From: Spinacia oleracea
Lineage: Eukaryota; Streptophyta; Magnoliopsida; Caryophyllales; Amaranthaceae
Direction of reading: 5' to 3'
Assembly (NCBI RefSeq): GCF_020520425.1
Contig: NC_079491.1
Span: 3,720,001-3,784,000, forward strand
Length of the DNA stretch: 64,000 nucleotides
Every line of letters starts with the position of its first letter. Position 1 is the first letter of the stretch. A model generated the notes under the pieces. That model had not been told where the DNA came from and made no database searches. It was given only the letters and a program-made list of their open reading frames with translations. Of the stretch, positions 1 through 64,000 are shown piece by piece. Position numbers and translations under genes: made by a program.

Positions 1-38
1 GAGTATATATGTTCACTTGTAAGAGAGGACCTGATATT
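1..38 (+). repeat. Partial duplicate of an ALP1 exon segment
   Basis: The first 38 bases match 600-637 of the ALP1-like exon at 36 of 38 positions, in the same orientation, then diverge completely. They encode the same EYICSLVR stretch. This is the edge of a duplicated or displaced copy that continues to the left of the window. It could instead be an upstream paralogue's exon end. Confidence 0.7.
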
Positions 39-289
39 CTACCTGGGTGTTTGTTAATTTTGGTAATTTATTTATCTTTATTAATGTCATTTGAGCTGTG
101 GTTGATAATGGTATGTTTGTTGTTGTTGTTGTTGTTGTTGTTGTGGACTTATAGTGTAGGGTGTACAATTATATGTAATGTGTATGATGAAAATTGAACA
201 AGTTGATCAAATTCTTCAAAAATCTTGGTATATTGACTAGCAATTTTGTTACCTGCGAAACTTTCTAACTTTAGAATATGCCTTGAATC

Positions 290-524
290 GGTCAAGCCCC
301 TTATTGCAACGCCACAACACGGGGATCTCACATCTGTCTAGATAGTACTATATAAACTCTCTAGGTCATAACCTAGTCGTATTATGTAATCTGTACTCCT
401 CAAGATTAATAAACTTTTCTCCCTTGTGCCTGTGGACGTAGCTTACACATTGTTAATGAACCACGTTAAATCTCTGTGTTCTTTGTTTACGTTATTTATA
501 ATCTTTCTTGCTTCCGTTATAACA
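290..524 (+). mobile_element. LTR remnant (Copia-like 3' LTR end or solo LTR)
   Basis: The stretch has the look of a plant Copia LTR: a TATA-like tatataaac near 350, a polyadenylation-type aataaac near 410, a tail with accacgtt and tttgtgttc-like motifs, and a terminal ataaca at 519-524. The 5' limit is uncertain. It lies directly upstream of a good splice acceptor for the ALP1-like exon, so it probably sits in that gene's intron or has replaced its 5' part. It is a broken fossil; no internal genes are present. Confidence 0.45.
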
Positions 525-531
525 CTTTCAG

Positions 532-1562
532 GTTTGACCATACCTAATGATAAAGAGGAGGCATTCAAGTATTTCTTTAGGGTATCAAAAACCACATTTG
601 AGTATATATGTTCACTTGTAAGAGATGACCTGATATCAAGACCACCTTCAGGATTAATCAACATTGAAGGGAGGCTATTAAGTGTTGAGAAACAAGTTGC
701 CATTGCGATGAGAAGGTTAGCTTCTGGTGATTCACAGGTTTCAGTAGGTGCCTCATTTGGGGTTGGTCAATCCACTGTTTCTCAGGTAACTTGGAGATTC
801 ATCGAGTCATTAGAGGTTCGTGCTAAACACCATATTAAATGGCCTGATCAGGACAAATTAGAGCAGATCAAATCAAAGTTTCAAAGTGTATTTGGGTTAC
901 CCAATTGTTGTGGATCAGTAGATGCAACTCATATTCTTATGACCCTTCCATCTGTTCAAACTTCAGATGATTGGTGTGATGAAGCCAGAAACTACAGCAT
1001 GTTGCTTCAAGGAATTGTTGATGATGAAATGAGGTTTCTCGATGTTGTTACTGGTTGGCCTGGTGCAATGACAGTGTCTAGGTTTTTGAAGTGTTCTGGG
1101 TTTTACAAGTTGTGTGAAAATGGAGAAAGATTAAGTAAAAAACTGAGATTAGGTGAAAATATAGAGATTAGAGAGTATATAGTTGGTGGAGTTTACTACT
1201 CTCTTCTTCCATGGCTAATAACCCCTTACGAAGATCAAGACTTTGCGACAATTAACTCGAAATTTAGGGAGGCACATGATGCTGCAAGGTTACTGGGAGT
1301 TAGGGCATTATCACATTTGAAGGGAAGTTGGAGAATTCTTAGTAAGGTTATGTGGAGGCCTGATAAGAGTAAACTACCCAGTATTATCTTGGCTTGTTGT
1401 TTACTCCACAATATTATGATTGATTCTGGGGATAAGTTACTCTCTAATGTTGCTATTCCTGAACACCATGACTTTGGTTATGAAGAGAAATCATGCAAGT
1501 TTGTGGATACCTTAGGGAGTACCATGAGAGATAATTTAGTGAAATGTTTGCAGCCTAGATAG
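532..1562 (+). CDS. ALP1: ALP1-like protein (domesticated PIF/Harbinger transposase), 3' exon
   Basis: This exon encodes about 343 residues that I recognise as close to Arabidopsis ALP1 (ANTAGONIST OF LIKE HETEROCHROMATIN PROTEIN 1). That nuclear protein derives from a PIF/Harbinger transposase (DDE_Tnp_4 fold) and is known to associate with Polycomb PRC2. Conserved blocks include FKYFFRVSKTTF, RRLASGDSQVSVG, GVGQSTVSQVTWRF, PNCCGSVDATHI, VTGWPGAMTVSR and LKGSWRILSKVMWRP. The first catalytic Asp is present in GSVDATH. The second is replaced in GWPGAMTVSR, where active enzymes read HDS, and the Glu of the ExAF motif reads V in LGVRALSHLKG. It should therefore be catalytically dead. No ATG belongs to the family upstream; ctttcag at 525-531 is a good acceptor, so the first exon lies upstream or is lost. 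The stop is at 1560-1562. Confidence 0.85.
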
Positions 1563-2089
1563 AGGAAGTACTGATTGCCGACTACAGAAAGTTGGCAACT
1601 AATGAGGCCCAAGAATAGAAGCCCAAGAAGAGCGTCCCAACAGCAATAGCAACACAACAGCCACAACAGGGACGGCAGAGCCGTCAGCAGAGAATGTAGT
1701 ATAAATAGAATTAGAGGAAGAGAGAGAAGTTCAGGTACTTGGTAGTGAATTGTGAGACTTGTGACCTAAAGTCACTAACTTGGAGAGTGATAGCCTAAAG
1801 CTACTGATTTTGTATCCTGCTCAGTTACTTCTTCAATCAAAACTTCCTTCTTTCTCCTATTTCCTTGTGTGTGTCTGATATCTGTGTCTGAGTTTGCAAG
1901 TTCTTTACAGGCATAGTTGTGTAACATACTAACATGTCGCAAGTTCTTTACAGGCATAGTTGTGTAACATGTGTTAGTTTGATTTTTTTGCTTTTTTTGA
2001 GTATTGAGAACCTTGGTAATTACTCAAGTTACGGAATATTTCTTAATTCGGATGTTTCATTTTAGAATTTTATTTTTTCTAAGGTCTAT
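1563..2089. other. ALP1 3' flank with possible LTR-like tail
   Basis: No gene is seen. Bases 1690-1900 have a TATA-like tataaatag, paired phrases of the form gtgacctaaagtcact and gatagcctaaagctact, and a T-rich end, which resembles part of an LTR, but no ends or target duplication could be fixed. Confidence 0.3.
1896..1970 (+). repeat. Tandem duplication, 43-bp period
   Basis: A 32-bp string beginning gcaagttctttacaggcat occurs at 1896-1927 and again at 1939-1970 with perfect identity, an exact recent tandem duplication. Confidence 0.85.
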
Positions 2090-3123
2090 TATATATATTG
2101 GTTATATGAGAAATAATTGTAACTCAACTGGAAGTCTTGCAAGAGTAGGATTGTTGCCTTCTTGTAGTGTATACTCTGTATAAAACAAGAGTGTGGAGTC
2201 TGACCTTTGCTCCAAAATGTGTTAAGAGGAAATGCAGCACAAATGGCTGACAGAAGCAACACTACACCCACCTTTGAAACTTGGGAAAAGTTAGCTGGGT
2301 TAGAATCAGAAACCAATGTGGAATTGGTCCTGTTAGTTGGTTTCCTCTAAGATCTGCTTAATAAGGTTAGCAAGGAAAGATGGAATATCACCAGCTAAAT
2401 TAAGAGAACTTTGTCAGGTTACTAAGAGAAGGTGGGATTGAACCTGAGAAATGACTCCATGACAGAAAAAGTTGCTCCAAACTTGAAAGTCTTCCAATGG
2501 AAGGCGGCACTTCTCCAGAAAATGCTGACTTCTAGGAGAGATCTAGTTTTTTTTAGAGGGCTTTTACCATTGAACTGAGGAAGGAACCCTGCAAGATCTT
2601 TATTGTTATTCAAAAGAAGGATTTCAAAAGATTTGCTAGCAGTTCACCATATACATTGCAGAGTTGAAGGGAAATAGCTGTTAATGAAGTGAGGTTTGTC
2701 AGAATCATTGGCACCGGAGATAAAGATGGATGTGGGTCGGGCCTGCCCGAATAAAGCCCAGACCGTGGACTGAGGCCCGAATAAAGCCCGGTTTGGCCCT
2801 ATTCAAAATTTTCGGCCCGGCCAGACCCAGCTGTTACTGAGATTAAGCCCAATAACACGTCCAGTCTCCTTGTCACACTCCACACCGTCCCACAAACAGC
2901 AATTACAGTTCATCTCACCTTGCCATGATTTTTTTACCTTCGGAATTGCAGTAGGATGATAAGCAGAAGCAGCACAATCTATTAAAAAACTTTGCTTGAA
3001 ATTCAGTACGGCTGCTCTCTCATCACCAGGACACGGCGGCTGCAGATAGGGGGAAGAGATTGCAAGAGTTAACACAGTAAAAGGTTCTAGTGTAACTAAG
3101 ATGAGCAAGTACAAAAGCCCCAT
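2090..3123 (-). pseudogene. Receptor-like protein gene, broken 5' part (RLP copy 1)
   Basis: The minus strand from 3123 encodes an RLP N-terminus: a hydrophobic signal peptide (LLYLLILVTLEPFTVLTLA), a leucine-rich-repeat N-cap with PCPGDERAAVLNFKQSF, and the CCLWDGVEC motif also present in the intact RLP at 12909. The frame stops where a GC-rich insertion (about 2722-2822, made of gcccgaataaagcccg-like phrases) begins. RLP text resumes at 2422-2613 (NNKDLAGFLPQF, matching GNKDLAGFLPEF of the intact gene) and at about 2230-2310 in other frames. The 3' half is missing. It is one of several decayed members of a local RLP cluster. Confidence 0.8.
2722..2822. repeat. GC-rich insertion in RLP copy 1
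   Basis: This short insertion is rich in gggcc and gcccgaataaagccc phrases in an otherwise AT-rich window and interrupts the RLP reading frame. It resembles fragments of hAT-type elements with GGGCC/GGGTC interiors, but no clear terminal repeats were found. Confidence 0.5.
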
Positions 3124-4451
3124 TTTGCAATATTACTGAGGTGAGATATTTACTTTTTGAACTTACATTGACGAGGAAAAATATCATGTTTTCTTTTATA
3201 CTACAAGAATGCTACTGTTTGCGTGTGCTGTGTTCTTGTTTTGATACATTAATTCTGGCATCAATTCTGCATATGATTAGACAAACAAGTTGGACGGACG
3301 AAGAAGAAGAGGAATTTCAGATTTTTGATAGCAACAGTTGTTAATGCAACAACCTGGTATTAATTCTACTCCCCAATTTGCATAAACATTTGTTTTCAAT
3401 TTTCTTTGGATTAGTTTGACTATTGTTATGCTTTGAATTTTGGGGAGTTTTATTTTTGGTAGCTTGTAAACTGAATTTGCATAAAACATTCTTCTACATT
3501 GCCGATTAAACTGAAGTGAATGAATGAATGATTGTTCTCTTCTCATATGTATCTTGCTAACACTTTAATTATCTTCTAACAATCTAGTACTAAGATTATT
3601 GATTTCGTAATATAATCACTCATCAAAGATTTAGTATTGATAGAATTATGAGGCTGCAAAGGGCAATTAGAGGATTAACCTTGGAGAGAAGGCCAGCATT
3701 GTATGAGTCGGGGATCACAAATACAGATTTTAGCTACAGATACTAAGGCGAGGCTAACAAGGATGGGCCTCATTACCTGTTAAGACCTCTTAAAATATGA
3801 GATGCTCTAGTAAGATTGAAAGCAAGATTGAAACCAGGGGAGACTATGTAAAGGAACTCTGGAAATAACGAGGAAAAGCCCCATAAATCATGATAAGAAA
3901 GTGAACACTATTCTCTTAGAGCATCAACATTGGTGGGAAAAAATGGAAAAAAGAACCTTCGCACCAATGATGGAGGCTTCTCATAAAATGTGGAACCTAA
4001 TAAATACGGAAGCTTCTAATATTGAGAAACAATCAGACATGTGGTCCCCTTTCCCCAAAATTCTGACGTGGGGTATGGAAAAGTAGCAGAGAGAAGGTAA
4101 ATAGGGAGGTTAATGAATGTAGGTATGAAATTGTGAAATGGGAAAAGTAGATGATAAAGTTAGTGGAAAGTGACGTGAATTAATGAGGTGAGGAGAGAGA
4201 AATTAAGTGGAACCTCGCCAATGTTAATGCTCTTGAAGCCTAATTACTTGAACTTGAACATAAACACTAGGAAACCCTTGTAAGTAGCAATTCTCTCACA
4301 AAGTGCTATGTTATTTATTTACTGAACTAAGTACAAGCTAGTGATATTAAAAAAATTGTAGTCTAGACATACATGAGCAAGAAAAATAAAAGTCTAATAT
4401 TACTAGTATATAACATATAGAGCCAAACTTATCATTTGTGTCTTTGATTCT
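3124..4451. repeat. RLP intergenic spacer; inverted copy of the flank at 15.9-16.5 kb
   Basis: This is the 3' flank of RLP copy 2 and the 5' flank of RLP copy 1. Read on the minus strand, 4440-3300 matches the 3' flank of the intact RLP (15894-16500). Shared phrases include gagagaattgctac, cttatcatgatttatgggg and the stretch around aattcagtttacaagctac. No gene is seen; short open frames here are not convincing. Confidence 0.75.
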
Positions 4452-5410
4452 TTATTTTCTCCTCATTGTCCTCCTCCTTCCAAAGGTCTCCATAAACCAT
4501 TCATGGTACTTGTCAGTGATGTAAATTTTCCCAATAACAAAGCCAACTATGGTTCCACATATACAGCCCAGCGATTTGATGATCCAATCAATCAGTTCCG
4601 AATCCTCATCCTCGCTCTTGTCACTATGCACTGATGGCGGTGACAGTGGTATAACATCTTCATTTCTGCACTTCTGGTAAATTAGACTTCCACACAATCC
4701 TGGGTTTCCTTGGAAAGAGGTATCATCAAAAGTATTGAATTGGTTTCCTTGTGGTATTGGGCCCACGAGATGATCATTAAAGGAGATGTTGAACACCTCG
4801 AGAGTTGTCAATTGTGATAATGCTGGAGGGATTTCACCTGAGAGTTTGTTGAGAGAAAGGTCAAGTGACTCAAGTTCTGTTATGTTGGATAGAGAAGGTG
4901 GGATTCTGCCTTCAAGATTGTTGTTGGACAAGTTGAGTGCTTGTAGTCCCTTTAGATCCCCAATGCCATCGGGAATTCTGCCTGTGAAGTTGTTACTGGA
5001 TAAGTCAATGACCCTAAACACTTTAAGTATCTTTGGATAAATAATTTCACTGCCTTTGTTTGTTATGGTGATGGAGTACTCGAAATTCTGTGTAGAAATA
5101 ACATAGTCTACTCCCAACTTAAAATAGAAAGTAATCAAGGTATTGTATGAACCTGATTGTTCTTCCTTTGAAACTTTCATTGCATGCCAATTTTGAAAGT
5201 ACCTAGAGGGTAAACAACCTGTATGAAGATTGTGGGACAGGTCAATAATGCGCAAGAATCGGAAACCGAGGTCATATTTCTGATATAGTACGCTTCCGTG
5301 AAATTTATTATGCCCCAGGACAAGAACTTGCAACTTTGGGAGACTTCCTAACAATGATGGAAAAGAATCATTAATTTGATTTCTTCCAACATCAAGTACT
5401 TCAAGCATTG
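4452..5410 (-). pseudogene. Receptor-like protein gene, 3' half only (RLP copy 2)
   Basis: The minus strand encodes the C-terminal ~320 residues of an RLP, very close to the end of the intact gene at 12909-15893. It has terminal LRRs from NCTMLEVLDVGRNQIND onward, the island segment FEYSITITNKGSE, the last LRRs, an acidic juxtamembrane stretch (SEDEDSELIDW), a transmembrane helix with GxxxG spacing (CGTIVGFVIGKIY) and a short basic tail. The whole N-terminal ectodomain is missing: at about 5410 it meets another RLP 3' half head to head on the opposite strand. The remaining frame is open, so it could still be transcribed, but it cannot be a normal receptor. Confidence 0.85.
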
Positions 5411-6350
5411 TGCAGTTGGGAAGAAATCGTATTAATGACACTTTTCCATCATGGTTAGGAAGTCTTCCCAATTTGCAAGTTCTTGTGCTGAAGCATAACA
5501 ACTTCCACGGGAGGATAACATCCCTGTTGCCCAGTCGTATTTTTCAAAGCTTGCGAATTATTGATTTGTCTTATAATTTTCATACTGGTAACTTACCTTC
5601 AAGGTATCTTCAAAGTTGGCATGCGATGGAAATTTCAACCGAAGACATGTCTACTTCTTCCAACTCTGATTTTCGAATAAGTATTACTTTTAATGATGGC
5701 AACACTGAGTATGCACATGTGTTATATGAATACAGTATCACCATAACAAATAAGGGGAGCGAAACAAATTACAACAAGATATTGAAAGCATTCAGAGTAA
5801 TTGATTTTTCAAGCAACAAGTTCACTGGTGGAATCCCTAAAATCATTGGAAAGCTTAAGGGCCGGGCCTTCAGGCACTTAATTTATCCAATAACAACTTT
5901 GTTGGTGATATCCCATCTTCTCAAAACATGCTTTCAGGAGTGATCCCTTGGGAGTTGACAAGGCTAACATTTCTTGAAATTCTCGACGTTTCACACAATC
6001 GTCTTGTTGGTCCAATCCCTGTAGGAAAACACTTCAATACTTTTGACAACGATTCCTTTGATGGGAACCTCGCGTTATGCGGAGCTCCATTGTCTGAAAA
6101 GTGCGAGAAACACTCCACGCCATCATCAATACAAGAGTTAGCAAATGATGAGATGACTGAAGAAGACACCAAGTTGATTGATTGGGTCATTAGATCATTG
6201 GGGTGTGTAACTGGGCTTATAATAGGCTATATAATTGGGAAAATCTACATAACTGATAGGTATCATGATTGGTTCATAGAGACTTTTGGAAGAAGAGGAA
6301 GGTCTAAGACACGAGTGAAGAGATCAACACAAAGGCTCAGGAGAAACTGA
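5411..6350 (+). pseudogene. Receptor-like protein gene, 3' half, frameshifted (RLP copy 3)
   Basis: The plus strand starts abruptly at LGRNRINDTFPSWLGSLP, the same LRR at which copy 2 begins on the other strand. It continues through SITITNKGSE and VIDFSSNKFTGGIP. Near 5860 the sequence gggccgggcc looks like a 5-bp duplication that shifts the frame. The frame resumes at 5928-6350 with HNRLVGPIPVGKHF, the acidic stretch, a transmembrane helix (GLIIGYIIGKIY) and a basic tail. About one LRR is missing between the two parts. It is a different paralogue from copy 2. Confidence 0.85.
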
Positions 6351-8184
6351 TGAGGAATTTGCACATGTGACCAAGCTTCAAATCATGTTTAAGTTGAAGC
6401 ACCAAATGTTGTTACTTCAGTTTACCTCTTTTTTTCTTTTTTTTCTTTTTTTTCTTTTCATGTTGCTTGTTTGTTTGTGTTTTAACAATTTTGTTTCCCC
6501 GTACCTTGTAATTTTGCTTATTGTATGTGTATTAGCTAGTATTAATTACATGTAATATTTTGCTACATGAATAAGATAACACCCTATGAGATAAGCTAGA
6601 GTGCTGCTTATAAGGGTTTTTCTAGTGTTTTGCATGGTTTCAGAAACAAGTTTGTCATCTGATCTTCAATAAGTTTTCAGTTTCAATCTCTCAAGTTCAA
6701 GTTTTTTTGGAGGTATTTCCACATTTAATAGACAAAGGTAATCCAAAAAAATGATAATTTCCCAACAAATGAGCTATTATTGAAAGTGTTGAACTGTTTT
6801 TTATAGGGGTATCGATCTCTTAAGATGATCGTGTGAGACACTGAAAACCTCAAAGATATGTTAGCTCATTGTTAGAAAATTGTAAGACAACTCAATTATA
6901 AGTAACCCATGGAAATTTGGAAAGTGAAGACCGTATTTTGGAGTTGCACTGGTAGCTTGATCATAAACACTGTTATATATCAATAAACTAGTTAATATCT
7001 ACATGAATTAGTAATATTTATGGTCTTATGGAGTAATTCTACTTCCTAACATCAAATAAAATGCATTTTAAAACAGGGGCGGATCTTACTTATGTCTGGA
7101 AGGGGCCTCAGCTCGTCCCAAAGACTAAAAATTTTGTAGATTTTTTTTAGTTATGCCTTCTAAAAATAGTGTATATATTATTCAGTATATTGCTTAATTT
7201 TTTTTCTACCCCCACGTAAAACATTTTAAGATCCGTCACTGCTTTAAGAATATGAAGAGGAAGGACTATGAAAAGGAGGGAATAATGAATAGTAAGACTG
7301 GTAATGTTTTTAAGATTGAGGGTTTGTGTAACACATATCTGTATATTATATGTTCGAATCCCTCAAGCGAGGAGGATCCGAGTCGTGACCTATCTTAGAA
7401 CTAGCGGCAATCTCTCACATTACATGTGAAGAGAAATATAAGATGGATCATCCATAAACAGAAAATACTCTTATGTGCACGGTACATACGCAGTGGCGGA
7501 GCCAAGCAGGTGCATGAGGGGTCCACCGACCCCCAAAAAAAATTTGGGAAAAAACATATAGCTGAGTTCTAAGAGACCTGTTATTATATAAAACAGATCT
7601 CTTAGTTTATACTTAAAGACATCGGGTAGACTATAGAGATCACCCTAAATCAGCCTTTAGAAACAACGGGTCTCTTAGAGTTTTGAATAACTTAGGGGGG
7701 ATAGTTCTAAGAAAACAGTCTTTAGAAATAACTGATCTCTTAGAATTTTGAATTTTAATAAATTAAGTTATTCTTTTCACCGGACATATGAAAACTAGAG
7801 AATAATTGTTATTCTTTTCAGCGCACGACACTCTAAAAATCCTGCGAACGTCATTGCCGACACCCAAAAAAAAATATGACTTCTCTACTGTACACACGGA
7901 TACACCTAATAATTTTCAGACCTATCCAAGCATCCAGCTCAACTTCAGCATGAAGTAATCTTTTGCACAATCGCACCGCTACCAAAGACACATCATGCCA
8001 AAGTAATAAATGTCATCCCAAAAATCTACCACCTCATAATCCCTCATGCACTCCAAACCTCCACGTGGCACTTCTCACTTTCTCCAAGAAAAAAGGAGTA
8101 AAAAAATCATCGTTACTTGTGGTAACTAACCGTTAAATGCCTAAAAATGGCATAAAATGAAAAACAGTTAACCGAACTAATTGA
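6351..8184. other. Intergenic, transposon fragments only
   Basis: No gene is seen between RLP copy 3 and the VOC gene. A T-rich 3' flank (6420-6480) is followed by an hAT-like element, a possible SINE fragment around 7290-7450 (a gttcgaatccc B-box-like motif near 7353), and an hAT-like fragment starting with cagtggcggagcc at about 7493. Confidence 0.5.
7074..7241. mobile_element. hAT-like MITE
   Basis: The ends are inverted: caggggcggatcttac at the left and gtaaaac..aagatccgtcactg at the right. The flanking octamers ttttaaaa and ctttaaga agree at 6 of 8 positions, compatible with an old 8-bp target duplication. Confidence 0.6.
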
Positions 8185-10103
8185 ATGCAAATCATGGGAA
8201 GCAACCAAGAAAAACGAGATGATGAAAATGGTGAAAGTGATAAGAAAGAAGAAGAAGACAAACATGAACTTCCATTAATGGCATTAAACCATGTGTCAAG
8301 GTTATGTAGGTCAGTGAAAGATTCAATAGAGTTTTACACAAAAGTTTTAGGGTTTGTTATTATTGAGAGGCCTCAAGCTTTTGATTTTGATGGTGCTTGG
8401 CTTTTCAATTATGGGATTGGTATTCATTTGGTTCAATCTAAGGATGAAGATCGTTTGCCATCCGATAAGGAGGGTTTGGATCCAATGGATAATCATATCT
8501 CCTTTCAGGTAGTGCCTTCTCATAAGTTTGTTTAAAGCTTAATTATGTTTTGTTCATCTTATTTCTATTTATTTCGCTTAATTATATTCTGTTCATCTTA
8601 TTTCTATTTATTTTAGATTATAATAAGATAAAATCAGATAATACAAGGTCAATAAGTTCATACGGAGTATAAGATAACACTCTATAAAATGTAGTTCTAA
8701 AATGTATTTAGAAAATACCGGTTTTCTAATAACTATTTTTATATTTTACCTTTGTTTTATATTGTACATTTACTCTTCATTCTTGTTTTAGTTTGTTTTA
8801 TAAGTTTTAGTTTGTTTTATAATGGTCTTTACAGGTTTTAGTTTGTTTCATAACGTTTTTCATATTGTGGTTTGGAGTACATTATTTTTGGACATATAAA
8901 TGTATCATCTACCCCACCCACCCTACATGATTTACAAATCCACCCGCCTTTTAACTCTTTTCTTTTACTTAATTATACTCATCCATTTATTTACCAATAT
9001 CATTTATTTTAATATTTGTTACAAATAGTAACATTATCAAGATAGTAGATGGTTAGAGATGTTAGGTTTTTTTTTTTTTTAAATCTCCACTCCTCTCAGG
9101 AAAAACAAGCCCGCCTAGGGAATAAGTATAGGTTATTGAAGTAGCATTTATAAATTCTAATTCAGACAATGTAGATATGCAATTTAGAAGGTGGACCATG
9201 GTCCATATAGAGCATGGTACTAGTATATAATTGAAAGAACGTCTGGTTACGAGAAAAGAACATTAGTATTTTTTTATTTAGGTTTTTAATAAATAGTAAC
9301 ATAATATACTTTACCATGGTTGATTTTTGTTCCTTTAACCATTATTTTGACTCTTAATATCTCAAATTATCTGCAAGTAAAAATTATAAAAAAAATAATA
9401 TTTAGAAAATATATCGATACGAATCTAACATGATCTCACATGACTAAAATTTCCTTACGTACGAATTACAAAAAATAGTTAAAGTCGTAGTGCGAATAAT
9501 GTAAAAACAAATGGTGCGATATTTCTGTTATAACAAAAAAGCGAAATATTATATCCCATGTTCTTTCGCCGTAGTGTCATGTTCTTTTGCTTATGCACAT
9601 ATGTTCTTTTAGCACACCATGCTCTATGTGCACAACAATCTATAGTCCACGGATTGCAACGAGTCAACTATGATCTTGTTGTATCGGAAAAATGCAACAT
9701 TGAGTACAAAACTTCTTAACTATCATACAACACAACTTGTTACTTTTAGTTAAAAACCATTAGCCCAAAGCTCAAATATAACTCTAATTAATTATCAAAT
9801 TTTTGGAATGTGGAATAGTGCGAAGATATGGAGGCAATGGAACAAAGACTGAAGGATTTTAATGTCAAGTACATGAAAAGAACAGTGGATGATGAAGAGA
9901 ACAAGACGTCGATCGATCAGCTTTTCTTCAACGATCCAGACGGATTTATGATCGAAATGTGCAACTGTGAGAACCTCAAACTCGTTCCTGCAGGTTCCAT
10001 GGGTAAGATTAAGCTGCCTTGTGATCGTCATAACCCTCCGATTGAGCTACGCAAAGATGATAATGAAAGAAGTCAAGAAAAACCTATGTCAAACTCAAAT
10101 TAG
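8185..10103 (+). CDS. VOC/glyoxalase I-like protein, two exons
   Basis: Exon 1 is 8185-8508 and exon 2 is 9819-10103. The donor is CAG|GTAGTG, the acceptor is AATAG|TGCGAAG, the intron is phase 0, and the joined protein has 202 residues. It belongs to the vicinal-oxygen-chelate superfamily and resembles the small plant GLYI-like proteins (Arabidopsis At1g15380 type). Recognisable blocks are LNHVSRLCRSVKDSIEFYTK, FDFDGAWLFNYGIGIHL, DNHISFQCEDMEAM and FNDPDGFMIEMCNC. Candidate metal ligands are His36, His104 and Glu154. Such proteins are usually soluble metal-dependent isomerases or lyases; the substrate is unknown. The N-terminus is a charged Asp/Glu/Lys tail; a second in-frame ATG follows three codons later. 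The 1.3 kb intron carries a Stowaway-type fragment. Confidence 0.9.
9311..9533 (-). repeat. Stowaway-type MITE fragment in the VOC intron
   Basis: Read on the minus strand, this matches the element at 44497-44749 (ttcgtacgtaaggaaatttt, tagattcgtat and the gtgcgatattt end). Its ends are eroded and no TA duplication was found. Confidence 0.65.
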
Positions 10104-10334
10104 AAAGAGGTTTTCATCTTCAGTTTTTTTTATTATTAAGATGTCTTTATGTCTGTTTTTCCTGAGGAAATGAGTTTTTATTAGAAATGGAGTTACTTGC
10201 ATTTTATCTGAATGTATAACAGACGATTCAATCGGACAGGAGTTGGCAATCTGTTAAGAGTGTGATCCACATGTGAGTTGAGACTAGTCTTCCCACATGG
10301 AAGAAACAGTGAGAGATTATGACCCACCCATCAC

Positions 10335-10517
10335 TAGGGGTGTCAAATCTGGTCATCAGTCAGTTACGGATCGGGTATAATCGATTTGGGTATAATTCGA
10401 TAATGTAGTTATGCAGAGCCATTATGCTTATGCGCATTGAATGTGAAAATTTTGTTTTTCGGATCACTTCGGTTTTTGTCAGAAATCGATTGGATCGGCT
10501 CAGTTTTGACAGCCGTA
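10335..10517. mobile_element. hAT-like MITE with 8-bp target duplication
   Basis: This is a 183-bp element starting taggggtgtcaaa and ending ttttgacagccgta (inverted). It is flanked by a perfect 8-bp direct repeat CCCATCAC at 10327-10334 and 10518-10525, the size expected of hAT transposition. Confidence 0.85.
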
Positions 10518-10525
10518 CCCATCAC

Positions 10526-12846
10526 CTTATTGTTTTTAGGATGGAACCCTGTCAGACTAACATGAGGTCAATGAATTTATCACAATCCCAATGGCTCATG
10601 TGCAACTTTCATAACTTCAAACCCTATCCATCTAATTAGCTATACTAAAGCTAAGCTCGAAGAAACCTCAAAAGTTCGATATGTAACTTGATATATTCTT
10701 TCAAGTTTAGTGTGGTAACTGAAACAACAACGCAGTACCAAGATGTATGAAGATCATAACTAGTGCGCTATTTAGCGTAGGATCTGGAACTGGATCAAAT
10801 ATACATAGCATCACCCTTGTTTTCATAAAATAGTTGTTTCCAAAAGTGGACAAATCTATCAACATAGGTTCACCAAAACCACAAAAACCTGCGTTATGTG
10901 TGTTTCTAATACTTGTGTTTTCAATGTTCACCTATTGTAAACTTCACAGAGTTTTTGTTGTTTGCAAGTTCAGATGAAACTAAAATGCGTCAGAAATCAA
11001 TGACTTGTTTACATCGTTTTTGCTTGCCAGAAATTTGACAGCAACAGTATAGAGTTTCCTTCATTCTAATCAATAAGGGAATTGGAGGGTTGAAATTTGA
11101 AAGTTTACCTATCATAATCTATACAAGTCTGATAAACACGAAAAACACGATGTTTACACAACTTACAGTGACAGTGTGACACTACTGCTAGCAGCTAGCA
11201 GCTAGCAGCATTCCTGAAACACACAGACATCTTCATCTCTCTTGAGTCTGAAATGGAAGATTGGAACAGTTTATCTGTTAGTTACACAGTCTATCACTAA
11301 TATGAATCAAGCAATATCAAAGTCAGTGCAAAAGATTGTCCGGAATTAATCAAATTATGAGCTGATACAGAGTAGTTTGCTTCTTGTACTTGTGACTTGA
11401 TTTTTATTTTTTTGATAAGGAAAGGTACACGGTTTCTAAGGTCTCTCTATCACAGGGAAAGTTGTACCTGTGACTTTTTAGTACAGAGTAATCTGCGTTA
11501 TTTGGGCGCCTTTTACGTTTTAGTTCAGTGTAAATTGTAATTACAGATTTACAGAGGCACAAAGGCCAATATCAATTTACGCGACATAACAACCGTAGTC
11601 CGTAGTACAACCCTTCGGGACTTCCCCAACTAATTTAGCTAATATCGCCATATCGGACCCCTTTGGTCAATAAAGTAATTAATTCTATAGCAACAAACAG
11701 TCCATTGTTACTTGTTACAAAGGCCCTATACAATAACTATACTAGCTACTTGCCTCATTTAACATTGGTACTGTACTCAACACATCGTGTAACTAAGTAA
11801 TTAGTCAATGTTGGTACCAATTCTGCAATGTAGTCATTAACACCTCTTAAGAATTTGCGCATAACCTCAAACGGCACTTGATAAAAAACAGAGAAAGTAT
11901 TACCATGTCTGATTGTTAGTTTTCACTTCTCAGAAAGGTGCACCTACCAGAATCTAATGAACTTTATGATACATTCATAGTTTCATACATGCTAAATTAA
12001 TTTGTTAATAATTGTAGTCAATGAAAAGAAAAGTCAAACTAACACCCAATTCCAATACTCCATGTATGTTTTGCCAAACACAAAATTCAAACAAAAAGAA
12101 AATTTGAGTTCAAAATGACTAAGGCAACAGGTACTATATCCACCATGACTTCCCCAGGTCTTTACAAAGACTTTTCCAAGTGCTATTATCAGAAGGGCCT
12201 ACCAGCTGTTGAATTAATTGGTTTACCTAACTGATCATCCTTTGAATCAACTCTTAAGGCATAACTCAAGTTTAGCAGTCAAATATCCTAAAGTCTGAAA
12301 CTAGAATCCAAACTCTAAACATCAAGACAAGTTTCAGTTCAAAATAACAAATATCGTTGTGTATAAAAATAAAAAATAAAAACAAAAATTGTTGGTGCCC
12401 TATCGAGACTTCTCCAGATAAATACTCCCTCCGTCCCTGAAGTTTCTTCGCACTTTTCTTTTTGGGCTGTCCCGAACTTTCCTACACATTCCTATTTCAG
12501 ATTAAAGTTGACAGTGTAAATTTTTCTTAGCTCCTCTCACCATCACGTTGATTCTTTCTCTCTTCATCCCAATACTTAATTTTGATGTTCCCACAAGTGG
12601 GCAATTCTTCTGCCATTAGTTAAGCCATCTGACTACGAAGAGTATGCTTAACTAGGAGCTAGACAAGTGTGAAAAATACCATTAAATTTCCTAGTAAATT
12701 ACATGAGAATTTAAGTCCTGCAAACTAAAGATTGGATTCCCATTTAAGCAACAAAATTCTGTTCCAACTACTTCTAAAGAAACAGACACTGAAATGTCAA
12801 CATCTTCTTTGAATGGCAAAGAAAATCATGTCTTCCATGGCCTGTC
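10526..12846. other. Intergenic, RLP upstream region
   Basis: No convincing gene is seen on either strand. There is a short tagcagc repeat near 11190 and, at 12425-12600, the left part of a Stowaway-type element (ctccctccgtccctgaag) whose right end is missing. Confidence 0.5.
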
Positions 12847-12853
12847 TATAAAT
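12847..12853 (+). promoter_or_regulatory. TATA box of the intact RLP gene
   Basis: TATAAAT lies 56 bp before the chosen ATG at 12909, a fitting distance for a plant core promoter with a short leader. Confidence 0.5.
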
Positions 12854-12908
12854 CAAATCCTTATTTATCCTTTTTTCTATAAGTTTGCACCACAATAACA
12901 CTACATTC

Positions 12909-15893
12909 ATGGGTTTTCTTACATGGATTGACATTCTTTTCTTAGTCCTGGTATGTTCACATGCCACAAAACAAATTATCTTTGTATCCTCTTTTCGGCC
13001 ATCATGTGCTGATCATGAAAGAATGGCGTTAGTGCAATTTAGGCGGAGTTTCCTTACAAACTGTGCTATTTCCGATACTCCATCTGAATATCCAAGGGTG
13101 AAATCATGGTCAAGTGAGAAAAATGAGGATTGCTGTTTGTGGGATGGAGTCGAGTGCGAGGTAGAAACTGGTTATGTGACAGGGCTCGACCTAGGTGGCA
13201 GCTGTCTTTATGGAAACTTTCCTCCTAACAGCACTCTCTTCAGTCTTACTCATCTTAAAAAGCTTAGCCTAGCTTTTAATGATTTCAACTATTCTCACAT
13301 CCCTTCTAAAATCGGGGAAATTAACAAGCTACAAAGTCTTAACCTCTCGTATTCATCATTTAGTGGCCAAATACCATCAGAAATCTCAAAATTATCAGAG
13401 CTCCGTGTGCTCGATCTTTCCAACAATGGTGATTCTTTAGCTAATAGCCAACGTGGCCTGAAACTTCATGATCCAAGCCTGGAGAAGTTGCTTCGAAACC
13501 TAACTCATATTAGTCAACTCTATCTTGACATGGTGGACTTGTCTTCTACTGTGCCAATCACCCTCACAAAACTATCCTCTTTAAAAGCTATTTCCCTCCA
13601 AAACTGTAACTTGTATGGTGAACTACCAACAAGTCTTTTCAGATTGCCACAACTTGAGATCCTTCATTTGAGTGGCAACAAAGATCTTGCAGGATTCTTG
13701 CCTGAATTTCACTCGAATAGCCCTCTCAAGGAATTACATCTTTATGGCACATCATTTTCAGGAAAAGTGCCACAGTCGATAGGAAACCTTGCTCATTTGG
13801 AACAACTTGACCTATGTGGTTGTTATTTCTCAGGATCACTTCCATCTTCTCTTGCTAATATGACAACACTCACCGTCTTACTCTTAAGTAACAACAATTT
13901 CAAAGGTGAAGTTTCCTTCTCTATCACAAATCTCACAAACCTCGAATCTTTAGATTTCTCAAATCTTGAAATTAGGCCAAGAGAACTATTTTCCCAGTTG
14001 TCCAAACTAAACAATATCATTTACCTACGCCTTGCTGAGATGAAACTAGCTACTGAGATACCGTCGTTTATTGCAAACTTCACGAAACTTACTTATTTAG
14101 ATCTTGCAGGATCCCAGATAATGGGTCCATTTCCAAAATGGTTTGCAAATCTAACCCAACTAAGGCAATTGTATCTCGAGAATAATCAGTTAGAGGGTCC
14201 AATACCACATTGGTTTTCTCAGTTTACTAATCTTCAATCTCTAGACTTGTCTTACAACAACTTGTTTGGCAAGTTCGACACCTTTTTCCAGTTAAAAGAT
14301 CTTCGTAATCTAGTTTTATCTCATGTCAACCTAACATTTCCAAATTCTGGGACCAATTCATCTCTTCCAAAGCTCAAACTCTTAGAACTTGCATACTGCA
14401 ACCTGACTGAGTTTCCACAGTTCCTGCAGTATCAAAATGAGCTACAATCGCTATCACTCAGAGGAAATAACATCAAGGGTATTTTGCCACAGTGGTTGGT
14501 GAATATAACTAAAGAGAGTCTCCTTATAATTAATCTTTCCGGAAATAAGTTGACAGGTTTTGAACAGGCTACAGTAGTTCTTCCATGGACTCATTTGGAA
14601 GAATTTCATTTCGCGGGTAATAAGTTACACGGACTACTTCCTTCACCACCAGATTCTATGAAGTTCTACGATGTCTCAAATAATAAGTTGACTGGAGTAA
14701 TGCCCAAGCAAATTTGCAATGCAAGGTCACTAATTTCCCTTGACTTGTCTGGTAACAACTTGACAGGACAGATACCAGATTGCATAGGTAATCAGCTAGG
14801 TGAATCTCTACAACTTCTGAATTTGCGAGGAAATAATCTCCATGGCACCATTTCCACAAAATTTACAACATCCTGCAAACTAAGGATGATCAATTTGAGT
14901 CAAAATCAACTGGGAGGTGAGCTTCCAAGGTCATTTGCCAACTGCACAATGCTTGAAGTACTTGATGTTGGAAGAAATCAAATTAATGATTCTTTTCCAT
15001 CATGGTTAGGAAGTCTCCCGAAGTTGCAAGTTCTTATCCTGGGGCATAATAAATTTTACGGAAGAGTACTATATCAGAAATCTGACCTCAGTTTCCGATT
15101 CTTGCGCATTATTGACCTATCCCACAATCTTCATACAGGTGGTTTACCCTCTAGGTACTTTCAAAATTGGCATGCAATGAAAGTTTCAAAGGAAGAACAA
15201 TCAGGTTCATACAATACCTTGATTACTTTCTATTTTAAGTTGGGAGTAGACTATGTTATTTCTCAACAGAATTTCGAGTACTCCATCACCATAACAAACA
15301 AAGGCAGTGAAATTCTTTATCCAAAGATACTTAAAGTGTTTAGGGTCATTGACTTATCCAGTAACAACTTCACAGGCAGGATTCCCGATGACATTGGGGA
15401 TCTCAAGGGACTACAAGCACTCAACTTGTCCAACAACAATCTTGAAGGCAGAATTCCACCCTCTCTATCCAACATAACAGACCTTGAATCACTCGACCTT
15501 TCTCTCAACAAACTCTCAGGTGAAATCCCTCCATCATTATCACAATTGACCACTCTCGAGGTGTTCAACATCTCCTATAATGATCATCTCATGGGCCCAA
15601 TACCACAAGGAAACCAATTCAATACTTTCGATGATACCTCTTTCCAAGGAAATCCAGGGTTGTGTGGAAGTCTAATTTCCCAGAAGTGCGGAAATGCAGA
15701 TATTATACAACTGTCACCACCATCAGTGAATAGTGACAAGAGCGATGATGAGGATTCTGAACTGATTGATTGGATCATCAAATCACTGGGATGTATAAGT
15801 GGAACCATAGTTGGGTTTGTTATTGGGAAAATTTACATCACTGACAAGTACCATGAATGGTTTATGGAGACCTTTGGAAGGAGGAGAACATAA
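12909..15893 (+). CDS. Receptor-like protein (Cf-9/RLP class), intact
   Basis: This single-exon gene encodes 994 residues. I chose the ATG at 12909 because a signal peptide follows at once (FLTWIDILFLVLVCS). Order: signal peptide (1-~28); LRR N-cap with CADHERMALVQF and DCCLWDGVEC (~34-85); about 28 extracytoplasmic LRRs of the LxxLxxLxLSxNxxxGxIP type; an island with FEYSITITNKGSE about 170 residues from the end; final LRRs; a C-cap (NPGLCGSLISQKC); an acidic stretch SDDEDSELIDW; one transmembrane helix with GxxxGxxxG (GTIVGFVIG); and a ~20-residue tail without kinase. Family members sit in the plasma membrane, recognise apoplastic pathogen molecules or cell damage and signal through SOBIR1, which contacts the GxxxG helix. 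The ligand here is unknown. It is the only full copy in a cluster with several broken ones, typical of birth-and-death evolution of resistance genes. Confidence 0.95.
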   Translation: MGFLTWIDILFLVLVCSHATKQIIFVSSFRPSCADHERMALVQFRRSFLTNCAISDTPSEYPRVKSWSSEKNEDCCLWDGVECEVETGYVTGLDLGGSCLYGNFPPNSTLFSLTHLKKLSLAFNDFNYSHIPSKIGEINKLQSLNLSYSSFSGQIPSEISKLSELRVLDLSNNGDSLANSQRGLKLHDPSLEKLLRNLTHISQLYLDMVDLSSTVPITLTKLSSLKAISLQNCNLYGELPTSLFRLPQLEILHLSGNKDLAGFLPEFHSNSPLKELHLYGTSFSGKVPQSIGNLAHLEQLDLCGCYFSGSLPSSLANMTTLTVLLLSNNNFKGEVSFSITNLTNLESLDFSNLEIRPRELFSQLSKLNNIIYLRLAEMKLATEIPSFIANFTKLTYLDLAGSQIMGPFPKWFANLTQLRQLYLENNQLEGPIPHWFSQFTNLQSLDLSYNNLFGKFDTFFQLKDLRNLVLSHVNLTFPNSGTNSSLPKLKLLELAYCNLTEFPQFLQYQNELQSLSLRGNNIKGILPQWLVNITKESLLIINLSGNKLTGFEQATVVLPWTHLEEFHFAGNKLHGLLPSPPDSMKFYDVSNNKLTGVMPKQICNARSLISLDLSGNNLTGQIPDCIGNQLGESLQLLNLRGNNLHGTISTKFTTSCKLRMINLSQNQLGGELPRSFANCTMLEVLDVGRNQINDSFPSWLGSLPKLQVLILGHNKFYGRVLYQKSDLSFRFLRIIDLSHNLHTGGLPSRYFQNWHAMKVSKEEQSGSYNTLITFYFKLGVDYVISQQNFEYSITITNKGSEILYPKILKVFRVIDLSSNNFTGRIPDDIGDLKGLQALNLSNNNLEGRIPPSLSNITDLESLDLSLNKLSGEIPPSLSQLTTLEVFNISYNDHLMGPIPQGNQFNTFDDTSFQGNPGLCGSLISQKCGNADIIQLSPPSVNSDKSDDEDSELIDWIIKSLGCISGTIVGFVIGKIYITDKYHEWFMETFGRRRT

Positions 15894-16700
15894 AGAATCG
15901 AAGACACAGATGATAAGTCTGGCTCTATATGTTATATACCAGTAAAATTAGAGTTTTGTTTTTCCTGTTCATGTATGTCCACAATTTTCTAAATATCAAT
16001 AACTTGTATTTAGTTCAGTACATAAATAATATAGCACTTTGTGAGAGAATTGCTACTCACAAGGTTTTCCCAGTGTTCATGTTCAAGTTCAAGTAATTGA
16101 GCTTTAAGTGAATATAGTTCACTTTCTTATCATGATTTATGGGGATTTCCTCGTTATTTCCTGAGTTCCTTTACATAATCTTCCCTATGAGAGAAGAACA
16201 ATCATTCACTTTAGTTCAATTGGCAATGTAGAAGAATGTTTTATGCAAATTCAGTTTACAAGCTACTAAAAATTAAACTCCCCAAAATTCAAAGCAAAAC
16301 AATAGTCAAATTAATCCAAAGAAAATTGAAAACAGATGTTTATGCAAAAAGGGAGTAGAGAATTTATACCAGGTTGTTGCATAAACAATTGTCGCAATTA
16401 AAATTCGGAAATTCCTCCTCTTCTTCTTCAAATTTATTGGGGTTTTTAAATAATCTGAAACCCAGAAAAATTGAACTATTGAAAGCCGAAAAAATCGAAA
16501 CATATGCGAAATTGAAATTACATTAAGTTTAAATTTACCTCAAAAGTGAAGAACTGATCAGAATTCCTCCATTTAATTTCATCGTTTTGGAGCAACCAAA
16601 ATAAACAACTCTTCATCTCGGAATTTGTTGTATAACGAAATCAATCAATCAATTTACAGTACTTCAATTACTGACCTAGGTTTCAATTCGTGGCTGAACC
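15894..16700. repeat. RLP 3' flank, inverted copy of 3.3-4.4 kb
   Basis: This matches the minus strand of 4440-3300 over several blocks with deletions. The duplication therefore covers the RLP 3' half plus at least 0.6 kb of non-coding flank. No gene is seen. Confidence 0.75.
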
Positions 16701-16857
16701 CATTTTTGGCTGGAACTCATTGATCTTTCAAAATTATTTACGGGTCGCTGATTTGCTGATGTAATGTTTCAATTCGCTGAACTAGCTGATCTTTCAAAAT
16801 TATTTAAATCAATTAATCAAATATTGTATCCTTTAATAATCCTCCATCCAATAAATA

Positions 16858-17116
16858 CTTCCTCCGTCTTTTAATACTCGCAACGTTTGGACTTTTGCCA
16901 CTATTCATATAATCTACTTTGACTATTCGTGGTGTTTTTTATATAAGATAAAACATAGTCATGTGAGATTTTGTTAGATTCGTCTTAATGAGTATTTTCA
17001 AAATATCAACTTTTTATAATTTTTGCATAAAGAGAATTTAAGATATAAATGATCAAAGTTGTGCATTGGCATGCGTGAAACTTATAAACGTTGCGAGTAT
17101 TAAAAGACGGAGGAAG
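16858..17116. mobile_element. Stowaway-type MITE (family A)
   Basis: A complete 259-bp element with inverted ends cttcctccgtcttttaatac and gtattaaaagacggaggaag and TA on both sides, the Tc1/mariner signature. The same family forms the outermost layer of the nest at 62303-63153. Confidence 0.9.
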
Positions 17117-17460
17117 TATAACACTATCTTATTTTTATACTATAAATTCTAAAATTTATGTCATCATTATAATCTTAACCATGGTGTAATATTTAAGAAA
17201 TAGATATGTAAAATTCTCTAAAGTCTAGTGCAAATTGAAATTGAACCCTTTTTGGGTTGAGTAACGTCAAAGGTTAGTTACTAATATGGCTTTGACAAAC
17301 TTAGTTGCATTACTTAGGAGTTAGGACTGTAAGAGGTTTCACTATAAAAATATATGACAAGAAGGGTAGTAGCTCTCAGCCTCATAAAGTGATATAACTC
17401 TCACTTTTGTTTTCAATTTGAGACACGTGATGTTTTGTGGGTCTTATCTTAACAAAACAG

Positions 17461-17553
17461 TTCAACACTTTCGATAATAACTCATTTGTTGGGAACTTAA
17501 CACTTTGTGGAGTACCTTTGTCTATTAAGTGTGAAAATACCTCCAGAAATTAT
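17461..17553 (+). pseudogene. RLP C-terminal fragment (copy 4)
   Basis: The plus strand encodes FNTFDNNSFVGNLTLCG, the conserved C-cap stretch of RLPs (FNTFDDTSFQGNPGLCG in the intact gene). It abuts RLP copy 5 on the opposite strand, so an inversion breakpoint lies close to 17555. Confidence 0.7.
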
Positions 17554-17677
17554 CAGGCCCCTTGTTAGTTGCAATACATTCAATATCTTTTTGTAGTGTG
17601 TTTCGCTCCCCTTGTTTGTTATAGTGATACTAAAATCATATTTCTCATTTGTATAAGTAATAGCACCATTGGGATAA

Positions 17678-18974
17678 GGCTCTGTTTGGCAAACACTTTC
17701 AGTCACCTTAAATGATTAGGTGCTAATAATATAAGTCAACTTAAGATTAGAAGTGTTTGGTAAAGAGGTGAAATTAATTAAATTTAAGGTGAATAAGATG
17801 ACTGATTTTGAAACGTTACTCTGATTAACGTTTCACTTTCAGCACCTGAAATTTTTTTTCTTCCGTGAAAAATAAATAATAAATACGGAGTAACATCATA
17901 TTTCAAGGTATTGTAAAACTGTGGAAAGTGTAGTGCATATAGAAGAAGATGCGAACTAATCTACAAACTCCATAATATCTCTGCTATTTTTGTTGTTAAG
18001 TTGAAGTAGTTATGAAAATTAAAAGGAAATTTAAATTTGGTGGAGTATTAAGGGGGTCAGGCCCTAAATCTTGACAAATTAAAATCGAAAGAGTTGAGCA
18101 ATGAAAAAAAATGAGATGATATGAAAAAGTGAGTGGGTGACTTTGCATCGATTTCTAGAAACCTTTGATCTTGAAATTAAATCCACAAATGGAATTGGAA
18201 AAACATATAAGAAGATGTAGTTTGTAGGTTGTGAATTGTGATGGTTGGGGTCTGGAGGAAGATGATGAGTGTGAACTGTGAAGGGAATCATCGCACTTTT
18301 ATTTTTTATGTTTGTAAAACAATTCGTAAACACAAATTCTTATTTACAATGGGTGTACAATAAATATTGTACACCGAAGTAAAAGTTGACTTAAAATGCT
18401 TTAAAGTTACATTTATATATGTAAAAGTTATCTATTTTTTAATGATAAATTTTTTCATTTGAATAAAAAATTATTTCTTCAAAATCACTAATAATGTATA
18501 AATTAATCATTTAACCCTTTAAAATGTTTATCTATCAACTTTTTAATTTTATGATATAAAAGTTACAGAAAAATAGGTTAAAGTTACGAAAAACTGCATA
18601 AAAGTTATCTTGGTGTACAATAAATTTATTGTACACCTTGTGCGCGCAAGACCTTTTGATTCATAAATCCCTTCAGTACCATCAATAAACAAGAAAGGGA
18701 TATGATTATTTTTTAAGAAAATACTATTCCGTATAAAATACTTAGATATGGAGATACGGAGTATACTAAGTATTTTATTCTTAGATATATTTAATTTCAT
18801 ATTTTAATATCAAATTATATTCAAATATCAAATTAAATATATTAAGGATGAACAACTAGTTTCAGGTAATTCAGAAATTATTTTTACCAAACAGTTAAGC
18901 AAACAACCGCCTTATCAGTTTCAGCTAACTTATCAGTTTCAGCTAAATTTCAGCTAGTATTGCCAAACAGAGCC
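17678..18974. mobile_element. Non-autonomous PIF/Harbinger (Tourist-like) element
   Basis: A 1297-bp element with inverted ends ggctctgtttggcaa and ttgccaaacagagcc, flanked by TAA at 17675-17677 and 18975-18977. A 3-bp TAA/TTA duplication and a GGC..TGTTTGG terminus are typical of Harbinger/Tourist. No transposase is present. It carries a hairpin-ended element inside (18352-18638) and splits RLP copy 5. Confidence 0.85.
18352..18638. mobile_element. Hairpin-ended MITE (1)
   Basis: The left end is a perfect 24-bp palindrome starting ggtgtacaata (18352-18375). The right end is a perfect 26-bp palindrome starting ggtgtacaataaa (18613-18638). The AT-rich interior repeats aaaagtta-like words. The element is nested in the Harbinger element. 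Confidence 0.7.
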
Positions 18975-19336
18975 TAAATAATCATTATTCTAAAATCAGA
19001 GTTGGATGAATTAGACATGTTTTCGGTTGAAATTTCCATCGCAAGCCAACTTTGAACATAACTTGACGGTAAGTTACCAGTATAAAAATTTGAAGACAAA
19101 TCAATTATTCGCAATCTTTGAAAACTAAGAATGGGCAAAGGGGTTGTTATCCTCCCGTGGAAGTTGTTATGCCTCAAGACAAGAACTTGCAAATTGGGAA
19201 GACTTCCTAACCATGATGGAAAAGTGTCGTTAATATGATTTCTTCCAACGTCAAGCACCTGGAGAGACGTGCAATTGGCTAATGAATTTGGGAGCTTGCC
19301 CTCAAGTTGATTTTCGCTCAAATTGATCATGTTCAA

Positions 19337-19855
19337 ATTACATGTTCATCATCCCAAGGCTATTCCACTTTTTTGTGACAATCAGTCTGCCCTCCATATT
19401 GCAAAGAATCCAGTATTTCATGAACGAACCAAGCATATTGAGATCGACTGTCATTTTGTTCGAGATGCAGTGACAGAAGGGATTATTGCACCGTCATATG
19501 TTGCTTCAACATCTCAGTTGGCTGACATTTTCACCAAAGCTCTAGGCAAGAAACAATTTGACTACTTGTTGTCCAAGTTGGGCATCCACGATCCACACCA
19601 TGCTCCAACTTGAGGGAGGGTGTTACGAAAGGATAATAATTAGAATTGGCCTACAATTCTAATGTTGGTATATTAGTCCTAGAGTTTAGACTAGATTGGG
19701 ATTCCTGAGTATTAGCAGTACTATTAAATTACAATGCTATGGTATCCTAAGCCTAGCAGCAATATAATTAAGTCTACACCTTGTACTATATATATCTTGC
19801 TCATTCATCATAATAAATTCAAGCTTCAAGCATCAATAATAATCTTGTTATATTT
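19337..19855 (+). mobile_element. Copia LTR-retrotransposon fragment (pol end, PPT, 3' LTR)
   Basis: This is the 3' remnant of a Ty1/copia element: the RNase H end of pol ([18 protein letters not shown], then the ADIFTKAL motif), a purine-rich tract gagggaggg near 19612, and an LTR of roughly 235 bp starting tgttacg at 19622. It is broken, with most of the element absent, and lies within RLP copy 5. Its right edge is approximate. Confidence 0.85.
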
Positions 19856-20193
19856 TGTGAAAGTGATAGTACTTGTAGCTGGTCTTGATGAAGTAAGAAT
19901 TCTGGGAACTTGGTCAAATTACATGATACTAGACCCAAATTTTCCAACTTCAAAAGAGATGAATTGGTGCTTATATTTGGAGGAAATGTTAGGCTGACAC
20001 CAGACAAAGATAACTCATGAAGATAAGGGAGTTCGAAAAATGAATCAAACTTTCCAACCGAACCCCTAAAAGATAAACCTAATACATGAAGATTAATAAG
20101 GTTAGAAATCCACAACAGGATTGGACCTTGCAAGTGATTAAAAGATAGATCTAAGGTATCTAATTGGGTTAGATCCATAAACATGCTTGGTAG

Positions 20194-20585
20194 TAGACCT
20201 GGTTATTGGACAGGGTAGTCAAATGGATATAGGGTTAGGGTCAAGTTAATAGGGCATTTATTGGGCAGGGCTCTTATTGGACAGGGCCTTTATTGGACAG
20301 GGTCATTATAGGGTCAAACTTATACTACAATTATTTTAAAAATTAAAATAGTAATGATACAAAAAATTACGTGTATAGCTTCGTATTCACTTGTACTTGC
20401 ACAATGCTCTTTTGTTTTTCATTTTTCATTGCTCGTTTATTGACCCGCCCACTAATGACCCGCTATTGACCCGCAACCCGCTTTTGACCCGTCCATTATC
20501 GACCCGTTAAAAATGACCCTTTTAATACCCGACCCTCTTTTGACCCGCCCCGACTCTGACCCGACCCGTCCGATAACCAGGTCTA
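20194..20585. mobile_element. hAT-like element, copy A
   Basis: A 392-bp element with inverted ends tagacctggttattgg and ccgataaccaggtcta, and an interior rich in gacccg repeats. It is nearly identical to the element at 38159-38539 in the opposite orientation. No 8-bp duplication is visible, consistent with a deletion at this point in RLP copy 5. Confidence 0.85.
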
Positions 20586-21080
20586 ATCAAGATTCAAGCC
20601 CAAAGAGAGTTGAGTTAGCAGGAAAACTGCCATAAAGACAACTGCTACTAAGGTCAAGCCCTATAACATAACGCGTATCCTGGTCACACTTAACACCATC
20701 CCATCTACAATAATCACTACTTGAACTTCCATTAGCAACATGATTAGATTCATCATGCCATGATTTCACCTTTGGGTATACTAACAAGTATTGAAAAAGA
20801 TAAAACAAAGAGGAACATGTATGTAGTAGTAGACCACCCAAAACCCATGGTGAATTGGTGATCAATATAAATGTGTGTTTAAAATTTTGTGAGGGACTTG
20901 TTTTTGGGAAGCAACAAGAGAGAAGACTAGCTTTTATAATGGTGTCATTCTCATTGAATCTTATGTATGAAAACTCTCTGTACTTGAACTTCTATAGTAC
21001 TAACTACGACAAAAAAAAATGGTGTATGTAGTTTCTATCAAACACCGGCAATTACTAGAGAAACAATAATAGTGTGAACT

Positions 21081-21587
21081 ACACCCGTCAAAAATTAACC
21101 CGACTTGAAAACCGACTCGAACCTGACCCGAAAATACTGGATCTTGAACAAGATTTTGAGACCCGTAACCCGATTTTATCCGAACCCGAGTAACCCGAAA
21201 AGTAATGGGTCAAGACCCGACCGAACCCGTTTTGGACCCGACCGATTTAAAATCATTGTATTTATAGTAATAAATGAAATTATGAGAAAATTTAAGCATA
21301 ATAAACACGTTGTTTTTACTATTGTTGTGTGTAATATGATTTTAATTTGAATTATACGTCATTTTATGGTTGAATTTAACTAAATATAAACTTATGTAAG
21401 AAAATTTGTTAATTTGTGCCCATATTTTGTATATATTTATTACCTAAATTAATTAAAATATAATGCGCGTTTTAAAATCTCTCAACCCGTTGGGTCGACC
21501 CGAACCCGAAAGTGACCGACCCGATTCAACACAAACCCGAACACAATTTTTTATAACCCGACCCGACCAACTCGTTTGACAGGTCTA
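21081..21587. mobile_element. hAT-like element with gacccg-rich interior
   Basis: The element runs from acacccgtcaaaaatt to cgtttgacaggtcta and is flanked by GTGTGAACT and GTGTAAACT, one mismatch apart. Internal acccgacc repeats are like those of the two elements above, though the ends differ. Confidence 0.65.
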
Positions 21588-22385
21588 GTGTAAACTGTAG
21601 TATGTGATTTTCGGCACCTTTTGTTTGCTGTGAACTAGTCAACATTGTTTCCTCAAAAAACAGACAAGGAAAATGTTTTAGCTAACAGTCTGAGTGAATG
21701 ATATCTTTGAGAAGAGACAAATTAAACGTGAAGGGCATGGAAAACTAAATAGACAAGATTTATTTATTTATTTATTGGGTTAAAGGATTTTTTGAAATTA
21801 TTTAATTGGGAGAAAATTAGAATTATGGCATCACTTAGCCGAAATCCGTAATATGGCATTTTCGGTATCACCGTCAATTTTCCGTTTTAGGTTTTTTTTT
21901 TTCTTAAGTCATATTGCGTATGATTTAGATTAAATCATGAATTAAAAAGAAGGCATACCTATATAATTAATCATGTTGATTTTGAAAACTGGAAACTACT
22001 TTTTGTGATTTTCATATTTTGGATTAGAATGTGCCGGAAAAATTGTCATCTTTCTTAAAATGATTTTTTTCTTTTTACTAGCACCGTTTTTCTAAATTAT
22101 GAGAGAGTAATTCAGGAATTGCTCTGTGTGTAGATATTTTCGACAGGAAAAAAAAAACATAGGGAAAAAATTAGTAGCAATCCCTAAAAGCAGTAACCTG
22201 TTGCAAGATAAAGCCCTAAACAAAGCCTAGCAATTGTACACCAGATTCTCTTTCCCATAAAAATAAAGAGAATATATGTATGTAAGTTAACAAGTTCTAA
22301 TAAAATGGGAAAAAAAATTACAAGAAAAGCTAATAATACTGATCAAATTCCTAACCTTAAAAGTTAAAACACCAAATAACCAACC
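21588..22385. other. Intergenic, NET1 3' flank
   Basis: No gene or complete mobile element is seen. The AT-rich DNA downstream of NET1 presumably contains its 3' untranslated region just below 22386. Confidence 0.4.
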
Positions 22386-25300
22386 TCAGTCACCTCTAGT
22401 GTGAGGCTGCACACATCCACAAAAGTGAGTCTTCTTCCGCCTGCGCGGAGTCCGTGAACCACCATACAGATAATCCCGTAACAGTACACGTGTATTCCTC
22501 TCGGTTACTCGGGTCCCACTTTTCCCTACTTTGTTACTATTATCAAGTTTCATCATCACAAACTGTAATTTCTGCACTTCAATCTGCAACCTTCCAATCT
22601 TCTCTGAAATCCTCCTTGCTTGTTCCAAACACCTCCTCCTCTTACTACCATTCCCACCACCACCTTCTGACGAATCCGCCGTAACCGACCCGTCAAAAGA
22701 CGACGCTGTTGAAGAAGAAGACGACTTCTCGATGTTCTTCATTAACTTCGCGCTGTATTCAAACAACTTCAAGATTGTAGTCTCACTTTCCAGGAGTTGT
22801 TCCTTCACACCATCACATTCAACAACACCTTTACCTTTGTTGCTGGAATCAGTCATTTCCATCTTTGTTTTCAGATCTTGAACTGTTATTTGCAAGTTAG
22901 TTAGTTTCTGAACATCAGAAGCAAGCCTTTCTAAGGTCTTCCTCTTGTTACCATCATCTTCTTCCTCGGGATTATTGATAAACCTCTTTTTTGAGATTAA
23001 TTGTTGATCATCAACTCTCAATTCCTTTTCCACCAACATTGATGATTCTGTTGAAGGTCTACCACTTCTGCTCTCTTTTACAGAGTCAAGATTGGAAATT
23101 ACTCTGCATGGTTTTCCCACTGTAAGGTCAATGCTGCCTTGTTGGTCAATGGTTTCCCATAACTCGAGAATCTGATCATCTGACCCTGATATAACTCTTC
23201 TGTTTTTGCCATATGATGAACAATCTGATACCTGATCAAGCATTATGTCTTTCATCAGAAGCTCCTCCTCTGGAGGTGACACGTCAGCGCTTGTTTTCCG
23301 AGGCCTACTTAGTCTTCCACTTCCACGGCGTGAGATTTTTAGTGCCTCGATTTGTCGTAATGCCGAGTCTAGCTCGGAACGGACACCGGAGTTTTCCTCC
23401 TCTGCTTGCTGTTTTAGCTCTATAACTAGCTTTTCCACATCTTGGACTTTAGCCTGGATATCATGCAAGTTTACAAATGCAGCTGTTTGATCTTCACTCA
23501 AGTTTTGACTGTTTTCAACACCCTGTAAATACATAAAAATGTAAGTGGCAATTCAACAACATGACAGCTTTGTATATCTCTCAATTTTTATTTTTATTTT
23601 GACAATGGAAAATCTTAGAAAATAAAAAGATTGAAGTGTAGCAGCAGTTCTTCATTGATGCAATGTGCACTGAATATTGACATGTTATCATGGATTAAAA
23701 AAAAGTTTAAGAAAAGGTAGATGAAGACTTGAAATGGAGATTAGTGGTAGTCTGGTAGACAAACTTCCACTAACAAATATATTCCCTGTATAATCAAAAC
23801 ACATACTCATATGTGACATTGGATTCTCACAAATTAGAAGGTGCACCCGGTTGTATGTAGTTCTACATGCAACCGGGTTAAAAACAGATTTTTTTTTATG
23901 GCTTAAAAGCACATTTTACCTATTTAATAACACATTTTAACGATTTAAAGCACATTAACGATTTAAAAGCACATACTTATATATCTTCCGTTTCTTTTAC
24001 TTACAACACTTTTTTTTTCATATGTAACAATATATGTGCTTTTAATTTTGTAAATATGTGTTTTTCAGTGGTTAAAAGTATAAAAAGAACCGGTTACATG
24101 TAGTTCTACATGCAACCGGGTGTACCTTCTACCAATTGATTCTTTCTGCAACGACCCTATTTCCATAACAATCCACACTCATGCATGAACCATCACAACA
24201 TATTTTCCAATCTTTCAACTATTTGCAAGACAATGCAACCTTTGAAAACCTTAAACAAATAAAATTTGAAAAGTAGAATGCAGTACCTCTTTCTCTTCAT
24301 TGTCAGTTGTATTAATCTTCTTGTGCCAATTAGCATGTTTCTCAAGAGATAACAAAGAATCCTTCAGAGACATAATGGTAGAGAGATCTGCAGCCAAACG
24401 AGCCTTTATTTCAGAATTTTCACCTTCCAAACTCCCAACTCTTTCTTTCAACTGAACAACATCCACACATTTGGAATTACATTCTTCTTCGAGGATCTCA
24501 TACGCTTTCAAAAGCTCTGAAAACTTTTCCTTAATCAATGCTTCACGGAAACTCGAGCTTTGCAGCTCGGTGAAAAATGTTCCTGCCACAGTCTCCCATA
24601 ACTTGACCTCGTCTTTTCCCTTCTGCAACTCTGAGGTCAGAATTCGTATTCTAGCCTCACTTTCTTCGTGTTTTTTCTGCATTTTGGAAATCTGTGAATC
24701 TAGATTCTCGATAAGTTCATGAAGCTCTTCACATTCTTTAAGTTGCTCATCATTTACAGTTCTCACTTCTTTCAGTTCATTCTCTGACTTCTTCAACGAA
24801 AGCTCAAAATTCATGTTTTTACACCGCGCATCTTCCAAACTCCTCTCTACAATTTGCACTTTCTCCTCAAGGGTAATGTTGTCATTGCAAAGCTTTTCTA
24901 TATTCGAACTCAACTCTTGAACTTTCTTTGATTTCTCAGATATGACTTTCTTGAAAATAAATGACAGATTTTCCAGAACAACTACCTCCCCAACCATACA
25001 AGAGCACTCATCTTCTAGGTTGTGTTTCTCCTCCTCCAAATTCTCATACGCCTTCATCAAAGTTCCCTTTTCCTCAATAACCTTACAATTCTCTTTCTGT
25101 AAATCCTCATAAGCAACCTGGAGATTAAACAGCATTTCTCGGAGTTCTTCCATTTCAGTGAGAAGAACAACTTCTTTCTCACCTCCTTCCCTAACTTTCA
25201 GAATCAACTCTTCATTACTTTCTAGAAGCTTCTGTAAATCTTTCTGGAGTACTGTAACTTCACCATTCCTGCTCTCAGCTTCCAGTCTGAGTGTGTGGAT

Positions 25301-28300
25301 AACAGCATTCAATTCTGCTACATCTTGTTTAAGCTGCCAAATCATTGAAAGAAAAACAGATTTCTGGATAACGAGTTCTTGATTTTCATCCCATGATTTA
25401 TACAGAGATGTTTTTATATGATCGAGTTTTTCAAGTATCAGGTTAACAACTCTTTGATCCTCCTCATTGCCGTAGTAGTCACCACCTACTGAACAACCTG
25501 CATCAGATTCAAGTGCATCTAACAAATGAAAAATCCCCATTCTCAACCCTTGAACTTGACCAGACAACACTTGAACTTCATCCTGTTTATCAAGACTCTC
25601 CTTTTCCAGTTCAGAAATAAGCTTCTCTGACAATTTGGATGCTTCCAGAAGTTTATCAGAGTATTTCAGCAATGAAGAATTGTTATCTTTCTGATCTTGT
25701 ATACACTTTTTTAAGATGAAGATATCAAACTGAGCATTCACAGCTTTATCTAATTCTTCTTCAAATTTCTCCCTCATATGATCACCCGCCTCTTCAAGAA
25801 CATGAACCTGGTTTTCCAAATCAGCCATTCGGGTCTTATTCAACTGATTCGAGTTACCGTGTTCTTGCTTTTCAGTATCTAAGCATATCTGAAGTTCTTG
25901 CACCATCTTGAGTGTGGATTCTCTCTCTTCCTCCATACCCGTGAATCTCTGCTCTAATTCTGCATGTGTTTTCCCGAGTTCTTCCAACTTACAGTGCATT
26001 GTTTCTAACTCAGACGTTAAAGCTAGTTTCTCCGTCATAAGGGCCATATTTTGGTCATCAAGCATCTTGCATGAATCTTCAAAGTGTTTAGATTTTACCT
26101 TCAACATTTCAAGTTCGGCATTGGCATCGAAAAGAGAGTTCTCCAAGAAAGTGTTGTGTTCAGAAAGTTTCTCTAGATTCTCAGTTGTAATCTGCAACTG
26201 AGATATCAGAAAACCTTTCTCAGCAACAAGTGTAGACTTCTCACCTAGAAGAAACTGGAAAGATTGCTCCAACTCCTTTACCCTCTTTCTCGCAACTTCT
26301 AACTCCACCTTCAAGCTCGACATTGAATTCTCCAGAAACTCGTTCTTTTCAACAAGTTTTTCCATTACCAGAAGCTTCTCGTTCACAGTAGCTAAGCTAT
26401 CTTTGAGTTCTGAGTTCTCATCCTTCATCTCTTTCACAGATGAAGCAAAAGATTCTGAATCAGATTGGTGTTTCTGGGTCAGACTATTGAATTCCTCCTT
26501 CAAACATAAAATTTCTTGCTGAAGAGAATTCCTCTGATCAATCTTAACCTCGAGTTCTTGTTCCAGATTCCCTTTTCCCTCCTTCAACTCAAAGATCATT
26601 TCTTCCATGCTTCTTATTGATACAAATGAGGAATGGTTAAGCTCATTGAGGCTCTTGTTTTCATCTTTTACCTTCTGAACTTCATCTTCAAAACTCTGCT
26701 TCTGTTTTTCAAGATCCTTCAAAAGTTGAACATTCTTATGAAGGTCAACAGCAACAGACTTAAGCTCCTCCTGGACTTTTGCATGCGTATTCTGGAGTTT
26801 CTCGAAAGCAGATTCGGTCTCCATAAAACGCATCCGTTCTTCCTGCACACATGTCCAAAGTCTACCTAATTCCTTCTGCTTCTCACATAACTCCTGATCT
26901 TGAACATCCACTTTCTGTTCTAAAGATTTCACTACCAACTGCAAAGAATCATTTGACTTATCCAGCAAGAAGCACTGTTCTTCACTTCCCTTTAACTTAG
27001 CAACCCCATCTTCAACCTCAGCTTTGAGCCTTTCAGCTTCTTCCTGAATGAGAACAATTTCACGTTCTAAAGTCGCTATCTTTTCCAAACATTGCTCGTG
27101 TTTAAGAACAGCAACCTCCTTTTCTTCAGTTAATCTGGTTATTGTCTCCCTTAAATATTCAACTTCCTTTTCAGCTAAATCAGCTCTTTCACTAGTTCTA
27201 CTGGCATAGTCCTCAGCTAACAATAACTTGTTCTCCAAGTTAGCTAACTTCTCCAAACACTCCATATACTTAACAAGAAGACCTTCTTTTTCTGCTTTCA
27301 ATACCTCAGATTCTGTTTCTGCTTTCTCCAAGTTGGATACCCTACCTAAACATTGCTGATACTGAAGTAAACAAGCTTCCCTTTCAGCTTCAACTTTTTG
27401 CAGGGATTCCTTCAAACATTGAACTTGAGCTTCGGCTTTGCTTGCTCGTTCAATGAATCCTTGAGAATCCTCCTTTGCTTGAGAAACTTCAGACTCAAGT
27501 TTCGACAATCTTTCAACAGTCTGCTGATACTGATGAACACCAGCTTCTTTCTCATCTTCTAGTTTAACAAGGGCTTCTTTTAAAGCTTGAATGTCAACTT
27601 CAGATCTTCCTAATCTCTCAGATTCAGACAAATTAGCATTATTCTCAAAAATATGCTTCTCAATCTTTTTCACGATTTCTCTCTCCTCCGCTTCTTGAAA
27701 ATTCAGGCCTTTTCTTGCTTTCCCTAACCCGTTCAGTTGCTTCGATCCCTTTCTTCCAGCTAGAGTATCAGCTTCACCTGTGAAATTCCCATTTGATGAA
27801 GATAGACCCATTGCACCCTTCTGTAATTCAACGGGATCAAGTGAAGCCCGTGCAGGAGCCTGTAATTCGGGTGTACGGGGGCCCGAATCATTATTAGTTC
27901 CATTCACAGGCCCGTCATCAGTCATAAGGAACGGGACTTGGTTAGGAAATGCTTCTGCCATTGTTGTATGTGCCTGGCGAATTACCCCCGTAGCATGATC
28001 ATATCTTTCAGCTAAAGCACGGTACGCACGGTAAAACTCCTCAACTAATTTCATTAGCTCGGGACGTTTCTTATAATACATTTCAGCTCGCCTTGCAAAA
28101 GAGTCTTCATCTACTTCAATGAGCTTTATCATTGTTTTCACTTTGCTATCCATATCTACAGGAAAGAAATTGCGGGAGTTAAGTAACATAGGCCATAGCT
28201 AGGAAAAAGGAATTCAAAACAACTTTTTCCAGTTTAGTAAGGACAGAATTTGTGTGAAGATTAAGCATTGAGATGCTATTACTATAATTCCATATTCAGA

Positions 28301-28958
28301 CTCAACATCAAATTCTGTTCAACACTTAAAATCCAGCATCTTTCCACACATGTAGCAACATTTATACCATAATGATTAATGAGTATTACATGTACACAGA
28401 ACACAAATTCAGAATGGATATTTTTCCATGCAAGTAGCCAAGTAGGGCTGGCAAACCCTCACCCGACCCGATAACCGGACTCGAACCCGACCTGAAGTTA
28501 CGGAGAGAAATCCGAACCCGACCTGAACCAAACCCAAATGACCTGAAATCAACCCGATTTGACCCATTTATCATACTTTTGTAGTAATATTAAGTTTCAC
28601 AAGATTTCTTATATTTTTTGACACAACTCGAAATCGACCCGAAACCAAACCCGAACCTGACCCATTGAACCGAGTTTCCATCCCTACCTTCAAGGCTCAT
28701 TCATTTTCATCTACCATCAAAATTTCAACAATTCACTACACACACAATACAAATATACACGCGCTTCTTCACAATACACGCCTAATGAATCAACAACATG
28801 ACAAGAACTAATCTCAATTTCGTGCTAACAATCAACAGCATAACAAAGCCAGAGGAAAAGCATACTATACCTGTTAGATTTTCCTGGAGCCATTTCGAGT
28901 TCTTTGGGCTAATGTGGCTATCCCACCACCAAGAATACATGTCTTTACTTTTCGCCAT
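22386..28958 (-). CDS. NET1: NETWORKED1 (NET1/KIP1-like) actin-binding protein, three exons
   Basis: Exon 1 is 28958-28871, exon 2 is 28155-24287 and exon 3 is 23522-22386. All junctions are GT..AG and keep the frame. The protein has 1697 residues, close to Arabidopsis NET1A. The N-terminal NAB domain (~1-90) is split by intron 1: [20 protein letters not shown], then [12 protein letters not shown] and [18 protein letters not shown] very long coiled coil follows (~150-1600), and the conserved NET1 C-terminus has RDYLYGG, RRRKK and [12 protein letters not shown]. Family members bind F-actin through NAB and link actin to the plasma membrane and plasmodesmata. The start follows the family's usual WWWDSHIS spacing. 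Intron 2 carries a hairpin-ended MITE and intron 1 an hAT-like element. No frame damage is seen; which NET1 paralogue it is was not resolved. Confidence 0.95.
23836..24131. mobile_element. Hairpin-ended MITE (2), in NET1 intron 2
   Basis: The terminal inverted repeats start agaaggtgcacccggttg. Each end is itself a hairpin: cccggttgtatgta, a short loop, then tacatgcaaccggg at the left, and the same layout at the right. The interior is built of aaaagcacattttaac-like words. A possible ATTG(G)ATTCT duplication flanks it. Confidence 0.75.
28446..28688. mobile_element. hAT-like element in NET1 intron 1
   Basis: A stretch rich in acccgaacc repeats runs from agtagggctggcaaac to gtttccatccctacct, which are inverted with some mismatches. 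No target duplication was identified. Confidence 0.5.
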
Positions 28959-29640
28959 TTCTCACACCAAAAAACTATCTCAATTTCACAATGCCAGCAC
29001 TGAATTTCACTACACACAAAATGAGATTATGCACCTTTCAACTAAAAGTTACCTGCAAACCAAAATTAGTGATCTTAAGTTAATTACAACTTAATATAAT
29101 CATCTCATCATGTTAACAAACACCAGAATTCCCCTTCCAAAGTACCTGATCAATCAATTACTCCACTCCAAAACCCCCCAAATTTCCCAAAAAAAGAATA
29201 GATTTTCCAAAATTTTGTAAAAAAGGGACAAATTCGGCAGAGATGGTCAGACCCATGAGTTATTTCATTAAAAAGAAATGATCTTGAATAATTCAATTTC
29301 ATCAAAGCAAGTACTATTTCAACCAAAATCAACCAACCAACCAACTGTCAAATCCCATTAAAATTCCCAAATTTAATTTTGTGACAAAGTCCAAATCATG
29401 AAATTATCAGAGGAGGAAAAAAAACATGGATTTTCATTTTATGTACTCATTTAGTAGTCAAAATGATCCAAGAGAAAAACAAAAACTATAATCATACAAA
29501 AAAACAAAATCAATAAAAACATACCAGAAAATGATGTTTAAGAAGAAACCCAGTTGAATGCTTGAGTATGATCCCATGGTGGTTCACCCCATTGATTGCC
29601 GTTGGATGATGGATCTCTCAGTTTTCTCTCTCTAGAAAGT
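28959..29640 (-). promoter_or_regulatory. NET1 5' leader and promoter region, possible leader intron
   Basis: On the minus strand a pyrimidine/purine-rich leader-like stretch (29690-29530) ends at TTCTG|GTATGTTTTT near 29526, a good donor. GTTTGCAG|GTAAC near 29053 is a possible acceptor. The coding start is at 28958. A leader intron is therefore plausible but inferred by eye. Confidence 0.35.
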
Positions 29641-30027
29641 AAAAAAAAAAACTGTGTCTCACTTTTGTTTCTCTCTCCTCTGTTTTTCACTTTGCTTTTT
29701 ATTCTTTGCTTTCTACTGTTTTTGGAGGCTGTCACGCTGAAAAAGAAATCAATTATTGCCAATTTTATTGGGAGTTTCCAACTATACTTCGTAGAATACA
29801 ATATTTATACGTTATATTTAATTCAGTGGGTCCCACGTTGTGAATTTTTTATTTTAGCAAATAATGTAGAAAGGGTAATTTTGATTTTTTATTTTGATTT
29901 CTTCCTAATTTGGTAGAGAATCTGCTGAATTAGTTGATTAATTTGGGGCAAATCTTATGGGATTGTAATTGAGAAGAACGTTGGTAATTTAATTACTGAT
30001 TTGAACTTTACTTTTTCTGCGAAAATT

Positions 30028-30373
30028 ACTCCCTCTGTCTCTTTTTGTTCTTTACGTTTGTCATTTTACACGCGTTTTAACGACTAATTAATGTACATTG
30101 ATATTCTCTATTTTTTTATTAAAACAAGTCAAATTACGTTTATTTATGATGTTTTCACTTTTATCAAAATTCTGATATTGGGAAAATGAGAAAAAATTAA
30201 TATCTCAGTGAAAAAGTATGAGAGATTAAATGACCCGATGAATTTAATCGGTTAAAATAATAATTGGACACAAGTTTTGATAGAATACTATAGCATTTAT
30301 GTGATAATATAAAAGGAAAGGTAAATACATTTTGGGACTCTAAAAAAAACGTAAAAATAAAAAGTACTTCGTA
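30028..30373. repeat. Stowaway-type MITE (family B), degenerate
   Basis: The left end reads ctccctctgtctctttttgttc and the body follows the complete element at 32013-32358 (cacgcgtttta, gcatttatgtgataatata). The right end has decayed. Confidence 0.7.
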
Positions 30374-30689
30374 TCGGTTATTGTATGGAGATGAAATGTC
30401 GAAATTAGCTTTGGATGGGAAATTTGAAAAGGTTGGTTCTTCATTATTATGGTGATCAACATAGATTATGAAAGATTGTGCATGTTTCATGGGTCATTAA
30501 GAATATTTAACTACTCTAGCCTACGCAAACTAAGGTTATTCTCCCCTCAAAAAAAAAAAAAAAAAGGTATTCTGATCTTCTCTTCAACGCAATAAGATAC
30601 TTGTGGACTTGTGGTGTGATCGAGGAAGATTTGGGTCAATGGTTTCACAAGATGCGTACACATATGCAATAAAAAATACAGGGAATTTA

Positions 30690-30971
30690 ATTTATACTAT
30701 GTATTAAAATGCGTTTATATGAAAGTATATGTGACATGTGGCGTTCTGCTTATAAGTCGTTCGCTCTATGTAATTTTCATATACATAATAAAATAATAAA
30801 CATGGATTGTTTCCATGTTTGATTTGAACCCTTGATCTTGACTTTAAACAATAAAGTCTTTACCATTAAGCTATTATATATTTCATGCATGTTATCATCT
30901 CAAAAAAAAAAAATAGTAAATGTTAAGCTTTTTATTGTAGTAACACGAGGCATCGACGAGCACAAAACTAG
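30690..30971 (+). mobile_element. Possible Helitron remnant
   Basis: The segment starts ttatactatgtattaaaa and ends in a short imperfect hairpin followed by aaaactag with a T next, similar to the Helitron at 44070-44335. The ends are degenerate, so this is weak. Confidence 0.35.
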
Positions 30972-31225
30972 TTATACATTGAAAATGTGAGCAAATGAAA
31001 AGATAAATACTCCGTACAAAGTAGAATGGTTGGAAATCATTGAGTTGTAGACGTGTTATTTTACGATCTTACTTTTACTTTTTCAGCTTTCTACAACGAG
31101 ATGAGCCCAGTAAATTAGTTAAAGAAAGAAGGGTAGTCACGTAAAATAGCACGTCTACAAATTACAATCACAATCTTTGGTGAACTTTTTTAAATTAAAT
31201 TAATTAGTCCTAATTTAAAGCTTAG

Positions 31226-31705
31226 TAAGTCTTGTTCTGTTCAACTTATTTTAACTTATTTCACACAAAATAAGTTCAAATAAGTTCAAATAACTTCAGC
31301 TAAGTTCAGATAATATAAGTTCAACAAAAATAAGTTTTTTTCAGATATTTTCACACACAGTATTTTCACACACAAATAAGTTTATTTCAGATAAAATAAG
31401 TTCAGTTAAGGCTGCGTTCTATTCACCTGATTTACACTTATTTTTCCTAAACTTATCTTATCTGAACTTAACTGAACTTATCTGAACTTATTAAAAATTA
31501 TCAAAACATATTTTATAAATTGTACTTGGCCAACCCTTTTTTTCCTGAACTTATCTGAACTTATTTTTCTTGAAATAATTGGAAATAAGGTGAACAGAAC
31601 AAGGCTTAAGTTCATATAAGTTCAGTTAAGTTCTGATAAATTCAGAAAAATTTAGATAATATAAATCCAGTCAAAATGAATCCAATAGAACGGAGTCTTA
31701 ATAAA
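31226..31705. mobile_element. Tourist-like MITE with a second one nested (31409-31607)
   Basis: The outer ends are cttgttctgttcaactta and aatagaacggagtctta. The interior is made of ataagttcagata-like words. A related element with ends ggctgcgttctattcacc and ggtgaacagaacaaggc sits inside. The family recurs at 45889, 50225, 57598 and 59433. Confidence 0.65.
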
Positions 31706-32012
31706 CGCAAGGCTTTAAATAAGGTGGGCTCATTGGACGACTGGACGGTGGAGATGGACGCCCATTCGTCACCAGGAAAGTGGAATATAAGGATTCCTCC
31801 CTTTACGAATTGGATCACGTTGCACCATAAATTAAAAACAAATTGGATCACGTTTCTATGAATGTATATACTTCGTAGTTTGCTCTAACACGTTGAAATA
31901 CTCGGTACTTTAGAATTAGCACAAATTTCTTCCTTCAAAAAAAGAATTTGCACAAATTTCTAAATAATCCGTGTGGACTACTTATGTTTAGAATTAACGA
32001 ATTTGCTTTATA

Positions 32013-32358
32013 CTCCCTCCGTCTCTTTTTGTTCTTTACGTTTGGTATTTTTCACGCGTTTTAATGATTAATTAATTTGCATCGAGATTCCTCAATTTTT
32101 TTATTTAAACAAGATAAATTACGTTTATTTATAATGTTTTCATCAAAATTCTGATATTGAGAAATGAGAAAATTTTAATGTCCCAATGGAAAAGTGTGAA
32201 AGATTAAATGACCTAATGAATTTAATTGGTTAAAATAATAATTGGACACAAATTTTGATACAATAATAAATCATTTATGTGATAATATAAAAAGAAATAA
32301 AGAACATTTTGAAATACCCAAAAAGGAAAACGTAAAGAACAAAAAGAGACGGAGGGAG
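32013..32358. mobile_element. Stowaway-type MITE (family B), complete
   Basis: A 346-bp element with inverted ends ctccctccgtctctttttgt and acaaaaagagacggagggag and TA on both sides (32011-32012 and 32359-32360). Confidence 0.9.
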
Positions 32359-32430
32359 TAATAGATGCAGATTTTGACTTATTAGTACTCCGTAATGGTC
32401 AGGTTGAGCTATTGTAAAATTACAAAATAT

Positions 32431-32549
32431 TTTTTTTGCGCGAATGAGTCAGAAGGACAATAAAAATTACAAATGGGTGCGGGGGATTTAAACCTGAGAC
32501 CTATTGTACACAGGCCCTCGGTCTTAACCACTAGGCCAAAACATCATTG
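32431..32549 (-). mobile_element. tRNA-derived SINE with long target duplication
   Basis: The minus strand has an A-box-like tggcctagtggttaag and a B-box-like ggtttaaatcc, with a T-rich plus-strand start as the tail. It is flanked by about 17 bp of direct repeat (taaaattac[a/g]aaatat) at 32414-32430 and 32550-32566. Confidence 0.8.
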
Positions 32550-33133
32550 GTAAAATTACGAAATATATTATGGATGAAGGGACTTATTAGGAATGATTGT
32601 TGACTTGTATGATAATTTAATGTTGTACTAAATGAAGAGATTAAAACAGATATAAAGACTTAAGATGGTTCACTCTTAAATGAGCTACATCCTCCATGAA
32701 GGAGGATTTTGAGCCTGTATTACTCTTTAGTGGAGAAAGAATTATAAAGAGAAATTCTCAAAGGTGAAAAGGGGTTTTCTTGGTGTGCTTAAATCTAGAG
32801 TTTCAACTTCACTCACATTTCTATCTCATGGTCCGAAAATCTTCATTACATTGGTATTTACGGAGTATAGAATTAGGCATCAATATCAAAAGGGAAAGAA
32901 AAGGCACGTCGATTGATGTTTGCGGAGAGGAGAATTAGCCTGCGTCGAACAATTTGGGTGAACCTATAATAGGTTGTGTTAAACCATGGTCAGGTTTGGT
33001 CAAACCTCTAAAACCATAAAGTTATTGCCTCTCTTCTTCTCAATCGCGTTAGGTCGAACTTCCTGCATGTTTCGTCGAACCTCAAACATACTATTCGATT
33101 ACAGATGTTGAGTACCACCCCTTGAAACTTTAA

Positions 33134-34582
33134 GGGGGCATTTGGTTGGGGGTTTTCAGGAAAGGGAAAGGGAATGATGGGGTTTCATTCCATTTGTTGT
33201 TGTTTGTAATTATTAATTATTAATTATTAATTATTAATTATTAATTATTAATTATTAATTATTAATTATTAATTATTAATTATTAATTATTAATTATTAA
33301 TTATTAATTAATAATTAATTAATAATTAATAATTAATAATTAATAATTAATAATTAATAATTAATAATTAATAATTAATAATTAATAATTAATAATTAAT
33401 AATTAATAATTAATAATTAATAATTAATAATTAATAATTAATAATTAATAATTAATAATTAATAATTAATAATTAATCATTAATAATTAATAATTAATAA
33501 TTAATAATTAATAATTAATAATTAATAATTAATAATTAATAATTAATAATAATTAATAATTAATAACTAATAACTAATAACTAATAATTAATAACTAATA
33601 ACTAATAACTAATAACTAATAATTAATAATTAATAATAATAATTAATAATTAATAATTAATAATTAATAATTAATAATTAATAACTAATAATTAATAATT
33701 AATAATTAATAATTAATAATTAATAACTAATAATTAATAATTAATAATTAATAATTAATAATTAATAATTTATAATTAATAATTAATAATTAATAATTAA
33801 TAATTAATAATTAATAATTAATAATTAATAATTAATAATTAATAATTAATAATTAATAATTAATAATTAATAATTAATAATTAATAATTAATAAATAATT
33901 AATAACTAATAATTAATAATTAATAATTAATAATTAATAAATAATAATTAATAACTAATAATTAATAATTAATAATTAATAATTAATAATTAATAATTAA
34001 TAATTAATAATTAATAAATAATTAATAACTAATAATTAATAATTAATAATTAATAATTAATAAATAATAATTAATAACTAATAATTAATAATTAATAATT
34101 AATAATTAATAATTAATAACTGGTAACTAATAACTAGTAATTAATAATTACTAATTAATACTTAATAATTAATACTTAATAATTAATAAATTAATACTTA
34201 ATAATTAATAAATTAATACTTAATAATTAATAAATAATTAATTAATTAATAATTAATAATTAGTAATTAGTAATTAATATAAAAAATGAATAATAAATAA
34301 TAAATAATTAGTAATTAATAATAAATAATGAATATTAAATAATAAATAATTAATAATTAATAATCAATAAATAATAATAAATAATTAGTAATAAATAATA
34401 AATAATAAATATTTATTATTTATTTATTTATTATTTATTATTTATTATCTTACTTAGGAGAGAGAGAGGGGAGAAGAATGGACAAACCAAACAACATTCT
34501 TAAACATAGGGTTTTCATTCCATTCTCCTTGATTCTCATTCTCATTCTCATTCCCTTTCCCCTTCTCCAACCAAACGGCCCC
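33134..34582. mobile_element. Tourist-like element containing a giant heptamer array
   Basis: The inverted ends gggggcatttggttgg and ccaaccaaacggcccc are flanked by TAA at 33131-33133 and 34583-34585. Subterminal gggaaagggaatga and tcattccctttcccc also pair. Nearly all of the interior is the TTAATTA-type array described separately. No coding capacity. Confidence 0.8.
33207..34430. repeat. AT-only heptamer array with strand switch
   Basis: 33207 to about 33305 is a run of ATTAATT units. At about 33307 it turns into the reverse complement AATTAAT and continues for some 800 bases, then decays into ataaat and ttaataa variants to about 34430. The array is almost pure A and T. Confidence 0.9.
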
Positions 34583-35280
34583 TAACCACTAACCTTTGAC
34601 ATTTACCTTTTAAACAAGTTTGTGAATACATGTTTTTTTTATCAACTCTATGTTAAAATAGTTTGGTTTTATTTTTTTTTATTTTTTTGATGTAATAAAA
34701 TAGTTTTTTATTTTTTTGATGTAATAAAATAGTTTGATACTGGTGTGTAATTCAAATTGAGCAAAAATGATAAAAACGACAAGGGATTTTTTTATTTTTT
34801 ATTTTTTTAAAAAAAAGAAAGAAAAAGGAATGACCTTGAACAATTAGGTTCTTGAATCTTGACTAAACATACCTTAACATTTAACGTATACTCCGTATTG
34901 AAAAGACCCACCAACATCACAATCCACAAGTCAAGTTTTGGTTGTACTCATACTGTATTTTGTTAGGAAGTCATTTTAATAGAGAATAAAAATATTAAAA
35001 TGGAATGGTGGATTAGGATAATTCCATAATAGTAGTAGAGTAATAGAGAAGGTCGGCGCATTCGTAGGCAATTAGGCATTTCAAATGGCAACAACGGTTT
35101 ACCAAAAGCCAAAAATAACAAGTTGAGTGACTCCTACGATTGTTTGTAGGGTATATGCATGTAGGCACTAGGCTCACTTTAGTTTGGAAGTTGGGAGTCT
35201 TGGACACATCACACATCTAAAATTTAATTGTTTTCCTAACTCTTGATTGATTATGTTAATGTCAACACTTTGGACGTTTT
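34583..35280. other. Intergenic, no gene seen
   Basis: AT-rich sequence with a short tandem duplication of ttttttgatgtaataaaatag near 34685-34735. No gene or complete mobile element was recognised. Confidence 0.4.
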
Positions 35281-35476
35281 TATTTTATTTTATTTTCTAC
35301 TGCGAGGAGTTCCCACCGTCTTCGGCGAGTGGACTAATTTTCCGCGGGAGTTTGTATGGGTACCTCGATGGGCAGCATCCCTCCCAGTTGAGATTTTTTC
35401 CATTCCCAAGTCTCGAACCCGAGACCTTGGTTAAAGAGCAAGAGACCCTTAACCACTCATGCCAACCTCAATTGGT
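35281..35476 (-). mobile_element. tRNA-derived SINE, full length
   Basis: The minus strand begins with a tRNA-like head: A box tggcatgagtggttaag, B box ggttcgagact. It ends in an aaaataaaataaaataaa tail. It is flanked by GACGTTTT at 35273-35280 and 35477-35484, a target duplication. Confidence 0.85.
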
Positions 35477-36005
35477 GACGTTTTAATCTTATAATAGACA
35501 TTTAGGTTTATAAATCTTTATCCGTAGATGAGCATAGGAAGTTCTACTTCTTGGTTTCGATGCTCGTGGATAAGCATATAGAGGATTTTTTTTATACATA
35601 GAGAAACTACAAACGTACGAAAATCGAAAAGAAAATATTCTGATTACAACATGCCGTAAATAGGCTTAATTGTTACTATATATAAATACAATAATTTTCA
35701 ACCGGTCGTGTCAAAAACATGTTCGGTCATATTTTGACCCATTACCTTTCGTATTTTTCGGGTTCGGATAAAATATAATTATAGGTCATAAAATCTTATT
35801 CAAGACCTAGTATTTTCGGATCCGGTCGATTTTTAACAGGTCTAATCAGTGGCGTATCCAGAATTTTGAAACAGGGTAGACATTTTTAAAAGTAATAAAA
35901 GTTACAATTTTTGTTTTAAAAAATACAATGAAAATGACAATTTGCGGAGTACTAATTACTATGTTTATATAAAATTTACCAATTTCACCGTTACTTTATT
36001 AATTC

Positions 36006-37128
36006 GGATCTTTTACCAAACTAGCTACTTTTACAATTTTATTTACCAAAATGGCTACTTTTAAAATCTATTTACCAAACTAGCTACCACGTATAATTTA
36101 TTTACCAAAATGACTATTTTCATTTTGTGGCAAAAATAATTAAACTGGTTTTGTTTGGTGCATTTTTTTTAGTATAGTTAACCGGCTTTTTGTGGGTGTA
36201 GTTATCTTTTATTTTTGTTTACTTTATACTCCGAATTAATTTTTCTTTTGAATTTGCCCATAAATAATATAAAATGTTGCTCTTGATGGTTTAATTTTGA
36301 TACATACACGATACAGCATAGTAATACTTTAAGTTGATTTTTTTTTACCCATTTTAATATTTTATTTACTTTTACTTTTTGACAACATAAACTTCAATGG
36401 TCGGATTTTTTTTATTATGCATGCTTGTTATGACGCATTATCTTCTCAAGTTACACACTTGCTACATATTTCTTGCTCCGATCCAATGATAAGTTAATTA
36501 TTTTAATTAATTTTTATTCAATTCATAGTTTCAACTTAATAATGAGAAATTACAGTAATTTAAAAAATAAAAAATGACAATTGAGTATAGTAAGATAGTG
36601 GTCCGACTTGTAGGGATAATAGACGCAAAATTTGCATTGTTAGACGCCTTTATTGCACGCGTTACTCTTCTCCTTCACGTCACTTTCACGCACACGATTT
36701 TAGAGTATGTTAAATTCTTGGTTGATTGAGTTTGCCAAGCAAATTCGTTTAACACAACAAATTCGCGTAGCTAAGAGATCGGATTAACAATATCCGCAAC
36801 AACGGTTCAATTAATTTCTTTATATTTGTAATATTTACGAGCAAGTCCTTTAAAAACTTTGAAGTTGCTAAGAGGCTAAAAATATAAGTAAATTGTCAAT
36901 CGGTTCATTATTAAAAAAAATCAAATCGGTTCACTGTGTAAAAAAATTAAACCGGTTCATTGGTTTTAAAAAAACTCAAACCGGTTTATTGATTTTTAAT
37001 TGAAAGTAAAAAAATTAGCTACTTTTTTTTTGAAACTAATTGAAGAATAGCTACTTTGGGAGATACAATTTAAAACTAGCCGTTTTGGTAAATAAAATTT
37101 TAAAAGTAGCTAGTTTGGTAAAAGATCC
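36006..37128. mobile_element. Mutator-like (MULE) non-autonomous element
   Basis: A 1123-bp element with imperfect terminal inverted repeats of about 50 bp, starting ggatcttttaccaaactagc and ending with its inverse. It is flanked by TATTAATTC and TATAAATTC, a 9-bp duplication with one mismatch, as expected for Mutator. The interior has accggttcatt repeats and no transposase. Confidence 0.8.
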
Positions 37129-38158
37129 TATAAATTCTAAGATTTTAAAGATTATACAAGGTAAATGTATACGGAGTACTCCGTGTTATATAAGCAAACT
37201 GGATGAGAATATCCGAAGTAGAAATTAAAAATCGAATGAGAATATGAGATTCAGCAAAGTAGTTGTACGCAATGGCGGACCCAGCTAAGGGCCAGGGGGG
37301 CACGTGCCACCACGGGAAAAAAAAAGAACTGGAATTTTAAATACTTGGCGAACTAAAAACATGTTTATATATTTAAACAAAGAAATATAAAGGCAAGATG
37401 ATGGAATGGTCAATGAGAAAATTTAATTATGTTATTGTCCCAATTGGCCATGGGTTTGACTCCTAGATTGAACAAATTCGTGTTTTTTTTCTTTTTTAAA
37501 ATACTCGGCATATTAAAATAATTTTTCAATTAAAAAACTGGGTAGACAGGTGCAACGTACATCGCCCCGTGGGTCTAATGAATGTAGAGGAAGTTGATAC
37601 CAATTCTAGTTTTTCTTGCATGTACTTTGACTATTTTAGGATTGTTTTGTTCACCATGTTTCAAAAACTTATTGCATTACTTATTTTAAAATTATTAAAA
37701 TTAAAATTAAAATTTTGAAAAATATACATCCATCAAGAATAACCTAATAAGACTTCCTTGATAATAGGATCAAAGTACAAATTTCAATCAAATCACTAAT
37801 TCAGATCAAATCACTAATTCAGACTAGATTAAAAAAATTTGAAACTAGATATAGCAAACTTATCAAATTCAGAACCGAACACCTTAATTTCAAGCTAAAA
37901 TAACGGACCTCACCAGTCACCACTTCTTCCACTTGTTGTATCGTCTGCAATTCATTAATCAAACAGTAAGGCGTGACACGTGATAAGCACCAGTGCGTTT
38001 ATGATGGAATAATCAAAATGAATAATGTAATTAATTAATAGTATGATTTATTATTAGGTACGGAGTATGTGCCAATTGGTTGATGATAGGTGTCACCACG
38101 TAGACATTGATGGAATTAATTTGGTTAGGGAATAGGTACTTCAATACATAGTTATGAC
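37129..38158. other. Intergenic, hAT-like debris
   Basis: A fragment starting caatggcggacccagc near 37270 resembles an hAT terminus, but its partner end is not seen. Otherwise no gene is recognised. Confidence 0.4.
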
Positions 38159-38539
38159 TAGACCTGGTTATTGGGCGGGGCGGGTCAGGGTCGGTGCGGG
38201 TCAAAAGAGGGTCGGGTATTGAAAGGGTTATTTTTAGCGGGTCGATAATGGGCGGGTCAAAAGCGGGTCGCGGGTCATTAGTGGGCGGGTCAATAAACGA
38301 GCAATGAAAAATGAAAAACAAAAGAGCCATGTGCAAGTACAAGTAAATACGAAGCTATACACGTAATTTTTTGTATAATTACGATTTTAATTTTCAAAAT
38401 AATTGTAGTATAAGTTTGACCCTATAATGACCCTGTCCAATAAAGGCCCTGTCCAATAAGAGCCCTGCCCAATAAAAGCCCTATTAACTTGACTCTAACC
38501 CTATATCCATTGGATTACCCTGTCCAATAACCAGGTCTA
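38159..38539. mobile_element. hAT-like element, copy B, with perfect 8-bp duplication
   Basis: The reverse orientation of the element at 20194-20585, very similar throughout. The inverted ends tagacctggttattgg and ccaataaccaggtcta are flanked by GTTATGAC at 38151-38158 and 38540-38547. Confidence 0.9.
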
Positions 38540-38586
38540 GTTATGACCTCTACTTTAATTAGATGACGTTATTGCCGGCCTACTTA

Positions 38587-38777
38587 CTCCGTACTTATTT
38601 AAGAGATATACTTGGACGGACACGAGTATTAAGAAAAATAATTGAATGAAATAAAATAATAAAGCAAGTGGGATTGAGTAGATATTTTAATAAGTAAACA
38701 AGTGGGGACCATGTTATTTTCGGAATAGGATTTGGAGTGGGTTTCTCAAATTATCCATTAAATAAATACGGAGGGAG
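38587..38777. mobile_element. Stowaway-type MITE (family C)
   Basis: A 191-bp element from ctccgtacttatttaag to cattaaataaatacggaggg with TA on both sides. The same family is the innermost layer of the nest at 62.4-62.8 kb. Confidence 0.85.
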
Positions 38778-38779
38778 TA

Positions 38780-40831
38780 CAACTGTACAAGTGATAATGT
38801 GATATAACTATGGAAATCAAAGTATATGATCTCCGGTCTCCACGACATTATGTTCCACCTCCATCTAGTAAAATGAAAGGGATAGATCAATTATTTTTAG
38901 TGCAAATTAGCAACGAGTTAATACAGAGTACAAGTTGCGAATGAAGATTTAAACTTACGACTTATCAAACAACATTGGTACTCCGTATTACTTCCTCCCT
39001 TTAGAAATAATGGTACCACTTTGACTTTAACGTTTCCAACGTACAACTGTAACTAACACCTTTAATTATCTATACTCCGTACTATTTTTTTTTTTGATAA
39101 TTTGTAAAGTATATATTGAGACTAATTCAACCATTTTTTTTTTTTTTTAATATGATAGACATCTTTTTGCACTATAATATATGTATGATAGACATGGTGC
39201 AAATATTTATAAACAGAAGAAGTATTACTTTTAAGTTTACCATCAAGTTATTTTGCACAATTAATTCCTATCCTACCCCTAAAAGAAGAAGAAAAAATTC
39301 CTTGTATATCCTATCTTCCGCGAAGTAGGTAATTTTTCTGTATTATATTAATATTAATTTTGCAAAGGTAGCATATAAAAAATCATAGCTCATTTGTATA
39401 ACACTCTAGTGTTGAAAGTGGAGACCAGGGGTTTGAATATTATGCAAACCAATTATCTCTTTTTTTTTAAATGAAAATGGATTGATAACATTGAATTATG
39501 GATTGAGGGAGAGCGTCAAGTGACATGTGGACGTTTGTAGAAACGACTATTAATATAGTACAGTATAGATATGTACTAGTTTTTTTTTTTTTTTTTTTTA
39601 AATGATTGTACTGTTATATTGAAAATAATTAGGTGTATCCAGGTGCACCGTGCACCCAAGGGTAATTTTGTCCCCCTTAGTTATCCCTACCACATTTTCT
39701 CACATGTAAAGAGAAAATATAAGAGGGTGCACCATACACCCAGATAAATGTAATATGCTCTACTGTTATATGACATGTTAAGTGGACAAAAAATGTCCTT
39801 AATAATATGTCCAAGGTCATTAACGCCTATAGAGAGGGAACACTTACCTTTAAATTAACTCCATATTATATACTTCAATGACCACATATTTGACTATTTT
39901 GTCCTAACGAAAGTAACAATTGGTAGATACGACTATACGAGTACATTTTAGCTTTAACGTACCTTAGTTTCTTTAGGAAGTTTCTCCCTCGATAGCTTTT
40001 TAGGAGTGTACGGTGCTTCCAATTATCAAAACTTAAGACAAATTAACCCATATCATTATCAATACCCTACGACATGAAGTAATGGGCCCAACTGGGCCAA
40101 CTCTATAGTTAGACAAAGGACCAACCCGTGGAAAGATATATCTTAGTGGGCCCCCATTTAAGTAACGTCTTTGTTAATTGATGATGAAAATGAAATGCGA
40201 ATTTTAATCTTTGTTTTCATGTGGGAATTAAAGTGGATATGGAAGAAGAAATAATAGAGAAGAGAGAAACTCACACAAAAAGGTTAAAAGCTAATTGTCC
40301 ATTATTTGTCCTGTAAAAATTTGCCATTATGTTGCCTTGTTAAAGTCATAAAAACTGAAATTCAGGCCCACCTTCAACAACTAATAAAAGCCCGTAGGCC
40401 CATGTGCTTCCTTTTAGCATGGTGAAATTTGTTACTGTTGTTTTACCACCCAAAAAGGATAGTGTTTCATTCTTGCAATCAATGCCTAAACATTAGAAGA
40501 AAGATTAATAAACATCACGGTTTAAGTACCTTTATTAAGTAATTGATCTTTTGATTAGTCTTGACTAAAACAAAATTACCTATATACCTTCATAAAAAAA
40601 CAAAAAACAAAATGACCTATATCACATATGACTCAAAATGATCATTTTTTTAAACCGTGGTTGATATTTTAGTAGACACATTTTGTTCCAAATATGCCCA
40701 CTAAATTCACTGCAAGATACGACACACAACAGTATGGACAATCACATCACGATATGAGAGCGTTATCCTTAGTTGCAAATAACTTTTTTACATGCCAATG
40801 GACTTATATTTACTTTCTCGGTTTCACAAAT
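38780..40831. other. Intergenic, no gene seen
   Basis: AT-rich sequence with poly(T) runs near 39065, 39130 and 39580. It holds the short hairpin-ended element described separately and otherwise nothing recognisable. Confidence 0.4.
39634..39745. mobile_element. Hairpin-ended MITE (3), short
   Basis: The left end is gtatccaggtgcaccgtgca, with the internal palindrome ggtgcac/gtgcacc. The right end is gggtgcaccataca..gat, its imperfect inverse. The interior is only about 65 bp. Confidence 0.45.
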
Positions 40832-40843
40832 ATTGCAATGTTT

Positions 40844-40951
40844 TACCGATGAGGTTTGACCTTGTGGTTAAGACTAAGAGTTTTCGTACGATATGTCTCA
40901 GGTTAAGCAATTTGTGACTCATTTGCACCATAAAGAAATACAAAAACAAAC
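40844..40951 (+). mobile_element. tRNA-derived SINE with 12-bp target duplication
   Basis: An A-box-like tgaccttgtggttaag and a decayed B box are followed by an A-rich tail (aaatacaaaaacaaa). It is flanked by ATTGCAATGTTT at 40832-40843 and 40952-40963, and lies within a decayed family A Stowaway element. Confidence 0.75.
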
Positions 40952-41149
40952 ATTGCAATGTTTAAACTTTTACACTATTCTTACACTCTACTTTGACTAT
41001 ACGTTGCAATTTATACATAAATAAAATTATAACCATGTAGCATCTTGTTGGATTCCTCTCGATTTAAAATGTCAAGATAATGCCATATTCGTGGAACATG
41101 TACATCAGTGATTAGTGGCAAACAATACCGAACAGTGAAAATCAACAAT

Positions 41150-41709
41150 CGCTTTCTCTCTCTCTCCTTTTCTATGGTTTATTTTCTTGGCCATCGTAGG
41201 CCGAAAATAGTCTAATTTCTTTGGAAATTAGACTATTTTCGACCCTTTGTCTTCAACTAATTCATCTATTGTCTCTTAAATTCAATAACTTTTCACCATA
41301 TGGGCGGAGTTCGTCCTTATTCGTTAGACTCCCTATGGTGGAGTTAGTTTTAGTTTTTTTGGTTTGTCGTTCACTCGTAGTGGATTTATGTAGAACTGAT
41401 CCGTTAGTAAGGTTTTATGCGGGATCGCAACAAATATCATTTTTTCGAGTACAGTCAAAAGAATCAAGTGGATATCATCCTCGCGGCTACAACAAATCGT
41501 TAGACCCTCTATTTAAAAAGGCTGCATGTTCCAGCGTTATATACGGGAGACGTTCTACAGCGCAAGATATATTAAACGACCGTAATTTTGATGAAAGAAA
41601 CCTTTATATAATTAGATTTGTCATATATTTGTTAGATTAATATTTCTTTTGTAGATATCGTATAACTCTTTATTAATGAATTAATTCTCCTTTTTAAAAA
41701 AAAAAAATT
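41150..41709 (+). mobile_element. 5'-truncated LINE 3' end with poly(A)
   Basis: The last part (tcgtataactctttattaatgaattaattctcc followed by about 13 A) is the usual look of a plant L1 3' untranslated tail. Upstream of it a 139-codon frame (41221-41640) matches no family I recognise. The 5' limit is a guess. Confidence 0.45.
41202..41241. repeat. Perfect 18-bp hairpin with 4-nt loop
   Basis: cgaaaatagtctaatttc at 41202-41219 is followed by tttg and then its exact reverse complement at 41224-41241. Confidence 0.9.
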
Positions 41710-41744
41710 CCGAGCAGTGGATAAAGTCTCGGACAATTCCTTTG

Positions 41745-41933
41745 TACTTGGGCCAACTATATTTCCGCATTGGGCCGAAATGAAGCCCAAACTAAATCAA
41801 AACACAAAAAATTGAGGAGAGAGAAAAAACGAAGGAAGAAGACGAAGTTGACAATGAACTGATGATCGAAAATTGATGACTCACTCGTCAATGCCAACCC
41901 TTCATCATCATACATCAACCAAATCATTAACGT
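41745..41933 (+). promoter_or_regulatory. Possible gene promoter and first exon
   Basis: Two gggcc-type site II motifs (tgggccaact, ttgggccgaaatg) and gcccaaac lie upstream of a purine-rich leader. A short frame MTHSSMPTLHHHTSTKSLT (from 41877) runs into a good donor, AAC|GTGAGT, at 41933/41934. The following 'intron' would hold the Helitrons. The downstream partner is uncertain; see 45675-45758. Confidence 0.35.
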
Positions 41934-42067
41934 GAGTCATTATCCTCTCCATTTTTCAAGCTAATTTAACCCCCTTTTTAATTAATTAATCGACCATTTC
42001 TTTAAAAATCTCCCTTTCCAACATTTTTCTAACGGTTTGAGGAAAATATTTGACCAAAATGTATGTA

Positions 42068-44069
42068 TCTCTATTATATAAGCCAACAGCTGGGATTAAT
42101 TTGGTAAATACACTTTTGGTGTCCCCAATTAAAAAGACTAAATTACCCTCAATTCTTCCACATTATGCGTAAATCTCTCTTCCAAATACGCAAATTACAT
42201 ATTAATATATTATTGTTATTCCACATGATGCGTAAATCTCTCTCCCAAAAACGAAAAACTGCTTTCAGATCTCTCTCCAAAATTGATTATAAAAAAAATT
42301 CTGGTTGATTATAAAAAATTTCTGGTTGATTATAAAAAATTTCGATCGATTTATTCAAATAATTAAAGGGGATTCATTTTGCAAGTCCAAAACCGCATCT
42401 CCATTTAGTTATTGTTAATTCAGCTTTTCTAATTCAAAAAAGGAATTGGGTATTTCCATTGATATCTTCCACAGCCATATAATTCGAGCTCTATGCTTCA
42501 CCAAAAATACCCACAAGCATTACCAATTAACTATCCAGAAATTTATAAACCCAAATCATCTTACTATTTTCGCCTATTTTCTCTCTTCTCTGTTTAACCA
42601 CCGCGGCACCACCCTTCTGGCCGCCGCCTCCACTTCCAGCCACCACCGTTCTGACCTTCAAACCGGCATCACCTTATTTTCAGTCGCCGGAGTCCACCCT
42701 GCTGCACCGCGTGCCGTCAATATTACGGAGCTGCTGCGCCTGCTTCAATTCCTCTTTATCCTTCGCTACTACTCATATTGCTATTACCCTTTGAATTAAT
42801 TAATGTTGGATTGGTAAACAAAGTCAATTGAATTCTAATAGAGTGGGCCATTGGTTTTATCCAAGTGGGCTTGGTCAGAATCTTTTCTTATTTGTTTTCT
42901 ATGTTTGAACAACACCTCCAGTTTTGTTTGAGAGTTAGATATTTCATTCCTGTTTTCCTTTGTTTTGTTGGTAATGAATGTAAAATTAAACATTTATTAT
43001 TGCTACATGTAACATACTAACATATGGTAAAGTAATTTAGTGCAGTACAAGTTTATGATGATTTGGTGCACAATTTTTACAAGTTTTTGTTAGGGTACAA
43101 TTTCTGCCTAGAGCTTATGTTGATATTACAAGTAAAATATACAGGGATATATCAAGATATTTTTTCCGCTATTTCTTGGGAATAATGAGTAATGACGTTT
43201 GGGTTTGTTCTCAATCAACTGTGACAGTAGTAATGTGCTTGCTTTTCCTGTCTAATGACGATTTAGTACATTTATTTCCTTAATGTCTATTGGCAGAGGA
43301 TAGACAGTGTTAGCGTTAATATACTATTGGTAGCGAATTAAGGGCATGGGAATGTTTTGGTTAGGCAAATTGATAGGGAAAATGTTTGGTTGACTCTAAG
43401 GGTTGGCAACCCCTAAGATACATATAACATAAAATAATATATATGCATAATTAATTGAAGAGAGAGTGTTGTATGTAAAGTTTCAATGCATTTGTAACCA
43501 ATTAAAATTCAATATTGAAAGGGTTACCAACCCTTAGGGTCACTCTATCATTGTCTGATTGACAGGAAACTTTGAGAATGATTGAAACCGTAGATGCATA
43601 TTGTTGTCAGAAATAAGCTTATTTCAAGTATAGCTCACGAATAAATTACATATATAGTCAATTCCTTACTTTTTGGCTTATGATGGATAAGTGCCAACTA
43701 TCGGAATATGCATCGATGATGACTAAATGGTCGTTTATTATCAAGTTGCCCTTAGCTATTTAGCCAGGTTGTGGTTGTGGTTGTGGCATGTGGGTATAGT
43801 TGGGCCATAAAATTAAGGAAGGTTGAAGCCGCAGGGAAGAGTTAAGGACTTGAGTTAAGGACTTGAGCCGATGACGGGAATTGAATGAAGATACACAATC
43901 ATAGTGTGATTATCACGAGTAAATAGGATTTCTATGCTTTTGATAAGGACGGAGCCGCTAGGCAACTCACATCAGTACAAGGCTAGCCGATCACAAAATC
44001 GGATATTAATTAATTACTACTACTTGATTAGAATACTACTCTTCATCTAAGTAAACACTAAATAGGGGA
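42068..44069 (+). mobile_element. Helitron 5' terminus and possible body
   Basis: tctctattatataag at 42068 is preceded by A. Later acacttttggtgtcccc matches the start of the small Helitron at 44070 in layout. A matching 3' end before 44070 was not found, so it may share the 3' end at 44335. The interior is C-rich at 42596-42730 and holds a 117-codon frame (42446-42799) that I do not recognise. Confidence 0.45.
43390..43546. mobile_element. Small MITE, family unknown
   Basis: Inverted ends of about 22 bp, ttgactctaagggttggcaa and ttaccaacccttagggtcac, bound a ~155-bp AT-rich element. Confidence 0.65.
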
Positions 44070-44335
44070 TCTCTATTATATAAGTGAAGAGATGATGTTG
44101 TTTTAGTAAAATCACTTTTGGAGTCCCCCTTTGTCATATTCTTCACTTATATAATGGAGATTATGTATTTTTCCCTTTCAAAATTCTTTTAAGATAAAAT
44201 AAAAGAATTATGAAATTTTTGTGTTATTTGTTAATATTGATGATATGATCTTGATTTTACATTATGTTTGCTTAGGGTGATCAATTTTTATTTTTTATTT
44301 TTATATTCGCACGCATCGCGTGCATATAAGACTAG
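44070..44335 (+). mobile_element. Small non-autonomous Helitron
   Basis: A 266-bp element starting tctctattatataagtg with TC after A. It ends with the hairpin gcacgc-atc-gcgtgc followed by atataagactag, and T comes next. These are the standard Helitron ends (5' TC, 3' hairpin and CTAG, inserted between A and T). Confidence 0.8.
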
Positions 44336-44496
44336 TTTCATAAAGTGAAAGATACTCATTTAAGTTCGTCAACTGTAAAATCACATTACATCATTTATCA
44401 TGCTAAGTAATTTTTCAATTACATCAGCTTATAATTTGTAGCATTTGTTTTCTAGTTGAACTAAGTGCTGCAAGTTAATAAACACCAAATTAGATA

Positions 44497-44749
44497 CTTC
44501 CTTAGTTCCGGAAATATCGCACCATTGTTTTTTACACTATTCACACTATGACTTTGGCCATTTTTTGTGATTCGTACGTAAGGAAATTTTAGTCATGTGG
44601 GGTCATATTAGATTCGTATTGATATATATTTTCTAAATATTATTTTTTTTATAATTTTTACTTGCACGCGATGTGAGATATTAAGAGTCAAAGTAAGGCT
44701 TAGAGGAGTAAAAGTCAACCATGGTGCGATATTTTCGGAACAGAGGAAG
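44497..44749. mobile_element. Stowaway-type MITE (family D), complete
   Basis: A 253-bp element with inverted ends cttccttagttccggaaata and attttcggaacagaggaag and TA on each side. It is the reference copy for the fragment in the VOC intron and for the middle layer of the 62.4 kb nest. Confidence 0.9.
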
Positions 44750-45150
44750 TATATATAAAAGTATAAAACCATGTAGGGCATTTTTGTAGTTGATGCTTAT
44801 GAAACTTACGACATCATTTTCTTCATGGTTGTTCCAATGCTTTAATTATTATTATTTTCCCAAAATAGTCCATAGAAAATAAAATGTCACATAAATTTTT
44901 GTTGTTTTAGATTTCATGTTAACGTTTATTTATAAATTAATGTAAAGAGATAAACCATATATAATTGTTGGCTGGTTTTATCATCTACAGTTCTACATAC
45001 ACATGAGGTTTTGTGTTCGAAATTCATTGTATTGAATTTTAGTTGTCCATGACATGATAATGACGACATAATACTTGGTGAGTGGATAATGTAGCGTAAA
45101 GCGATAAGTACTACGTGACATATAGACATTTTTCTGAACGCTTTTTAATA

Positions 45151-45476
45151 CTCCCTCCGTCCCGGAATACTTGACCTGTTTTCCTAATCGGGCCGTCCCT
45201 TAATACTTGACCTGTTTCTAAAAATGGAAATATTATAACAATATTATATTATTTCTTACTCCACCCCTATTAACCCACCTACCCATACTCCATACAAAAA
45301 ATAATTAAAAATTCAACCCCTACTCTCCCCCAACCCCACCTCTTAACCCACCTCCCACTAACTACATTAAAATAATACCCCACTATCAACTACTACCTAT
45401 TAAATTAAATAAGTCAATTCAAGTTCCTTAAACTCTGTGCCGATCAAACCGATCGAGTATTCCGAGACGGAGGGAG
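45151..45476. mobile_element. Stowaway-type MITE (family E), complete
   Basis: A 326-bp element with inverted ends ctccctccgtcccggaatac and gtattccgagacggagggag and TA on each side. A second copy is at 63479-63792. Confidence 0.9.
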
Positions 45477-45674
45477 TATATTAGTATAGACTTTGAAATA
45501 ATTGCTCTGTACTACCTTGGTCCTTGGTAGATGCACTATCTTAGTATATGCGCTGATATACAGGCTTATACTTGGCTCTTAGAGCTATGCGTCTAATACT
45601 TAATTGGTCCTAGTTGGACATGTATTTTGCGTTACATTAACTATTATTTGGCCATATACTATGGATCGAGTTTC

Positions 45675-45758
45675 ATGTCCGGAAGGGCCGGGAGAGCTGT
45701 AGCCAGCACTGGAGGAGAAGAGGTCGCTAAAGCGAAGTGTTTTGGGGGAAGGCCGTAG
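45675..45758 (+). CDS. Possible last exon, 27 codons, unknown
   Basis: A GC-richer stretch in AT-rich surroundings encodes MSGRAGRAVASTGGEEV, then AKAKCFGGRP and a stop, with an open frame a little upstream (YYGSSF) and an acceptor-like gatcgag just before. It is followed by ordinary 3'-UTR-like sequence. It could be the terminal exon of the gene whose leader is at 41745-41933. No family is recognised, and chance cannot be excluded. Confidence 0.3.
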   Translation: MSGRAGRAVASTGGEEVAKAKCFGGRP

Positions 45759-45888
45759 TTCTTTATATACAACGTCTTGATTGATTCCCGTTTGCTTTGC
45801 ACTGATTCTTGCATGAGGTTGTTGATGCTAAAAGCATTGACACCTTATCTTGTAAGCCATGATCATTAAGGTCGTTGGGTATTCCATT

Positions 45889-46147
45889 AGACTGCGTTCT
45901 ATAAACCTGATTTCCACTTATTTTTCCTGAACTTATCTTATCTGAACTTATCTGAACTTAACTGAAATTATCTGAACTTATCTGAAATTATCTGAACTTA
46001 TCTGAACTTATTAGAACTTATCAAAACTTATTTTAGTTATAACTTGTAGTTGGTCAACCCTTATTTTTCCCGAACTTATCTTATCTGAACTAAATTGAAC
46101 TTATCTGAACTTATTTTTTCTGAAATAAGTGAAAATAGGGACGACCG
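45889..46147. mobile_element. Tourist-like MITE (ataagttcag family)
   Basis: The segment runs from gactgcgttctataaacctg to the decayed inverse near gaaaatagggacgacc. The interior consists of ttatctgaac words. Confidence 0.6.
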
Positions 46148-46589
46148 AGCTCTTACGATGAGAAGCCTCACTCGTTAACGAGTAATCTCGAGGAAGTTAC
46201 CAATTCAACCAAGCAAGTAATTCATGAACGTGTGAAATGAAATGCATAAGTTTAACATCAAACAAAGCTTAAAATATCATTAATTGATACAAACATTAAA
46301 ATCACGAGGATGTAGTATCATACATGAATACAAACCATCCAATAATACATACTACTTTGATTGAAGCATCAAAGAAGAAAACAAAATACAGTTCAAGATA
46401 GTAGTAGTACACACATTAAAGAGGAAACAAGTTTCGACACAGGGATAAATTAATTTTGACACACCTACATATAACTATGTCACAAATAATTGTGATCTTA
46501 CAATAGGTATGCCAAAGTTACGTGTTGATAACCAACTTATTCAAACTTGTATATACACAATAGGATGATAGGAAATAGTAGTAGAACAT

Positions 46590-46751
46590 TCAGTAGGAGA
46601 TCATACGGTCCATGACAATGTCGAGTGCCTCCGTAAAGCCGTTAGGGTCTTCACATCTATTATTGCCCGAACAAACCATTTTTCCACAACACTTGGCGTC
46701 AAAGAACCCACAACTGTCTCCTGGCCTAGGCTTGCAAGATTTGAAAGGATC
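46590..46751 (-). CDS. Cysteine-rich knottin-like peptide, terminal exon
   Basis: The minus strand from a good acceptor (TTTGGCAG|ATCC) encodes 53 residues and a stop: ILSKSCKPRPGDSCGFFDAK, then CCGKMVCSGNNRCED, and a tail ending in DRMISY. The six cysteines are spaced C-x7-C-x6-CC-x4-C-x5-C, the arrangement of inhibitor cystine knot peptides, which in plants are secreted antimicrobial or protease-inhibiting peptides (for example Mj-AMP and PAFP-S of Caryophyllales; similarity to those is in the pattern, not in residues). The signal-peptide exon is not found; upstream of the acceptor lies a nest of mobile elements. It may be a working gene with a long intron or a stranded exon. Confidence 0.55.
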   Translation of the reverse strand, partial: DPFKSCKPRPGDSCGFFDAKCCGKMVCSGNNRCEDPNGFTEALDIVMDRMISY

Positions 46752-46781
46752 TGCCAAATTTTGCAATTAGGTTATGTTCTT

Positions 46782-49642
46782 GTAACGCCCCGACCTCTAA
46801 TTCAAGTATTAAAGCATAATTAGCAGCGGAATTAACCTAATTTGGTCGGGACATTACCTGCCGTAATTCCGTCTTGGAAATTACAAGGCAACATCATACA
46901 TAAGCCATAAAAACCTCCAATTTAATATAATAATCCTTTATATCATCAAAATAAAAGTACATAACTTACTAAAAGTCTTTAATTAAACTATTATAACTTT
47001 AAGCATAAACTAGGTGAATATTATTAAAGTGAAATTCCTCGCCTCTACTCGTTTCCATCGATCCCCGTAGTACCTAAAATGGAAAACAAAACGGTGAGCC
47101 GAAGACTCAGTAACGACTACCCTAGCAACGTAAATTCATTTCAATTCATTTTATTTAATAACACAGGGAGAACAGAATAAGTAAAACATTTAATAAAACA
47201 TCGTATTAAATTCATTCATAAACGTTTAATGAAAACGTCATTCATAAACTTTTAATTAACATGCTAGTAGTCGGCAAGTACGAACCGTGAAGGAATTCTC
47301 CACTGGGCCTGGGCCCATACGAGCCTGGGCTCATCATCGTAACATGTGCCTGGGCCCTGAGCCTGGGCTCATAAACCATGGGAGCCTGGGCTCGTAATCC
47401 ATGGGTGGACAGGTGTCCGTGGTGCATGCATGACCGATAGATAGGAAGATGGTAGTTTATATACCGCCAGACAAACCAGGTCTTTCACTTTCATTTATCA
47501 TGTTTTATGTATTTTTACTAAGCCTCGGCTTTTGCATTTCAGTTGAATTAATAACATAACTCTTTCATATCATAAAACATCATTTTGATCCTGGGATCAA
47601 ATAAAACATCATTTCTTTCATAGCATTGCATAAACATCTTTTTATGAGAAAACTCAATCAAATCATTTTATAGGAAACAATTCAATCAAATCATATTTCA
47701 TCCCACAATCCATAAAACACATCAAAACATTTAATTCATAAATTCAATCATAAGGTCATATTTTCATAAATCATATTTATAAGGGGATTGCGGGTACTAG
47801 CAATAGCCGTTACCTCAACCGTAGTTTTATATTTCTCGTCTGATGGATCGTTCTTCCTGAGTTCCAAGTCCGGTTTCTTTAAGAATATTAAATTATTGAA
47901 TTAGTTAATAAACGATGAATAAATCTAAAATCAATATTTCATGAATAATAAATTTTATAAGTAATGAATTTATATATAACGAAAATATAATTTCGAAATT
48001 TAATGAAAATATTATTAAACGAAATTTTAATCGAAATATATTTATATATTTCATAAATCAATTTACATGAAAATATTATATAAATTCGGTTTTTGCTAAA
48101 TAAAGCTAGTAATTTGTTTTATTAAAATCGATAATTAAGCCTGAAAATATTAAACAATTTATTAGTAAATAATTATATCATAAAGATTTATTAAAACATG
48201 AAAATTAATAATTTTAGAGAATCTGAAATAACAATTTAGGTTCTAACTTACCAAAGCCCAAATGAAAGTGGCCCAACTTAATTATGGGTTTTAAGGAGAA
48301 TAAAACCAAAACCAGAATTTGGTTTTGGTTTCTGGAAGCAGGGCACGAAACAGGGCAAGAGCACAAAGAGGAGGAGAGAAGAGGAGGGAGGTGGGTGGGT
48401 GGCTCGGTGGTTTGGCGCAGCGCCGGAGGTGAGGCGGCGATGGTGTTGATTACTTGGTGGCGGCAGAACGGAGAGAGAGAGGAAGAGAGGGGCACGAGCA
48501 GGGGGTTAAGTGGTGGTGTCGTGGTGATTCTGGGCGGAGGGGAGGACGGCTCGCCGAGAAAAATGGGCGGCGGAGGTTGGTGAATAAGGTGGTGAGGGTG
48601 GACGGTGAGGGTGGCGTGGGTGGAGCAGTCCCGCAAAGAGGAAGGAAAGACAGGGGCAGGGGATGCGTGTGGTGAAAGGGAGAGGGTGAGGGAGGTGCGG
48701 TGGTGGTCGAAGGTAGCTGGGGCGGTGGTCGAGCAGTGGTGGTCGAGGTGGTAATCGATGGTGGCTGTGGTTGCGTGATGTGGTGCAGCAAAAGGGGAAG
48801 GAAAAAGGAAAGCAGGGGAGGGACAGGGGAGGTACGCAGGAGGGGAGGAATAGGGCGAGGGTAATGGTGGTGCGATGGTGGTGCTGGGGGACAACGACGG
48901 TCAGGGTGGTTGAGGTGGTTGTTGGATGGTGGTGGTCAGTGGTGGCTGCAGTGGTGGCCTACGGTGGTTGCTGGTGGTTCGAACAAAGGAGCAAGGGAGT
49001 GAGAGTTTCAGTTTTTGGTAATTGATTTTTGATGTTGAATGTCTGAAATTGGAAGGGAATTTGTATACAGGAAGATTGAAGAACAAGATGAGGTGCTTGG
49101 GGTCCAAGTATCTGAATTTGGACTGATTTGAGGGAAGGAGGGAAAGAAATTTCCTTCCTGGTTTATACGTGGAGAGCAAGGGAAGAGGGGAAAGTGAATT
49201 TTTGGTTTCTTGAGGGCATTTTAGTAATTTCACATGGTTGGACTAAAATTCAGAAATTTTGTTGCTATTTTAGGAAACTACTAAAAATAAAAATGTTTAG
49301 CTAAATTAATTCTTTATATAAATATATATATATATATATCGTTAACGAAAAATAAATTTAGTTTCCGAATAAAAATAAGAACGTTAAATAATTAATTTAG
49401 TTTCCGAATAAAATAAATTTAGAAATCCGAAAATAATTAAAATTTAAAAAGTTCGTTAAGCTCGTAAATATGAATATTAAATTATAAACTGAAAAATAAA
49501 TCGTGTAGCAATATTAAAAATTCAAGCGAAATAAAACTTCGTTAATTAAAATAAAGTTCAAATTTAGGCTTTAAAACGATTTTAAGCTAAATAAAAATAA
49601 TTAAGCATAACTAATCGAGTTTTAAAAATTCGGGGTATTACA
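46782..49642. mobile_element. Solo LTR, 2.86 kb, with 5-bp target duplication
   Basis: The segment begins tgtaacgccccgacc and ends cggggtattaca. GTTCT on both sides (46777-46781 and 49643-49647) marks the insertion. The short palindromic ends and size fit a Ty3/Gypsy-type LTR left by recombination. No pol or gag is seen. It includes a gcctgggc-repeat patch (47305-47400) and a strikingly G-rich patch (48340-48990) whose open frames are low-complexity. It is a fossil of an LTR element. Confidence 0.75.
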
Positions 49643-49689
49643 GTTCTGTTCGACTTATTTTGATTTATTTCATATAAAATAAGTTTATA

Positions 49690-49916
49690 AACTTTTACAT
49701 AAGGCGGTCTTACAAGAAAGACCACCTTGTTGTCATATAAGTTAAGCAATGAAAGCAATTAGTTAAGCACTGGAACTAATTAGTTAAGCACTGAAACTAT
49801 TTAGTTAAACACTAGAACTAGTTAGTTAAGTACTAAAACTAATTAGTTAAACAATGAAATCAATTAGTTAAGCAATCAAAGTGGTTTTTCCTGTAAGGCG
49901 GTCTTACACAAAAGTT
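49690..49916. mobile_element. Hairpin-ended MITE (4)
   Basis: Terminal inverted repeats acttttacataaggcggtc and its partner gtaaggcggtcttacacaaa bound it. The left end also folds on itself (aaggcggtctt with aagaccacctt). The interior repeats gttaagcactggaacta-like units of about 20 bp. Confidence 0.7.
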
Positions 49917-50402
49917 GCCGTAATAAGTTCAAATAAGTTCAGATAATATAAGTTCAGGAAAAATACGTTTTTTTTTCCAAACATTTTCACACACAAATAA
50001 GTTTAATTCAGACAATATAAGTTCTTTTAAAATAAAATAAGTTTAGATAAGTTCAGTTAAGTTTAGTTAAGGCTCTATTCTGTTCGACTTATTTTGACTT
50101 ATTTCAGACAAAATAAGTTCAGATAATATAAGTTCAGCAAAAATAAGTTTTTTCCACACATTTTCATACACAAATAAGTTTATTTCAGACAAAATAATTT
50201 TTTTTAAATAAGTTCAGATAAGTTCAGATAATATAAGGGTGTGTTATATTCACCTGATTTTTACTTATTTTTCCTGAATTTATCTTATCTGAACTTATCA
50301 AAACTTATTTTAGTTATAAATTGTACTTGGGTAACCTTTATTTTTTCTGAACTTATCTGAACTTATTTTTCTTGAAATAAGTGAAAATAAGGTGAACAGA
50401 AC

Positions 50403-51084
50403 ATGACAACTATATAGAAGATTAGACAAATAAATCAAACTATCCAAAGCCCAACTTCCCGTATAGGGCCGTAACTTCCCGTATAGGGCCGTCATGAAGC
50501 CCAAACTAAATCAACCCAAAAAAGAAAAGAAAAAGAAATATAGGCATTTGAAATAGCACCAAAATAAATTTGAAATACACTTGAATTGCAATTTTGGTCT
50601 TTCAGAGACCGAACGGTAGGAATTTTGTGTTTGAGGCTTGAGGGGCTGCTTGGTGCTGAGTTTTTTGCTTAGGAAACTTTACTTTAGAGTTTGTTTAAAC
50701 CGTAAACCAAATCATAATTTCACGGTTTGGTTTGGTTTACGGTTTGGTTAATTTTTCTAGTTAAACAGCGGTTTACAGTTTGAGTTTGGTTTGACAAAAA
50801 AACCTGAATTAAACGGTAAACCGTATTAATTACATGGTTTGCGGCTTAAACCTTTAATCGTAGTTAAATATAACATACGAAGTATTATTTAAACTTTTAT
50901 TATAAAACGTAAAATATAATATAAAACATATTTAAATATAATATACTTTTATTTAAACTTTTATAAAACTTATTTAAATATAATATACTTCGTATAACAT
51001 ACTTTTCGAAATTGGTTTTTTTAAACGACGCCCGCATTTTCCTAAAAATGCCCGTATTTAGTGTTTAAAAATACGATTTTGCCA

Positions 51085-51085
<1 letters not shown>
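50403..51085. other. Intergenic, no gene seen
   Basis: A 21-bp tandem duplication (acttcccgtatagggccgt) at 50453-50495 is followed by AT-rich sequence with repeated ggtttggttt words around 50695-50840. No exon for the knottin-like peptide was recognised here. Confidence 0.4.

Positions 51086-51129
<44 letters not shown>
51086..51129 (-). repeat. (TAA)n tract at the 3' end of the retroelement
   Basis: A run of about 14 TAA units on the minus strand directly follows the end of the element. It may be target, tail or both. Confidence 0.9.
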
Positions 51130-51180
51130 GGGAAAACACCAAAACGTTACAAGCTTAACAAGCTACAAAGATCAAATGAA

Positions 51181-54100
51181 CTACAAGAAGTTGGAGGGGA
51201 GCCGAGATACAATCTGGGCCCCCACTCCTCTAGCTATGGCGAACCCGATCCTGCTGAAAATGTGGGCAGCTGCCCGCGCCCCAATGTCTTGAGCCGTGGA
51301 GTACGTCTGGACCCGCTTCAGCAAAGAAACAGCCCCTTTCTCTAATTCCCCAAAAGAAGAGAAGGAAAAAGGAAAGAAACCGTAACCCAAAGCCCTACAA
51401 CGTGCCCCATACTTATCCTGCTTCCGCTGCGCTGCAACCGCCACAACCCGACCCGGAACGAAGCCTGACAACCCAGATTGCGTCATAGGGGAAGACCCAG
51501 TCAAGTCAACACACACATCCAGACCGCCATCCCATGAGTAAAGCAGTATATCTGCAGGACGAAGAGCTCCATCACTCTCACTAGTCAGCCCAACATCAAC
51601 CTCCTTGCGAGCAGAAATCCCCGACCGATAGCAAATATCCAAAAGGGTATCACGAACAACATTATGTCGATGTTTGATACCCACAATCCCAGCACAAGAC
51701 ACGGCATGATCCCCATAAATGTCCCCGTCGAAAACCCGAGAGCAAGCAGAACACGGCGTCGAATAAGAGAACAACGGAATACCCAACCGATAGCAAAGAA
51801 CCGAACGATAAGTCTTACCGTTCATAGTCTGGCCTAACCCCGAGATGGGGACTGCCCGCAACCAAGCCGTGGAGCAACCCCCCTGCTGTGATTTCCATAG
51901 GGCAACAAGACGCGAAGATAAGGAGTAGGCGGATTCCGCATCAGCAGTAACCTTCGTGAAATATATGTCTGCCAATTTCTTCATGAGTCTGGGGGCAGCG
52001 ATCTCACTAGGGCTACGCATAAGGTCGGTCTCCACAGTCCTATTGAAAAGACCAAGAGCATCGCCAAAGGCTGGTCCCGGACCATCAACACCTGAAAGCC
52101 GAAGAAGCGAATCCTGCAAATCAGAAGACTGCAAACGGGATGCAAGAAAAGCATAATGCCGAACATCACCAGCTGAATAAACACCCAATCCTCCATAAGA
52201 ATAAGGCAAGGTGGAAAGGCGCCATTGCCAGTCACCGAACCCAGGTCCCGAAGCAGTCACGATGCGCTCTAAAGAAGCCCGCAGAGCCACATCAAAGGAT
52301 AATTGGGCCGCTTCGAAAAGATGAGGCGGACAAGTGCGCATAGCAAAGTAGAGTTTAGAAACTCCAGTACACGCACGAAGAAGCAACAACTCACACTGGG
52401 GATCATTAAGCTTGGCTACAGCATCCATCAACACAACAGCCTTCGACACACGCTGCGAAACCAACTCCTTACAAAAAGAGGAATCCGTACTGACTGGGCC
52501 ACCAAGCAACTTAACACCAAGCGCAGGACGAGCAATATCCGTAGGAAAGACACCCTCTAGACGACTGCGGGGGTCCTCCGAAGGCCAGAAAACCTCCGTC
52601 TTCTCAACATTAACATGGAGACCTAAATGAGGACCCTCCTCCAAAATCAACTCCAAGACCTGTCCAACCACCAAAGTGTCACCAACGATAGTGCCATCGT
52701 CCAAGTACCAAGCCTGAAGAGATAGATCAAATGAGTCTCTGATTCGACACACCAATGGATGTAGAACCAGAGAAAAAAGCAAAGGGCCGAGAGGATCCCC
52801 TTGCTGCACACCTTGACAAGACCACAAGGTATGCTCCCCATAATACAGCCGCGCTGGAGAAGAGTAGCAGAATTCAACCCAACGCGAAAGAGCAGGACAA
52901 TGTAGTCGTACCTCACGCAACAAAGCCGAACGATTGACTAAATTGAACGCATTCCGAAAATCCACCAATAACATAGAGAGGCCAACATCAGCCCCACGAG
53001 CCTCAACCAACCGATTGACAGCATGGAGAATGGCCTCACCACCTGCTGGAACCCCAACTCCAAACTGAAGACCTCCAAAGTAGTTTCCTAAACGCGGACC
53101 AACCAAAGCTGCCCCGACCTTAGAAACAAGGCGCCTCCAAATAGTGCCCACGGCAATAGGCCGAATACCCCCACCAGGCTTAATAAGTGGCGTAAGAGGA
53201 GCACTAGCAATGTATCCTCCAAGCTCAGCAGGACACTTTCCAGCAAGAAAGAGATTAACAACCTGAGTGATAGCATCCACCAACTCATCAGAAACACCTA
53301 CAGCAGCACCACCCAAGCAATCCAAAAGGTGTTGAGCACGCAAGCCATCTCTACCGCACGAAGTACCACGCGGAAAGCCCATAATCTGCTCCAAAACAAC
53401 AGCGGAGGAAGCAATAAGGTGATGATCAACAGGGATATCCGGTAAGGTAGGGACCGGAACGGAAGGGTGCTTTGCTTGCAAATCTGCAAGAGTAGCATCA
53501 TTGTAAGGGGCAAGACCTGAGGAAGAAAGAACCCTAACGGCAGCAGTGTAGTGACCGTCAGAAATCTTTCTCTTGCATTGCTTAATATTACGTTCCGCCA
53601 AATCACGGTCGCCGTCAACATCCAATAGAGGGGGAGACACACTAGCCAATGTGTCTATGACAAGTTGCTCAGAACCACCAGGCACACCCCAAGAACGAAT
53701 AGCAGAGGTGATACTCTCTTCCTGTTGTCGCCGCCTAACACCGGAGGAACACTCACGATTACTTCGTGGAGAAAAAGTCTTGAGGACACAAAGAGGTAAC
53801 ACGAGCAACTGAACCCAACAAGCGATGTCATCTGGTCTGCAAATCACCTTATCAAGCGCCCCTTTCAGAACTCGCGAAAAACCCAAACGACATTTGGGAG
53901 GGATGGATTTCACAGAACGCAGCCGCTTGGACCATAAAGTGTTTAGAAGAGCAACATCAAAAGAAAAATGATGTTCTCGAGGCGCAACAGAAGTAGGCAG
54001 CTCGGAAGCAGGAGCTTGTGGTTTTTGAATACCGTAGAGAGTAAAACGAATAGTACCATCCCCAGAATCAGGTGGGTCCACAAAAACCGTACTAGAACCA

Positions 54101-54372
54101 CTGCCATGTCGACACCTAATACGATGAGTATGCGTCTTGAAACAATCTCCACATAGCCAAATTCCCATACGACGAAAGGTCACCTCAGCAGTAGTAAAAA
54201 CCTGCAAATTGGTAGTAAGGGAATGACGGGTTACATCCCGCACACCAGTGCAACAATGACGATCACGTAAGTGAGTGATCAGAGAACTCCTCACCAAACC
54301 ACGCCCACCTCCATCCTGACACCCGCTAAGACCCACAAAAGGGCAATGAAACTTCTCTACGGAAGCCGCCAT
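51181..54372 (-). CDS. Reverse transcriptase / restriction-like endonuclease protein
   Basis: One unbroken frame of 1063 residues from the ATG at 54372; numbering here counts from 23 codons upstream. C33, C41, H57 and H62 make an N-terminal C2H2 finger (FHCPFVGLSGC .. THLRDRH). The reverse transcriptase spans ~410-660: KPGGGIRPIAVGTIWRR, motif A with D494 in LLVDFRNAFN, motif B GVQQGDPLGPLLFSL, motif C YLDD at 579-582, motif D VEKTEVFW. C897, C900, H912 and C916 form a CCHC knuckle. A PD-(D/E)xK-like nuclease follows at ~925-985 (RPADILL .. DVCVDLTG). The first finger and the CCHC-nuclease pair are what R2/R4-type elements use to find and nick their target. The YLDD in place of the commoner FADD is notable. 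I recall similar unnamed proteins in other plants. All expected catalytic residues are present. Confidence 0.88.
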   Translation of the reverse strand: MAASVEKFHCPFVGLSGCQDGGGRGLVRSSLITHLRDRHCCTGVRDVTRHSLTTNLQVFTTAEVTFRRMGIWLCGDCFKTHTHRIRCRHGSGSSTVFVDPPDSGDGTIRFTLYGIQKPQAPASELPTSVAPREHHFSFDVALLNTLWSKRLRSVKSIPPKCRLGFSRVLKGALDKVICRPDDIACWVQLLVLPLCVLKTFSPRSNRECSSGVRRRQQEESITSAIRSWGVPGGSEQLVIDTLASVSPPLLDVDGDRDLAERNIKQCKRKISDGHYTAAVRVLSSSGLAPYNDATLADLQAKHPSVPVPTLPDIPVDHHLIASSAVVLEQIMGFPRGTSCGRDGLRAQHLLDCLGGAAVGVSDELVDAITQVVNLFLAGKCPAELGGYIASAPLTPLIKPGGGIRPIAVGTIWRRLVSKVGAALVGPRLGNYFGGLQFGVGVPAGGEAILHAVNRLVEARGADVGLSMLLVDFRNAFNLVNRSALLREVRLHCPALSRWVEFCYSSPARLYYGEHTLWSCQGVQQGDPLGPLLFSLVLHPLVCRIRDSFDLSLQAWYLDDGTIVGDTLVVGQVLELILEEGPHLGLHVNVEKTEVFWPSEDPRSRLEGVFPTDIARPALGVKLLGGPVSTDSSFCKELVSQRVSKAVVLMDAVAKLNDPQCELLLLRACTGVSKLYFAMRTCPPHLFEAAQLSFDVALRASLERIVTASGPGFGDWQWRLSTLPYSYGGLGVYSAGDVRHYAFLASRLQSSDLQDSLLRLSGVDGPGPAFGDALGLFNRTVETDLMRSPSEIAAPRLMKKLADIYFTKVTADAESAYSLSSRLVALWKSQQGGCSTAWLRAVPISGLGQTMNGKTYRSVLCYRLGIPLFSYSTPCSACSRVFDGDIYGDHAVSCAGIVGIKHRHNVVRDTLLDICYRSGISARKEVDVGLTSESDGALRPADILLYSWDGGLDVCVDLTGSSPMTQSGLSGFVPGRVVAVAAQRKQDKYGARCRALGYGFFPFSFSSFGELEKGAVSLLKRVQTYSTAQDIGARAAAHIFSRIGFAIARGVGAQIVSRLPSNFL

Positions 54373-54820
54373 ATCAAAGCACTTCAACAGCACACTTGAT
54401 AACCTCAACACACACCAACAATACCAACACCAAGCGCACACTTGATAACCTCAACACACACAAACAATTCCAACACCAAAGAGAAGCAACTCAAGCTTCC
54501 CAGCACCTCAACACACACAAGCAACTCAACACCAAAGAGCAGCAACTCAACACACACGAACGCAATCAAACACCAAACTCCAAAACAACCGCACAACAAC
54601 AACGCATAATCTGACCAAACTAAATGCAAGAACCTGAAACGGACTCCCGAATTGCCAGGAACTGAACCCCAAACACTCTCGAATTGCAGGAAACTGAACG
54701 CACTTGCCGGAGAAGAAACTGAACGCCAGAACTTGAAATGAACTGGAAAAAGCCTGCGAATTCCCGTCGAAACCCAAAACAGCCCGCTATCACCCGTTGA
54801 AACTGAAACCACCGACAAAA

Positions 54821-55063
54821 CACCACCCGTAACCGCCGGCAAAACAATACCGCATGCCCGTCTGATACTTGACAACCGTCGCCGGACACCACCGACAACA
54901 ACGCCGAAATCCCGTCTTTACCTTAAACAGCCTGCTATCACCCGCCTGTAACCGCCTGCAACCGCCTGTAACCGCCGGGAAAACACCACCCGTAACCGCC
55001 GACTAAACAATACCGCCTCCCCGCCTGATACTTGACAACCGTCGCTGGACACCACCACAACAA
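54821..55063 (-). repeat. Two-copy tandem repeat in the retroelement's 5' region
   Basis: caccacccgtaaccgccg and the following ~80 bases at 54821-54900 recur at 54984-55063, about 163 bp apart. Shorter accgcctgta repeats lie between. Such tandem monomers in a 5' untranslated region often carry the internal promoter. Confidence 0.7.
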
Positions 55064-55152
55064 CGCCGGTAAATCGACGTGGAAGAGCCCTAAACGCACA
55101 TGATCGAATGATCGTGCCCTAATCGCCTATTTTTGAGAGGTTTTACGTGTTT

Positions 55153-55182
55153 GTTATTACTATTATTATTATTATTATTATA
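55153..55182 (-). repeat. (TAA)n tract at the 5' side of the retroelement
   Basis: About nine TAA-type units, with one GTAATAAC variant, are in the same strand sense as the tract at the 3' end. Confidence 0.9.
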
Positions 55183-55431
55183 GCAATGATAACCGTAACA
55201 ATAATGACAAAAAAAATTTAAAAAAACAAAAATAAATGAAAGAAGAAAAAATACCAACGCCTCCAACAATGCAACAAGCAAAGAACATCTCAGAGCGGCC
55301 CCCAATCTCTCTCTCTTTCTATTTCGGTATTTTGGTGAGTTATGATTTCAGGTGCATTAATGACTATGGTAGAAAACCCGATCAGTGGATTTTCCTATTT
55401 GGTTTTTTTGATAGTTTTTTTTATAAACCGC

Positions 55432-55596
55432 CGCGCACAGAATGGCGTCGTTGACACGGCTGCAGCGCAAAGAGATTGCGCCAGCGACACGGAGGCCGCG
55501 CACAAGATCTGCGCGGTCGGCGTATGGCCGGCGCAGTCCCTGTGCGCGGAAACCCTGTCGACGATGCTATCCCTGTGCGCAACGGTTTTATATAAA
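55432..55596. repeat. 33-bp GC-rich minisatellite of hairpin units
   Basis: Units start at about 55432, 55465, 55498, 55531 and 55564, exactly 33 bp apart for the last four. Each core is a small palindrome, e.g. GCGCAAAGAGATTGCGC (55465-55481) and GCGCACAAGATCTGCGC (55498-55514). The block is bordered by inverted ataaaccgccgcgcacag and ctgtgcgcaacggttttat. Since 33 is 11 codons, both strands stay open and give 11-residue repeats such as QSLCA; coding is not claimed. Confidence 0.8.
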
Positions 55597-55709
55597 AAAA
55601 TTATGTTAGTGGTGCGATCCATTGTAAGTTTGTAACTGATGTTGTTTTCTTAGTTCATCATGCAGTAATTGGAATAATGATATTCACATTAGTTTTCATT
55701 TGTTATTTA

Positions 55710-56216
55710 CGGCCCGTTTGGTAGCCGGCCATAAATGGTGTCCATGGGAATAAATTTGTATGTAAATTTGTAAAGAAAATCAACTTGCATTCCCATGGTA
55801 ATGCTAGTTCACTCAAAATAATCTCAATTTCTTTATAAATTTCCATTACCATCCATTACCATCAGTGGCGGATTTAGAAAAAATATTTAGTGGGTGCAAA
55901 ATAGAAATTACAAACTTTAGTGGGTTCAAATAATTAATTTTATAACAAATTTTGAAGAAAATCTTAAAAATATAAAGAAATTTTTTAAATTTTCACAATT
56001 CAAGTGGGGTCAATTGACCCCATTCTTTCTACATTGGCTCCGCCCCTGATTACCATATGAGGAGTGGTATTAGATGGGAACGCAAATTTATGAAGAAAAA
56101 TACCAAGTTTGAGACACAATTTCATTACCATGGACATCATCATGTTCTTTTCTTGTAAGATAACACTTAAATTTATTCTCATTTCTACCATTTAATACCG
56201 ACTACCAAACGAGCCG
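55710..56216. mobile_element. Harbinger/Tourist-like MITE with nested hAT element
   Basis: The ends cggcccgtttggtagccgg and ccgactaccaaacgagccg are flanked by TTA on both sides (55707-55709 and 56217-56219). An hAT-type element sits inside at 55863-56048. Confidence 0.8.
55863..56048. mobile_element. hAT-like MITE nested in the Tourist-like element
   Basis: The inverted ends cagtggcggatttag and ggctccgcccctg are flanked by perfect ATTACCAT at 55855-55862 and 56049-56056. Confidence 0.85.
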
Positions 56217-56657
56217 TTAGAGTTTTCAACATGAACCTCTGTTTGGTACATACTTCCATTTGAAAGTCTCTTAATGTTACTGAACAAAGATTTTGTGTAT
56301 CAGGAGCTATATATTTGTGCACGAGTCCGATGAAAACTTCGTCTGCAACAAGATCATTTTTTCTTTGATTTAAAAAATTTTGTTTGATTTAACCGCCATT
56401 TAACCATAATTTAAAAAATAAATATTTTATTGTTTGTTTTTAAAATTTCAATTATTATTGTTATTTTTATTATTATTTTGGGATATAATTTTATAAGGGT
56501 AAAATCGACTTTTCGTATTAAAAACACGGGGATATTAGCGTATGTGGGCGTCGAATAACGATACACTTTCGAAATTTGTAAAATGAAATACACTTCTTTT
56601 TTTTGGGGACTTTCCAACTATACTTCCTAAAATACAACATTTATATGTTATATTTAA

Positions 56658-56828
56658 TTATTATTTTTCTGGTGTTAGCATTCGGTTCACTTTTAGGGTT
56701 AATCCGGATTCGGGACGAGTTCTGTGTAGTTAGGTTCCATTCCCTACCAATTGTTGTTGCGGAGGATCGAACGTGGGTTCTCCCTACCAAGTTCAGCCTC
56801 AATCACCACAGAACCAACAACCAATTGA
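56658..56828 (-). mobile_element. tRNA-derived SINE with ~15-bp target duplication
   Basis: The minus strand starts with a tRNA-like head (A-box-like tggttctgtggtgattgag, B-box-like gttcgatcctcc) and ends in an A-rich tail. It is flanked by atatgttatatttaa (56643-56657) and atacgttatatttaa (56829-56843). Confidence 0.8.
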
Positions 56829-56986
56829 TATACGTTATATTTAAATCGGCGGGTCCCACTTTATTTTATTTTATTTTATTTTAACCTTACAACAATGTAA
56901 ATAATTTCACACACAATAAATAAAAAACAAATAAAAAAGGGGTAAAAACATTAAAACAAGCTAATTAACAGAGGCGTGGGATATCT

Positions 56987-59900
56987 CTAATTAGGAGTAG
57001 CAAAAGCAAGGAATTCTGGGTTTGACTTTAAACATTGCATTTGTTTCTCTTCCAACGTAATCCATGCTGCAATTCCTTCAACGCCTGTTTCGGGATGCCT
57101 ATAATCAGTAAGGAAAATCATATTCCTGACCTTAGGGGGTCTCCCATCGTTGGGAATTACCCAAACGGGCTTTCCGAACCCGAAGTCAGCCTCATCCAAC
57201 CCAATCTTGCACCAACTGGTGAAGAGGTAGTTTCCTTCTCGATTCTGTGTAACTGGATTGTCAACTTTCCGTTTAGTCAAAATAACCTCTGCTGTAGTAG
57301 TAGTAGTATTAATTTTCTGGGTTGTTTGAGACAAAGATGAATGGATTGTTGTAGTAGTAGGAGGAGGAGTATTAATTTTCTGGGTTGTTTGAGACAAAGA
57401 TGAATGGATTGTTGTAGCAGTAGTAGTAGGAGGAGGAGGAGGAGGAGGAGGAGGAGTATTAATTTTCTGGGTTGTTTGAGACAAAGATGAATGGATTTCT
57501 TTAACAAGGTCTTGAAGCCCATTGCTGCTGCTGGTGTTGGCCTGTGCCTTTGCATTCTTGAGCAAGTTACCTGTTAGATTACAAAAATTAGATTAGGTTT
57601 CGTTTTATTGGACTTGTTTTGACTTAACTTATATTATCTGAACTTATATGAACTTATTTTATTTGAAAAAAAAAACTTATTTTGTCTAAAATAAACTTAT
57701 TTGTGTGTGAAAATGTCTGACAAAAAACTTATTTTTGTTGAACTCATATTATCTGAACTTAATTATCTGAAATAAGTCAAAATATTCGAACAAAACAAGG
57801 CTTTAGAACGAGTTGATATAGATAGGAAATCAATCGATATGATCCTTAAACAAACCGTGCACGTGCCCCATATAGCCATATTATATTATTATCAACACAC
57901 ATTACACAATACTAGCACACCAAGTCCAGTGCTCACTTAACCCAATAATTTAAGCACATATCAATATATCATATTCAATATATGTAGCACATAAGTATAT
58001 ACGGAGTATATATTTAAAGATATGCAAAACAATATTTCCTCTGTTTCAAAAAATTTTTGCAACACTTTCACTCTACACTTTCTTTTTTCGTCCGTCCCAG
58101 ATTAGTGGTTACACTTCTAAATTAGGAATGACCCCAAAATTATTCTATTGTCTCTCTCTTCCCACTAAAAAGTTTGGTCCCCTCTATCTCTCATTCGATT
58201 TAAAAAATACCCATTAACTCCTATATATCGCATCCAATTTTTCAATAAAATAACTACTCGTATTTATTATCAGAAAAACACTTATCATCTATAACTTTTG
58301 TGCAAATGTAAATGTAACGAGTATTTAAGGTCAAAGTTGTGTCTTGGCAAACGTGCTACTCACTCCGTCCTAAAATAAAGTGTCTGTTTTCCATTTTGGG
58401 TGTCCCAAAATATTGTGTTTGTTTTCTATTTTGGGTGTCCCAAAATGTGGTCCGATATTTAATGTTTGTACCTAGAAAATAGTGCATGTTGTCCTATTAT
58501 TAATGTTTCTACATGAAAATGTGGTCTCATAATTTAATATTTTTTGTCTTTTTTGTTTTAAAAAAAAAAATTGTGTATTTTTCTATTAAAGTACAATAAC
58601 ATTAATAATTCATCATGTTATTTTTCAAGTTTTTTAATTCCCGTAAAAATAATCAAACAGACACTGTATTATTATACTATTATGGGACAGAGGGAGTAAC
58701 AATTACCCATGGATCCTCTTGGGAGTGGCGGACTCATCCTTGGGCGGATGTTTACAGGTATTATAAGCGATGTATGTTCAACTTCAACTCCAGAATTACG
58801 CAATGTTGATAAGGTTTGTTCCCAAATAAACCCTGTCACGGTCTCAAATTTGGTGGGTTTAGGAACCAATTCACTCTTAGCCATGAACATCATCTTCTTT
58901 AAAGAAACAATGTCAAATACGAAGCTCTTTGTCACAAGAACTTTGACTGGATTATTATTTGGTTTTTCAGCCGCCTTTGGAAGTTGTTGATTACGAGGAA
59001 GCTGAACAAAAATAAAAATAAAAATAAAAATAAAATAAAACATGTGAGCATGTGGCTAATTATTGTTACATCTATCGCATAATAATTAGGCAGCTATTAA
59101 AATCTTCTACTTTCTATAAATTAATTTAATTGGTTAAAATAATCACCGATTTAAATTTTGAGAAAATATTAAAGAAAGCATTTATGTGATAATACAAAAG
59201 GAAATATTTTATTTTTTCAGTGTCGGGTTTTTGATAAAATTGAAAACATTTATAAATAAACGTAATGTTGCTTGTTTCAATAAAAAAAAAATAGAGGAAT
59301 CTCAATGCACATTAATTAGTCATTAAATTAGGTGCAAAATACCAAAAATAAAGAACATTTTGGGATGGAGGGAGTAACTATTTTGAACAGGTAGCTAAAA
59401 AAAGTAAGGAGAAAAAAGAAGGAAATTGTTTAGTCCATGTTCTGTTCGACTTACTTTTAATTATTTCAGATAAAATAAGTTCAGATAAATTCAGTTAAAT
59501 TCAGATAATATTAATTCAGCAAAAATAAGTTTTTTTTCAAACATTTTCACACACAAATAAGTTTATCGAAAATGATAAAGGTCGCAACATGCGACCTTTA
59601 AGACGTGTCACAATGATGACATGACATGTTTACGTGTCATGATTTAAATTGGAAACTGAAATATTTAACTTATATATAACATATTATATATGTACAAAAA
59701 AGGTGAGAAAATCTTAATATTCTAATTTGTTTCCTTTTTTATATCGACTACCTTATTTACATATTTTCATAGTAAAAATATTGCATTGGTAGTAAAAATA
59801 TTCGGATGACACATAGCCTACGTGGCGCCTATATGTACCAATTAAACTGTGACACATAAGATTGCGACAACTAAATATTGTCGCAACTTGCGACCTTTAT

Positions 59901-60774
59901 CATCAAAATAAGTTTATTTCAGACAAAATAAGTTCAGTTAAGTTCAGATAATATAAGTTCATTCGAAATAAGTCTAATAGAACGGAGCCTTAAATGAAAT
60001 ATTATAAGGAGCTACAATGTTTCGTAGCCCACCAATGTGAAATTTTGTAGCTTAATTCAACTGTAACTTAAAAATTCAATGTAGCAAACTTCGATACACT
60101 ACTTTATGACTAACCATTGGAGTTGCTGTACGCGGAGGGAACGCCTTAATAGTGGCTTCAAAGTCAGGTTGTACTAGGTCGTCGTCCTTAACTCGCTCAT
60201 CATTAGCAATGGTTGACCAATTTTTAAAGAAAGTTCCAAGAGAGATTCCATCAAGGAGCTTGTGGAGCACATAGGAGCCAATGATCACCCCACCACACCG
60301 GAAAACATTGACTTGAAACGCCAAATGGTTTAAATCCGAGACTGGTCGAGTCACATCTTGAAACTCTGCATGAGGGAGAAACTTGATAAGCAACTTCATT
60401 TTCTCAGGCGAGTTCATGACATCCAAGATATTGGAGTCAACTTTGGTTTCAATGAATGGTATTCCTTGGTGGTTGCAACAAATTGTAGAGTCGTCCACAC
60501 ATCGACCTGCAATAGGGTGGAATTTGTCAAGTGTTTTGCTAAGTGAAGTTTTTAGGGTACTTGTTATGTCAACTCGAATTTGTGATGTTGGGGTAGTAGT
60601 AGTAGTGTTAGTGTAGTATAAAAGTAAAGGATAGTAGTACAAAGGGGCAGCTTGATCGAGGTGAGAAAGTGTGATGGTTTTTGGAGGAGTTTTTGGTGGA
60701 AGTAGTGATGATGGTTTTATGGTTTCTATTGATATTATTTCAATTTCTACTTCTTCATGGTTGACTTCCCCCAT
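56987..60774 (-). CDS. BAHD acyltransferase, three exons
   Basis: Exon 1 is 60774-60115, exon 2 is 59001-58707 and exon 3 is 57570-56987. The junctions are ATG|GTTAGT, TTCAG|CTTCC, ATGG|GTAATT and AACAG|GTAAC, the frame is kept, and there are 512 residues. The family is cytosolic and moves acyl groups from CoA to alcohols or amines in specialised metabolism; the N-terminus (VEIEIISIETIKPSS) recalls the vinorine-synthase-like group. The catalytic HKLLD is at 171-175 and the structural DFGFG at 447-451, where most members have DFGWG. The product is about 60 residues longer than usual, because the 13-residue unit IHSSLSQTTQKIN occurs three times at ~344-406, separated by Pro and Thr runs. I chose the ATG just before GEVNHEEVEIE; upstream codons in frame lack an ATG. 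The substrate is not predictable. Confidence 0.85.
57308..57497 (-). repeat. In-frame triplicated unit in the BAHD exon 3
   Basis: A 40-bp unit (attaattttctgggttgttt.. on the plus strand) occurs at 57308-57347, 57371-57410 and 57458-57497, separated by (GTA)n and (GGA)n runs that encode Thr and Pro tracts. Confidence 0.9.
57598..57806. mobile_element. Tourist-like MITE (ataagttcag family) in BAHD intron 2
   Basis: The segment runs from gttttattggacttgttttg to cgaacaaaacaaggcttta. The interior is the family's ttatctgaac and ataagtt words. Confidence 0.6.
58369..58696. mobile_element. Stowaway-type MITE (family F) next to the BAHD splice donor
   Basis: A 328-bp element with inverted ends ctcactccgtcctaaaata and ..atgggacagagggag and TA on both sides. 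Its edge is 8 bases plus the TA inside intron 2, just after the exon 2 donor (GTAATTGT). Confidence 0.85.
59090..59377. repeat. Stowaway-type MITE (family B) remnant in BAHD intron 1
   Basis: The right end ttttgggatggagggagta and the body (gcatttatgtgataatac, acgtaatgttgc) follow the element at 32013-32358. The left end has decayed. Confidence 0.6.
59433..59989. mobile_element. Tourist-like MITE in BAHD intron 1, with a nested element
   Basis: The ends gtccatgttctgttcgact and agtctaatagaacggagcc have TTA on both sides (59430-59432 and 59990-59992). A hairpin-ended element splits it. Confidence 0.7.
59571..59907. mobile_element. Hairpin-ended MITE (5), nested, with long duplication
   Basis: The left end tgataaaggtcgcaacatgc folds on itself (aaaggtcgca/tgcgacctt). 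The right end gtcgcaacttgcgac does the same and is the inverse of the left. aaataagtttat occurs on both sides, a direct repeat of about 12 bp, closest to what Mutator-like elements make. Confidence 0.7.
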
Positions 60775-60860
60775 TCTATCCACAAAGGAATCCTTATGAA
60801 GAAACAAAAAATGAATTATTGTTCTTGCTCACCATTTGGAAAATTATGAATAACGTACTG

Positions 60861-60870
60861 GGTTATATAG
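60861..60870 (-). promoter_or_regulatory. TATA box of the BAHD gene
   Basis: ctatataacc on the minus strand lies about 90 bp before the chosen ATG at 60774. Confidence 0.45.
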
Positions 60871-60946
60871 GATCCGTGAAACGCACAAATGTAATAAATT
60901 ATTATTTTTTAAAAAATTATTATTATCATTATTCTACTCTTTTTTT

Positions 60947-61048
60947 TGGTGCAAATGAGGCATAATGACGGAATGAGAATCGATCCCAGGATCACCTGGA
61001 ATCGAGAGGAAAGCTCTAACCAACTGATTTACCCCCACCTTTTTTTTT
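60947..61048 (-). mobile_element. tRNA-derived SINE fragment
   Basis: The minus strand reads atcagttggttagagc (A box) and ggatcgattctc (B box), with T/A-rich runs on each side. A clear target duplication was not found. Confidence 0.6.
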
Positions 61049-61299
61049 TTGTTCTACATTAATTCATTAAAAAGATTTTTTTTCACTGAGTAAAATAAAA
61101 TCATGTTTTGTGAAGGGATGATGGGGAAAAAATAAGAGAAAACTATCATTTATTCGAATTATAAAGTTCTTACTACTTCATATTATTTTAGAAGTTTAGG
61201 ATTTCGATAAAAATATTTAAGCATTAAACAATTGGGTTTTTAATATCAATTTTTCTTTTTCACCATAAGTTTTAGAAAAAGTAAAAAATTATATAGAAA

Positions 61300-61479
61300 T
61301 AGGTCTACAATCGGGTCCAAACTGGTCTGATCCGGGTTTTGTACCGAATTTTGCAGTCCGGTTCGGATCCGGTCCAAGCATATTCGGTCCGGTCTTCGGG
61401 TCTTGAATTATCAAATTTCGGTGTTCAGTCCGGTCTGCTGGGTCGATCTGGTCCGAGTTTGGACCGATGAACACCCCTA
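61300..61479. mobile_element. hAT-like element with gggtc-rich interior
   Basis: taggtctacaatcgggtcc at the left and its imperfect inverse ending cacccctag at the right bound a stretch of ggtccggtc words. No target duplication was seen. Confidence 0.45.
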
Positions 61480-62302
61480 GCGGTAGAATGAGTCTATAAC
61501 GCATGTCACATACTGATATGTACTGCAAACGACATGTACTGATATGCACCGCTAATTTAATAAATTATTTAAAATAAATAACTCTAAGTCTTCCCCTTCT
61601 GTTTTCATCCTCTCTGTAACATAACTCCCGTTAAATTATTTTCTTGGAGGTACAAAGAGATTCTATAAATAAAAAAAATTAAACTCACAATTGAATTATA
61701 TGTATGCATCCTAGTACTTTCAAATTTTAAACTCATACGTAGTAATTGAATAAATACTTTGATTATGAACGGTATTTGCAGTTTTTTTTAGTCGTTCGAG
61801 CAAAAATCGAATCGGGTTCTTATTTACGCCATTGACATAATCTAGTTTAATACTGTAATTAAGGTAGTACGAAATAGAAGAAAGAATATTGAAAAATAAA
61901 AATAATAAAATTGCAGCAAACAAATGATAATTAATGAAAAAAAATCGAGAAAAATAATGTTGAGAAAAGGATTTGATCCAACCTCAACCACCTTAACTAA
62001 GTTATAAATTAATTGCACAAACTTATCTCACTAGTTAATTTAGTATTATGGAGTACTCCGTAGTACATAGCGGTACACGTCGTTTATTAAGTTAGTGGTA
62101 AATAACTGTACACGTCATTTATTGTAGAACTTTCGCTAGCTATAGAGCCCGTAATTGTACTGAATATCCCAGATCAACTATATTTAATATGATTCCCTTA
62201 TCGGTTCGGGTACCCCCATCATATTGACAAACCTGGTATTTAACATGTGTTTTACATAAAATGTGATACAATAATATACACAATTTCTCAAAATATTACT
62301 TA
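61480..62302. other. Intergenic, no gene seen
   Basis: AT-rich sequence with short ctgatatgtactgca repeats near 61510-61540. No gene or complete mobile element is recognised. Confidence 0.4.
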
Positions 62303-62390
62303 CTCCCTCTGTCCCGGAATACTTGCAACGGTTTGACTTTTTGTATTATTCACATAATTCACTTTGACCTTAATTATTTTATTTATAGTA

Positions 62391-62971
62391 CTTCCTCTGT
62401 GCCGGAAATATTGCACCATTTATTTTTTACACTATTCATACTACTCACTCCGTATTTATTTAAGAGATACACTTGGCCGGGCACGAGTATTAAGAAGAAG
62501 AATTGAATGAAATAAAATAATAAAGCAAGTGGGGTTGGGTAGATATTTTAATAATTAAACAAGTGGGGACCATGTCATTTTGGTGGGTGGGAGGTGGGGT
62601 GGGTTTATGAAATTAATTGTTTAATAGGATGGTGAGTCATAAGGTAAATTAGATGTATTATTTAATTAGATGGTGGGGTTGATAAGTTACTAAAAATGGC
62701 AAGTGTACCTCTTAAATAAATACGGCCGGAAAAGACAAGTGTATCCCTTAAATAAATACGGAGGGAGCTAGTATGACTTTGGCAAATTTTTGTGATTCGT
62801 ACGTAATGAAATTTTAGTCGCGGAGTCATTTTAGATTCGTATCAATATATATTTTCTAAATATTAATTTTTTATAATTTTAACTTGCACACGATTTGAGA
62901 TACTAAGAGTCAAAGTAATGACTAGAGGAGTAAAAGTCAACCATGTTGCGATATTTCCGGAACGGAGGAAG
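62391..62971. mobile_element. Stowaway nest, middle element (family D)
   Basis: cttcctctgtgccggaaata and atatttccggaacggaggaag are inverted, with TA at 62389-62390 and 62972-62973. Without the inner element it matches 44497-44749. Confidence 0.85.
62444..62768. mobile_element. Stowaway nest, inner element (family C)
   Basis: ctcactccgtatttatttaa and ttaaataaatacggagggag are inverted, with TA at 62442-62443 and 62769-62770. It is a longer relative of the element at 38587-38777. Confidence 0.85.
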
Positions 62972-63478
62972 TATATGAAAAATAAATGTTAGCAATGAGT
63001 AATATATTATTGGCTTTTATCTTAATATATATTTTCAAAATATTAATATTTTATAAGTTTTTATAACATATAATTGAAGATATTGATGGTCAAAGTCGTG
63101 CATTGACAATCTTATCTAATCAAACTGTTGCGAGTATTCCGAGACCGATGGAGTATATATACGGAGTAAAAGGAGTGATTGATGAGTATGTGGCAAGTTA
63201 GGTGTATGTGAGTAGCGTGTGACGCGAGGGAAACGATCACAACCGTCGATCATCTAATCTAACGGACAATAAAAATCCTGCGCAATCAATGGTTCGTAGT
63301 TGGTTAATTTCCTAGCTGTCACTTTCAACATTCAAATGAGGTAAGCTGGAAACCACGTGATTTCAACCGTTATTTCATCCCTATCAATTGTCAACTTGTT
63401 TCTCGAGCAACTTACGGAGTACTCATTACTCAACAATGGCGCCGACTTCTTTTATTTCTATCACATCACAATATCATA

Positions 63479-63792
63479 CTCGCTCCGTCCCTTAATACTC
63501 GACCTATTTTCCTTATCGAGTCGTCCCTTAATACTTGACCTGTTTCTAAAAATGAAAATCTTCTACCAATATTATATTATTTCTCACTCCCCCTATTAAC
63601 ACACCTACCCACTACTCTATACAAAAAATAATAAAAAATTCAACACCCCCCTCTACCCTTTACACATTACCCACTAACTACATTAAAATAATACCCCATT
63701 ATTAACTACTACCTATTAAACTAATAAGTCAATTCAAATCCCTTAAACTCTGTGCCGGTCAAACCGGATCGAGTATTAAGGGACGGAAGGAG
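63479..63792. mobile_element. Stowaway-type MITE (family E), second copy
   Basis: Complete: ctcgctccgtcccttaatac and gtattaagggacggaaggag are inverted with TA on both sides. The interior matches 45151-45476. Confidence 0.9.
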
Positions 63793-64000
63793 TATATGTT
63801 CATGGAAAGTGATCATTTTTCTGATTTCAATCTTGAAATTAAGTGACCCATTGTTAAAAGATTGTGAAGGTTTATTACTAATAACCTCTAATGCATTTTA
63901 AATGTATATCTAGATATCTGTGTTTTTCATGGATGAGAAGGGTGGAGAAGGAGGATGGAGAAAGAGGGAGTATGATTTGTTAGTCTACGATTGTTTGTAG

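Follow-up and report, generated by a model that had tools for sequence, protein, structure and literature searches.

The LINE retrotransposons described from plants belong to the L1 and RTE types, which carry AP endonucleases. Among elements with a restriction-like endonuclease (RLE), R2 inserts into 28S genes and TAA repeats adjoin Dong, according to PMC3774820. DongAg and DongBg are placed in microsatellites in PMC3636483, and some RLE elements have simple-repeat targets, such as the (TG)n of Togen from fish, according to PMC4640811. The element analysed here lies on the minus strand of a 64-kb stretch of Spinacia oleracea DNA (the window, i.e. the whole stretch analysed). It resembles R2 (R2Bm, R2Tg and turtle R2) in carrying zinc finger, reverse transcriptase (RT), CCHC linker and RLE in one protein, and differs from it in its distant RT and in a putative TAA target instead of 28S rDNA. 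With Dong it shares the adjoining TAA repeats and the RLE type; it differs in its plant host, in an RT that stands apart from R2 (a proxy for R4) and in that an HDV-like ribozyme was not found. HERO, Togen and further RLE elements that insert into microsatellites are, by their description, like the plant family in having an RLE, and some of them have simple-repeat targets such as the one proposed here. The reading that we favour, with fair though not full confidence, is that of a probably recently active RLE-lineage non-LTR retrotransposon in eudicots for which (TAA)n microsatellites serve as landing sites. A search of titles and abstract openings in the open-licence literature returned no report of an RLE retrotransposon in a flowering plant, and this eudicot lineage is little described.

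The ORF list of the window gives a minus-strand frame at 51181-54441, including the stop codon. From the ATG at 54372 it is a single ORF of 1063 residues plus stop (51181..54372, minus strand; coding span 51184-54372) with no internal stop, and the Spinacia oleracea protein P0002 is 98% identical to its product over 97%. The order of domains is zinc finger, RT (YLDD), CCHC knuckle and RLE. The first-pass annotation had proposed one 1063-residue protein with these four elements, which the ORF, the Pfam RVT_1 match, our alignment A1 and an AlphaFold model bear out. The element seems intact, and its activity is probably recent. BLASTN revealed no further copies within the window; beyond repeats of its own UTR, the only matches were AT-rich stretches that aligned with the TAA tracts. 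No loci with relatives were confirmed in viral contigs (queried with the protein and A1) or in genome contigs (queried with A1).

The N-terminal C2H2-like finger (residues 10-39, CX7CX15HX4H; 54256..54345, minus strand), recognized from the sequence, A1 and the model, is oddly spaced, with C10, C18, H34 and H39 as its candidate ligands. Both histidines are invariant in all 12 sequences of A1 while C10 and C18 are not, and the model predicts a helix over residues 28-39. A second Cys/His cluster in A1 (C74, C77, H81, C87 and H89; 54106..54153, minus strand) is invariant at four positions and nearly so at H81. The RT core spans residues 398-596 (52585..53181, minus strand; Pfam RVT_1, E 1.4e-13), with YLDD at residues 556-559 (52696-52707, minus strand), and RVT_1 was found in all 27 family members tested. 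The CCHC knuckle follows at residues 874-893 (51694..51753, minus strand), where C877, H889 and C893 are invariant in A1 and C874 nearly so. Its presence had been claimed and stands; its spacing, CX2CX11HX3C, departs from the CX2-3CX7-8HX4C given for RLE LINEs in PMC5678591, and from the CX3CX7HX4C of R2Bm. More distant plant members have CX2CX9-10HX3C, and CX2C combined with HX3C recurs in several non-plant relatives among those scanned.

The RLE core was delimited to residues 898-1005 (51358..51681, minus strand) by the AlphaFold model, Foldseek and profile comparison. The model predicts a helix (898-916), three strands (921-925, 940-948 and 951-960), a second helix (975-994) and a final strand (998-1005), which amounts to the PD-(D/E)xK strand order at the C-terminus. 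D941 of the RPAD motif falls in strand 940-948, D956 in strand 951-960, and K984 and K987 in helix 975-994; these four residues are invariant in A1, as are R902-H903, K923-E924 and R938. When the model was compared with the PDB by Foldseek, the top seven matches were R2 proteins over 890-1070 columns, with LINE-1 ranking behind. R2 proteins are also the best profile matches of the plant protein, though R2Bm merely ties with LINE-1. For the RLE itself, profile comparison links the plant family to its relatives (E 1e-75) and the relatives to R2 (probability 97.9). Because the direct comparison of the plant and R2 profiles was not significant, the link to R2 rests on these intermediates. No Pfam match to an AP-endonuclease domain occurred in any of the 27 family members. 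The proposal of an RLE-type non-LTR element is thus supported by the R2 fold matches, the link through intermediates, the lack of an AP-endonuclease match and an RT parted from L1, and the plant element may, by analogy, work like R2.

Three protein searches, with the best 120 of each retained, gave 316 proteins, 231 of them listed as plant-family. RT trees were built with 102 rows and then, more carefully, with 54 of those rows, excluding 14 of the 96 proteins P0221-P0316 that were fragments, plant fusions or near-copies. The plant rows comprise 15 of the 231 plant-family proteins plus the window protein, six of the 16 being environmental proteins grouped with plants by similarity. All 16 form one clade (support 100/99), the named members of which are eudicots, and this clade, far removed from R2, is nested in a large group of RLE proteins, most of them environmental. 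The 98 plant and non-plant rows are split, by a branch that has support 100, from R2 together with human L1, the single L1 row with which the root was drawn. In the 54-row tree the plant RT clusters among relatives other than R2, and a split with support 100/100, measuring 2.72 changes per column on either side of the root as drawn, divides it from three R2 proteins. The RT thus does not lie inside L1 in the 102-row tree, with its one human L1 row, and groups with R2 in neither tree. The element is an RLE-encoding non-LTR retrotransposon lineage, found here in eudicots, outside the R2 clade. Its non-plant RLE relatives (the named ones being Ephydatia, Plutella, Diplonema and Closterium, the rest environmental) have RTs 35-51% identical among the matches listed; a number of those scanned share the CX2C...HX3C knuckle and the RHN/RHD, RPAD/RPGD and D-V-T motifs with the plant family, and they differ in that no flowering plants are among the named ones. 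The Diplonema relative, P0313, bears the source name SLACS 132 kDa, which on name alone hints at the CRE clade.

Could the element belong to the R4/Dong clade, as a plant representative that has kept the TAA target of Dong? The RLE type is the same and so is the kind of repeat, the upstream cleavage product of Dong being seven TAA repeats in PMC3774820. The same paper describes R4 as a clade related to R2, however, and the plant RT, with R4 placed through R2, lies on the other side of a fully supported split. The knuckle spacing is also unlike that given for RLE LINEs. At the 5' end of the element no HDV-like ribozyme was matched by Rfam, and a home-made descriptor, not calibrated on known ribozymes, gave 0 candidates against a mean of 0.5 in 30 plain shuffles; the predicted RNA fold there is no better than shuffles (z 1.43). 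We therefore consider membership in R4/Dong very improbable, and the kinship with Dong suggested earlier, judged for R4 through its relative R2, is not borne out.

The same-sense TAA tracts reported on both sides of the element are present in the sequence and in our tract scans. Downstream, a very short 3' UTR of 51 nt (51130..51180, minus strand) leads from the stop codon to a tract of 14.3 perfect copies (51087..51129, minus strand; also found by tandem repeat finder), TTA as written and TAA on the coding strand, which may be target repeat and/or element tail. Upstream, a 5' UTR of 781 nt (54373..55153, minus strand) separates the ATG from a second tract (55154..55181, minus strand), perfect at 55161-55181 and with one mismatch in its extension to 55154, again TAA on the coding strand. 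This UTR contains two direct repeats of about 104 bp (54803-54906 and 54966-55068, 89% in self-comparison) and a 46-bp tandem repeat at 54390-54479. The window contains five trinucleotide tracts that run perfectly for 15 bp or more; two are of AAT/ATT type, and these are exactly the two flanks. With the threshold relaxed to 21 or more matching bases in 24, the scan returned both flanks and a third, imperfect tract at 56450-56479, which reaches 22 of 24 at best, lies some 1.3 kb away from the 5' tract and has no element; all three have the same sense, with none in the other.

An RLE element without target choice would leave similar traces if its RNA ended in a (TAA)n tail, giving the 3' tract, and if the 5' tract arose by chance or slight AT bias. 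Other LINEs are known to end in simple repeats, and the 3' tract is the purer and longer of the two, as expected of a tail. RTE elements have been reported to generate microsatellites (PMC2887409, a 2010 paper). The DNA flanks come from one genomic copy, and TAA-type tracts are not unique to element ends, since the imperfect one lies 1.3 kb off. Against this, the 5' end too abuts a TAA tract, and elsewhere in the window no AAT/ATT tract runs perfectly for 15 bp or longer. On balance, we hold insertion without target choice to be unlikely.

Protein models provide a second line of evidence for TAA targeting. In 36 of the 231 listed plant-family proteins a late part of one copy precedes an earlier part of a different copy, and 35 of these are from Tanacetum by their source names; such fused models are enriched, because one search favoured long proteins. 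They can reveal same-strand neighbours only, never those on the opposite strand, and since protein models can bridge introns the 36 pairs denote nearness on one strand, not junctions. P0068 and P0070, both among the 36, appear to be near-copies of one case. In P0024 (Tanacetum cinerariifolium), the C-terminal part of a copy is followed by NDNNNNNNNNN, a further stretch and the N-terminus of the next copy, the stretch matching part of another Tanacetum model at 88% identity across 66 residues. The Asn run may be read as (AAT)n, i.e. as a second TAA junction, though poly-Asn could also be AAC, and it is one case among the 316 proteins. A repeat-like run ahead of the 5' region here as well argues further against insertion without target choice.

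Head-to-tail neighbours would say nothing of insertion choice if they had arisen through tandem duplication, with repeats exchanging unequally, or if gene models had joined copies that lie apart. In line with this, 21 of the 36 restart mid-element, past residue 160 (the other 15 within the first 160 reference residues), P0068 and P0070 look like one case, and in two of the 26 pairs whose identity could be compared (P0009 and P0124) the neighbours are closest to each other; the other 10 models had no shared stretch. In the remaining 24 of the 26, however, some other listed copy is closer than the neighbour, with pair identities down to 32-41%, and therefore most look like independent insertions. 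Moreover, five of the 36 pair lineage A with lineage B, reference members of which are 51-53% identical. Duplication or joining thus seems to us a distinctly unlikely account of the neighbours.

Of the earlier claim of a plant lineage that targets TAA microsatellites, the eudicot RLE lineage stands. Targeting is likely, short of proof, on the basis of one DNA copy with its two tracts, one putative Tanacetum junction and the head-to-tail nearness of diverged copies. We hypothesize that the zinc fingers and RLE would bind a TAA array and nick its (TTA)n strand, that the freed 3' end would pair with (UAA)n at the tail of the element's RNA, and that this paired end would prime reverse transcription from the short 3' UTR. 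Joining of the second strand within the same array would leave the element with same-sense TAA on each side, and the target repeat so rebuilt could admit another copy beside the first. On a wider reading our judgement is evenly divided: an old, still mobile eudicot RLE group outside R2/R4, whose diverged lineages would all use TAA microsatellites and whose unrelated copies would pile up head to tail in shared arrays. Such a group would be a plant counterpart of Dong that arose by convergence, with a self-renewing landing site. The L1/RTE picture of plant LINEs would change with an RLE lineage spread over several eudicot families, which would also add an independent case of microsatellite targeting and offer a plant protein of compact size, perhaps able to write DNA at one defined simple repeat.

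The element's single ORF (51181-54441 including the stop codon, minus strand) has an ATG at 54372 that opens a 1063-residue protein, to which the Spinacia oleracea protein P0002 matched in the protein search at 98% identity and 97% of length. The 3′ tract, 14.3 copies of TTA in the tandem-repeat search, begins 51 nt past the stop codon. The ATG is preceded at a distance of 781 nt by the 5′ tract, which is perfect across 21 bp in the tract scan; in coding-strand sense each tract is TAA. Across the 64 kb window, five trinucleotide tracts reach 15 bp without a mismatch, and two of them are of the AAT/ATT type, namely the element's two end tracts. The open frame, motifs and flanking tracts described in the first-pass annotation are confirmed. 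A looser scan of the window (21 of 24 bases) returned a third TTA tract of the same sense (56450-56479), which is some 1.3 kb farther out than the 5′ tract, imperfect (best 22 of 24 bases) and has no element copy alongside.

Elsewhere, the window holds a 1.2 kb AT-rich, satellite-like array (33207-34415) in which the 7-bp unit TAATTAA recurs about 174 times. At 426-1559 on the plus strand, an ORF opening with GTG encodes a HARBI1-like transposase (Pfam DDE_Tnp_4, E 1.3e-15). The ORF list and domain search gave two leucine-rich-repeat receptor-like genes (4455-5501, minus strand; 12885-15890, plus strand) with similar C-terminal parts, and the KIP1-domain protein at 24254-28189 (minus strand; domain search, E 4.9e-23) is of the NETWORKED type.

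RT is the sole Pfam domain of the element protein and was found in all 27 members of the larger alignment, none of which showed an AP endonuclease in Pfam. Against solved structures, the profile of the 12-member alignment scored best with two R2 entries (49 and 48 bits), followed by turtle R2 (40), R2Bm and LINE-1 equally at about 35 bits, and group II introns at 29 bits and less. The AlphaFold model, built from 27 rows (mean pLDDT 82.5, pTM 0.73), has at its C-terminus a helix (898-916), three strands (921-925, 940-948, 951-960), a second helix (975-994) and a final strand (998-1005), the order of a PD-(D/E)xK core. Asp-941, Asp-956, Lys-984 and Lys-987 are invariant in the 12-member alignment. 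A Foldseek search of the PDB gave R2 proteins as its best seven matches (E 1.4e-21 to 5.2e-18, 890-1070 columns) ahead of LINE-1 (E 2.8e-14), with a loose whole-chain fit (TM-scores 0.46-0.60, rmsd about 10-24). In profile comparisons the plant C-terminus matched that of the non-plant relatives (E 1e-75), and these matched the R2 RLE (probability 97.9, E 3e-12); the direct comparison of plant C-terminus and R2 RLE gave no match. The proposed RLE type is well supported by strand order, Foldseek ranking and the link through these relatives.

Three protein searches (best 120 of 394, of 459 and of 203 matches) gave 316 proteins, 231 of which our grouping assigned to the plant family. Among the matches listed, every named source in the near family is a eudicot (Spinacia, Silene, Papaver, Ranunculus, Trifolium, Orobanche), many being Asteraceae (Tanacetum, Tagetes, Helianthus, Cichorium and others). 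The more distant relatives listed are mostly environmental proteins; the named ones include those of a sponge, a moth, a diplonemid and Closterium. The source name of the Diplonema relative, "SLACS 132 kDa protein", hints at CRE. The careful RT tree (54 rows) unites all 16 plant rows in a single clade (100/99) whose sister is a group of four environmental proteins (100/98), and it sets the three R2 rows apart (100/100), with long branches meeting at R2Bm according to a program warning. In the quick tree (102 rows) the plant clade has support 99, and a branch of support 100 divides 98 plant and non-plant rows from R2 and human L1, the latter serving as drawing root only. The trees, built without R4, NeSL, HERO, CRE or RTE sequences, part the element from both human L1 and R2. 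The clover (Trifolium) proteins P0132 and P0140 share 65% and 80% identity with P0118, and P0132 is nested in the careful tree among rows that are mostly Asteraceae or lack a source name; horizontal transfer, old lineages or contamination might account for this closeness.

A gene model was taken to hold head-to-tail neighbours if a late part of the element was followed in it by an earlier one, with a step back exceeding 150 reference positions; such models can span introns and reveal neighbours on the same strand only. Among the best 120 matches of each search, one of which favoured long fused models, 36 of 231 plant-family proteins show the step; under a looser rule the counts are 36 of 231 and, for non-plant proteins, 2 of 85. 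As a rough internal comparison, precomputed Pfam assignments show 11 of 231 fused to domains that we recognize as those of other transposons. Of the 36 models, 15 have the second copy restarting by reference residue 160 and 21 have it restarting further in. By source name, 35 are from Tanacetum and one from Taraxacum; the pairs are A-A in 28 cases, C-C in three and A with B in five, these being lineages within the plant family, and P0068 and P0070 resemble near-copies. Paired copies are 32 to 87% identical, and in 24 of the 26 pairs that share a stretch the neighbour is less close than some other listed copy, P0009 and P0124 being the two exceptions. In the Ephydatia (sponge) model P0221 the YxDD motif and the knuckle each occur twice, so that copies may also lie side by side there.

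A scan of the 316 proteins for runs that repeats like TAA could encode (at least six Asn, Ile or Tyr, seven Leu or eight Lys) found five, in two proteins. Four are in the non-plant protein P0257, all inside repeats that belong to its N-terminal region. The fifth is in P0024 (Tanacetum cinerariifolium), where the C-terminal part of one copy is followed by NDNNNNNNNNN, about 100 residues and the N-terminus of a second copy. A stretch of P0024 starting a few residues past the run matches P0035, also from Tanacetum (88% over 66 residues). Because this stretch likewise precedes an N-terminal part in P0035, with different sequence upstream, the run is placed close to where an element's 5′ region begins, the boundary being approximate. 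Asn codons are AAT or AAC, and we infer that the run represents TAA repeats.

With one copy seen in DNA, one junction at the protein level and clustered, diverged neighbours from nearly a single genus, it is likely that the element targets TAA. Searches of open-licence PMC papers on plant and RLE elements listed none that describes an RLE element from a flowering plant; with Repbase and subscription journals outside their scope, this is weak evidence that such an element is new. The first-pass annotation had also likened the element to Dong, and this kinship is unsupported. According to one report, R4 is related to R2, R2 RNAs self-cleave at the 5′ junction by an HDV-like ribozyme and those assays also showed cleavage of Dong RNA (PMC3774820). 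In contrast, the element had no Rfam match to an HDV-like ribozyme and no candidate near the junction with a home-made descriptor of unmeasured sensitivity to known ribozymes, and its RT is far from that of R2 in our trees. The TAA targeting of this plant lineage, if it holds, is best read as convergent with that of Dong.
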